Shown here one piece after another: positions 1-43,640 of a stretch of DNA of 43,640 nt; position 1 is the first letter of the stretch, and the number at the start of each line of letters is the position of its first letter. Made by a program: the position numbers and the translations under genes. The DNA lies in NCBI GenBank assembly GCA_903839855.1, contig CAIMEB010000047.1:1-43640 (forward strand), in the 5' to 3' direction. The stretch comes from an uncultured Methylococcaceae bacterium (GTDB taxonomy: Bacteria > Pseudomonadota > Gammaproteobacteria > Methylococcales > Methylomonadaceae). Below the pieces are notes generated by a model. The model was not told where the DNA came from. It ran no database searches and saw only the letters and a list, made by a program, of their open reading frames with translations.

Positions 1-124
1 GCGGCAAACCAAGTGACTTGAGGTAGATAACATGCTGTTTTTTCTTGCTCAGTCCAGAAGGATGTTCCTTGAATTGTTGGTATAACTGTTCAACTTCGGC
101 CTCTGTGAATTTGATTTTAAGCAT
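1..124 (-). CDS. IS630-type transposase, N-terminal fragment (runs off window)
   Basis: An ATG on the minus strand at 122-124 opens a frame of 41 codons that continues past the window edge. It begins MLKIKFTEAEVEQLYQQF and continues with a charged, Lys-rich helix ending in YLKSLGLP. This pattern matches the N-terminal helix-turn-helix region of IS630-family transposases, in which a DNA-binding domain precedes the DDE catalytic core. The catalytic part would lie outside the window, so completeness cannot be judged. The family assignment is from remembered sequence pattern. No terminal inverted repeat was identified on the right side. Confidence 0.5.
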   Translation of the reverse strand, partial: MLKIKFTEAEVEQLYQQFKEHPSGLSKKKQHVIYLKSLGLP

Positions 125-719
125 GTCATATTTTTAGGTAAATTGGAGCATTATACCTCTTTCATTTTCCGCATCTGTGACCGCGCCGAGTATATTTATT
201 AATCTGGAGATTGATATCTGTTTATGTATTTAAAGCTACTTGTGCCAGTCATTGCAATCAGCCAAGATAATGCGTTAAAAAGCATCCCTTGGGTACAGAG
301 AGTGCATCCCTATCCCTTGCACAGCTCATACAATACCTGAAGACAGCACACGCAATACTTAAGGGATAGCACACCCAATACGTGAAGAGAGAACACTTAA
401 TACTTGGAGACAGCACACTCAATACTTAAAGCGCGTACACTTATCACCGTCAATCAACACTTAGGTACTGTTCCAGTACCTGATATATAAGTTCAGAGGA
501 CAGTACCCTGTGACTTGCTTCAAGAAGTGCTAAAAAATCGTATCCCACACCCCTACTTGCTTCGATAGTATTGGATGTGGTTAAAGGACGTGTTATGTGT
601 GGTGGCGTGGCGTATTATATACTGTACGCCCGGCTATTCTATGCGGATACGATGCTTACAATGACTGTTATTCATAGAGCAACACTCGATAAGTATTTGT
701 TAACTTAAGAGGTTTAAAC
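125..719. other. Intergenic region upstream of folP
   Basis: No supported gene is seen here. The stretch contains the degenerate short repeats described separately (331-441) and a perfect inverted repeat, GGTACTG-ttc-CAGTACC, at 464-480. One arm, CAGTACC, recurs at 501-507. The end of the region provides the folP ribosome binding site (GAGG about 8 bases before the ATG at 720). A minus-strand reading frame overlapping the start of folP (668-1039) is an antisense shadow. Confidence 0.5.
331..441. repeat. Five degenerate tandem repeats, 22-23 bp unit
   Basis: The stretch reads as about five head-to-tail copies of a unit close to CAATACTTGAAGACAGCACAC, starting near 331, 353, 376, 398 and 420. 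Each copy keeps the AATAC start and a CACAC or ACACT end, while the middle differs at several positions. There are no spacers between units, so it is not a CRISPR array. It lies between an IS630-type fragment and folP. The function is unknown, and replication slippage with later decay is one plain explanation. Confidence 0.55.
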
Positions 720-1556
720 ATGTTCAATCTAACCCACCCGCCCCTCATCATGGGGATCTTAAATGTTACGCCAGACAGCTTTTCTGATGGGGGATTATTT
801 TCAGGCTTACAGGAGGCGCTAATACACGTTGAGCAAATGTTAGAAGCAGGGGTTGATATGATTGACATTGGCGGCGAATCGACTCGCCCGGGTTCAGACC
901 CGGTGACACCTGAAGAACAACAACACCGGGTCATTCCCGTTATAACCGCTATTAGACAGCAACTGAAAAGCGCTATTTTAATCAGTATCGATACAACCTC
1001 CAGCACTGTTGCCAAAGCGGCACTCAATGCCGGTGCCAATATTATTAATGATGTTTCAGCAGGACAGCATGACCCCGCTATTTTGACTGTAGCGGCTCAG
1101 GCCAATGTACCCATTATTTTAATGCACAGCCAAGGTACGCCCAAGACCATGCAAAATAATCCTTATTATGAGGATGCCGTTGCCGAGGTTATTGACAGTT
1201 TAAAGGGCCGTATTGAAGTGGCTTTACAGGCGGGTATCAAGAAAGAGAATATCCTGATTGACCCCGGCATTGGCTTTGGGAAGCGTAAACAGGATAATCT
1301 GGATTTATTGGCGCACTTGGAACACCTGGTTGCTTTAGGGTTTCCGGTGCTGTTGGGCACCAGTCGTAAACGCTTTATGGGCACTATTTGTGCCGTGTCT
1401 GAACCCTCAGAGTTGGTAACCGCCACGGCGGTGACCACTGCTTTGGGGGTTATGGCAGGCGTACAACTCTTTAGAGTCCATGATGTTAAAGAAAACCGGC
1501 AAGCGGCAGATGTGGCTTGGGCGATTAAACAGCGTTTAAAAAAGTATCAGGACTAG
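720..1556 (+). CDS. folP: Dihydropteroate synthase
   Basis: FolP condenses 6-hydroxymethyl-7,8-dihydropterin diphosphate with p-aminobenzoate to give dihydropteroate, the cytoplasmic step targeted by sulfonamides. The 278-residue protein has the normal family length and carries the TIM-barrel signatures in order: GILNVTPDSFSDGG near residue 12, DIGGESTRPG near 50, a SIDT strand, NDVSAG, DPGIGFGK near 180, LLGTSRKRFMG and the C-terminal RVHD. The start at 720 is preceded by GAGG at a good distance. The usual ftsH and glmM neighbours are not here. Bases 1440-1516 near its 3' end are duplicated at 2258-2334 in the same orientation with four mismatches, marking a rearrangement just downstream. 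Confidence 0.95.
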   Translation: MFNLTHPPLIMGILNVTPDSFSDGGLFSGLQEALIHVEQMLEAGVDMIDIGGESTRPGSDPVTPEEQQHRVIPVITAIRQQLKSAILISIDTTSSTVAKAALNAGANIINDVSAGQHDPAILTVAAQANVPIILMHSQGTPKTMQNNPYYEDAVAEVIDSLKGRIEVALQAGIKKENILIDPGIGFGKRKQDNLDLLAHLEHLVALGFPVLLGTSRKRFMGTICAVSEPSELVTATAVTTALGVMAGVQLFRVHDVKENRQAADVAWAIKQRLKKYQD

Positions 1557-1756
1557 ACGATGCGCCTCAACGGTTTATTAGTTTTATTAGTGGAATTCTT
1601 CAGCGTCTCCAGCATTTCATCAAACGCTTTTTTCTTTATCGACGATAGTCACTTTTTTAAAGACGTTATCAAGATCGTTTAATAATAGCAATTCTTTTCG
1701 CGTAATGATGCCCCTGCACCCCAAAAAAGCAAAGGGACAAAACATAAAGAACAAAG
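1557..1756 (-). pseudogene. Decayed coding-like stretch between folP and the FGE-like fragment
   Basis: On the minus strand, roughly 1711 down to 1560 can be read as a frame beginning RGIITRKELLLLNDLDNVF. After one apparent frameshift it continues as FDEMLETLKNSTNK before a stop. The alternation of charged and hydrophobic residues looks protein-like, but I do not recognise a family. The stretch sits inside the segment bounded by the two folP-tail copies, so it was probably part of the same insertion or rearrangement. No start codon or ribosome binding site is convincing. Confidence that this was ever a gene is low. Confidence 0.25.
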
Positions 1757-2257
1757 CTACAGTGCCCTGGCGACACGAAAACCGGTGTTGTTGTCGGCAT
1801 CATCGGTGTTAAGCCTGTTACGGTCTGCAGAGCGCAGATTCTGAGGAAGGTTGAACCACGAACCGCCCCGCACCATCCGGCGACTACAATCGCCCTTATC
1901 GGCTTCTAGCCAGGCTGAACCCTCTACAGGGGGAGTACCGGCATAGTTATCATGCGAACAATCCAGCGTCCATTCATATACATTCCCTAGCATATCGTAG
2001 AGCCCAAAAGCATTCGGTTTGAAGGAGCCGACCGGCGCAGTGTAAACATAATTATCTGAACAATTAACCAATTTCCAATCCTTGGCGGCGACACCTTTAG
2101 CTTCCAAGCCAAGTCCGTTAGCATATTCACATTGGCTGGCATCACCAAAGTAACGGGCAATTTGCGCTCCTGCTCTTGCAGCATATTCCCATTCGGCCTC
2201 GGTGGGCAGTCGGTAAAGTGCGCCAGCTCGCTGCGATAGCCACTGCACGTAACGTTG
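1757..2257 (-). pseudogene. 5'-truncated formylglycine-generating-enzyme-like (SUMF1/EgtB domain) gene
   Basis: The frame encodes the C-terminal two thirds of a formylglycine-generating sulfatase-type domain. Visible signatures are YVQWLSQRAG, YRLPTEAEWEYAARAG, AFGLYDMLGNVYEW, a MVRGGSW motif and the terminal GFRVAR. These are typical of SUMF1/FGE proteins and of EgtB- or PvdO-like relatives. The upstream part of the domain, including the N-terminal strands, is missing. The first 21 codons of the apparent ORF (down from 2320) are only the antisense of a duplicated folP fragment, so the apparent start is an artefact. The native sequence begins near 2257. The gene is therefore probably non-functional. 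The exact parent family cannot be told from this fragment. Confidence 0.75.
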
Positions 2258-2334
2258 GCTTTGGGGGTTATGGCTGGCGTACAACTCTTTAGAGTTCGTG
2301 ATGTTAAAGAAAACCGGCAAGCAGCAGATGTGGC
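2258..2334 (+). repeat. Duplicated folP 3'-end fragment
   Basis: Positions 2258-2334 match 1440-1516 inside folP in the same orientation, with a constant offset of 818 bases and 73 of 77 identities by direct comparison. The four differences are near 2274, 2296, 2298 and 2323. The copy lies exactly between the truncated FGE-like gene and the stop codon of the TonB-receptor fusion gene (2337-2339). It looks like the footprint of a tandem duplication or an insertion carrying a replacement folP end. Confidence 0.9.
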
Positions 2335-2336
2335 AT

Positions 2337-5030
2337 TTAGAAATTTAACGTTAAAGTAGCGCGAACCATTCTCGGCTCAACGGGGTGTTTCATGATACCG
2401 GTCTGAGGTGAAGTACCAGTCGGGTAAGCATATTGATAGGCATAGGCAACATCGTTGGCAGTTGAGTTGAAAATATTAAAGAGATCGACTTCCAGTTTAT
2501 AGTCATGTTGTTTATAACCGGCATCCAAATTGACGATACTGGTATTGCCGGCCCAATAGGTTCCCGATGGATCTAGGGGAACATCGCCGAAATGCCGCAA
2601 ACGCAGGGTGCCAAACAAACCATTAGGGGCTACGATGGTCGCACCGGCACTGATAACCCTACCAACCGAGTTGGGCACATACGCATTAGTTTCACCGCTT
2701 GGGTTTGCCGCATAACGGGCAGAAGTTAACGCCAAGTCTGCATCCAGTGTCAGCCAAGTGGTCGGCTTGTAGTAATTAGTCCATTCAATGCCGTAACGTT
2801 GAGACCTGCCATTAACAGTGGTCGTGCCATTATCACCAGTAAACACCAGTTCTTGACTGCTTTGTAGCCACCACAGTGCAAGCGTACTGTTCAGTTTTGG
2901 GATAAAGTTACTGCGTATTCCAAACTCAGCACCGTGTGACCCAGCCATCAGCGTTACTGGACTCATTGTGCTGCCATCACCGCCAATACGGGAGCCATCA
3001 GCGGGATTTAGTTTAAGCATCGTGCCTCGGGCATCGTTAGAATGGAAGCCTTCTCCGATATTAAAGAAATATTCGGTATCGTACCAAGGACCCAGGATGA
3101 TGCTCAATTTGGGGCTTAGCATCGCTTTTGAGCGATTGCCAGAGTTGGCCGCATTGATCAAGGGGTTGTGAGTTGTATTATCAAGTTGCGTCACTTCATT
3201 ATTGATAAAATCGCCTCGTAACCCGGCAATAGTGCGTAATTTGTTTAGCCAATAGGTTTGATTTTTGAAATAAATGCCTGCCGAGGTTTCGCTAACATTG
3301 TTAAGACTGACGGTACTGAAATACTGCCTGTTAACGGTGTTATCTAGCCCTAAGCCCATGATTTGATCATTACGAACCTGTAATCCCACAGTATTATCCA
3401 TATCAAAGTTGAATAAGCGGTTGTTATGGGTATGTTCGATTGAGCCGCCGGTCTGCACCCGATGTTCAAACTGGTGTATCTGGTCACCACTAACAGGATT
3501 ACTTAGATAGCCGGTAAAATTGGAAAACAAATTGACGTCATAATACAGCGCATAGAGATTGGCCTCATTTTTCCAGTGATCGCCCTTGTTCCAGAGATTA
3601 CTTGATAAGCTATAGCGGTTTGTATTGCCGCCATCGCTCGGGTCTATCGTGCCATATAGTCCCAAGCTACCATTATTAATAGATGCCTGTGGGATTTGAT
3701 TGGTTGCTGTCCAACTGTTACTGTAGCCCTTGGCGTTAACAGACAGACCCCAGTTAGCTTCATTCAGGCTGTAACGAACCATGCCGTTAAATTTCCTGGA
3801 GCCTTCGGGTTGTTGCCAGACACCATTATAAGTATTAAATTCACCCGCATAGAGCAAGTCGCCATGACCCACCTTATTGGAATTAGCAATCAGCCCACGG
3901 TAATAACCAAACTCACCGCCCGTAAACTTTAAAATACCTTGAGGCAATTTATCAATAGTAAACATTTTTGAATACCCGGCTGCTGAGAAATCGCCGACCT
4001 CTGCATAATACGGCCCTTTACCGTATTCAATATGATTGACCAATTCGGGAATAACACTATTGATATCCATATAGCCTTGTCCATGCGCATGAGTCGGCAT
4101 ATTCATCGGAATACCATCGACATAAGTGGTAAAGTCTGTGCCATGATCCAGATTATAACCACGCAAGAAATATTGATTAGCCTTACCAGAGCCACTGTGC
4201 TGGGTTGCTAATACACCGGGTATTATTTCTTCCAGTTCGCCGTTACGTGACAGTGGTCGATATTCAAATTGAGCCTGATCAACTTTGCCTTGTGAGGCTG
4301 ATCCCGTCATACCGAGAAGATTATCTTTTCGTCTATTACTTTTTACAGTTATTTCTTCAAGTTCTACAGGATCATCATTATTAACTTCCTGTTTGGATTT
4401 TACTGTCGTCTTGGTGACTTCAGGGGTGATAACTTCTGTTTCTTGAGCATTGACGTTACTGCCAATAAAAAATGCAAAAGCGAATGCTAAAAAACGGGCT
4501 GTTGCAATACCCGCGCAATGTAACAACAAGGTAGCGAATACAAATCCGAATGTATAAGACATTAAACTCGCTGAAGCGGAGATTTCCTGACCATGTGCAT
4601 AGCCATGAAAAAAGGCAAAGAAAGCAACGATCAGGATATTTATCCAATGCGTGAATTGTACTTTTCGAACGATAAAGACGCTAAAGACCAGGCCGGAAAG
4701 CAGGATCATTATCTCCACACTCGGTATAGCAACGCTGGCCACACCCGCAAGACCTCCCAGACTCATGATACTCACAAACGTAAGCGGCAATAGCCAAATA
4801 GCCGAGCCTCGGAGTTGAGCGGCCCAAAATCCGACTGTAATCATGGTAAGAATATGATCCCATCCCTGTAGAGGATGATCAAAACCATGACTCCAATCGT
4901 TGTTCTGAGCAAGAAGGGTTGTTGAAACTTTAATCAGTGGAAAAGAAAAGAAGATGAGCAAACTGAGTGCTAACTGATAGCCAGGAAAATTAGACCCGTA
5001 ACAAGCCGGATTATGTTTTTTATTTAACAT
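2337..5030 (-). CDS. HupE/UreJ-type metal permease fused to TonB-dependent receptor
   Basis: Residues 1-175 (numbering from the start at 5030) form about six membrane segments with HPLQGWDH at 52-59 and FHGYAHG at 141-147. These are the metal-binding signatures of HupE/UreJ nickel/cobalt-type permeases of the inner membrane. Residues 178-195 are a hydrophobic stretch ending SNVNA before QETE, which reads as a Sec signal peptide with an AxA-like site. A complete TonB-dependent outer-membrane receptor follows: TonB-box-like EEITVK near 225, a plug with FLRGYNLDHGTDF, and a 22-strand barrel ending in TLNF. The ATG at 5030 is preferred over 5051 because GAGG sits 6 bases upstream. The total of 897 residues is roughly one permease plus one receptor. 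Processing at the internal site would yield two proteins. The substrate (Ni, Co or another metal complex) is inference. A merged pair of once separate genes is the alternative view. Confidence 0.8.
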   Translation of the reverse strand: MLNKKHNPACYGSNFPGYQLALSLLIFFSFPLIKVSTTLLAQNNDWSHGFDHPLQGWDHILTMITVGFWAAQLRGSAIWLLPLTFVSIMSLGGLAGVASVAIPSVEIMILLSGLVFSVFIVRKVQFTHWINILIVAFFAFFHGYAHGQEISASASLMSYTFGFVFATLLLHCAGIATARFLAFAFAFFIGSNVNAQETEVITPEVTKTTVKSKQEVNNDDPVELEEITVKSNRRKDNLLGMTGSASQGKVDQAQFEYRPLSRNGELEEIIPGVLATQHSGSGKANQYFLRGYNLDHGTDFTTYVDGIPMNMPTHAHGQGYMDINSVIPELVNHIEYGKGPYYAEVGDFSAAGYSKMFTIDKLPQGILKFTGGEFGYYRGLIANSNKVGHGDLLYAGEFNTYNGVWQQPEGSRKFNGMVRYSLNEANWGLSVNAKGYSNSWTATNQIPQASINNGSLGLYGTIDPSDGGNTNRYSLSSNLWNKGDHWKNEANLYALYYDVNLFSNFTGYLSNPVSGDQIHQFEHRVQTGGSIEHTHNNRLFNFDMDNTVGLQVRNDQIMGLGLDNTVNRQYFSTVSLNNVSETSAGIYFKNQTYWLNKLRTIAGLRGDFINNEVTQLDNTTHNPLINAANSGNRSKAMLSPKLSIILGPWYDTEYFFNIGEGFHSNDARGTMLKLNPADGSRIGGDGSTMSPVTLMAGSHGAEFGIRSNFIPKLNSTLALWWLQSSQELVFTGDNGTTTVNGRSQRYGIEWTNYYKPTTWLTLDADLALTSARYAANPSGETNAYVPNSVGRVISAGATIVAPNGLFGTLRLRHFGDVPLDPSGTYWAGNTSIVNLDAGYKQHDYKLEVDLFNIFNSTANDVAYAYQYAYPTGTSPQTGIMKHPVEPRMVRATLTLNF

Positions 5031-5522
5031 CAGATGCCTCAATAGTACCAATGGAGTTGCTTGTCATTATAACCTTGATAAAGATCTAAGTTATCAGCTT
5101 TCAGGATTTAAGGTCGCCGGATACTGCCAGTTATTTCAAGCACTGGAATTGCTATCTGAATGCTCGCTATTCAACGATAAGCTGACTTTCACTGAAAACT
5201 GGCGAATGTCTTTTGATGGTACTTAAGAGCCTTTCATTCTTGGCACCAATAAGATAGTATTTATAGAAATAGCCATTACCAGCCGCTTTGTAAACATTAA
5301 TTTTTCTTGTTGTCGTTAAAATAGCACGTGACCATAATAACCAGAGGTCGCTTTCACACAAGAAAAGGTGATTGGGTTTCACTGGAACAGGCAAAAGGTT
5401 TTAACAAGAATAGGCCATCAGCAGTAACTAACGTCCTAGCCACTTGGTTTCTAAAAAATTTAAGTTACTCTGACTCTTTTAGTTATATGATAGATAATCA
5501 AAAAGACAGGAAGAAACGCTCA
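5031..5522. other. Divergent promoter region between the receptor gene and the exported protein
   Basis: About 490 bases separate two divergent starts. I see no supported gene. The minus-strand ORF at 5167-5394 and the N-terminal extension of the plus-strand ORF (from 5328) have no recognisable features and start without ribosome binding sites. No cobalamin or NiCo riboswitch core could be recognised by eye, although a metal-responsive element would be plausible ahead of the permease-receptor gene. Confidence 0.4.
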
Positions 5523-6161
5523 ATGAAACACACATATCATTTTAAAAGATCTATACGGGTCGGAATAGTTCTTTTATTGGCTTGCCCTTTATTTACCTGG
5601 GCAGATAACAATTGGACTTATCAGCAAAAAAGCGACAGCTTAAACAATCAGACCTACAGCACTGCTCTATCACCACTCCCTCGTCCGGGACTGTACGACG
5701 ATATAACCCTGGAAATGGTTTGCAAAGACCATAAATTACAAGCCGTCATTAATGCCGATGACTTGATAGCCTCACAAAACAGTGAGTTTAAAATTGAATA
5801 TCAAATAGATAAAAACCCGGCTGTTAAACTGTCGATGAAAACATTCCCGGACTCAAAGCGTAGAGGCTTTACCGAAACCGAAGCCAAACGTATCGCAGAC
5901 GATTTATTATCCGGACAAGCTGTTTTTGTACGCATCAATACCATGATAAGAACCGTGCTTTCCAGCTCAATCCCTCTCGATAATATAGCCGAGCCAATTA
6001 ATCAGGTATTGAAAGACTGTGGTTTTACCGCATCAACCAAAAGTACAGCGGAACTACCCTACGATCTAACAACATTTGAACAAGCGTTTAACCAGTTATC
6101 TTCAGAACAAAAACAAAACGTTCTCAACAAAATCAAAGACATTATGAAAACGTCACATTAA
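5523..6161 (+). CDS. Exported protein of unknown function (possible TagO/VasI-like)
   Basis: The start at 5523 gives a 212-residue protein with a clear signal peptide: MKHTYHFKRS, a hydrophobic core IVLLLACPLF, and cleavage near TWA-DN. An in-frame upstream extension to 5328 would bury the signal peptide and is rejected. AGGAAG lies about 10 bases upstream. The mature part has a strand-rich middle (ITLEMVCKDHKLQAVI) with two Cys (VCKD and KDCGF) and a C-terminal helical segment rich in Gln and Lys. The layout, short beta strands with a final Cys near LKDCGF, is loosely like type VI secretion accessory proteins TagO/VasI, but no other type VI gene is nearby. It ends 2 bases before the convergent acs stop. 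Confidence 0.6.
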   Translation: MKHTYHFKRSIRVGIVLLLACPLFTWADNNWTYQQKSDSLNNQTYSTALSPLPRPGLYDDITLEMVCKDHKLQAVINADDLIASQNSEFKIEYQIDKNPAVKLSMKTFPDSKRRGFTETEAKRIADDLLSGQAVFVRINTMIRTVLSSSIPLDNIAEPINQVLKDCGFTASTKSTAELPYDLTTFEQAFNQLSSEQKQNVLNKIKDIMKTSH

Positions 6162-6163
6162 GT

Positions 6164-8101
6164 TTATTTGTTGCCTCGATGGTCAATGATATTGGCAACC
6201 ACTGAAGGATCAGCCAGTGTTGACGTATCGCCTAAGTTATCAAGCTCATTTGCAGCGACTTTACGCAATATGCGTCGCATAATTTTACCTGAGCGGGTTT
6301 TTGGCAAGCCCGGTGCCCACTGGATAATATCTGGATTGGCGATTGCGCCAATCTCTTTTCTAACCAAAGCAACCAATTCTTTTCTTAAAGCTTCAGAGGG
6401 TTCTACGCCGACGTTTAGCGTGACATAGGCATAGATACCCTGCCCTTTTATATCATGCGGATACCCAACTACAGCCGCTTCAGCCACTAGTTCATGTAAC
6501 ACTAAAGCACTTTCAATTTCTGCTGTTCCCATGCGATGCCCTGATACATTGATGACATCATCGACTCGACCGGTAATCCAAAAATAACCCTCTTCATCAC
6601 GACGCGCACCATCACCAGTAAAATAATAACCCGGATAATTTTTAAGATAGGTATCAATAAAGCGTTGATGATCACCATAAACCGTGCGTGCTTGACCCGG
6701 CCATGAGCGACCAATCACTAAAACGCCTTCAGCCACCCCTTCCCTTATAGTCCCTACGGTATCCATGATTTCAGGTTTTACACCAAAGAAAGGTAAGGTT
6801 GCGGAGCCTGGTTTTAAAGCCGTCACTCCAGGCAAAGGCGTAATTAAAATACCGCCTGTTTCGGTTTGCCACCAGGTATCCATGATAGGGCAACGACCCT
6901 GACCAACGACATGGTAATACCATTCCCAAGCCTCTGGATTAATGGGTTCACCCACACTGCCCAAAATGCGTAAACTGCTACGATCAGTCCGCGTAACAAA
7001 TTCATCACCTTGAGCCATTAAAGCCCGGATAGCCGTCGGTGCTGTATAAAAAATATTAACGTGATGCTTATCAATAACGCGCCAAAAACGATCTGCTTCA
7101 GGATAGGTGGGTACACCTTCAAATAATAAAGTAGTGGCACCATTGCACAAGGGGCCATAAATCATATAGGTATGACCGGTAATCCAGCCGATATCGGCTG
7201 TACACCAATAAATATCGCCATCATGATAATCAAATATATACTTATGAGTCATCGCGGCAAATAACAGATAACCCCCAGTGGTGTGTAACACGCCTTTAGG
7301 CTGACCTGTTGAACCCGAGGTATATAAAATAAACAATGGATCTTCGGCGCCCATGGGTTCAGGCGGACAATCCACCGAAGCCTTCTGCATTGCTTCGTAA
7401 TAATCAATATCCCGAGCCGCATCCCACGCGACCGGATTACCCGTATTCTTGATTACAATGACTTTTTTAAGATTAGGACACGACTGTGCTGCTAAATCGA
7501 CATTGGCTTTAATAGGTAAGGTTTTACCCCCTCGATAGCCCTCATCTGCACACACGACAAATTGGCAATCAGAATCTAAGATACGATCTTTTAAGGCCTC
7601 AGCAGAAAAGCCACCAAAGACAATTGAATGTACCGCACCTATTCGGGTACACGCTAACATAACGGTTGCCGCTTCGCTGATCATCGGCAGATAAATGCAA
7701 ACGCGATCACCCTTTTTAACGCCCAAAGACTTTAGGACATTAGCGAATTGACAGACGGATTCAAAAAGCTCGCGATAAGTAATTTTTTTATCCTGACTGG
7801 GATCATCACCTTCCCAGATGATAGCGACTTGGTCGGCACGGGTTTCAAGATGACGATCCAGACAATTAACACTGACATTCAACTCGCCGCCTTCAAACCA
7901 GCGAATATGTCCCGTAAGGTAATCACAATTCATCACAGAATCCCAACGCTTACTCCATAATAAGAACTGCTCAGCCTGCTCTGCCCAAAAACGTTCAGGA
8001 TCATTAATAGATTGCTGATAAAGGGTTTTATAGGCTTCTAAATCAATATGAGCTGACGCAGCAATCTCTGGTTTTACCGGATAAACTTTACTCTCTGACA
8101 T
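6164..8101 (-). CDS. acs: Acetyl-CoA synthetase (AMP-forming)
   Basis: Acs activates acetate with ATP to acetyl-AMP and transfers the acetyl group to CoA in the cytoplasm. The start at 8101 (MSESKVYPV) is chosen over 8155 because AAAGG precedes it and the extra 18 residues are not family-like; this gives 645 residues, close to the usual 650. Visible signatures are the ANL-family loop [33 protein letters not shown], the hinge [15 protein letters not shown], and TRSGKIMRR near the C terminus, whose Lys is the residue controlled by acetylation in characterised homologues. It lies downstream of an APC permease on the same strand with a gap of about 78 bases. Confidence 0.95.
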
Positions 8102-8179
8102 GATGCTAACCTTTGGGAATACGAGTGAATTAACGAATAAATTTAAGCCAGTCAATAACTAAGCAGCAAACAAGTAAAC

Positions 8180-9589
8180 CTAATCAGGGTTCGCTAACTT
8201 ACTATGATTAATTGAGTATGTAAAATAAACAATCAAACCAATCACCAACCAAACCAGAAATCGTAGCCAGGTAATACTGGGCAAAAAAGCCATCAATGCG
8301 CCGCATGATAACATCCCAAGCACAGGAAATAATGGGCTTAAAGGGGTACGAAAAGGCCGTAATAATGTAGGTTTAGTAATACGGAGCACAATGACCCCCA
8401 AACAAACCAGAACAAACGCAGCCAACGTACCAATATTGACCAGTTCAGCCAATTCACCTAAAGGTACAAAACCAGCTATCAAAGCCATGATAATGCCACA
8501 AATTATAATGACTCGAACAGGTGTTTGTGTTTTGGGATGAACCTCATTGAAGAAAGAAGATAGTAATCCATCACGGGACATCGCAAAAATAATGCGTGTC
8601 AAACCATAATACAAAACCAGCATGACGGTGGTGAGACCCGATATAACCCCTGTTGAAATAAGCGCAGCGCCCCAATTGTAGCCAAGTAAAGTTAAGGCAT
8701 GAGCAACTGGAGAAGAAACATTTAACTCGGAATAATTAACCACGCCGGTTAAAAGACCTGAGACAATAATATAAATAACCGTGCAAAAAGCCAAGGACGT
8801 CACAATACCAAAAGGCAAATCACGTTGTGGGTCTTTAGCTTCTTCAGCGGCAGTAGAGACGGCATCAAATCCGACATAGGCAAAAAATACCAGAGATGCA
8901 CCTGCTAAAACACCCGTCGTCTTGCCATCAGGTAATGTTTGAAACCACCCAAAAGGCATAAAAGGCTGCCAGTTTTCAGGTTGAACATTAAACATCGCAA
9001 TCCCGATAAAGATAGTAATGGTGATCAACTTAACGACAACCATTGCATTATTGGCTTTAGCACTGTGCTTAACACCCATGATTAACAAACCCATCAGGAT
9101 CAAAATAATGGCTGCTGCGGGTAAATTGATAATCCCCCCCAGCATCGGTGCTTTAGTTAAACTATCCGGTAACGGGATACCAATAGCCGTCAGTGCATTA
9201 TTAAAATAGCCAGCCCAACCATTGGCGACAGCGGCAACAGAAATGCCGTATTCAAGGAGTAAGTCCCAACCGATAATAAATGCCATTAACTCACCAAATG
9301 CGGCATAGCTATAGCCATAAGCACTACCACACCCTCCCACGGCTGCAGACAATTCCGCATAAGAAAGAGCCGCAAAAGCACAGGCTAACCCGGCAATCAC
9401 AAATGAAATAATAATAGCAGGACCCGCTTGGGTAGCAGCCGCAATACCCGTCAATACAAAAATCCCGGTTCCTATAATGGCTCCAACACCGAGAAAAGCT
9501 AGATCCCATGCTGACAAACAACGCTTGAGCCCATGAATAGCCTCACCATGCGAAACGATGTGTTTAGTACGAAATATTTGTAGAGACAT
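8180..9589 (-). CDS. APC-family amino acid permease (cationic amino acid transporter type)
   Basis: This 469-residue integral membrane protein has about 12 membrane segments. The N-terminal CLSAWDLAFLGVGAIIGTGIFVLTG is the APC substrate-binding first helix with the GAIIGTGIF motif. FAALSYAELSAAVGGCGSAYGYSY follows in helix 3, and the EEAKDPQRDLPFGI loop between helices 6 and 7 is typical of the CAT-type branch. It probably imports an amino acid by proton symport across the inner membrane. The exact substrate cannot be told. It sits between slyX and acs on the same strand. Linkage with acs could reflect co-transcription, since no terminator-like hairpin is obvious between them. Confidence 0.85.
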   Translation of the reverse strand: MSLQIFRTKHIVSHGEAIHGLKRCLSAWDLAFLGVGAIIGTGIFVLTGIAAATQAGPAIIISFVIAGLACAFAALSYAELSAAVGGCGSAYGYSYAAFGELMAFIIGWDLLLEYGISVAAVANGWAGYFNNALTAIGIPLPDSLTKAPMLGGIINLPAAAIILILMGLLIMGVKHSAKANNAMVVVKLITITIFIGIAMFNVQPENWQPFMPFGWFQTLPDGKTTGVLAGASLVFFAYVGFDAVSTAAEEAKDPQRDLPFGIVTSLAFCTVIYIIVSGLLTGVVNYSELNVSSPVAHALTLLGYNWGAALISTGVISGLTTVMLVLYYGLTRIIFAMSRDGLLSSFFNEVHPKTQTPVRVIIICGIIMALIAGFVPLGELAELVNIGTLAAFVLVCLGVIVLRITKPTLLRPFRTPLSPLFPVLGMLSCGALMAFLPSITWLRFLVWLVIGLIVYFTYSINHSKLANPD

Positions 9590-9652
9590 ACAATAAAAGC
9601 CTTTAGTTGGATGATTAATTAAAGAAGAAAAGTATGTTTAAGCGATAATACA

Positions 9653-9862
9653 TTAATAATGCGGCGGTGTTTCATCAATTGCTTCGTTACTATGACCACC
9701 TTCTGTTGATAAGCTCTTTATTCGCTCATGTAACATTTTACAGGTCGCTTCTAATTGACTCATTTTATGCTGTTGCTGGCTGACTATTTTATTTAAATCC
9801 TGCAATAAGTCATCCTGATAAGCTACTTTTATTTCTAATTCTATTAGCCGATTGTCATCCAT
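9653..9862 (-). CDS. slyX: SlyX family protein
   Basis: A 69-residue acidic protein is predicted to be almost entirely coiled coil: LIELEIKVAYQDDLLQDLN, then IVSQQQHKMSQLEATCKML, then the proline-containing tail ETPPHY. The tail PPHY and the length (about 70) are hallmarks of SlyX. The ATG at 9862 is preferred to a TTG four codons earlier because GGA lies 8 bases before it. SlyX has no settled biochemical role; its E. coli neighbour is slyD, which is not present here. It lies 20 bases downstream of hemN in the same direction, so it probably shares that transcript. Confidence 0.85.
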   Translation of the reverse strand: MDDNRLIELEIKVAYQDDLLQDLNKIVSQQQHKMSQLEATCKMLHERIKSLSTEGGHSNEAIDETPPHY

Positions 9863-9882
9863 TATAGTATCCAATCTATTAG

Positions 9883-11268
9883 TTAAATCACTTTTGAAAA
9901 TTGTTGCTGATGCTTCTGCGCCAGGTATTTATCAAATACCATGCATACATTTCTAATAAGTAAGCGTCCAGCGGGTCTTACATGTATATCTTTATCCGAT
10001 AAACTAATTAAACCGTCAACCTGCATAGGCTTTAACAGCTCAATTTCTTTAGCAAAATAATCTCTAAAGTGTATAGCGTAAGCCTGTTCAATCGCTGAAA
10101 AGTCTAATTCAAAGTGGCATATCAATTGCGTAATGACTGCGCTACGTAACTTATCATCTTCATCCAGTTCAACCCCTTTATAAACGGGTAACTTTTGCTG
10201 ACTGATCAAACGCTCATAATCGTCCAGCTCTTTCACATTCTGACTATACGCATCACCGACCCTACCGATAGAGGTAATACCAAAGCCAATCAAATCACAG
10301 TCTGAATGTGTTGAATAGCCTTGGAAGTTTCGATACAACTTACCTTGTCGTTGCGCTATTGCTAACTCATCATCCGGCTTGGCAAAATGATCCATACCAA
10401 TATAAACGTAACCGGCGGCGGAAAGCTTTTGCCCCACCATCTGTAGAATATCTAATTTAACTTCAGCACTTGGTAAATCGGCATCGTTAATCTGCCGTTG
10501 GGTTTTGAAGCGCGTCGGCATGTGCGCATAATTAAAGACTGAGAAACGATCAGGTGACACTAACAACACTTTATCCAGTGTATTGGCAAAACTGTCTACC
10601 GTTTGTAATGGTAAACCATAGATTAAATCAATATTGGTTGAACGAAACCCTTCTGCACGCGCCTCCTCTAACACTTTAAAGGTTTGCTCTTCAGTCTGAA
10701 TACGATTAACCGCTATTTGAACCGCAGGATCAAAATCCTGTAAGCCTAAACTGATTCGATTAAACCCCAGTTCACGTAATTGCTTAATGGTATGAGAATT
10801 TGTTTCTCTAGGATCAACCTCAATGGAGTATTCCCCCGTATCATCGTCTTTTAAAGAAAAATGCTGTCGAGTCACCCGCATTAATGCTTGCATTTGCTCA
10901 GCACTTAAGAAGGTCGGTGTACCCCCGCCCCAGTGCAGTTGATTAACTACCCGACTAGCATCAAACAAACGACCTTGCATCTCAATTTCTTTATACAAGT
11001 TGTTAAGGTAAGGCTCTGCATGTTTGCGATTTTTAGTAACGATTTTATTGCAGGCACAATAAAAGCAGACAGTATCGCAAAAGGGAATGTGAAAATACAG
11101 GGATAATGGACCTCCCACCGCATTTGATTTTAGGATATGCTGACGGTAGTGCGCATCCGTGAAGCCTTCATGTAATTCCAATGCTGTTGGGTAAGAGGTA
11201 TAACGTGGCCCCGCTTTATCGTAGCGATTGATCAAGTCTATATCGAATTTAAGAGATTGATCCATCAT
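9883..11268 (-). CDS. hemN: Oxygen-independent coproporphyrinogen III oxidase (radical SAM)
   Basis: HemN decarboxylates two propionate side chains of coproporphyrinogen III to vinyl groups without oxygen, forming protoporphyrinogen IX in the cytoplasm. The 461-residue length is typical of true HemN. The radical-SAM cluster motif is CDTVCFYCAC (Cys 64, 68, 71, plus Cys 73), inside the YFHIPFC context that separates HemN from HutW/ChuW relatives. GGGTPTFL and the N-terminal YDKAGPRYTSYPTA are also diagnostic. The start lies right next to the ccmI stop (11269-11271). This suggests translational coupling and links heme synthesis to the cytochrome c maturation operon. Confidence 0.93.
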   Translation of the reverse strand: MMDQSLKFDIDLINRYDKAGPRYTSYPTALELHEGFTDAHYRQHILKSNAVGGPLSLYFHIPFCDTVCFYCACNKIVTKNRKHAEPYLNNLYKEIEMQGRLFDASRVVNQLHWGGGTPTFLSAEQMQALMRVTRQHFSLKDDDTGEYSIEVDPRETNSHTIKQLRELGFNRISLGLQDFDPAVQIAVNRIQTEEQTFKVLEEARAEGFRSTNIDLIYGLPLQTVDSFANTLDKVLLVSPDRFSVFNYAHMPTRFKTQRQINDADLPSAEVKLDILQMVGQKLSAAGYVYIGMDHFAKPDDELAIAQRQGKLYRNFQGYSTHSDCDLIGFGITSIGRVGDAYSQNVKELDDYERLISQQKLPVYKGVELDEDDKLRSAVITQLICHFELDFSAIEQAYAIHFRDYFAKEIELLKPMQVDGLISLSDKDIHVRPAGRLLIRNVCMVFDKYLAQKHQQQFSKVI

Positions 11269-12519
11269 TTATTTATGCTCGCTTATCACTATTTTATGCG
11301 TGTTTTTGTCACTCAAGTCAACCTGCTCAATAACACCTATTAAATCCTCGGGTTGAGTAATGGCATTACCAGACTTTGAGAGTCGCGCCAATAACCTGAC
11401 CTGACTAAAATTTGATAACTTCATCGTAGGCATCATCGCTAAGGTGTCATCTAAACTCACTGTTATTGGCAAATCAGATAACTGCTTGCGCACAATAGCT
11501 AAAGGCATTTTGGGTCCCGATACCGCTTGAGCGTAGATAAAAACAGTATCCGTTGCCTTGTATTTGTTTTGTAAGCCAGGGGCTAAACTGACTTCTACTT
11601 TAACAGTCGCTGTCGAATTCGCACCATCAGGTACTTTCGCAGTTTGCGGTACCCGAGCTTGAGTACTCGCCATCGCTTCGGGAGACTCTGAGGCCAGCCT
11701 AGACAGTAAATCCTGTATTTCTTTCTGTGAATCTGATCCGGCTGGCAACAAACCTTCCAGTTTCTTCCATAATTTCGCGGCTTCAGTCGGATCACCTTGC
11801 TGGACTTTAGCCATTCCTCCCAACCATAAGGCATTCATGTTATCGGGTTCCAAAGCCAAGGCTTTAAATACCAACTCAGCAGGCTTTCCGGTCAAATTCT
11901 TATCATTAACGTAAGCCAGTGCATCAGCATATAACAGCATCACCTCTGGCTTGTCTCCTAACAAACGATAGGCATTAGCCAAGGCCTCAACGGCTTTAGG
12001 AAACTCTTCCATAGCGGTGTAAGAACGCCCTAACATTAACCAACCTTGAGCATCATCAGGATTGTTTTGCATTTTTTCGGCTAAACGCGCTACCATCTTA
12101 TCAATTTCTGCAAGCTTCAGCTTTTGTGAATCGACTGCCATTTCAGCACTATGGCTGACAGCTGGATAATTACCCAACGTAGCATAAAGCCAGCTAGCCA
12201 ATAAAGGGATAGTCAAAACAACCACAAAAACAACCCAACGCCCCTGGGTATGTAAGGGGGTCACTTGATTTTTAATATCAAGATCGTCACTTAATGCCTG
12301 TTCCAAGTCGGCCAATTGTTCGTTATATTGCTCTTCCGTCAACTCGCCCTTAAGCTTATTATCCTTAAGTTCTTGCAAGCGGTGTTGCGCGATTAAAATA
12401 TTTCGTTGATCAATGTCATAAGCTTCCTGAACCGTTTGTTTCCGCCATAAAGGCGGTAGAACAAATAGAAATGCGATCAAAATCAGAACGCCGACGATCA
12501 CAAAAAATAACATATTCAA
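11269..12519 (-). CDS. ccmI: Cytochrome c-type biogenesis protein CcmI
   Basis: CcmI (CycH) delivers apocytochrome c to the CcmF-CcmH heme ligation complex. The 416-residue protein has an N-terminal membrane helix (MLFFVIVGVLILIAFLFVLP), a cytoplasmic loop with a coiled-coil stretch (RLQELKDNKLKGELTEEQY), a second helix (VVFVVVLTIPLLASWLYA), then periplasmic TPR-like repeats (around AQGWLMLGRSYTAMEEF and the following two helices pairs). A C-terminal beta domain (VKVEVSLAPGLQNKY) is found in long CcmI proteins. Its start overlaps the ccmH stop by 4 bases (ATGA type), and hemN begins immediately after it. Confidence 0.92.
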   Translation of the reverse strand: MNMLFFVIVGVLILIAFLFVLPPLWRKQTVQEAYDIDQRNILIAQHRLQELKDNKLKGELTEEQYNEQLADLEQALSDDLDIKNQVTPLHTQGRWVVFVVVLTIPLLASWLYATLGNYPAVSHSAEMAVDSQKLKLAEIDKMVARLAEKMQNNPDDAQGWLMLGRSYTAMEEFPKAVEALANAYRLLGDKPEVMLLYADALAYVNDKNLTGKPAELVFKALALEPDNMNALWLGGMAKVQQGDPTEAAKLWKKLEGLLPAGSDSQKEIQDLLSRLASESPEAMASTQARVPQTAKVPDGANSTATVKVEVSLAPGLQNKYKATDTVFIYAQAVSGPKMPLAIVRKQLSDLPITVSLDDTLAMMPTMKLSNFSQVRLLARLSKSGNAITQPEDLIGVIEQVDLSDKNTHKIVISEHK

Positions 12520-12989
12520 GAGATTTCACCGTTATTCAACAAACTACGAATTTTTTTCTGCTTCTCGGTATCTCTTTGTAAAGCGCCCGCGTCAGAGGTT
12601 AATTTTTCTTTAGCCTTTTTAGATCTAATCACCACTAATACTGCCATTAAACCTATCACTAAAAAGACTATTGGTGCTATCCATAACAAGAGTGTTTTAC
12701 CTTTAAATGCAGGCTTATACAATACAAAGTCACCGTAGCGATCCGTCATAAACTGGACAATTTCTTCCTTGGACTTACCCTGCTCTAACATTTCAGACAC
12801 TTGCCTGCGTAAGTCTGAAGCCAACTCAGCATTTGAATCAGCAATGGTCTGATTTTGACAAACCAGACAACGCAACTCCTTAGTCAGCGTTTCATAACTT
12901 TCTTGTTGTTTAGAATCAGACAATTGACGAGAATCAACCGCATAACAACTACCTGATAAGAGTATCAAAATAAATATTAAACGCTTCAT
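12516..12989 (-). CDS. ccmH: Cytochrome c-type biogenesis protein CcmH (CcmL type)
   Basis: This 157-residue thiol-disulfide protein reduces or holds the apocytochrome c CxxCH motif during heme attachment. It has a signal peptide (MKRLIFILILLSGSCYA), the active motif LRCLVCQNQTIADSNA with Cys 41 and Cys 44, and a C-terminal membrane anchor (LLLWIAPIVFLVIGLMAVLVV). It has only the Cys-containing domain, and the TPR domain is supplied by ccmI, unlike the fused E. coli CcmH. Overlaps of 4 bases with ccmG upstream and ccmI downstream indicate tight operon organisation. Confidence 0.94.
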   Translation of the reverse strand: MKRLIFILILLSGSCYAVDSRQLSDSKQQESYETLTKELRCLVCQNQTIADSNAELASDLRRQVSEMLEQGKSKEEIVQFMTDRYGDFVLYKPAFKGKTLLLWIAPIVFLVIGLMAVLVVIRSKKAKEKLTSDAGALQRDTEKQKKIRSLLNNGEIS

Positions 12990-13519
12990 TGGGGTTCTGC
13001 TTGTAATTTATCTAAAAGAGGAATCAAGGTTTTTTGTAGATCCACGACAGTGACTGGCCCCGTCTGTTTGTAACGAATGATGCCGTTCTTATCGATAACA
13101 AATGTTTCTGGAACCCCGTAAACACCATAATCAATACCAATCCGACCCTCTTGATCCATGATACTGATATTATAAGGATTACCCAAGGTATCCAACCATT
13201 TTTTAGCATCAACCGGATCATCCTTATAATTTAAACCAATGATAGTCACCGCATTAAGCCTGGCTAAATCATTAAGAACAGGATGCTCGGATCGACACGA
13301 TACACACCAGGAAGCCCATACATTAAACAACCAGACTTGACCTTTTAAATCAGCGGGTGTTAACCGCTCTTGAGGCGCATTAAGCTTAGGAGCAGAGAAA
13401 TTCGGCGCAGGCTTATTGATAAACGGCGACGGAATCTCGCTGGGATTAAGCGTTAATCCCACCCCGAGAAACAAAGCCATGATGATGAATAATACTAAAG
13501 GAATAATGTATTTAAGCAT
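12986..13519 (-). CDS. ccmG: Thiol:disulfide interchange protein CcmG/DsbE
   Basis: CcmG is a periplasmic membrane-anchored thioredoxin that keeps the heme-binding cysteines of apocytochrome c reduced. The 177-residue protein starts with one membrane helix (YIIPLVLFIIMALFLGVGL). The thioredoxin fold then carries NVWASWCVSCRSEHP, with the CVSC redox motif at Cys 72 and Cys 75, and the cis-proline segment YGVYGVPETFVI typical of the CcmG group. It lies between ccmF (55 bases upstream) and ccmH (4-base overlap). Confidence 0.95.
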   Translation of the reverse strand: MLKYIIPLVLFIIMALFLGVGLTLNPSEIPSPFINKPAPNFSAPKLNAPQERLTPADLKGQVWLFNVWASWCVSCRSEHPVLNDLARLNAVTIIGLNYKDDPVDAKKWLDTLGNPYNISIMDQEGRIGIDYGVYGVPETFVIDKNGIIRYKQTGPVTVVDLQKTLIPLLDKLQAEPQ

Positions 13520-13574
13520 TACGTCTGTTTCTTAGCTGAATTAAAATGTCATTAAGTTTGTTACACTATCTAAA

Positions 13575-15521
13575 TTATGAACTTACAGTGACTTTAGCAA
13601 TACGATATCGCCTATCACAAGCAGCAAACAAACCACCTAAAGCCATAAACAGAGCACCGATCCAAATCCAGCGAATAAAGGCTTTATAATAGATACGTAA
13701 ACTCCAGGCACCTTGATCTCCAAGGGGTTCACCGATAGCAACAAACAAATCTCTAAACAGGCCTGCATCAATAGCTGCTTCAGTCATTGGCATGGTTTGA
13801 ACTTGATAAACCCGTTTTTGTGGCTCTAATTTAGCCACTTCTTCACCTTTATAACTCACCGTTACAAAAGCTTGCTGAGCGGTATAGTTAGGGCCTTTGG
13901 TTTGTTTAACACCATGGAACTCAAACAAATAGCCCGACATATCAATCGACTCATTAATGGCTAGACGCACATCTTTTTCAACACTGTAGACAGAGGTTAA
14001 GGTAATGCCTGTCACAAATACAGCAATACCAATATGCGCAAGGGTCATTCCGTAAAAACCAGATGGTATTGTCTGAAAGCGTTGCCATGAAAAGCTTTTA
14101 GACCCAAAACGATCTACAAAAGACAATACCGAAATAGCAGTCGTCCATAACGCGAGCGTTAAACCTAACACCGCCCCCCAAGAATAAAATGGCATAGCCA
14201 GCGGTAACAACAATCCGCCACCCACACAACCGGCTATTATCCAGCGCACTCGCAATACCAACTGACTAAAGGTATCTCTTTTCCAGCGTAATAACATGCC
14301 GAAACCCACAGCAAAGGCTAAAGGTGCCATGATTGGAATAAATACCGCATTAAAGTATGGAGGACCCACAGAAATCTTACCTAATCCCAACGCATCAATC
14401 ACTAAAGGATATAATGTGCCTAACAAAATACTGGCTGCGGTAACGACTAAGAGTACGTTGTTAAATAATATAACTGATTCTTTAGAGACAAATTCAAAAG
14501 TGGCACTACTTTTTACAACAGGGGCTCTAAAGGCATAAAGCAACAGTGACCCACCCACAACAACGGCTAAAAAGACTAAAATGAATAAACCCCGAGTCGG
14601 ATCACTGGCAAAGGCGTGTACCGACGTTAACACACCCGAACGTACTAAGAAAGTACCTAATAGACTTAAAGAGAAAGCAAAAATAGCCAATAAAACCGTC
14701 CATGTTTTAAATACCCCTCTTTTCTCTGTAGCCGCTAATGAATGAATCAATGCCGTTCCTACCAACCAAGGCATAAATGAAGCATTTTCCACAGGGTCCC
14801 AAAACCACCAACCTCCCCAGCCTAATTCGTAGTAAGCCCACCAACTGCCTAAAGCGATGCCCATGGTTAAAAACATCCAGGCCATGTTAGTCCAAGGTCG
14901 AGACCATCTCGCCCAGGCTGCGTCAAGTCGACCTTCAAGCAAAGCTGCAATAGCAAAAGCAAATGCGACAGAGAAACCCACATAACCCATGTATAACATA
15001 GGCGGATGAATGGCTAGTCCAGGATCTTGTAACAACGGGTTTAAATCTCGGCCTTCTAAAGGGGCAGGAAATAAGCGCTCAAAGGGATTAGAAGTTAAGA
15101 GTAAGAACAATATAAACCCAATGGAAACTAGCCCCATGACACCTAAGACGCGTGCAATGGTTCCTTCAGGAATACTTTTACTAAATCTTGCAACTAACGC
15201 AGTCCATAGTGTTAGCACTAAACCCCATAAGAGCAAGGAACCTTCGTGTGCACCCCATACGCCTGAAATTAAATACAGTGTCGGTAGTGACGTATTTGAA
15301 TTAGTAGCAATGTATTTAACTGTGAAATCATGGGTTAAACAACTATAGGTTAAGCAACCGTAGGACAGCGCCATAAACAAAAATTGGGCATAGGTAGCGG
15401 GTCTCGCAACCCTAACCCATGAGATTAACCCACGAGCAGCACCGAAAATGGGTAACGTACCTAGTACCAACGACATGCATAAAGCAAGGATCAATGAAAA
15501 ATGGCCTAACTCTGGAATCAT
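13575..15521 (-). CDS. ccmF: Cytochrome c heme lyase subunit CcmF
   Basis: CcmF is the core inner-membrane subunit that takes heme from holo-CcmE and ligates it to apocytochrome c. The 648-residue length is typical. It is highly hydrophobic with about 15 membrane segments. It has the tryptophan-rich heme-handling motif GWGGWWFWDPVENASFMPW near residue 233, and conserved periplasmic histidines in VWGAHEGSLLLW and LAIHPPMLYMGYVG. The start MIPELGHFSL is canonical. It begins one base after the ccmE stop, so it is translationally coupled. Confidence 0.96.
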   Translation of the reverse strand: MIPELGHFSLILALCMSLVLGTLPIFGAARGLISWVRVARPATYAQFLFMALSYGCLTYSCLTHDFTVKYIATNSNTSLPTLYLISGVWGAHEGSLLLWGLVLTLWTALVARFSKSIPEGTIARVLGVMGLVSIGFILFLLLTSNPFERLFPAPLEGRDLNPLLQDPGLAIHPPMLYMGYVGFSVAFAFAIAALLEGRLDAAWARWSRPWTNMAWMFLTMGIALGSWWAYYELGWGGWWFWDPVENASFMPWLVGTALIHSLAATEKRGVFKTWTVLLAIFAFSLSLLGTFLVRSGVLTSVHAFASDPTRGLFILVFLAVVVGGSLLLYAFRAPVVKSSATFEFVSKESVILFNNVLLVVTAASILLGTLYPLVIDALGLGKISVGPPYFNAVFIPIMAPLAFAVGFGMLLRWKRDTFSQLVLRVRWIIAGCVGGGLLLPLAMPFYSWGAVLGLTLALWTTAISVLSFVDRFGSKSFSWQRFQTIPSGFYGMTLAHIGIAVFVTGITLTSVYSVEKDVRLAINESIDMSGYLFEFHGVKQTKGPNYTAQQAFVTVSYKGEEVAKLEPQKRVYQVQTMPMTEAAIDAGLFRDLFVAIGEPLGDQGAWSLRIYYKAFIRWIWIGALFMALGGLFAACDRRYRIAKVTVSS

Positions 15522-15522
15522 C

Positions 15523-15966
15523 TTATTGACCTTTCTCTGACAATGATTTTGTTTTTAAACTGGCTTTAACTTCTGGAGGCATGTAGTTTTCATCATGTTT
15601 AGCCAACACTTCTTCGGCAATAAAAACACCTTGCGCATTTAACTTGCCATGCGCAACGATACCCTGCCCCTCTCTGAACAAGTCGGGCAAAATGCCAGTG
15701 TATTCAACAGTCACCTCTTTACTAAAATCTGTTAGTTTAAAGCGCACCATCATCCCGTCACCGGGTCTTTCTACGCTGCCTTTGATAACCATACCACCTA
15801 AACGAAATAAACTGCCCTTGGGAGCTTTACCGGCAACGACATCGGTTGTAGAAAAGAAGTACATCAGATTTTCATTAAAAGACTTTAACGCAAATCCCGT
15901 TGCTATAGCGACGCCTATCACCATTAAGCTTATCAAAATTAAGCGTTGTTTTCTTGCTGGCTTCAT
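15523..15966 (-). CDS. ccmE: Cytochrome c-type biogenesis heme chaperone CcmE
   Basis: CcmE carries heme covalently in the periplasm from CcmC to CcmF. The 147-residue protein has an N-terminal anchor (LILISLMVIGVAIATGFAL), an OB-fold beta barrel (FRLGGMVIKGSV and VEYTGILPDLFREGQG), and the heme-binding histidine in LAKHDENYMPPEV (His 124) followed by the conserved Tyr 128. The HxxxY form is the proteobacterial type. AAGGA lies 5 bases before the ATG. It follows ccmD by a few bases. Confidence 0.96.
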   Translation of the reverse strand: MKPARKQRLILISLMVIGVAIATGFALKSFNENLMYFFSTTDVVAGKAPKGSLFRLGGMVIKGSVERPGDGMMVRFKLTDFSKEVTVEYTGILPDLFREGQGIVAHGKLNAQGVFIAEEVLAKHDENYMPPEVKASLKTKSLSEKGQ

Positions 15967-15972
15967 TATTCC

Positions 15973-16125
15973 TTACCGTTTTCTCTTTAAGCTTTGACGA
16001 AAAAAGTGTTTACGTTGAACAATAGGAACGATTATATTGGCAAGTAGAACACACAGAGTAACACCATAAGACGTCCACACATAAAAGGCGTATCCCCCCA
16101 TGTTAAAAAATGCTTCTAAACTCAT
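15973..16125 (-). CDS. ccmD: Heme exporter protein CcmD (short ORF)
   Basis: A 50-residue reading frame begins MSLEAFFNMGGYAFYVWTSY, continues with one membrane helix (GVTLCVLLANIIVPIV) and ends in a basic tail (QRKHFFRQSLKRKR). The MGGYAFYVWTSYG context before the helix and the basic cytoplasmic end are the defining features of CcmD. CcmD stabilises CcmE with CcmC and helps release holo-CcmE. Its ATG overlaps the ccmC stop (ATGA at 16122-16125) and its stop lies just before ccmE, as expected for the ccmC-ccmD-ccmE order. Confidence 0.9.
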   Translation of the reverse strand: MSLEAFFNMGGYAFYVWTSYGVTLCVLLANIIVPIVQRKHFFRQSLKRKR

Positions 16126-16886
16126 TTATCTGCCTCCAAAATCATCGTCTTAACCCATTGAGAATTACGTTCCCGCTTTAATAACTCAATACGTGAGCGC
16201 TGCATCAGTGCAATCAGATAATAACTTTTAAACGATAACGCCATCAATAAAAGCGGTATCAGCATACTCACATGAATAGACGGTTTATCCATTTTTGTGA
16301 CCGTAGGGCCTTGATGTAACGTGTTCCACCATTCCACTGAATAATGAATAATGGGGATATTAACCACGCCGACTAAAGCCAAAATAGCGACTGCTTTAGA
16401 GGCTATCTTTTTATCATCAATTGCACCATAAAGACCTATCACACCCAAATACAAAAACAAAAGTATTAACTCAGATGTTAAGCGAGCATCCCACACCCAC
16501 CAGGTTCCCCACATGGGTTTTCCCCATAGCGAGCCGGTAAACAAGGCAATAAACGTAAAACTGGCTCCAATAGGCGCACTACTAATAGACACAATTTCTG
16601 CTAGCTTGATCCGCCAAATTAAACCAATTGCACCGGCTATGGCCATTACCATATATATAAACAGTGACATCCAGGCGGCTGGCACATGAATATAGATAAT
16701 ACGATAACTATCGCCTTGCTGATAATCAGCAGGTGCCAAATACAAGCCACCATACAATCCGGCTAAAGTCAGCAACACAAACACCGTAACTAACCAGGGC
16801 ATCAAGCGTTGAGTCAACGCATAATAATGGGGGGGAGATGCCATTCGATGAAAGAATCGAACGACGATATCAGGAACTAAAAACAT
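16122..16886 (-). CDS. ccmC: Heme transporter/lyase CcmC
   Basis: CcmC presents heme to CcmE at the periplasmic face of the inner membrane. The 254-residue protein has six membrane helices, the tryptophan-rich motif WGTWWVWDARLTSE (residues 126-139), and the two conserved periplasmic His in IHVPAAW and IHYSVEWWNTLHQ. The start is uncertain: 16886 adds MFLVPDIVVRFFHR before MASPPHYY, and neither ATG has a strong ribosome binding site. It is the first ccm gene of this unit in the direction of transcription. The ABC subunits ccmA and ccmB, normally upstream of ccmC, are absent from the sequence before it (16887-17004 is noncoding). Confidence 0.93.
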   Translation of the reverse strand: MFLVPDIVVRFFHRMASPPHYYALTQRLMPWLVTVFVLLTLAGLYGGLYLAPADYQQGDSYRIIYIHVPAAWMSLFIYMVMAIAGAIGLIWRIKLAEIVSISSAPIGASFTFIALFTGSLWGKPMWGTWWVWDARLTSELILLFLYLGVIGLYGAIDDKKIASKAVAILALVGVVNIPIIHYSVEWWNTLHQGPTVTKMDKPSIHVSMLIPLLLMALSFKSYYLIALMQRSRIELLKRERNSQWVKTMILEADK

Positions 16887-17004
16887 AGGATTTAGGGATT
16901 AAAGTTAAGATTTAAGATTCAAAAAAATCTATTCGCCCACGGAATTAACACACGATAAGCGATAAACAAAGATTAATTATTAGCACAACTGTAAGAGTGA
17001 GTCT

Positions 17005-17727
17005 TCAACTTACTCGGTTACCTAACAAATCTGCAACGGCTGTATTGGCAACACCCAACACTTTTATATTATTTTTGATAATACCCTTATAGCTCTCATG
17101 AAGGTGACCGTGAAAAACATGCTTAACACCCATTGCCGCTGCTAATTCACTAATGACTTTAAAGCCATGCCGATGAGATCCAGGCGCTTCGTGTGATACC
17201 AGAATATCAGCTTTCTGAAGCTTAAATGCTTCAAATTCATCAGGCCAAATCGCCGACTTATATTTCAGCGACAACTCTGGTTGTTGTAGATTAGCCGACT
17301 GATTACACAAAAAATGCTGCTTACCCAGCCACCTGGGTTGTTGCGGTGGATACCAGACCCTCCCCAGAAAAATACCACTTAATCCTGCCACCTTTAGTCC
17401 GGCTATTTCAGTGACCTTTAGATGTAAACTTCTATCGGAAAAAGTTGAATTAAACAGGTTGTTATACCTGTTTGGTGTTTCAAAATCATGATTTCCTGCA
17501 ATCCACCATATTTCAGTTACATCAGCTATCTCTTCTAAATACTTTTCCAAGGGTTCATCCAAATCATAATCACCCAGTAAAATAACAGCTTCCGGTCTAT
17601 ATTTATGAACAGATTCTATTAGTGGTTTAAAATTTCCATGAGGATCACCCGCAAAAAGAATTCTTTGGTGTCGACCCATGTTATCCGCCTTTCTTCCTTG
17701 TTTTAGCTTGATACCATCATCGACCAT
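17005..17727 (-). CDS. Calcineurin-like metallophosphoesterase
   Basis: The protein shows the full metallophosphoesterase metal-ligand series: FAGDPHGN (motif I), LLGDYD (II), WWIAGNHDFETP (III), DILVSHEAPGSHRHG (IV) and FHGHLHE (V). It would hydrolyse a phosphomonoester or phosphodiester in the cytoplasm using two metal ions. The substrate is not predictable from sequence. The ATG at 17727 gives 240 residues. An internal ATG at 17679 (MGRHQRILF), preceded by AAAGG, starts right at the core domain and could be the true start. It is flanked by ccmC and the mtdB pair, with no clear functional tie to either. Confidence 0.8.
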   Translation of the reverse strand: MVDDGIKLKQGRKADNMGRHQRILFAGDPHGNFKPLIESVHKYRPEAVILLGDYDLDEPLEKYLEEIADVTEIWWIAGNHDFETPNRYNNLFNSTFSDRSLHLKVTEIAGLKVAGLSGIFLGRVWYPPQQPRWLGKQHFLCNQSANLQQPELSLKYKSAIWPDEFEAFKLQKADILVSHEAPGSHRHGFKVISELAAAMGVKHVFHGHLHESYKGIIKNNIKVLGVANTAVADLLGNRVS

Positions 17728-17818
17728 TTGGCAATTTCCAGTAAAAATGTTAAATAAATTATAAGCTTTAGCTTGACCTCACGGCAAAAATCACTCTCAC
17801 TAAAAATGCACTTCTAAA

Positions 17819-18724
17819 TTACACTATCTCCCTGGCTTTTACAAAAGCTTCTCTAAAATCAAGATATAAGGGCTTATCCGTTTCCAGCATCAGTTTTAAC
17901 ATAGTATGCTGTAACTGATACTTAACATTCCCTACTGCCAAGGCACCCACAGCCACCGCACCCTTTGAGTTAGTCGCATGTATTAAAGGCGCACCTAGAT
18001 CATTGCGCTTAATTCCTTCTATACCCAAGGGAGGAACGGCATTGACATCACCCACCACTTTCAGCTGGGTAGCCTCCTTAAGTACATTAGCACTTAACAC
18101 TTGCACACCGGCCTTTGCAGTACAAAAAATAATATCTGCATTAACTATCAATTTAGCCTTATCGTTATCAGTCGTTGCAACAGCTCCATTTAAGGCGCAG
18201 CCGAAGCGACGATTATAGGCCTTAGCAACATCTATTGCCGTCTCCACTGACAAATGATCAACTAAAATAGTTCCTGCACCTGCTAAAGAAGCAATAATAC
18301 CGGTTGCAATACCTACAGGCCCAGTTCCACCAAAAACTAAAACCCGGCTATCCTGTAAATCCTTACCGTGCTTTTCCTTTAACTCATTCTCTACACAAGC
18401 CACTAAGGCAGCCGCTGTCGTAAATGCGCCACTGGGATCAGCAAAAACGGATACTTCAAAAGGGGGAACCATAGCCTGATGACTAGCATCCAGCATATCC
18501 ATTGCCAACGCTAAATCACGACCACCAATAAAAATTCCTGTGCGTTTTACACCCGATGGCCCACGAGAAAAGATAGCATCTTGAGTCAGCCTGTTAACAC
18601 TATCCAATTTCACATTGCTATAAGGCATAAGCACATCAAACCCAGCATCCAACGCCATGTTAACATCAAATGGACTATTGTTTGGCGTGGGGTCAAGCAT
18701 GTGAAGAATGCTACGTTTCTCCAT
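17819..18724 (-). CDS. mtdB: NAD(P)-dependent methylene-tetrahydromethanopterin dehydrogenase, MtdB type (copy 2)
   Basis: MtdB oxidises methylene-H4MPT to methenyl-H4MPT with NAD(P)+, a step of formaldehyde oxidation in methylotrophs. The 301-residue protein begins MEKRSILHML and SPFDVNMALDAGF. It has the GGRDLALAMDML segment, the binding-site segment PPFEVSVFADPSGAFTTAA, the Rossmann loop VFGGTGPVG and the DVNAVPPLGIEGI signature. From memory, the N-terminal block (SILHML, DAGF, LTQD, IFSR) is closer to characterised MtdB than copy 1 is, and unlike MtdA, which starts with a different sequence. AGGA lies about 7 bases upstream. It follows copy 1 by 55 bases, so the pair is probably one operon. 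Confidence 0.85.
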   Translation of the reverse strand: MEKRSILHMLDPTPNNSPFDVNMALDAGFDVLMPYSNVKLDSVNRLTQDAIFSRGPSGVKRTGIFIGGRDLALAMDMLDASHQAMVPPFEVSVFADPSGAFTTAAALVACVENELKEKHGKDLQDSRVLVFGGTGPVGIATGIIASLAGAGTILVDHLSVETAIDVAKAYNRRFGCALNGAVATTDNDKAKLIVNADIIFCTAKAGVQVLSANVLKEATQLKVVGDVNAVPPLGIEGIKRNDLGAPLIHATNSKGAVAVGALAVGNVKYQLQHTMLKLMLETDKPLYLDFREAFVKAREIV

Positions 18725-18779
18725 GAGCGATCCTTTAAATTTTATTTAGACACACGTTAATATTAAAGTTAAATCCTAT

Positions 18780-19688
18780 TTATTGACTGGACTTAATGTA
18801 TTCTCTAGCGACTTCAAAAGCATGTTCAAAATGAAGATAAACCGGTTTCTCGCTGCTAATCATCTTTTTCAATAAACGGTTTTGCGCCTGATACTTAACA
18901 TTACCAATCGCCAAAGCACCAATGCCTACAGCACCACTTTTAGAGCCTTCAATAGGTGTACCATTATGGAACGCATCAACGCCAGCAATCCCGGCAGGTG
19001 GCACAGCATTAACATCGGCTGCCACTTTTAAGTTAGGTGCAAGTGCGATCAACTCGGCACTTAACAACTCAATGCCCGCTGCTCCGGTTGCGAAAACTAT
19101 ATCAGCTGTTTGCATGTATTCGGCCTTATCCGCATCAGCACCAGCAGTAATGGTAATTTTGCCGTCACCAAACTCATTGCTGCACAAATCGGCAACATGC
19201 TGAGCTTTTTCTAACTGTCTGCCAATAATTCTTACGTTGGCACCTGCTTGAGCAGAAATAACAGCGGCTGCTTGACCTACTGGCCCCGTACCACCTAAGG
19301 CAATAATGTTTTTTCCTTCCAGGGTGGTATTAAATTTTGTAATTAATTCATGCTCTACCGCAGCAACCATACCCGCTGCTGTAGTAAAAGCACCACTAGG
19401 ATCAGCAAAAACAGACACTTCAAACGGTGGCACCATTGAGCGTTTAGCCGTTTTCAACATATCCATTGCCTGCTTGGTATCACGACCGCCAATAAAAATG
19501 CCGGTACGCTTTAAATTCTTGGTGCTTCGTGAAAAAATAGCATCTTGTACTAAACCTTGAACTTCACTCGGCTCAACATTGATATAAGGTAATGCTGAAA
19601 CCCAACCCGCGTCCATCGCCATATTAACGTCAAAAGGACTTAAATTTTTAGCTGTAGTTAGCATGTGTAAAATAAATGGTTTTTCCAT
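18780..19688 (-). CDS. mtdB: NAD(P)-dependent methylene-tetrahydromethanopterin dehydrogenase, MtdB type (copy 1)
   Basis: The 302-residue paralogue of the downstream gene shares the same layout: SPFDVNMAMDAGW, RTGIFIGGRD, PPFEVSVFADPSGAFTTAAG, the dinucleotide loop ALGGTGPVG, DVNAVPPAGIAGVD and GALAIGNVKYQ. The two copies are clearly homologous along their whole length but differ widely in the region 145-190 that lines the NAD(P) pocket (VRIIGRQLEKAQ here versus TILVDHLSVETA in copy 2). Arg after the second strand is often associated with NADP binding, so coenzyme preference may differ; this is inference. A strong site, AAGGAG, precedes the ATG. It is the first gene of the pair. Confidence 0.85.
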   Translation of the reverse strand: MEKPFILHMLTTAKNLSPFDVNMAMDAGWVSALPYINVEPSEVQGLVQDAIFSRSTKNLKRTGIFIGGRDTKQAMDMLKTAKRSMVPPFEVSVFADPSGAFTTAAGMVAAVEHELITKFNTTLEGKNIIALGGTGPVGQAAAVISAQAGANVRIIGRQLEKAQHVADLCSNEFGDGKITITAGADADKAEYMQTADIVFATGAAGIELLSAELIALAPNLKVAADVNAVPPAGIAGVDAFHNGTPIEGSKSGAVGIGALAIGNVKYQAQNRLLKKMISSEKPVYLHFEHAFEVAREYIKSSQ

Positions 19689-19832
19689 AATAGCTCCTTG
19701 ATGAATTTAGCCGATAAGTATAAAAGAAAAAATAATAATGTACTTATTTATTTAGTGCTGGACTGAGAAAATAGACATTATTTTTATAGACAATAAGCAA
19801 TCTAAAATCGTTATATTTGCTGATAACAGTCA

Positions 19833-22403
19833 CTACAAAATCGTCTTAAGCTTATAAATCAAGTCAAGCGCCTGCCTTGGCGTAAGGTCATCAGGCTTGA
19901 CTGTTTCTAACAACGTCACCGCTGGATGACAGTCACTGGAGGAAAATAAATCAAACTGATTAAAACCACTGGAGGCTTGTTGCTCGCTATAAGTTATGTC
20001 TTCTAAATGCCGTAGTTTAATTTTAGCCTGTTCAATGACCGATTTAGGCACACCGGCTAAAGCCGCAACTTGTAGTCCGTAACTTTGATTAGCTGCGCCT
20101 TCTTTTACCGCGTGTAAAAAAACAATCTTGTCACCATACTCCATGGCATCTAGATGGACATTGTGAATCGTTTTTTGCTCTTCAGGTAAGGTTGTCAACT
20201 CAAAATAATGCGTAGCAAACAAAGTAAACGCTTTCGTTTCTCTCGCTAAATAATCCGCACACGCCCAAGCCAAAGAAAGCCCATCAAAGGTACTAGTGCC
20301 CCGTCCTATTTCATCCATGAGTATAAGACTTTGCGCTGTCGCATTATGCAGAATATTAGCCGTTTCTGTCATTTCAACCATAAAAGTTGAACGACCACTC
20401 GCCAAATCATCTGAAGCACCAATTCTTGTAAAAATTTTATCGACTGGCCCACACACAAAGGTCTTTGCGGGCACATAACAACCAATATGTGCTAATAAAA
20501 CAATCAATGCCGCTTGCCGCATATAAGTAGATTTACCCCCCATATTAGGCCCAGTAATCACCAACATACGGCGCTGATTTGAAAACATAAGATCATTAGG
20601 TACAAAAGGTATATCCGACACTTGCTCAACGACTAAGTGTCGCCCACCCACAATACGAATACCAGACTTAGCGCCTAATGTAGGTTGAGATAAGTTCAAA
20701 GCCTCAGCACGTTCAGCAAAATTAACTAACACATCCAACTCAGCCAAGGCCGATGCACATTCCTGCAAGGGAATTAATGTCGCCCCTAACTGATCCAATA
20801 AATCGTCATACAGATTCTTTTCAAAAGTCAGTGACTTTTCTTTAGCACTTAACACTTTATCCTCAAACGATTTAAGCTCTTCAGTGATATACCGCTCAGC
20901 ACCTTTTAAAGTTTGTTTACGGGTGTAATGCGGCGGTATTTTATCCGCATGTAAATGTGATATTTCGATGTAATAACCATGTACCCGATTATAGTTTACC
21001 TTTAAAGTAGAAATACCTGTTGCTGTCTTTTCTCGCGTTTCCATGTCAATCAGGAATTGATCCGCATTTTGGCTAAGATCTCTTAACTCATCTAATTCTT
21101 GATGGTAGCCTTTTGCAATAACGCCACCATCACGAATAAGTACCGGAGGATTGTCGATAATAGCCTTTTGCAAAAGACTTAAAATCTCAGGCTGATCCCC
21201 TATTTTCTGCCTTAACAAAAGTAATTGAGCGTTATTATTGGTAGACAGTACTTTTTGTAACTCCGGTAATACCGCTAAGGTATTGCGTAATACCAATAAA
21301 TCACGAGGACGCGCTGATTTTAAGGCAATACGCGAACTGATCCGTTCAATATCACCCACCTGCCGCAGCAGCACCTGTACCTCTTTATATAAATCCTCCT
21401 TGAGCAATTGACTCACGCACGCATAGCGACTGTTCAGTATAAAATGATCACGTAATGGCCTGTTGACCCACCGCCTTAGACAGCGACTCCCCATTGCGGT
21501 CGCTGTTTTATCCAGCACACCTAACAAGGTATATTGCATCTGTCCAGTTGGATGATAATCGAGCTCTAAATGACGACGACTCGAGGCATCCAATAAAATA
21601 CTATCCTCACTACTTTCTGTACGAATTCCCTGAATATGCGGTAAAGAACTTTGGTGGGTATCTTTCACATATTGCAACAAAGCGCCCGCAGCGGTCACTG
21701 CCGCCAGTAAATTATCACAACCAAAACCTTTTAAATCAAAGGTATCAAATTGCTGTAACACGCGCTGCCTTGCACTGTCTAAATCGAAATGCCAAGGGGG
21801 TCTTCTGCACAGACCACTGCGCTGTTGTAAAGACGCAGGTAAACGCCAGTCTTCACTGAAGAGTAATTCCGCCGGATTAAGACGACTGAGTTCACTCAGC
21901 AATTGATCTTCACTGTCAACTTCCTGCAAAATAAACCGGCCACTGGTTAAATCAAGACTGGCAATACCGTATTTTTGATCCTTTACACTGAGAGCAACCA
22001 GTAAATTATCTTTTCGATCTTCCAACAAGGCTTCATCCGTTACTGTCCCTGGAGTCACAATCCGCACTACCTTTCTCTCTACGGGGCCTTTAGAAGTGGC
22101 TGGATCACCTATTTGCTCACAAATAGCAATAGACTGGCCATTTTTTAATAACCTGGCAAGATACCCTTCCGCCGCGTGATAAGGGATACCTGCCATGGGA
22201 ATAGGCAAACCCGATGACTGACCTCGACTGGTTAAGGTAATATCAAGCAGTTGTGATGCCTTTTTAGCATCATCAAAGAATAATTCATAAAAATCTCCCA
22301 TCCGATAAAACAACAACGTATCTGGATGATCTGATTTGATGCGTAAATATTGCTGCATCATGGGCGTATGCGCTTCGGCTTCTTTTTGTTTTATAATCAT
22401 CAT
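19833..22403 (-). CDS. mutS: DNA mismatch repair protein MutS
   Basis: MutS recognises base mismatches and small loops and recruits MutL. The 856-residue protein has the normal gammaproteobacterial length. It carries the mismatch-recognition motif [10 protein letters not shown] near residue 35 (Phe-x-Glu form), the connector and lever domains, the Walker A loop [14 protein letters not shown], the ABC-type signature segment [16 protein letters not shown], Walker [17 protein letters not shown] and the C-terminal helix-turn-helix tail. The start at 22403 has no strong ribosome binding site. Only 35 bases separate it from the divergent pncC, so the two promoters overlap. Confidence 0.97.
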
Positions 22404-22438
22404 TCTATTTTTAATCTAAAGTTGCCCAAGGCCACATA

Positions 22439-22918
22439 ATGGATAATGAATTGTTTGAGATTTCGCAGCAACTAGGCGGATTACTGCAATCAAAGGATAA
22501 AAAAATCAGCACCGCTGAATCATGCACGGGCGGCTGGATTTCTCAAACCATCACTGATGTACCCGGAAGTTCTGCTTGGTTTGATAGAGGGTTTGTAACT
22601 TACAGCAATGCAGCAAAAATGCAAATGCTAGGTGTTAAACCTGAGACCTTAGAGGCTTTCGGTGCGGTAAGCGCTCAAACAGCAACTGAAATGGCCAAGG
22701 GAGCATTACAGAATAGTGATGCCGATTGTGCTATTGCAGTAACCGGCATCGCTGGCCCCACTGGTGGAACAACTACCAAACCAGTGGGCACAGTATTTAT
22801 TGCTTGGGCGTATAAAAATCAGGAAACCACAGTAATCAAAAAAAGATTCACTGGAAACCGATTTGAAATCAGACAACAAACGGTAAAAGTAGCCCTTGAA
22901 GGCGTAAAAGTAATATAA
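22439..22918 (+). CDS. pncC: Nicotinamide-nucleotide amidohydrolase PncC (CinA C-terminal domain)
   Basis: PncC deamidates nicotinamide mononucleotide to nicotinate mononucleotide, recycling NMN released by DNA ligase. The 159-residue stand-alone domain has the family signatures STAESCTGGWIS near residue 24, a VPGSSAWFDRGFVTYSN block, GAVSAQTA and VTGIAGPTGGT. It lacks the N-terminal MoaB-like domain of full CinA. Position next to mutS is the usual gammaproteobacterial arrangement, often followed by recA, but recA is not seen here: two small genes and a tRNA follow instead. Confidence 0.92.
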   Translation: MDNELFEISQQLGGLLQSKDKKISTAESCTGGWISQTITDVPGSSAWFDRGFVTYSNAAKMQMLGVKPETLEAFGAVSAQTATEMAKGALQNSDADCAIAVTGIAGPTGGTTTKPVGTVFIAWAYKNQETTVIKKRFTGNRFEIRQQTVKVALEGVKVI

Positions 22919-22930
22919 GCTCACACCCAA

Positions 22931-23143
22931 TCAAAAGCCAAACTCTGATTCATCAATATCATCGAATAACTCTTTTAAGCGCTTTTTTTCCCAATAAATC
23001 TCGATCTTTCTACGCGCATCTCTTTTGACAGTATCCCTATCCACACCCTCAGATAGTACTGAGAATTCAGCGCCTTCAAAAATATCGTCGTCTTCATCTT
23101 CAGCTTTTTTTTGTACACCAGATTTAGAGGATTCTTTCATCAT
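22931..23143 (-). CDS. Small acidic protein, PA3496-like family
   Basis: The 70-residue ORF is rich in Asp and Glu at its start (EDEDDDIF) and ends with a conserved-looking basic-then-acidic helix, RRKIEIYWEKKRLKELFDDID. The RRKIE-x-x-x-EKKRLKELFDD arrangement is that of the PA3496-type small proteins of gammaproteobacteria, annotated elsewhere as putative envelope-integrity proteins without biochemical proof. The first two codons are both ATG, so the start is ambiguous by one residue. It is convergent with pncC, 12 bases away. Confidence 0.65.
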   Translation of the reverse strand: MMKESSKSGVQKKAEDEDDDIFEGAEFSVLSEGVDRDTVKRDARRKIEIYWEKKRLKELFDDIDESEFGF

Positions 23144-23375
23144 TTCATCACTCTCGTTAAAGATGCTAATATTAAATAGTTAGATAATTACATGTAAAGA
23201 AAAAATTAATCCTTGAGATGTAAAATATCACTTATTATCAAATAATGTAAAATAATTATTTACTGGGACAAATGATATTTAATCACGCAGTTAGATGCAA
23301 TATAAAACTATTTTTTATAACCATTTAATTCTAGTTGTCTTTGTTTACATAAATAATATAAATGAGCTATCAGAT

Positions 23376-23723
23376 ATGAATAATAACAAAATGGATAAGC
23401 CTTCATCATCGGAGGTATTTACTTCAGACTACCTCATTAATAATATCGGTACTCCTTTTGCAATAGGTCTAGCGGTTGGTTATTTTGCTAAAAAAATGTT
23501 GCTTATCACGTTATTCTTATTTGGTGCAGCGATCGTTTTACTCTTTGTAAGTGAACATTATGGCATCACGGAAATTTATGACGTCAATCTACAGCATGCC
23601 GCAGATTCAGCGACTCACACAGTTAAGGAGTCGGGAGACTTTTTAATCAATCGATTATCTAAAATCACCAGCAAAGGAGTCAGTGCGACGGGTGGTTTTC
23701 TTATAGGCTTTAAAATGGGCTAG
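23376..23723 (+). CDS. FUN14-like small membrane protein
   Basis: From the ATG at 23376 the product has 115 residues. The segment GTPFAIGLAVGYFAKKM, the hydrophobic helix LLITLFLFGAAIVLLFVSEHYG and the terminal GGFLIGFKMG match the FUN14 layout: a GxxxGY-type helix, a long second helix and a final G-x-L-x-G-F-K-x-G. An upstream in-frame ATG at 23295 would add a hydrophobic extension (LILVVFVYI) that is not part of the family. The role of bacterial FUN14 proteins is not established. It is followed directly by the IS200/IS605-type remnant. Confidence 0.6.
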   Translation: MNNNKMDKPSSSEVFTSDYLINNIGTPFAIGLAVGYFAKKMLLITLFLFGAAIVLLFVSEHYGITEIYDVNLQHAADSATHTVKESGDFLINRLSKITSKGVSATGGFLIGFKMG

Positions 23724-23730
23724 TCACACT

Positions 23731-23955
23731 TGACACCCTCCCCCACCTGAAGGAAGGGGATTCCTAGTTTCCTAAGGGTGAGTCTGTATCGCTACTGCTC
23801 ACTGGTTTCTGCTGCTGACGGCATGACTGCACCGTTGACTTCACAGACTACCCCCGCCTATCCGGCGGTTACAACAAAGAACACCAGAATGATTACTTGC
23901 GTGAGTTGAGCCACTTACATCCCCGACCTGAACGGTGAGGTTTTACGCTACTCTG
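23731..23955 (-). mobile_element. Orphan IS200/IS605 (tnpB-type) end, possible omega-RNA remnant
   Basis: On the minus strand the segment starts near a hairpin-like CCTCACCGTTCAGGTCGGGG (23922-23941) followed by ATGTAAG. About 150 bases later it ends with GAATCCCCTTCC-TTCA-GGTGGGGG and GTGTCAAG. Paired C-rich/G-rich subterminal hairpins with these flanks are typical of IS200/IS605 elements of the tnpB-only (IS1341) kind. A short minus frame with VTAG then GAVMPSAAETSEQ before a stop resembles a tnpB C-terminal tail. No transposase body is present. What remains is a solo end or an internally deleted copy. In intact elements this end encodes the omega RNA guide scaffold. Confidence 0.5.
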
Positions 23956-23997
23956 TGAAAAATAATACAAAGATCTAGTATTTTTCTTAAATTACTA

Positions 23998-24003
23998 TAT
24001 AAT
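23998..24003 (+). promoter_or_regulatory. -10 element for tRNA-Leu
   Basis: A perfect TATAAT lies 24 bases before the 5' end of the tRNA, in an AT-rich stretch that follows the IS200/IS605 remnant. No good TTGACA-like -35 is seen at the right distance. Confidence 0.45.
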
Positions 24004-24027
24004 TGTTCACTTACAAACGTTATCGAT

Positions 24028-24114
24028 GCCTCGGTGGCGAAATTGGTAGACGCAAGGGACTTAAAATCCCTCGTTCGAAAGGACGTGCCGGTTCGACTCC
24101 GGCCCGAGGCACCA
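24028..24114 (+). tRNA. tRNA-Leu (anticodon UAA)
   Basis: The 87-base sequence starts GCCTCGG and ends CCGAGGC-A-CCA, closing a 7-bp acceptor stem. The anticodon loop CTTAAAA between GGGA and TCCC gives UAA. A long variable arm (TCGTTCGAAAGGACG) and the T arm GCCGGTTCGACTCCGGC confirm a class II leucine tRNA. CCA is encoded. Its 3' 59 bases form the left boundary of the island that follows. Confidence 0.97.
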
Positions 24115-24115
24115 T
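24056..24115 (+). repeat. att direct repeat, left copy (tRNA-Leu 3' end)
   Basis: From the GGGAC of the anticodon stem through the encoded CCA plus one T, these 60 bases are identical to 25891-25950. Upstream of this the two loci differ completely. Confidence 0.93.
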
Positions 24116-24122
24116 TAAAAAC

Positions 24123-24155
24123 AAGGACTTAGCCTTTTAGGCCAGTCCTTTTTTT
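24123..24155 (+). terminator. Rho-independent terminator after tRNA-Leu
   Basis: AAGGACT pairs with AGTCCTT around an inner GCC/GGC stem, followed by a run of T. A diverged copy lies after the distal att repeat at 25969-26002. Confidence 0.8.
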
Positions 24156-24170
24156 ATGTCTGAAATTTAC

Positions 24171-24190
24171 GGGGTAACTCCGGGGTAACT
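24171..24190 (+). repeat. Two direct GGGGTAACT motifs (putative integrase arm sites)
   Basis: GGGGTAACT occurs at 24171-24179 and again at 24182-24190, about 60 bases inside the left att repeat. The same 9-mer is found in both orientations near the right att repeat. Closely spaced short repeats just inside att sites are the usual form of arm-type sites for tyrosine integrases; binding is inferred. Confidence 0.5.
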
Positions 24191-24336
24191 TTCAAACCCA
24201 ATCTACGAAATACTGAAGAATAATTTCTCTACCTATTAAGGCTTAATTTTTGGCTTTAAACATCCGCAAGCGTTGCCGATATTCAGGCCGCGGATTAAAC
24301 TCCGAAGTGCAATTAATTTTTATAGAATTGGAAGGG

Positions 24337-24645
24337 TCAGCGGGTGTAAAGTTCAAGCTTTCCAATCCGACTCAAAGATGAGAGAGCTAATGAAGAAATA
24401 CAGTCAGCTGACCGAAGGTCAACGGTACCAGATTGAGGTTTGACTTCACCGCTTCTAATTTTAAACTCGATTTCTATTAACTCATTTGCTAACCAGTCAG
24501 GGATTACGGCCTGATATTTAGCGCAAATCATCAATGTATCGACAATGCTATCTCTTTCACCTTGCCTATACCTTTCATGCGCCATTTCTAAATCGTTAAG
24601 GACGACGGCATCAGTATAAAATAATTCTGGATTTAAACTTACCAC
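24337..24645 (-). CDS. Hypothetical protein with its 3' end overwritten by an IS30 fragment
   Basis: The frame starts with GTG at 24645 and reads 102 residues. The first 67 or so (around MICAKYQAVIPDWLANELIEIEFKIRSGEV) look like a genuine helical protein of the kind seen in phage and island regions, but I do not recognise a named family. From about 24438 downward the frame is antisense to an IS30 transposase start, so the last 30 residues are not native. The original C terminus is lost. It is probably non-functional or altered. It lies downstream of the toxin-antitoxin pair on the same strand. Confidence 0.45.
   Translation of the reverse strand: MVSLNPELFYTDAVVLNDLEMAHERYRQGERDSIVDTLMICAKYQAVIPDWLANELIEIEFKIRSGEVKPQSGTVDLRSADCISSLALSSLSRIGKLELYTR
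24378..24438 (+). mobile_element. IS30-family transposase 5' fragment
   Basis: The plus-strand frame from ATG 24378 reads MRELMKKYSQLTEGQRYQIE, then breaks into V and a stop at about 24441. MKKYSQLTEGQRYQIE is the characteristic N terminus of IS30-family transposases (helix-turn-helix region). Only about 20 codons survive. The preceding 30-40 bases may belong to the element's left end, but no terminal inverted repeat could be confirmed. Confidence 0.7.
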
Positions 24646-24772
24646 TGTAACACTCTATTAAAGTGCAATCATTACGAAGGGAATAACCAGAAATAAGGTA
24701 ATGAGTCTTACTTTTTGCCCGCTAAAGCTATCCGTTAAATTTGATTATATCAGGTGCTTAGTAGTCGATATT

Positions 24773-25030
24773 TTATTTGTAAGCTTGTTTTCTATGTGCG
24801 ATTTTAATTACTTGAATAACAAGTTGTTGGTCGAAGATTGAATACACTACACGATAATTATTTATTCTGATTCGATAAGCATAGTCTGTGCCTACCAGCT
24901 TTTTGCAGCCATTAGGACGAGGGTCATTAGCAAGTGTTCTAATATTTTTGACAACCTTATCAGCAATGCTTCGCGGTAATTTTGCTAACTCTTTTTGTGC
25001 ACTTGGCTTGATCTCAATCGCGTATGTCAT
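24773..25030 (-). CDS. RelE/ParE-family toxin
   Basis: An 85-residue protein, MTYAIEIKPSAQKELAKLP, with the core DPRPNGCKKLVGTDYAYRIRINNYRVVYSI and the end IKIAHRKQAYK is a classic RelE-type ribonuclease: basic, with paired Arg (YRIR, YRVVY) and a C-terminal H-R-x-x-Y segment. RelE-type toxins cleave mRNA in the ribosome when free of antitoxin. The ATG at 25030 is preferred over a TTG at 25036. It starts inside the last codons of the antitoxin gene (17-base overlap), so expression is coupled. It is the most intact module of the island. Confidence 0.9.
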   Translation of the reverse strand: MTYAIEIKPSAQKELAKLPRSIADKVVKNIRTLANDPRPNGCKKLVGTDYAYRIRINNYRVVYSIFDQQLVIQVIKIAHRKQAYK

Positions 25031-25202
25031 AACCAATTTCTTTTAGTGCGATTTCAAAAGGTAAGGTTACTTCGTCTTTACGTTCTGCAATGGCTGCCAA
25101 GTCCTCCAAGTCGTCAAGCAATTCTTGATAATCAGCCAATGACAAGATAACAGATATTTTCTCACCGTCGGCATTGGTTATAAATTGTGGTTGTGCGCTC
25201 AT
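25014..25202 (-). CDS. Phd/YefM-type antitoxin
   Basis: A 62-residue acidic protein: QPQFITNADGEKISVILSLADYQELLDDLEDL. The beta-rich N-terminal half (ITNADGEKISVILS followed by a DYQELLDDLEDL helix) fits Phd/YefM-like antitoxins that bind DNA with the N terminus and wrap the toxin with the C terminus. AAGGAG precedes the ATG. The gene overlaps the downstream toxin start. Together the two genes form a type II toxin-antitoxin operon that would be autoregulated through the region near 25203-25213. Confidence 0.88.
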   Translation of the reverse strand: MSAQPQFITNADGEKISVILSLADYQELLDDLEDLAAIAERKDEVTLPFEIALKEIGYDIRD

Positions 25203-25213
25203 AGTTCTGCTCC

Positions 25214-25684
25214 TTAGTGGGTAGCTGATTTATTGATGTTAACAAGATTTTCAATGTCAGGTGATACATGGTATTGAATAAACCCGGCAATACGATCAAT
25301 AGCTTGTTTCATGGTATTTGATTCGGTGCGGATATAACTACCAGTAACACAATTATCCGTGGTGTAATTCAGTAAACGCTTAATGATTGTTTCAGGTAAT
25401 AATGAAGCTTCAGCAATCGTGGCGAATGTGCGCCTTAAATCATGACTGCTAAATTCAATACCCGTTTTTAAGGTAATCTGATCTAGTGGCCAGCGGGGTA
25501 TTGCCATCGCACCTTCAGCATTATCACCCGGAAACACAAAATTATTATCTCCTGTCAATTCTTGCAAGCTTCTCAAATAGGGCTTTAATTGTGTAGGAAT
25601 GTAGGTGGTAAAGTTACTGTGATTTTTTGTCTCCATCACTGTGACCGTGTCATTTTTTAATGCTCCAAAGTTACCCCGGTAACT
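25214..25684 (-). pseudogene. Tyrosine integrase, C-terminal fragment
   Basis: The frame contains the second half of a phage-type tyrosine recombinase catalytic domain. LKNDTVTVMETKNH leads into IPTQLKPYL, then NNFVFPG, the HDLRRTFAT box (HxxR), and the nucleophile region VTGSYIRTE with the catalytic Tyr. The first catalytic Arg box and the entire arm-binding and core-binding domains are missing. The frame stays open upstream of the apparent GTG/ATG start at 25639 up to a stop near 25685, so translation from 25639 would be an artefact. The break falls in the palindrome AGTTACC-CC-GGTAACT. It lies next to the distal att repeat, as expected for the integrase of this island. Confidence 0.85.
25669..25684. 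repeat. Palindromic copy of the GGGGTAACT motif
   Basis: AGTTACC-CC-GGTAACT is a perfect 7-bp-arm inverted repeat. One strand contains GGGGTAACT, the motif seen in two direct copies beside the left att repeat. It marks the point where the integrase frame breaks. Confidence 0.6.
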
Positions 25685-25753
25685 CTGTTATTCAGTCGGG
25701 GGACTGATACAAATACGACTTAGGGTTGTTTTTTGTAAAAAAGTCTAAAATCC

Positions 25754-25762
25754 GGGGTAACT
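25754..25762 (+). repeat. Fourth GGGGTAACT motif, near the right att repeat
   Basis: GGGGTAACT in the plus orientation within CCGGGGTAACTTTTAAA, matching CCGGGGTAACTTTCAAA at the left end, about 130 bases inside the right att repeat. Confidence 0.55.
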
Positions 25763-25890
25763 TTTAAACAGTATTTTAGGCATATTATAGAATACTTGAG
25801 TAATGTCAAGTAATGTAACAAATCTAGTAAATACAAGGCTTGTAAGGCATTAAGTCAGATACGGCGGGGGCTATAAAAACAGGGGGTCGG

Positions 25891-25950
25891 GGGACTTAAA
25901 ATCCCTCGTTCGAAAGGACGTGCCGGTTCGACTCCGGCCCGAGGCACCAT
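25891..25950 (+). repeat. att direct repeat, right copy
   Basis: These 60 bases are identical to the tRNA-Leu 3' end at 24056-24115. There is no acceptor 5' strand or D arm upstream, so this is not a second tRNA gene but the distal attachment site. Confidence 0.92.
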
Positions 25951-26340
25951 AAACAAGCAAATTAAAACAAGGACTTAAGCATTAATGCCTAGTCCTTTTT
26001 TTATGCCTGAATATTTCCGTGGCGCAATTCAAAATAAATCATAATAAACCGCAACGATTAATCGACGCAAAGGCATCTTTAATCTTCGTTCCTAAAGCAC
26101 TTCGGATTTGATAACTCACATCACGCACCCGCGCCGACACTCTTGCGACAAGCAAATAGCTTGTTTTTTATGCTCTTATGTCAAGATATTTCGATGACTT
26201 TTATAATGTGCAGATTTAAATCTTAACTAGATTCATCGCTTCTGGTATATTGAACCCCATAGTCGTTAAGTTATCGTTTGTTTGGGTCATGAGAAACCTC
26301 AAGACAACAATATAGAAATAATTCACCAATTGAGGATATT
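25951..26340. other. Region between the island and the next gene
   Basis: After the terminator-like copy at 25969-26002 there is no supported gene. A minus-strand open stretch (about 26046-26167, ending INRCGLL) has no start codon and no recognisable family. GAGG at 26331-26334 serves as the ribosome binding site of the gene at 26341. Confidence 0.4.
25969..26002 (+). terminator. Diverged second copy of the tRNA-Leu terminator
   Basis: AAGGACT and AGTCCTT flank a different loop and are followed by T7, then ATG(C)CTGAA, matching the sequence after the terminator at 24123-24155. One copy came with the element and the other is the original chromosomal terminator. Confidence 0.7.
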
Positions 26341-26802
26341 ATGTTTGAAGGGCTATTTGCACTAATTGTTATCTTTGTTGCGTACATTGTTTATCAGTCT
26401 GCCAATGAGCATCAGGGAGTGTCCAATTTAGACGTGCCAAAAGCAAAAGAAACCGTTCAAACTGCAATAGCTCCTCAGCCGGTAACAGGATCTGTAAAAC
26501 CCGCTAAAAAGCCTAGTACCATTAAACCAACCCCGTTGAAAAAAAGTATTCCTAAAGTTGAGGTTAATAAGGAAGCCAATAAAAACATTACCAAAAAAGG
26601 CTTATTAAATCCAGTAACGGGAGAGGTCGCTACCACTTATAACAATTATCGCTTTACTAAACGCTGGATTAAAGATGCTCTGGTTGCCGAAGGATTACTT
26701 GAGAAGGTGTATAAAAATAATGAGCTCAATGCTGAAGTGGAAGCAGGAATAAAAATAGCTTTGACTAAGTTAGAAGGAATAGAACAGTACAAACCCTCTT
26801 AA
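26341..26802 (+). CDS. Small membrane-anchored protein of unknown function
   Basis: The 153-residue protein has one N-terminal membrane helix (LFALIVIFVAYIVYQSA), then a Lys- and Pro-rich linker (VKPAKKPSTIKPTPLKK) of about 60 residues. A C-terminal domain follows, starting GLLNPVTGEVATTYNNYRFTKRWIKDALVAEGLLEKVY. The linker suggests a cytoplasmic or periplasmic domain held away from the inner membrane. I do not recognise the family. A good ribosome binding site (GAGG) precedes it, and the next gene starts 12 bases after its stop, so the two probably form an operon. Confidence 0.65.
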   Translation: MFEGLFALIVIFVAYIVYQSANEHQGVSNLDVPKAKETVQTAIAPQPVTGSVKPAKKPSTIKPTPLKKSIPKVEVNKEANKNITKKGLLNPVTGEVATTYNNYRFTKRWIKDALVAEGLLEKVYKNNELNAEVEAGIKIALTKLEGIEQYKPS

Positions 26803-26814
26803 ACGGGACGCCAG

Positions 26815-27747
26815 ATGAAAGAGGAATCATTCATTTTCGATCAGATTCACATTGAAGTCGCCCGCAATGCGACGGATGATTTTAATTTGTTTCATGATAA
26901 GCATAAATGGTTACAGATCACTCATAATCCCTTCAAAGGACCTATCGTATTGGGTTATCAGCTCAATACACTGATTGAATACCAAATGCTGCTTTATCGA
27001 GCCGCACATCATGAAAATCGTATTATTGCAGAAAATGATCTTCGATTTAGTAATTACCAGATTACCTTTGTCAATGCGGTTAAACCAAGAACACCCGTTT
27101 ATCTGGATATTAAAAAGACTCTCATTACTACGATTCCACACTTGACCTTAGGTAATCGTATTGCCATGAAATCGGATGGTAAAACGGTATTATTAGGATT
27201 TAAAAAAGAAACCCAAACACCGCTTTTTTTGCCAGATACAACATTTAATAGCTTACCCGATCTTAATGACATAGAGGATTTAACAACGCTTCCAGGGACA
27301 GATTATTTTCTTAAGCGTAAGTTTATGAATAATGGTTCAGTCAAGAATTTTTTGTCAGGGTCTTTAGCTGAGCAGTCAGATTATTTTGATGAGTTAACCC
27401 ATGTTGCACACTATCCGGAAATATTCCCTTGCAGCCTTGCTTCAGGTGCATTACTTGAGAAGGCTCAGTTAGAACATCATGATTTTAAACTGAATCCGAT
27501 GGTTTATACGTCCCATGAAATATCCGTAGATAGGCACTATGTGAGTCAGCTTAAGAATAATGACAAACTACATATTTTAGTAAGGCAACTACCAGAATCG
27601 GGTGACAATACCTTAAATCAAACTAATATTAGGCAAAGAACCTATCACTGTTACGGGTTGTTACAAAATAATGACGTATTATTCAGGATGAAGATGAATC
27701 TTGTTCCGTTGGAAGAGATTCTTAAAAACTTAAGGAAATCCTTGTAA
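26815..27747 (+). CDS. Hotdog-fold MaoC-like protein (putative)
   Basis: The 310-residue protein begins with a segment that fits a MaoC/R-hydratase active site: NATDDFNLFHDKHKW (residues 18-32), with Asp 22, Asn 24 and His 27 in the D-x-N-x-x-H pattern, followed by PFKGPIVLGYQL, which corresponds to the GPIVHG-type helix start. Downstream are hotdog-like strands (RFSNYQITFVNAVKPRTPVYLDI) and a second half with a similar PCSLASGALL turn. A double-hotdog hydratase-like or acyl-binding role is inferred. Replacement of the usual proline after Asn by Leu, and of HG by LG, may affect catalysis. It is convergent with uvrA. Confidence 0.5.
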   Translation: MKEESFIFDQIHIEVARNATDDFNLFHDKHKWLQITHNPFKGPIVLGYQLNTLIEYQMLLYRAAHHENRIIAENDLRFSNYQITFVNAVKPRTPVYLDIKKTLITTIPHLTLGNRIAMKSDGKTVLLGFKKETQTPLFLPDTTFNSLPDLNDIEDLTTLPGTDYFLKRKFMNNGSVKNFLSGSLAEQSDYFDELTHVAHYPEIFPCSLASGALLEKAQLEHHDFKLNPMVYTSHEISVDRHYVSQLKNNDKLHILVRQLPESGDNTLNQTNIRQRTYHCYGLLQNNDVLFRMKMNLVPLEEILKNLRKSL

Positions 27748-27784
27748 AAAAGAAGATACCCTTCACTAATACTGTTTGGTGTCA

Positions 27785-30604
27785 TCACTCAAAAAACCGC
27801 TTCAAATAATGCCCAGTATAAGAAGCTGGATTCTCAGAGACCTGCTTAGGCGTACCCTCAGCCACCAGTGTTCCACCGCCATCGCCACCTTCTGGACCCA
27901 TATCTATCAACCAGTCGGCGGTTTTAATGACATCCAGATTGTGTTCTATCACTATCACGGTATTACCATGATCACGCAGGGTATGTAACACACCCAATAG
28001 CTGCTTAATATCGTGAAAATGCAATCCTGTGGTGGGCTCATCCAGAATATACAAAGTCTTGCCGGTATCACGTTTTGACAATTCTTTAGCCAGCTTGACC
28101 CGTTGTGCTTCCCCACCTGACAAGGTCGTGGCATTTTGTCCCAAGGTGATATAGCTTAAGCCAACTTCCATGAGTGTCTGTAGTTTTCTGGCGAGCGTCG
28201 GTACAGGACTAAAAAACGCGGCTGCATCTTCCACCGTCATATCTAGCACTTGATTGATAGTCTTACCTTTATAGCGTATTTCCAGAGTTTCACGGTTATA
28301 ACGCTTACCTTGACAAGCATCACAATGCACAAAGATATCTGGCAAGAAGTGCATTTCAACTTTAATCACTCCATCGCCTTTACACGCTTCGCACCGTCCG
28401 CCTTTGACATTAAAACTGAAGCGCCCCACAGTATAGCCGCGAGAACGCGATTCATGCGTCGCAGCAAATAACTCACGTATCGGCGTAAATAATCCCGTAT
28501 AAGTCGCTGGATTAGAACGTGGTGTTCTGCCTATCGGGCTTTGATCAATATCAACGACTTTATCAAAGTAATCCAGTCCTTCGATGGCATCACAGGGCGC
28601 AGGAACAATACTGGCATGGTTGATTAAACGCGCAGCATGCGCATACAACGTATCGTTAATCAAGGTCGATTTACCCGAACCTGACACGCCCGTCACACAA
28701 GTTAATAAGCCAACGGGAAAAGCAATATCCACATTTTTCAGGTTATTGCCACTCGCATTCCGAATCACCATTTGTTTATCTTTGTTGACGGGTGTTAAAG
28801 AAGTCGGGACATCAATGCCTATTTTACCGGACAAATACTGCCCCGTTAACGATTCTTCATTATTCAAAATATCATCCAGGGTGCCTTGAGCAATAATCTG
28901 CCCACCATGAACACCTGCCCCTGGACCAATATCGACAATATGCTGTGCCGCGCGAATCGCATCTTCATCATGCTCGACAACAATAACGGTATTGCCTAAG
29001 TCTCGCAAATGAAACAAGGTCTTTAGCAGCCGGTCATTATCACGTTGATGCAAACCGATAGAGGGCTCATCCAACACATACATGACCCCGACTAAACCGG
29101 CACCAATTTGACTGGCTAAACGAATACGCTGCGCTTCGCCACCGGACAAGGTATCTGCACTACGATCCAGAGTTAAATAATCCAGACCGACATTGACCAG
29201 AAACTCCAGACGCTCACGGATTTCTTTAATAATCTTGACCGAAATTTCACCCCGCTGACCCGGCAACGACAAGGTGTTAAAAAAGCTCAGGGACTTACGA
29301 ATCGGTAAATGCGTCAAATGATGCAAAGGAAAGTCTTCAATAAAGACATTTCGAGCCGACAGATTCAGCCGCGCCCCTTCGCAGACATTACAAGACCGGT
29401 GAGATTGATACTTGGCTAATTCATCACGGACTAATTGAGAATCTGTTTCCAAATAACGCCGCTCCATATTGGCAATAACGCCTTCAAAGCGATGCTTTTT
29501 CTTTTTAACCGAACCGGTTCCAGACATGAATTTAAATTCAATTGCGGTCTTACCACTGCCATATAGAACAAGATCCTGCGCTTCTTTAGACAGTTGAGAG
29601 AAAGGTACTTCAAGATCAAAACCATAATGATCCGCCAAGGAAGAAATCATTTGGTAGTAATAGGCATTACGTCGATCCCAGCCTCGAATAGCACCACCCG
29701 CCAAACTGATATCTGGATTATGCACCACTAAATCAGGGTCAAAATGCTGCCTGACACCTAAACCATCACAGCTACCGCACGCGCCTTTGGGATTATTAAA
29801 CGAAAAGATGCGCGGCTCCAACTCAGTTAAACTGTAGCCACATTGATTACAAGCATAACGCTCAGAGAATACTATTTCTTTGCCATCATCAAGACACACT
29901 GCAATGGCAATACCATCAGCAATACGCAAGGCCGTTTCAAACGATTCTGATAAACGTAGGGCTAAATCTTCACGAATTTTGAATCGATCAACGACGACTT
30001 CAATGGTGTGTTTCTTTTTTAAATCCATGACCGGCGCATCATCTAAATCATAGACCGTCCTATCAATACGCGCTCGAATAAAACCCTGCGCCCGCAAATC
30101 TTCTATTAGCTGGATATGTTCACCCTTTCGATCATTTATTACTGGCGCTAATAACATCCAACGTTGTTCTTGCGGTTGCGCCAGCAATAAATCAACCATT
30201 TGACTGACAGTCTGCGCCTCTAAAGACACCTGATGTTCAGGACAACGCGGTGTCCCTGCCCGCGCATATAACAACCGCAAGTAATCATAAATCTCAGTGA
30301 TGGTTCCCACGGTTGAACGGGGATTATGTGAGGTAGATTTTTGTTCAATAGAAATAGCGGGCGACAAGCCTTCGATATGATCGACATCCGGCTTTTCCAT
30401 CATGGATAAAAATTGCCGTGCGTAGGCAGACAACGATTCTACATAACGCCGTTGGCCTTCTGCGTAAATCGTATCAAATGCTAAAGAGGACTTTCCTGAA
30501 CCAGACAACCCGGTGATAACAATTAATTTGTCCCTGGGTAAATCAATATCAATATTTTTTAAGTTATGCGTTCTAGCACCACGGATACTAATCGTGTCCA
30601 TCAA
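27785..30604 (-). CDS. uvrA: UvrABC system protein A
   Basis: UvrA scans DNA for bulky lesions and loads UvrB in nucleotide excision repair. The 939-residue protein has the normal length. It has two ABC ATPase halves with Walker A loops [12 protein letters not shown] (residues 31-42) and [12 protein letters not shown], both LSGGEAQR signatures, and Walker B segments [13 protein letters not shown] and [13 protein letters not shown]. It also has both zinc-finger modules, CNQCG with CGSCDGLG and CEACKGDG with [10 protein letters not shown]. The start [18 protein letters not shown] is canonical. A promoter must lie in the 549-base region upstream; no SOS box was recognised by eye. Confidence 0.97.
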
Positions 30605-31153
30605 ATCATTCCGGCAATTAAAACAGCCTTATAATATACGTTTAAAGCGGTTTAAGCACAAACCGATAATTGCATAATATTACTATCTCGCTAATCATCG
30701 GATCCATACTCTATTGTTTATGGGTACATGGGGCATTCCTGGCTGCACTATTTGTTAGTCAGTCTGGTGATTCTCTCAATCTCACTGATTGTAATTCACA
30801 CCCCTGCTAATTTTTTTCATTACTAATAACTATATGTTATTATTTTCGATAAAAACAAACTTCTAGAATAGGGCACTTGGCGATCATGATTTACGACAAC
30901 CTAACGGAGAAGTGAGTGATTGACTCACTTCCGGTTGATAGTGTAAAAAATTTAGCAAAGCGATTACTGCTTGATCTCCTGAGTCAGGTCGAGCGGTAAT
31001 GCCAGTTGAGGAGATACTGATTGAAGAAGCACTGAAAAGTGGGCTGTTGCATATTGATGAAACCCCGTGTCCAAAAAAGAAAAGCTTTTGTAGCTCTGGT
31101 GTTTACTAGGCATATCGTATCTATGATTTATCTCAGGAATTAACTTAAGGTAT
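30605..31153. other. Divergent intergenic region between uvrA and the outer-membrane protein gene
   Basis: No complete gene is supported. It holds a perfect small hairpin CGGTTT-aagcac-AAACCG at 30648-30665 close to the uvrA start. A stronger hairpin, GAAGTGAGT-gattg-ACTCACTTC, lies at 30909-30931, and a short transposase-like frame at 30999-31109. The second hairpin is not followed by a T run, so a terminator is unlikely. It could be an operator or an element end. Confidence 0.45.
30999..31109 (+). pseudogene. Possible IS66-type transposase fragment
   Basis: A short plus-strand frame reads VEEILIEEALKSGLLHIDETP and soon ends in a stop. LLHIDETP resembles the catalytic-Asp segment (LHADETP) of IS66-family transposases. 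Nothing on either side continues the protein, so at most it is a scrap. The assignment rests on eight residues. Confidence 0.3.
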
Positions 31154-32044
31154 ATGATACGTCTATTGAATAAAAGATCATGCTCTGGAAAGATTTTGCT
31201 TACGTTATTGTGTGTCTCATGGGCTATTTTTTCGATACCTAGCAGAGCCACTGAAGGAGGAGGCAGTAATTATTTACCTGGTTTTTACGGCGATTTCGCG
31301 ATGGCCGTTGTACCCGAGAAAGGTACTTTCTTTAATAATTTTTATGCCGCCTATCAGGATACAAAAGGTCAGGCAGGAACTATCCTCGAAATGCCCGGTA
31401 TTGTTCATGCAACTGGTCAAAAGATATTAGGCGCTAATTTTATCGTTGCTCTATATCCTGGCGTAGTAGCTACAAAAGATCAAAGTAATCATCAGGATAT
31501 GATCCGATTTGGACTGGGTGATGCCTATCTGATACCTATAGAACTTAATTGGCAATGGGGCAGCCTTACTGCTTTGGCTTTTGAAGGAATTGTTGTACCG
31601 ACAGGATATTACCAAAAAGGCTCTTTAAGTGCTGGGCGTAATATCTGGACCTTTGACCATATACTTTCATTAACGTGGCAATTACCAGCAGCTAATGAAC
31701 TGTCGATCACGCTGGGTTATATGAACAATCTAAAAAATCCAGCTACAAACTATCGTAGTGGCGATGAGTTTCATTTTGATTATATGCTGGGACATTACCT
31801 TCGACCAGAGCTGGCTGTCGGCATTACCGGTTCACATTACCGGCAAACCACCGCCGATCAAGCAAGTACCGACAATCTGGTCACTGTTAATAGCGAATCA
31901 TCTACTATTGGCCCCGTGGTCATGTACACACCACATTTATTAGATCGTGATATTACCATTTCATTGAAATACCTTCGTGAATTTAACGTCCAGGGTCGTA
32001 TAAATCAGGAGTACCTAGTTTGTCGAATCTTTATGGGATTTTGA
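31154..32044 (+). CDS. SphA/MetA-like outer-membrane protein
   Basis: The 296-residue protein has a signal peptide (GKILLTLLCVSWAIFSIPSRA) and then alternating amphipathic strands typical of a small outer-membrane barrel. EGGGSNYLPGFYGDFAM at the mature N terminus and VVPTGYYQKGSLSAGRNIWTFD in the middle are the signatures of the SphA / phenol-degradation MetA-like group, which includes channels or sensors for hydrophobic compounds. It ends in an aromatic residue (IFMGF), as barrel proteins do. The gene for a sensor GGDEF-EAL protein starts 35 bases after its stop, suggesting a shared transcript. The ligand is unknown. Confidence 0.75.
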   Translation: MIRLLNKRSCSGKILLTLLCVSWAIFSIPSRATEGGGSNYLPGFYGDFAMAVVPEKGTFFNNFYAAYQDTKGQAGTILEMPGIVHATGQKILGANFIVALYPGVVATKDQSNHQDMIRFGLGDAYLIPIELNWQWGSLTALAFEGIVVPTGYYQKGSLSAGRNIWTFDHILSLTWQLPAANELSITLGYMNNLKNPATNYRSGDEFHFDYMLGHYLRPELAVGITGSHYRQTTADQASTDNLVTVNSESSTIGPVVMYTPHLLDRDITISLKYLREFNVQGRINQEYLVCRIFMGF

Positions 32045-32078
32045 TGACACAAACGCAAGTACTTAATAGCAGTCAATA

Positions 32079-35000
32079 ATGAACATTCGGCAAAAGATGG
32101 CGATCATAGTTATCGCAAGCATTTTATTGACAGCAATACCAGCGTCAATCCTGGTTTATAAGTATGCACAATCTAAAATTTTAAGCAGTGAACTAGCGAC
32201 GCTGATTGAAATTACTCAACGTCAGGCTGACATAGCCAGCCAGCGTTTCCTGCAGGGGCAACCTAAATTAGAAGGTCTATCCAGATTATTGCAAGCTGAA
32301 CTGGCAAAGCCTATCAAACCGGGTGAAATTAACGAGTTCTATCAGGCAATGTCCCGTTATCCTGATGGGGTCTGGCGTAATCGTAAGCCGCCTTTTAATG
32401 GCAGAATTGAATCCGGTATCTTTCTCCCACCCAATTCTCAAGAGTCGGATGCCCAAAAAATAAGGCATTGGCGTATCAAGAAAATCATGGATATTTTTGG
32501 TTCAGCCGCCAGTAACCGGATGGAAAATGTGTGGTATTTGTCGCTTCATCGTAGTGAAATCATTTTCGATACTGCATTTCCCGATTTTGCCTTCGACCAG
32601 AAAGCTGATAATGATTACACCAAGACACCCTGGATCACCTATACGTCCCCTGAATTAAACCCAGAGCGAAAGTTTGGATTTACGCCGCCTTTATTTGATC
32701 CGGTTCCCAAGGCATGGATGGTCAGTGCTATTTACCCGCTTTATTTGGGTGAAGAATGGATTGGCACTGTGGGTGAAGACATGCCGCTCAGTAACGTCCT
32801 TGAGTTCTTATTTAAGAAACAAGAGTTCTATGAGGGCACGCAGGATTTTTTGTTGGATAACCAAGGTAGCTTTATCTTGGCGGGGGACTGGCAATCTAAA
32901 TTAGAAACAGGCCATGATGAAAGTCAATTTGATCTGGGCGATGAACCCCAGTTAAAAACAATTGTTCAAATCCCCCTCCAAAACAGTCCACAGGTATTGG
33001 CTAATATTTTAGTGGGTGGCAAAAAATATATAGCTCTTGGCATGAAATTGCAGCCAGTCGATTGGCGATATTATAAGCTGGTTCCTGTGAGTGAAATTCT
33101 ATCATCAATGCGTGAGCTTTTTATCTCGCTAGTTTTCGTTATTTGCTTGATCAGCGTTATCAGTGGCTTGCTAATCAGTCTTGTTGTCCATTATTTCGTG
33201 GTACGAAGAATCAGGCTTCTGGCAGAGGGTATGCGGCTGTATGAGGCCGGCGAAAAGCGACATATTTCTCAGTTACTGCCTGGCAACGACGAAATATCAC
33301 TCACCGCACAAGAGTTTGATGTGATGATAGATCGCATTGACAAAAATATTGAAGACCTTGAGGTTGTGCGGGATACCTTGAAATTAAGCGAAGAACGCTG
33401 GAAGTTTGCAGTCGAAGGCACAGGTGATGGCATGTGGGATTGGGATATTACCACCGGAGAAGCGCTATTATCGGAACGATGGAAAGCCATGTTGGGGTAT
33501 AGTAACAACGAGTTTACCGATAATTTCTCGGCGTGGAGCGCTCAAATACATCCTGAAGATAAACCCCATGTCTTAAGCAGCCTTAATGATTATCTTACCA
33601 ATGTCTCAACGAATTACGCCGTCGAATTTCGTATGCATCATAAAAATGGTGAGTGGATATGGATCTTGGCCAGGGGAATAGTAGTTCGTCGCGATGCGGA
33701 AGGTAAACCGTTACGCATGATTGGTAGCCATTCCGACATCACGAAACGCAAGGAATCGGAAGTCCGGTGTCAACTGGCCGCTAGTGTATTTACCTCTGCT
33801 CGCGAAGGTATCCTCATCACGGATTCCGATGGTTGCATCATCGAAATTAATGATACCTTTAGCCACATCATGGGGTACAGTCGAGAAGAAGTACTGGGCA
33901 AAAATCCGCGCATTTTTCAATCGACTCGTCAATCAGACGAATTCTATGAAGGGATGTGGCAAGCGCTATTGGAAAAAAATTACTGGACAGGTGAAATCTG
34001 GAACCGACGCAAGAACGGTGAAGTTTATGCTGCAATTTTAACGATCAGCGGTGTAAAGAATACTGCAGGGAAGACAGAGCAATACGTGGCTTTATATACC
34101 GATATCACAACGATGAAGGAGCACCAACAACAACTCGAACATCTCGCCCATTATGATGCACTAACGAATCTGCCTAATCGGGTATTACTGGCTGAGCGAC
34201 TACAGCAGGCCATCATACAATCCGAGCGGCAAAAGCATTCGCTTGCCGTAATTTATATTGATTTGGATGGCTTCAAAGCAGTCAACGATGCCCACGGTCA
34301 TAAAATGGGTGACGATCTTCTGATCATCGTTTCACAACGTATGCGAGATGCCTTACGAGAAAGTGATACCCTTGCACGCATCGGAGGCGATGAATTCGTC
34401 GCGGTACTGGTAGATTTAGAGAAAATAGCCGATTGCGACTATGTGTTACGACGTTTACTGGCATTAGCCTCTGCTTCTTTCATAGTTAACAATGTAGAGT
34501 TGCATCTCTCCGCAAGTATCGGTGTCACATTTTATCCGCAGGACAATGTAGAAGCCGATCAGTTAATGCGTCATGCAGATCAAGCTATGTATCTGGCTAA
34601 ACAAGCTGGCAAAAACCGTTATCACCTATTTGATATTGAACATGACTCCGCAATCAAAACCCAGCACGAATCACTAGAGCATATTTCAGGCGCACACCAA
34701 AAAAATGAGTTTGTCCTCTATTACCAACCCAAAGTTAATATGCGCACGGGTGAAATAATAGGTACTGAGGCATTGATCCGTTGGCAACATCCTAATGATG
34801 GGTTATTACCCCCCTCCGCTTTTTTACCTATCATCGAGAACCAGGACATTAGCCTACAAATTGGGGAATGGGTAATAGACTCGGCTTTAACTCAGCTTGG
34901 GATATGGCATACGGCGGGGGTAAATCTTTCTATCAGTGTAAACATAAGCGCAAATCAATTGCAGCAAAATAACTTTGTATCAACACTGTTGGCTCTGCTC

Positions 35001-35480
35001 AATAAACACCCAGAAGTTAATCCAGGTAATCTAGAACTGGAGATACTGGAAACAAGTGCGCTGGAAAATTTTGTTGATGTATCGAATGTCATCAGAACTT
35101 GTCACCAAATGGGGGTACACTTTGCCTTGGACGACTTTGGCACGGGTTATTCTTCCTTGACTTATCTAAAACGTTTACCGGTAAGTATACTAAAAATTGA
35201 TCAAACATTCGTCCGAGACATGCTGGATGATCCCGACGATCTGACCATCGTTAAAAGCGTCATTGGATTAGCGAAATCTTTTCAACGTCAGGTGATCGCT
35301 GAGGGAGTTGAAACCGTTGCGCATGGCGCAATGCTATTGTCGATAGGTTGCGAATTGGCACAAGGCTACGGTATCTCACGCCCGATGCCTGCAGAAGATA
35401 TCCCAGGCTGGATAGATAATTGGAATAAAAATACTGACTCGGATTTCTTTAGAAACGCAGTCCATCAGCCAAATAGCTGA
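32079..35480 (+). CDS. Sensor diguanylate cyclase/phosphodiesterase (Cache-HAMP-PAS-PAS-GGDEF-EAL)
   Basis: This 1133-residue protein has an N-terminal membrane helix (IIVIASILLTAIPASILVY), a periplasmic Cache-like domain to about 340, a second helix (LFISLVFVICLISVISGLLIS) and a HAMP segment near 376-440. Two PAS domains follow (RWKFAVEGTGDGMWDWDI at about 440 and SAREGILITD at about 570), then GGDEF and EAL domains. The GGDEF motif is intact at about 769-773, with the RxxD inhibitory site (RESD) five residues before it. EAL is intact near 897-899 and DDFGTGYSS near 1018, so both synthesis and hydrolysis of cyclic di-GMP look possible. It is probably co-transcribed with the outer-membrane protein gene upstream. 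Confidence 0.93.
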   Translation: MNIRQKMAIIVIASILLTAIPASILVYKYAQSKILSSELATLIEITQRQADIASQRFLQGQPKLEGLSRLLQAELAKPIKPGEINEFYQAMSRYPDGVWRNRKPPFNGRIESGIFLPPNSQESDAQKIRHWRIKKIMDIFGSAASNRMENVWYLSLHRSEIIFDTAFPDFAFDQKADNDYTKTPWITYTSPELNPERKFGFTPPLFDPVPKAWMVSAIYPLYLGEEWIGTVGEDMPLSNVLEFLFKKQEFYEGTQDFLLDNQGSFILAGDWQSKLETGHDESQFDLGDEPQLKTIVQIPLQNSPQVLANILVGGKKYIALGMKLQPVDWRYYKLVPVSEILSSMRELFISLVFVICLISVISGLLISLVVHYFVVRRIRLLAEGMRLYEAGEKRHISQLLPGNDEISLTAQEFDVMIDRIDKNIEDLEVVRDTLKLSEERWKFAVEGTGDGMWDWDITTGEALLSERWKAMLGYSNNEFTDNFSAWSAQIHPEDKPHVLSSLNDYLTNVSTNYAVEFRMHHKNGEWIWILARGIVVRRDAEGKPLRMIGSHSDITKRKESEVRCQLAASVFTSAREGILITDSDGCIIEINDTFSHIMGYSREEVLGKNPRIFQSTRQSDEFYEGMWQALLEKNYWTGEIWNRRKNGEVYAAILTISGVKNTAGKTEQYVALYTDITTMKEHQQQLEHLAHYDALTNLPNRVLLAERLQQAIIQSERQKHSLAVIYIDLDGFKAVNDAHGHKMGDDLLIIVSQRMRDALRESDTLARIGGDEFVAVLVDLEKIADCDYVLRRLLALASASFIVNNVELHLSASIGVTFYPQDNVEADQLMRHADQAMYLAKQAGKNRYHLFDIEHDSAIKTQHESLEHISGAHQKNEFVLYYQPKVNMRTGEIIGTEALIRWQHPNDGLLPPSAFLPIIENQDISLQIGEWVIDSALTQLGIWHTAGVNLSISVNISANQLQQNNFVSTLLALLNKHPEVNPGNLELEILETSALENFVDVSNVIRTCHQMGVHFALDDFGTGYSSLTYLKRLPVSILKIDQTFVRDMLDDPDDLTIVKSVIGLAKSFQRQVIAEGVETVAHGAMLLSIGCELAQGYGISRPMPAEDIPGWIDNWNKNTDSDFFRNAVHQPNS

Positions 35481-35510
35481 TTTGTTGCTGACACAAAAAA
35501 CATCCATTAA

Positions 35511-35936
35511 TTACAGGAGGTAATTCAAATAATCACCGGATTCTATTTTCATTAGCTGCGACACATCATGATTGAAAACATAAACCCATGCTGTAACACT
35601 GCCCCCGCCAAAAAGTGAAATTGGGCGTTTTTTTCTTATATATTCGTGTGGCTGAGGATGCTGATCCGTACACTCTTCATATTCGTCTAATTCAGCTAAT
35701 ACAAGTCCGCTACCAGGTATTTTATATAACTCGCCATAAACCTTATCATTTGGGTGGTCAGATTCGATTGCCCCCGGATAACCCTTAACTTCATATAACT
35801 TACCCTGCATATAAGCATCAGAAACATATTCACAATGACGGGCTAGCATACGAGACATACTCGTAACGGATTTCTGGCGTAAAGTTCCATATACAAAAAT
35901 AAACTCAATAGCCGCTACAGGAGAATGACATGACAT
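35511..35936 (-). CDS. Gamma-glutamylcyclotransferase-like (AIG2/GGCT) protein
   Basis: The 141-residue protein has the family's FVYGTLRQ motif near residue 14, a YPGAI turn, GELYKIPGSGLVLAELDEYEE with the conserved catalytic-type Glu, and the closing strand TAWVYVFN. This fold cyclises gamma-glutamyl amino acids or acts on related amides to form 5-oxoproline; the exact substrate is unknown. It lies downstream of mtkB on the same strand with a gap of about 66 bases, and may be the last gene of that transcript or independent. The start at 35936 lacks a strong ribosome binding site. Confidence 0.82.
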   Translation of the reverse strand: MSCHSPVAAIEFIFVYGTLRQKSVTSMSRMLARHCEYVSDAYMQGKLYEVKGYPGAIESDHPNDKVYGELYKIPGSGLVLAELDEYEECTDQHPQPHEYIRKKRPISLFGGGSVTAWVYVFNHDVSQLMKIESGDYLNYLL

Positions 35937-36002
35937 TTTACACTGCTAGAGCAATCACATCGGACTGCCCTAGCAAGCTTTAAGGTTACAAATGCTAACC
36001 AT

Positions 36003-36890
36003 TTACAACGTTGCCAACACAGTCGCAACCGTTTCACCCATCGCGGCAGGTGTAGGACTGATATGCACACCCAATTCTCTCAGAATAGCAACCTTCTCAG
36101 CCGCACCTTCACCAGCAGAAGAAATAATCGCACCCGCATGACCCATGCGACGACCTTCTGGCGCTGTTAAACCAGCAATATAAGCAACTACAGGCTTGGT
36201 CATGTGATCTCGTGCAAAGAAACCTGCTTCGACTTCTTGTGGGCCACCGATTTCACCAATCATCAACACCACTTTAGTTTCTGGATCATTCTCAAAGTGT
36301 TCTAAAATATCCCGGTGTGAGCTACCATTAATAGGATCGCCACCGATACCGACCGAGCTTGAAATACCGATACCCAGACGCTTCATCTGGTCAGCTGCTT
36401 CATAGCCTAAGGTACCTGAACGACCCACGATACCAACATTACCTTGTTTGTAAATGTGACCTGGCATAATGCCCAGCATAGAACGACCCGGACTAATCGT
36501 ACCCGCGCAATTAGGACCCGTTAGTATCATGCGTTCATTTTCAGGGAATCGACGTAAGAAGTTTTTAACCGTCATCATATCCTGAGTCGGAATGCCGTCA
36601 GTAATAGATACACAGTATTTAATACCAGCATCCGCTGCTTCCATAATAGAGTCAGCTGCAAACGCGGGCGGTACAAAAATAATACTGGCCTCAGCGCCCA
36701 CTTCACTCACTGCTTCTTTAACGGTATTAAAAACCGGTAAGCCTAAATGCGTTTGCCCCCCTTTGCCGGGTGTAACGCCACCCACCACTTTTGAACCGTA
36801 ATTGATCATGTCCTGTGCATGAAAGCTACCGATTTTACCGGTAAAACCTTGCACGATAATACGGGTGTTTTCGTTAATAAAAATTGCCAT
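36003..36890 (-). CDS. mtkB: Malate-CoA ligase (malate thiokinase) alpha subunit
   Basis: With MtkA it converts malate, ATP and CoA to malyl-CoA in the serine cycle. The 295-residue protein is a succinyl-CoA-synthetase-type alpha subunit: CoA-binding GFTGKIGSFHAQDM near residue 15, GGVTPGKGG, a GPNCAG loop, GRSGTLGYEA and the phospho-histidine segment GRMGHAGAII. The start directly follows the mtkA stop (TAA then ATG), and GGAGAG in the mtkA end serves as ribosome binding site. The malate rather than succinate assignment rests on its place beside malyl-CoA lyase and the serine-cycle genes. Confidence 0.92.
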   Translation of the reverse strand: MAIFINENTRIIVQGFTGKIGSFHAQDMINYGSKVVGGVTPGKGGQTHLGLPVFNTVKEAVSEVGAEASIIFVPPAFAADSIMEAADAGIKYCVSITDGIPTQDMMTVKNFLRRFPENERMILTGPNCAGTISPGRSMLGIMPGHIYKQGNVGIVGRSGTLGYEAADQMKRLGIGISSSVGIGGDPINGSSHRDILEHFENDPETKVVLMIGEIGGPQEVEAGFFARDHMTKPVVAYIAGLTAPEGRRMGHAGAIISSAGEGAAEKVAILRELGVHISPTPAAMGETVATVLATL

Positions 36891-38084
36891 TTAAATCTCT
36901 CCAGCCGCTTCTTTTGCAACGACTTCATTACGGGCTTGCACCGCTTTTTCTGCGGCTTCAGCTAAGGTTTCTGCGGTAATAATCGGTAAACCACTTTCTT
37001 TAATAATACGTTGACCTTCTTCGACGTTAGTGCCTGATAAACGCACAATCAACGGCACTTTCATATCAATTTTTCTAACGGCCTGAACAACACCTTCAGC
37101 AATCCAGTCACAACGATTAATACCCGCAAAAATATTAACCAACATGGCTTTAACGCCTTTGTCAGCCAATACTAAACGAAAGGCTTTTTCGGTACGTTCA
37201 GCAGAAGCGCCACCACCCACATCTAAAAAGTTAGCAGGCTCACCACCGGCTAATTTGATCATGTCCATAGTGGCCATTGCTAAACCCGCGCCGTTGATCA
37301 TACAGCCAATATCACCGTCTAAGCCTACATAGCTTAAACCACGATCAGCTGCCGCCATTTCACGAGGATCTTCTTGAGTTTTATCACGTAACTCAGAAAT
37401 CTTTAGTTGTCTAAATAAGGCGTTGTCATCAAAGCCCATTTTTGCATCCAAAGCAACCAATTGACCACTTCGGGTAACAACCAACGGATTGATTTCTAAC
37501 ATGCTAACATCAAGAGCACGTAAAGCTTGATAACACCCTCTGATGGTTTTAACTGCATGACTCATGATTTCAGTATCTAACCCCAAGGCAAAGGCCATTT
37601 CACGGGCTTGGTAATCTTGTAAACCAACAGCAGGCTCTATATAGATTTTAGTAATCGCTTCTGGATGAGTCACCGCTAACTCTTCGATATCCATACCGCC
37701 TTGAGCAGAACCTACCATCACAATACGTTCTGAACTACGATCAACTAAAAAGCAAAAATACAACTCTTTAACGATGTCTGTACCCGCTTCAACATAAAGC
37801 CTTGAGCATACTTTTCCTGCAGGCCCGGTCTGATGAGTTACCAATCGTTTACCCAATAAAAAACTAGCCGCTGCTTCAACTTCATCATGCGTTTTACAGA
37901 TTTTAATACCACCCGCTTTACCCCGCGCACCCGAATGAATTTGAGCCTTTACCGCCCAAACATGACCCCCGATTTCCCTTGCACGTTGAACAGCATCCTC
38001 TGAACTATAGGCCAGACCACCTTCAGCGATTTTAATGCCGTAACCGCTTAAAATATCTTTCGCTTGATACTCATGAATATCCAC
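36891..38084 (-). CDS. mtkA: Malate-CoA ligase (malate thiokinase) beta subunit
   Basis: The ATP-grasp subunit of malate thiokinase, 397 residues, begins [17 protein letters not shown], the standard start of succinyl-CoA-synthetase-type beta chains. It has [17 protein letters not shown] (ATP-binding), LEINPLVV, a [16 protein letters not shown] segment, [20 protein letters not shown] and [10 protein letters not shown]. It sits between mcl and mtkB in the same direction, immediately abutting mtkB. In characterised methylotrophs the mtkA-mtkB pair lies next to mcl, as here. Confidence 0.93.
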
Positions 38085-38171
38085 AGCAACTCTCTTCTTT
38101 AAAATGTATAGATTAGATGAAAGGAATACGATTAAAGCCCCCTCTATCCTGGCCTTTAATCGTATGACCTA

Positions 38172-39122
38172 CTAGTTAGTTTTTGCAGCAATTGCCTCGG
38201 CGGCTTTGACCACATTATTAGCCATTTTTTCAGACGCCGCATCAATGAGTCGACCATCTAAAGCAGCGGCACCTTTACCTTGTGCGGCGGCTTCTTGGAG
38301 CGCCACTAAAATACGCTTGGCTTTTTCGACTTCAGCAGCAGGCGGCGTAAATACCTCATTGGCTAATTCAACCTGAGTAGGATGAATAGCCCACTTACCT
38401 TCGCATCCCAACGCTGCAGCACGACGTGCAGCCAATTTATAACCCTCTGGATCTTTAAAGTCACCAAAAGGGCCATCAATCGGACGTAAGCCAAATGCAC
38501 GACAGGCCACCGTCATCCGACTAATCGCTGCGTGCCATTGATCGCCTGGATAATCTGGATTTAAGCCGCCAATATTGGTGGTTCTAGCACGATTACTGGC
38601 TGCATAATCTGCCACACCAAAATGTAACGCCTCCAAACGACCTGAGGCACCGTTTCGGGCGATATCTTCAACATTCGCCATGCCTAAGGCGGTTTCAATC
38701 AAGGCTTCAATGCCAATTTTATTTTTCAGGCCTTGTTGCATTTCCAATTGATTCAACATGGCTTCAACCATGTAAACATCAGCATACACGCCTACTTTAG
38801 GAATCAAAACAGTCTCCAGTTTTGCTCCGCACTGTTCAACGAGATCAACCACGTCTCGTACCATATATTGAGTATCTAAGCCATTGATACGCACAGAAAT
38901 AGTCACGCCATGACCTTTCCAGTCCAAATCGTTAATCGCTTCGATAATATTCTTTCTGGCGCGTAACTTATCATCCGGCGCGACGGCATCTTCAAGATCA
39001 AGAAAAATAAAGTCAGCACCGCTCTTCATCGCCTTTTCAAACATCTCCGGACTTGAGCCCGGCACCGCTAACTCACAACGCTGTACACGTTGAACTGACG
39101 CTGTATATAAAGTGTGGCTCAT
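38172..39122 (-). CDS. mcl: Malyl-CoA lyase
   Basis: Malyl-CoA lyase splits malyl-CoA into glyoxylate and acetyl-CoA, the closing step of the serine cycle. The 316-residue TIM-barrel protein of the CitE-like group begins with RCELAVPGSSPEMFEKA. It carries the metal-binding FLDLEDAVAPDDK near residue 35, SVRINGLDTQ, a LIETALGMANVEDIA segment with the conserved Glu, GVADYAAS and KWAIHPTQVELANE near the C terminus. It is the first gene of the leftward unit and its start faces the divergent sga gene. Confidence 0.92.
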   Translation of the reverse strand: MSHTLYTASVQRVQRCELAVPGSSPEMFEKAMKSGADFIFLDLEDAVAPDDKLRARKNIIEAINDLDWKGHGVTISVRINGLDTQYMVRDVVDLVEQCGAKLETVLIPKVGVYADVYMVEAMLNQLEMQQGLKNKIGIEALIETALGMANVEDIARNGASGRLEALHFGVADYAASNRARTTNIGGLNPDYPGDQWHAAISRMTVACRAFGLRPIDGPFGDFKDPEGYKLAARRAAALGCEGKWAIHPTQVELANEVFTPPAAEVEKAKRILVALQEAAAQGKGAAALDGRLIDAASEKMANNVVKAAEAIAAKTN

Positions 39123-39396
39123 TTTACATTCCTAATTACATTGGTATAAAGTGTTGATGTTTCTTGCTGCTCTTAAAGCCCAGCATGATTCGCAAGAAAC
39201 AAATAAATCGACCATTCTACTTTCAGTGTCACTAAAGTCAATTGTTAACGTATACTTTTTAACTTAAAGTGATAATCAAATGTTGCTGATTGATCATGCC
39301 TATGTCATTATTGCCAGTTTTTTGATATTTAACTTATATCCTGAAGTCCAGAATCTTTCATTATCTTTCATTCAACCCTAATTAAGAGGCAACTCC
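39123..39396. promoter_or_regulatory. Divergent control region between mcl and sga
   Basis: The 274 bases between the two divergent serine-cycle units contain no ORF. An AT-rich stretch with TATACT at 39250-39255 and AAGAGG just before the sga ATG are visible. In other methylotrophs a LysR-type regulator (QscR) controls such units. No operator could be identified here with confidence, and no such regulator gene is in the window. Confidence 0.4.
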
Positions 39397-40563
39397 ATGG
39401 CTGGTCGTAACCACCTATATATTCCAGGCCCTACTAACGTGCCTAATGAAATTCTGAACGCAATGCACATTCCTATGGAAGATCATCGTTCACCCCTTTT
39501 TCCTAAATTATTGACACCGCTTCTGCAAGATCTGAAGAAGATTTTTAGAACTGAAACAGGACAAGCTTTTGTTTTTCCTGCTACCGGTACTGCTGGCTGG
39601 GAAATTGCGTTAACCAATACCTTAAATCCCGGTGACAAAGTGTTAATTTATCGCTTTGGTCAATTTAGTCACCTATGGGGTGAAATGGCCAGACGTTTAG
39701 GTCTTGATGTTGAGATTCATCAAGAAACCTGGGGCAAAGGGATTCCTCTTGACCGTCTGGAAGCGCGTTTAAAAGAAGATACTCAACACGAGATTAAAGC
39801 GGTTTTAGCCACTCATAATGAAACAGCAACCGGCGTGACCAGTGATATTGCTGGGGTTCGAAAAGCATTGGATGCCAGCAATCACCCTGCGCTATTATTT
39901 GTTGATGGTGTAAGCTCGATTGCCAGTCTTGATTTTCGTATGGACGAATGGGGTATTGATGGTGCAATCAGTGGCTCTCAAAAAGGTTTTATGATGCCCG
40001 CCGGTGGTGCGTTTTTAGCGTTCAGTCAAAAAGCCTTAAGAGCTACTGAAACGTCTACTTTTCCACGCTGCTTCCTGGACTTAAAAGACCAAATAAACAG
40101 CAACAAAGATGGCTATACGCCTTATACGCCTGCCCTGCCTATTTTATACGGTTTACGTAAAGCACTGGATATGTTGCTTGAAGAAGGCCTGGACAATGTC
40201 TATGCCCGTCATTTCCGTCTAGCAGAAGGCACCCGTAAAGCAGTAGCCGCTTGGGGCTTAAAAATATGTGCTCAACCCGGCTTTGAATCTGACACCGTGA
40301 CAGCCATTATGGTGCCTGAAGACAAAGATGCACGGGATGTGATTAGCGCGGCCTTTAACAAATACAATATTTCGTTAGGTGGTGGATTGTCAGAACTCGC
40401 TGGCAAAGCCTTTCGTATTGGGCATGTCGGCGATATGAATGACGTGTCTATGCTAGGCGCAATTGCTGGTGTTGAAATGGCGTTATTAGACACCGGTTTT
40501 GACATAATACCTGGTAGCGGTGTGGCGGCTGCGATAGAGTATTATCGCGCGACGGCTAAGTAA
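39397..40563 (+). CDS. sgaA: Serine-glyoxylate aminotransferase
   Basis: This PLP enzyme transfers the amino group of serine to glyoxylate, giving hydroxypyruvate and glycine. The 388-residue protein starts MAGRNHLYIPGPTNVPNEIL, the typical SGA start. It has VFPATGTAGWE for PLP phosphate binding, LFVDGVSSIASLDFRMDEW and the Schiff-base lysine in ISGSQKGFMMPAGG (Lys 196). RIGHVGDMN near the end contains the carboxylate-binding Arg. The ribosome binding site AAGAGG is clear. hprA follows on the same strand, so hydroxypyruvate can be reduced at once. Confidence 0.94.
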   Translation: MAGRNHLYIPGPTNVPNEILNAMHIPMEDHRSPLFPKLLTPLLQDLKKIFRTETGQAFVFPATGTAGWEIALTNTLNPGDKVLIYRFGQFSHLWGEMARRLGLDVEIHQETWGKGIPLDRLEARLKEDTQHEIKAVLATHNETATGVTSDIAGVRKALDASNHPALLFVDGVSSIASLDFRMDEWGIDGAISGSQKGFMMPAGGAFLAFSQKALRATETSTFPRCFLDLKDQINSNKDGYTPYTPALPILYGLRKALDMLLEEGLDNVYARHFRLAEGTRKAVAAWGLKICAQPGFESDTVTAIMVPEDKDARDVISAAFNKYNISLGGGLSELAGKAFRIGHVGDMNDVSMLGAIAGVEMALLDTGFDIIPGSGVAAAIEYYRATAK

Positions 40564-40647
40564 ATATAACATCTCGCAATAGAAAAACTAGCGTAACTCA
40601 CTGCCTTGAGTTGCGCTAGCTTTAACCGATTATCTGGAGGATATTCA

Positions 40648-41619
40648 ATGAATAAACCCAAAGTCGTTGTTACCCGCAAATGGCCTGCTGAAGTTGAAGC
40701 GCAGTTAAAAGACCTTTACGACGTCCAACTTAATGAGTCTGATAACCCAATGACTTCAGACGAACTTAAACACGCACTGCAATCCGCTGATGCCTTATTA
40801 CCCACGGTTACTGACGCGCTCACGTCAGACGTTTTGAATGTTGAAAACAAACGAACCAGGATTATCGGAAACTTTGGTGTGGGTTATAATCATATCGATA
40901 TTGATGCCGCTAAGGCAGAAGGACTGGTTGTTACGAATACCCCTCACGTTTTAACCGATTGTACTGCTGACATTGCCATGTTGTTACTGTTAATGTCTGC
41001 ACGACGTGCGTCTGAAGGTGAGCGTCTGATCTTGCAAAATCAATGGGTAGGCTGGAAACCGACTCAACTCATTGGTCAAAAAGTAACCGGCAAAACCTTG
41101 GGCTTAATCGGCTTTGGTCGAATAGCACAGGCCATGGCTAAAAAAGCCCACCACGGCTTCGACATGAAAATTATATTTTATGCACCTTCACAACCTGCAC
41201 AAGCCATCATGGATGACTTGCAAGCAACTCGCTGCGAAACCGTTGAGGAGGTATTAACGGAAGCCAACTTTGTCTCTTTACATTGCCCTGGTGGTAAAGA
41301 CACTCGGCATTTAATCAATGAACAGCGTTTGAAATTAATGCGCCCATCGGCTCATCTAATCAATACTGCCCGTGGCGATGTGGTGGATAGTAAAGCGTTA
41401 ATTAAAGCCTTAAAAGAAGGCTGGATTGCAGGCGCAGGTTTAGATGTCTTTGAAGGTGAGCCTAATATAGACCCTGGTTTTTTTGAACTGGATAATGTAT
41501 CGCTATTACCACATTTAGGCAGTGCCACTGAAGAAACCCGTGTTGCCATGGGCAACAGAGTATTGGCTAATCTATCGGTGTTCTTTGCTGGTGAAGAACC
41601 GGGGGATCGGGTGGTATAA
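40648..41619 (+). CDS. hprA: Hydroxypyruvate reductase / D-glycerate dehydrogenase
   Basis: It reduces hydroxypyruvate to D-glycerate with NAD(P)H, the step after SGA in the serine cycle. The start at 40648 (MNKPKVVV) is chosen over 40606 because GGAGG lies 8 bases upstream and the preceding 14 residues are not family-like, giving 323 residues. The D-isomer-specific 2-hydroxyacid dehydrogenase signatures are present: NFGVGYNHIDID, the Rossmann loop LGLIGFGRIAQAMA near residue 150, LINTARGDVVD with the active Arg, FEGEPNID with Glu, and LLPHLGSAT with the catalytic His. It lies 84 bases downstream of sga. Confidence 0.92.
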   Translation: MNKPKVVVTRKWPAEVEAQLKDLYDVQLNESDNPMTSDELKHALQSADALLPTVTDALTSDVLNVENKRTRIIGNFGVGYNHIDIDAAKAEGLVVTNTPHVLTDCTADIAMLLLLMSARRASEGERLILQNQWVGWKPTQLIGQKVTGKTLGLIGFGRIAQAMAKKAHHGFDMKIIFYAPSQPAQAIMDDLQATRCETVEEVLTEANFVSLHCPGGKDTRHLINEQRLKLMRPSAHLINTARGDVVDSKALIKALKEGWIAGAGLDVFEGEPNIDPGFFELDNVSLLPHLGSATEETRVAMGNRVLANLSVFFAGEEPGDRVV

Positions 41620-41859
41620 AACAAGCTCCCTGCATTTTAGAGAAAATACGGATCGTTGATTATCATGGCAAACCCCAATGGTCGTGGATTGCAGAAACAC
41701 CGATTCGATTAACGCGGGGTGCAAAACTGCTTTACATAAAACAGCTCGGAATTTCCTCAGGTAAGCTGTGTAGATACCTATGCTTATGGGCTAGATGAAC
41801 CAGTAAATTGCCTGTTACAAGGAGCTAAGCACGACAACTTATGGTACAATTACTTAAAT

Positions 41860-41936
41860 GCCCTGATAGCTCAGTAGGATAGAGCAGTCCCCTCCTAAGG
41901 GACAGGTCGGTGGTTCGAATCCACTTTGGGGCACCA
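41860..41936 (+). tRNA. tRNA-Arg (anticodon CCU)
   Basis: The 77-base sequence has an acceptor stem GCCCTGA/TTGGGGC with two G-T pairs, D arm AGCTCAGTAGGATAGAGC, and anticodon loop CTCCTAA between TCCC and GGGA, giving CCU. The T arm is GGTGGTTCGAATCCACT, and CCA is encoded. A TACAAT hexamer 10 bases upstream may be its -10. tRNA-Arg(CCU) is a common integration site, and an integrase gene follows. Confidence 0.95.
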
Positions 41937-41970
41937 CATAACGATTCAATGAGTATCAAAGAAGTACAGT

Positions 41971-42004
41971 AACCCGCAAGTCATAAGGCTTAGTGGGTTT
42001 TTTT
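41971..42004 (+). terminator. Rho-independent terminator after tRNA-Arg
   Basis: AACCCGC and GTGGGTT pair, extended by AAG/CTT around the loop TCATAAGG, and are followed by a run of T. Confidence 0.85.
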
Positions 42005-42031
42005 ATGTCCAATGAGGTGCAATAGGGTTTG

Positions 42032-42060
42032 TTGACATTCAAATATTATGACGGTATAAA
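42032..42060 (+). promoter_or_regulatory. Sigma-70-type promoter of the integrase gene
   Basis: A perfect TTGACA at 42032-42037 and TATAAA at 42055-42060 are separated by exactly 17 bases. The predicted transcript would begin near 42067 and give a leader of about 30 bases before the integrase ATG at 42098. Confidence 0.8.
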
Positions 42061-42099
42061 TGACGGCATATTCAGTTTATCTAAATCTTATACCGTCAT
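42048..42099. repeat. 12-bp inverted repeat overlapping the integrase promoter (putative operator)
   Basis: ATGACGGTATAA at 42048-42059 and its exact reverse complement TTATACCGTCAT at 42088-42099 flank the transcription start. A direct partial copy, ATGACGGCATA, lies at 42060-42070. One arm covers the -10 element and the other overlaps the start codon, as expected for an autoregulatory or excisionase-type operator, or for a leader hairpin. Confidence 0.7.
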
Positions 42100-43318
42100 G
42101 AGCATATCAGATACCGCCATAAAAGCCGCCAAAGTCAACCCCGACAAGGCTTATAAGCTACCCGATGGAAAGGGCATGTATTTATTAATCCATCCTAATG
42201 GAAGTAAATATTTCAGGCTTGATTATCGGTTTAATGACAAACGCAAAACATTAGCTTTAGGTGTGTACCCAGAAACATCCTTGAAACAAGCAAGGGAGAA
42301 ACGAGAAGCCGCACGCAAGTTATTAGCTGATGGTATCGACCCCAACGAAAACAAAAAAGCTGTTAAATCATCAAAAGCAGAAAGCGCCTCAAATAGTTTT
42401 GAGGTTGTGGCTCGTGAATGGTTTGAGCGCAAAATGATGGACAAATCAGAGCATCATCAAAAGCGTGCAATGGGATTATTCAGAAAAGATTTATTTCCTT
42501 ATCTTGGAGCTAAACCGATCAATGAAATAAAAGCTGTTGAGTTGCTGGCCGCGTTAAGACGGATAGAGGCTAGAAATGCAGTTGAGACAGCGCACAGAGC
42601 TTTGCAGATTTGCGGACAGGTTTTCCGTTATGCCATTGCAACCGGACGCACAGAGCGAGATATAACCCCAGACTTACGAGGATCATTAGCATCGGTCAAA
42701 GCTGGACATTTTGCAGCAATTACAGACCCCCAAGAGGCTGGACAATTGTTAAGAGCGATTGATGCTTATACGGGCTCTTTTTGTGTAAAGTCAGCCTTAC
42801 AGCTTGCACCATTAGTGTTTGTTAGACCTAGTGAGTTACGCCAAGCAGAATGGGCGCACATTGATTTTGAGGCTAAAGAATGGCGTTATCTAGTTTCTAA
42901 AACACAAACAGAGCACATTGTACCTTTATCTATTCAATCGGTTGCTATTCTTCAAGCAATACGACCGCTTACAGGTGATGGGCGCTATGTCTTTCCAAGC
43001 GCACGCACCCCCAATGGATCAAGGGCAATGAGTGACATGGCTATGCTGGCGGCATTAAGGAGAATGGGTTTTGAAAAGTCAGAAATGAGCGCACACGGTT
43101 TTAGGGCAATGGCTAGGACTATACTTGATGAAAAGCTGAAGTTTCGAGTTGATTTTATAGAGCACCAATTAGCGCACGCGGTAAAGGATGTTAATGGCCG
43201 CGCTTATAACCGGACAGCACACCTAGAGGAAAGGCACAAGATGATGCAATCATGGGCAGATTACTTAGACGGACTAAAGAATGGCGCTCAGGTATTAGAG
43301 TTTAAAAAGATTAGTTGA
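42098..43318 (+). CDS. int: P4-type tyrosine integrase
   Basis: The start at 42098 gives 406 residues, the normal length for this group. The N-terminal DUF4102-type arm-binding domain reads MSISDTAIKAAKVNPDKAYK, then LPDGKGMYLLIHPNGSKYFRLDYR and TLALGVYPETSLKQAREKRE. After a SAM-like core-binding domain the catalytic box FVRPSELRQAEWAHID supplies the first Arg. HIVPLSIQSV contains the beta strand pair, SAHGFRAMART is the HxxR box, QLAHA gives the third basic residue and GRAYNRTAHLEER the nucleophile Tyr. All catalytic residues appear intact, so the gene is probably functional. The ATG overlaps an inverted-repeat arm and has no clear ribosome binding site. Confidence 0.93.
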   Translation: MSISDTAIKAAKVNPDKAYKLPDGKGMYLLIHPNGSKYFRLDYRFNDKRKTLALGVYPETSLKQAREKREAARKLLADGIDPNENKKAVKSSKAESASNSFEVVAREWFERKMMDKSEHHQKRAMGLFRKDLFPYLGAKPINEIKAVELLAALRRIEARNAVETAHRALQICGQVFRYAIATGRTERDITPDLRGSLASVKAGHFAAITDPQEAGQLLRAIDAYTGSFCVKSALQLAPLVFVRPSELRQAEWAHIDFEAKEWRYLVSKTQTEHIVPLSIQSVAILQAIRPLTGDGRYVFPSARTPNGSRAMSDMAMLAALRRMGFEKSEMSAHGFRAMARTILDEKLKFRVDFIEHQLAHAVKDVNGRAYNRTAHLEERHKMMQSWADYLDGLKNGAQVLEFKKIS

Positions 43319-43337
43319 ATCTGCAGTATAATTAAAT

Positions 43338-43394
43338 TTAACCGGATAGCCCGACGGGGCAACAAATAGGAGTCATTACCCTCTTTCCGGTTAA
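43338..43394 (+). ncRNA. C4-like antisense RNA (P1 C4 / P4 CI type), putative
   Basis: A perfect 9-bp outer stem TTAACCGGA (43338-43346) / TCCGGTTAA (43386-43394) encloses a GCCC-gacg-GGGC hairpin (43349-43360), then a single-stranded-like GCAACAAATAGGAGTCATTACCC stretch. The arrangement CCGGATAGCCC..GGGGCAACA..GGAGTCA..ACC..CCGG matches my recollection of the C4/CI immunity RNA next to P4-like integrases. The loop segment TCATTAC (43373-43379) is complementary to GTAATGA at 43403-43409, consistent with antisense control of a downstream start. Confidence 0.55.
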
Positions 43395-43432
43395 TCCCTT
43401 TAGTAATGATTACACTTAATGGAGTGTTTAGC

Positions 43433-43552
43433 TTGAGCCTAGAAGAGTATTTTAAATTTAGGTCATTTAGAGATTACAAAAAGATTTATCCTCATGAGTT
43501 TGGGCATCCTTCATTTACCGGTTTACACTTTATGCAATTCCTGGCTTTATAA
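43433..43552 (+). CDS. Short ORF downstream of the C4-like RNA
   Basis: A TTG start preceded by GGAG at 8 bases opens a 39-residue frame, LSLEEYFKFRSFRDYKKIYP followed by HEFGHPSFTGLHFMQFLAL and TAA. Its position after a C4-like RNA is where P1/P4-type elements carry small cell-division-inhibitor (icd-like) or ash-like genes, but the sequence is too short for me to assign. The non-ATG start and small size keep confidence low. Confidence 0.3.
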   Translation: MSLEEYFKFRSFRDYKKIYPHEFGHPSFTGLHFMQFLAL

Positions 43553-43577
43553 AGTCATGAAAACGGGTTTCTTTCGA

Positions 43578-43622
43578 TGTACAAATGAACACAAACCTTC
43601 AGTTCATTGTACAATGAAGGTT
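43578..43622. repeat. Nested inverted repeats at the right edge
   Basis: TGTACAAATGAAC (43578-43590) faces GTTCATTGTACA (43602-43613), complementary except for one missing base. Overlapping this, AACCTTCA (43594-43601) faces TGAAGGTT (43615-43622) perfectly. Two interleaved palindromes in about 45 bases suggest either alternative RNA hairpins or paired operator sites for a regulator of the element. Confidence 0.5.
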
Positions 43623-43640
43623 TATATCCATGCCATTAGC

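Follow-up and report, generated by a model that had tools for sequence, protein, structure and literature searches.

The window, by which we mean the whole stretch of DNA analysed (positions 1-43,640 of contig CAIMEB010000047.1, assembly GCA_903839855.1; 43,640 nucleotides), derives from an uncultured Methylococcaceae bacterium. On its reverse strand, at positions 2337..5030, lies a hupE-TonB-dependent receptor (TBDR) fusion gene that starts with ATG and is open through to its stop, encoding 897 residues, the last of which is Phe; an upstream in-frame TTG at 5051 would give a frame of 904 residues. The sequence-only reading had described one uninterrupted frame in which a HupE/UreJ permease, with HPLQGWDH and FHGYAHG, precedes a complete TonB receptor, and this description holds, Pfam recognising both HupE_UreJ and Plug. 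The parts described below all lie on the reverse strand.

The permease moiety, residues 1-195 (4446..5030), matches HupE_UreJ (PF04955) at residues 43-182 (E 7.5e-43, 146.5 bits, above the cut-off of 23) and provides the single PF04955 match of the window genome at E <= 0.001. HPLQGWDH (residues 52-59, 4854..4877) is an instance of HPxxGxDH, the HupE signature as defined in PMC7689651, and FHGYAHG (residues 141-147, 4590..4610) of an FHG-HG motif; each is kept in 26 of 27 distinct fused frames, and missing in a decayed one discussed below. Hydropathy and charges fit six helices behind an N-terminal signal segment. In the fused frames of one HupE clade (L008, L076-L086 and L090-L092; L numbers denote loci, G numbers genomes), removal of an N-terminal signal peptide would leave a His as first residue (VQA/HTG, YA/HPG), and His1 is described in other permease-linked metal proteins (PMC12537917).

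The receptor half begins with a linker, residues 196-243 (4302..4445), which block identities mark as the region of receptor exchange and which has a pLDDT below 50 in the AlphaFold model. VELEEITV (4344..4367) stands where a TonB box is expected, and we take it to be a TonB-box-like element. The plug domain (PF07715) is found at residues 249-352 (3975..4286; E 5.5e-11, 43.4 bits, above the cut-off of 23.9), and the mature receptor, plug and predicted barrel together, would cover residues 196-897 (2340..4445). The AlphaFold model (25 rows, mean pLDDT 66.5) has helices to residue 193, an unordered linker to about residue 246, and then a barrel; its HupE part shows six helices overall, the last one long and of low confidence (pLDDT about 40), as if helices 6 and 7 were joined. 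Searched with Foldseek, the predicted barrel gave PqqU (E 4.9e-32) and YncD (E 1.4e-29) as best matches, followed by FoxA, FhuA and other TonB-dependent receptors. As modelled, residues 196-897 have the plug and outer-membrane beta barrel of a TonB-dependent receptor.

With regard to the surroundings, a 77-nt direct repeat (95%) occupies 1440-1516 and 2258-2334, in which the 3' end of a presumably folP-like gene is duplicated right before the fusion gene's stop; a fragment resembling an FGE-sulfatase separates the two copies. At 42029-43408, a frame that we take to be integrase-like adjoins an int-alpA RNA match and a tRNA at 41860, and this region is likely the edge of an integrated element. 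Two similar tandem frames (17819-18724 and 18780-19688) presumably encode methylene-H4MPT dehydrogenase-like proteins, and genes that we assume to belong to the serine cycle are also present in the window.

The search of the methanotroph family covered 237 genomes, 195 of which gave a match. Among the matches listed, at least 25 single matches extend over both parts, in at least 24 genomes including that of the window, and four more fused genomes were read at the sequence level (G086, G091, G027 and G054, the last ended by its contig end). This brings the fusion to at least 28 genomes, the window's included, and at least 10 genera of one methanotroph family. Frames were read in 25 of these 28, and G162, G163 and G159 are known by the match. 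In G160, a TAG lies near the N-terminus and the frame starts after it. Split matches in open frames of 920-945 residues suggest the fusion in G087, G100 and G101 also, which would bring in an 11th genus, and a decayed fusion in G068 is counted separately. In all, the loci fetched hold 27 distinct fused frames, which stem from 26 genomes and include the decayed one.

The sequence-only reading had kept a recent fusion through loss of a stop codon as an alternative, and a sequencing or assembly error between the domains is a further one; that the window contig belongs to a draft of 294 contigs could speak for either. However, the fusion spans at least 10 genera, and it is also found in assemblies of few contigs, namely, about one in G163 and G160, two in G158, G159 and G157, three in G020, and four in G056 (in G163 and G159, by match). 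Since the same fusion occurs in many separate assemblies and both halves show dN/dS values well below 1 in the pairs tested, it is due neither to chance nor to error, and we regard error or recent stop loss as ruled out for practical purposes. Relatives do not always have two genes: at least 27 other genomes carry the fusion, and a comparison of relatives found both states in the family.

To look for fusions beyond the family, 369 genomes of the class (99 with a match) and 398 of the phylum (133 with a match), two sets that overlap, were screened for PF04955. These searches recovered the family's own fusions in G000 and G159. Among the matches listed, five long open frames were inspected (L161 and L174-L177), and none is fused, because HupE forms the C-terminal end of each; frames with weaker matches are listed besides these five in G786 (732 residues), G806 (579 residues) and G522 (514 residues). 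No HupE-receptor fusion was described in the literature that was searched.

In the window, the last HupE helix, residues 179-195 (4446..4496), consists of an R, a hydrophobic core and GSNVNA, and the junction reads ARFLAFAFAFFIGSNVNA then QETE. Every one of the 27 fused frames has, in fixed register, a short hydrophobic stretch that closes the permease, followed by [A/V]-x-[A/G] and then Q, E or D. Residue -1 is A in 26 frames and G in one (entropy 0.23 bits) and residue -3 is A in 16 and V in 11 (0.98 bits), whereas the position between them varies freely among Y, N, H, S, F and L (1.98 bits); residue +1 is Q in 20, E in 6 and D in 1. A Gly occupies residue -6 in 24 of the 27, and the loop preceding the helix carries K or R in 24 of 26. 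In 27/27 frames, the alignment thus shows the n-h-c build and the small -3 and -1 residues of a signal peptidase I substrate, with the predicted cut between A195 and Q196 (4443..4448). That the last segment of the permease is a credible signal peptide before QETE, as had been claimed from the single sequence, is borne out to this extent by the relatives and by the charge pattern. Two features count against such a signal peptide, namely, the hydrophobic core of just 10-11 residues or so and the two frames out of 26 without a preceding K or R. Ordinary HupEs, for which we took the top-scoring loci from the class-wide and phylum-wide screens (L119 and L138 being from the same order or family), stop 16-37 residues beyond the matched stretch in 59 cases out of 59, which leaves room for the last helix and hardly anything else.

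The charges of the loops bear on the orientation of this helix. In the fused frames, the mean number of K+R is 1.04, 2.88 and 0.92 in the loops 71-76, 120-130 and 172-179, which are expected to be cytoplasmic, versus 0.08, 0, 0 and 0.12 in the loops 41-60, 97-104, 141-156 and after residue 190. By the positive-inside rule, these values would put the last HupE helix in the Nin-Cout orientation and hence send the part that follows to the periplasm. Such an orientation agrees with the description of HupE as a precursor that matures to six membrane domains (PMC4284471, PMC7689651).

A protein that remained uncut, either in one membrane or bridging both, is compatible with the uninterrupted frame, and cleavage itself is a prediction. 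Against this stand the peptidase motif kept in 27/27 frames and the length of the linker: the cut site and the plug motif are separated by 33-49 residues in the fused frames, i.e., at most about 17 nm when fully stretched at 0.35 nm per residue, and the periplasm measures roughly 20 nm. With a linker of this length, an uncut protein could probably not bridge an inner-membrane HupE and a folded outer-membrane barrel, and we consider an uncut protein highly improbable.

We therefore turn to the reading in which the window gene encodes a natural polyprotein that signal peptidase I would cleave to give HupE and receptor, and which, judging from the sequences compared, is quite likely. The HupE part would insert into the inner membrane via the Sec route, and its last helix, being Nin-Cout and having the n-h-c build of a signal peptide, would start the export of the receptor behind it. 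Signal peptidase I would then cut after A195, leaving HupE (1-195) in the inner membrane, and the freed receptor (196-897) would reach the outer membrane, where it would be opened by TonB. One message would in this way provide both gates, outer and inner, of a single metal-uptake route, synthesised in a one-to-one ratio. We infer the cutting by signal peptidase I, the equal amounts and the shared substrate. The conserved junction, a topology in the right sense, purifying selection on both parts and the existence of relatives with separate genes all lend support to this polyprotein reading, as first put forward from the sequence.

Selection was estimated as dN/dS by NG86 on 17 fused-gene pairs of our choosing, the pair with the decayed gene being left out of the ranges. 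The values are 0.03-0.17 for the HupE part (16 pairs) and 0.04-0.19 for the receptor part (15 pairs, one being saturated); they are rough figures, since many dS values exceed 1, and by this measure both halves of the fusion are under purifying selection. The linker is looser (0 to 0.59), and so is the segment of 22-23 codons comprising the helix and the site (0 to 0.69), which counts against the polyprotein reading, as do the low confidence of the last helices in the AlphaFold model and the TAG near the N-terminus in G160.

It is conceivable that the HupE part is a mere long leader that exports the receptor and has lost metal transport. The decayed relative G068 (L099 / L031:1977-4319) speaks for it, having most of its HupE part lost or out of frame, with GSNVNA-QETEV still in frame with an open receptor. 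This receptor is 94% identical to that of the window, with a dN/dS of 0.07 between them. The decay of HupE next to an open receptor implies that the pair is not always needed together, and G068 may represent either a receptor that the remnant signal still serves or a gene in the course of being lost; G070, the third of the close relatives (95%), is uninformative, its sequence starting inside the receptor at a contig end. On the other hand, a leader without transport function does not accord with the low dN/dS of the HupE part in the 16 pairs without G068, with the retention of HPxxGxDH and FHG-HG in all but the decayed frame, or with the fact that no other PF04955 match serves the window genome. 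We judge it unlikely.

Separate translation of the receptor from an internal start within the hupE part is another way of obtaining two proteins. In-frame ATG, GTG and TTG codons do precede the helix, with an ATG at reference position 150 in 15 of the 27 frames, but no start codon at residues 145-185 is common to all frames and one codon alone is preceded by a simple Shine-Dalgarno-like string; the latter test is weak because gene starts themselves often show weak strings. The only ATG of the window gene in this range (residue 157) leaves two hydrophobic segments before the site, and an ATG at residue 227, found in 20 of the 27 frames and with a Shine-Dalgarno-like string in four, lies past the site and would leave the receptor without export signal. 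Internal initiation is accordingly, in our view, very unlikely.

The history of the two halves differs. In a HupE tree of 59 rows, from which two short HupEs were left out and in which two of the tailed entries duplicate genes already present, the fused label needs two changes, as it does in 200 of 200 bootstrap trees. Constraining the fused HupEs to one clade (26 vs 33 rows) actually improves the score and is not rejected (p-AU 0.62), and these trees point to one or two origins of the fused state on the HupE side. The receptor tree, a quick tree of 83 rows, requires eight changes of the fused label, or nine when the decayed gene is counted, and a single clade of fused receptors is rejected (p-AU 1.4e-4) in a test on 41 of the 83 rows that we picked after viewing the tree. 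Compared block by block, the HupE of the window protein is 62-90% identical up to residue 181 to the fused proteins of L074, L087, L088 and L089, whose receptors are just 33-47% identical to that of the window past residue 301, whereas the separate receptors of L009 and L011 share 80-90% identity with the window receptor from residue 261 onwards. The change-over falls between about residue 197 and residue 260. On these comparisons, the receptor partner was swapped repeatedly near the junction; a precursor that is cut would tolerate just such a replacement of the receptor behind an unchanged internal signal peptide. The modular junction with its exchange of partners was computed directly, as were the fusion, its spread and conservation, the site, the charge pattern and the selection on both halves.

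Other states exist in the family as well. In sister genomes, hupE and the receptor are separate genes, and the N-terminus of stand-alone receptors resembles, as judged by eye, a signal peptide of their own. HupE in sister genomes bears a C-terminal tail of roughly 125-350 residues (e.g. L045:4875-6161, L009, L010, L017, L054), with the receptor gene directly behind where checked (L009 and L045). In L045, the hupE and receptor genes overlap by ATGA and are followed by frames that we take to be TonB-, ExbB- and ExbD-like; L069:3798-5447 is one frame encoding a tailed HupE and then a second HupE domain. The tailed set comprises 33 frames from 31 genes (L009 and L037 are the same gene, as are L024 and L046), and a GxGxTSPP-like motif (FLTNGVGxTSPP-like) is present in 31 of the 33 frames (29 of the 31 genes), twice in 10 genes. 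This TSPP-type motif is conserved as a peptide, the changes at the DNA level being synonymous, while over 10 pairs the tails as a whole have a dN/dS of 0.24-0.63, compared with 0.05-0.16 for the HupE parts of these pairs, and Pfam found no domain in the three tails scanned. A loose search for a signal-peptide end matched 23 of the 33 tailed frames (e.g. QLAYA/QST, NAALA/KSA), with no fixed register, and L045 is not among them. By its sequence features, the tail looks like a nascent-chain regulator of the receptor. We tentatively propose, while thinking it rather doubtful, that the last helix of HupE acts in the family as an export signal with exchangeable passengers, either a receptor that is cut off or a TSPP tail with a possible role in stalling the ribosome and tuning the receptor gene behind. 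In both cases the outer gate would be made in step with the insertion of the inner one, through covalent one-to-one production or through a nascent chain that senses this insertion.

The substrate is approached through regulation and gene neighbourhood. HupE has been described as a cobalt transporter and found under cobalamin riboswitches (PMC7689651, PMC4284471). In the family, a cobalamin riboswitch (RF00174) lies upstream of 5 of 8 distinct stand-alone receptor loci scanned (L042:4472-4680 and L012, L014, L015, L016 and L021, with L016 and L042 being one locus), and among the three misses L013 has just about 250 bases upstream. Of 18 fused loci scanned, the one in G027 likewise lies behind RF00174 (L089:5654-5842, reverse strand), another match preceding a second, stand-alone receptor in L089, whereas none was found near the window gene or at the other 16 fused loci, nor at 12 tailed-HupE loci scanned (10 distinct, several with little sequence upstream of hupE). 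A c-di-GMP-I riboswitch match lies about 1.1 kb upstream of the fused gene in L077 (4664-4748). The B12 receptor model TIGR01779 (BtuB-like) gives the window protein 23.4 bits, far under the NCBIfam cut-off of 599.7, and the nearest solved receptors, PqqU and YncD, indicate no metal. Downstream of the fusion, thioredoxin-like and CSCC-containing genes occur in all four of L073, L074, L087 and L088, and a CopC-like gene in three, a neighbourhood (scanned with Pfam in L087) that suggests copper and speaks against cobalt. A HupE_UreJ_2-like protein is encoded downstream of the fusion in two of these four loci and upstream of it in L075 and L082. Presuming a substrate shared by both halves, we would, without confidence, rank cobalt (as a chelate) first and copper second.

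Each part is a member of a known family, and precursors that are cut are likewise of a known kind. FbcH of Bradyrhizobium japonicum is a cytochrome b/c1 precursor cut by signal peptidase, in which, as in the window fusion, an integral membrane protein is followed by an exported one in one precursor with an internal signal sequence between; the fusion shares with it the trait that two proteins encoded apart elsewhere form one frame with a signal-like sequence between them. However, both products of FbcH join one complex of the inner membrane, whereas those of the window gene would belong to two membranes, and their downstream partner has been exchanged in evolution. To our knowledge, bacterial precursors from which signal peptidase makes two working proteins are rare, and we know of none that serves both membranes of Gram-negative bacteria. 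In the literature that was searched, no inner-membrane gate was described as joined in this way to the outer-membrane gate of the same route. The fusion has PF04955 and HPxxGxDH in common with the HupE/UreJ nickel-cobalt permeases (PMC4284471, PMC7689651), of which the ordinary members stop with the last helix. Anglerase-HupE/UreJ-2 likewise combines a HupE-type permease and an extracytoplasmic metal-capture module in one polypeptide, but the module is N-terminal and flexibly linked, the permease is PF13795, and the account in PMC12537917, as far as consulted, describes no cut between them. The tailed hupE loci recall the CruR-CrtA (BfrG) copper operon of Bordetella, where an exported upstream product with a PP motif precedes a metal receptor gene (PMC9426467, PMC12914433). 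In comparison with these accounts, as far as they were consulted, the tailed HupEs have TSPP instead of RAPP, no DUF2946 in the three scanned, and a last motif that is not terminal but begins 77-163 residues short of the frame end in nearly all of them (275 in L069).

A cultured strain bearing the fusion would allow a direct test of the cut-precursor reading. If this reading is true, the gene would represent an example of a membrane helix turning into a signal peptide, and the covalent linkage would pair a receptor without assigned substrate with its permease. For the methanotrophs that carry it, the fusion would then be a simple way to match the numbers of outer receptor and inner permease.
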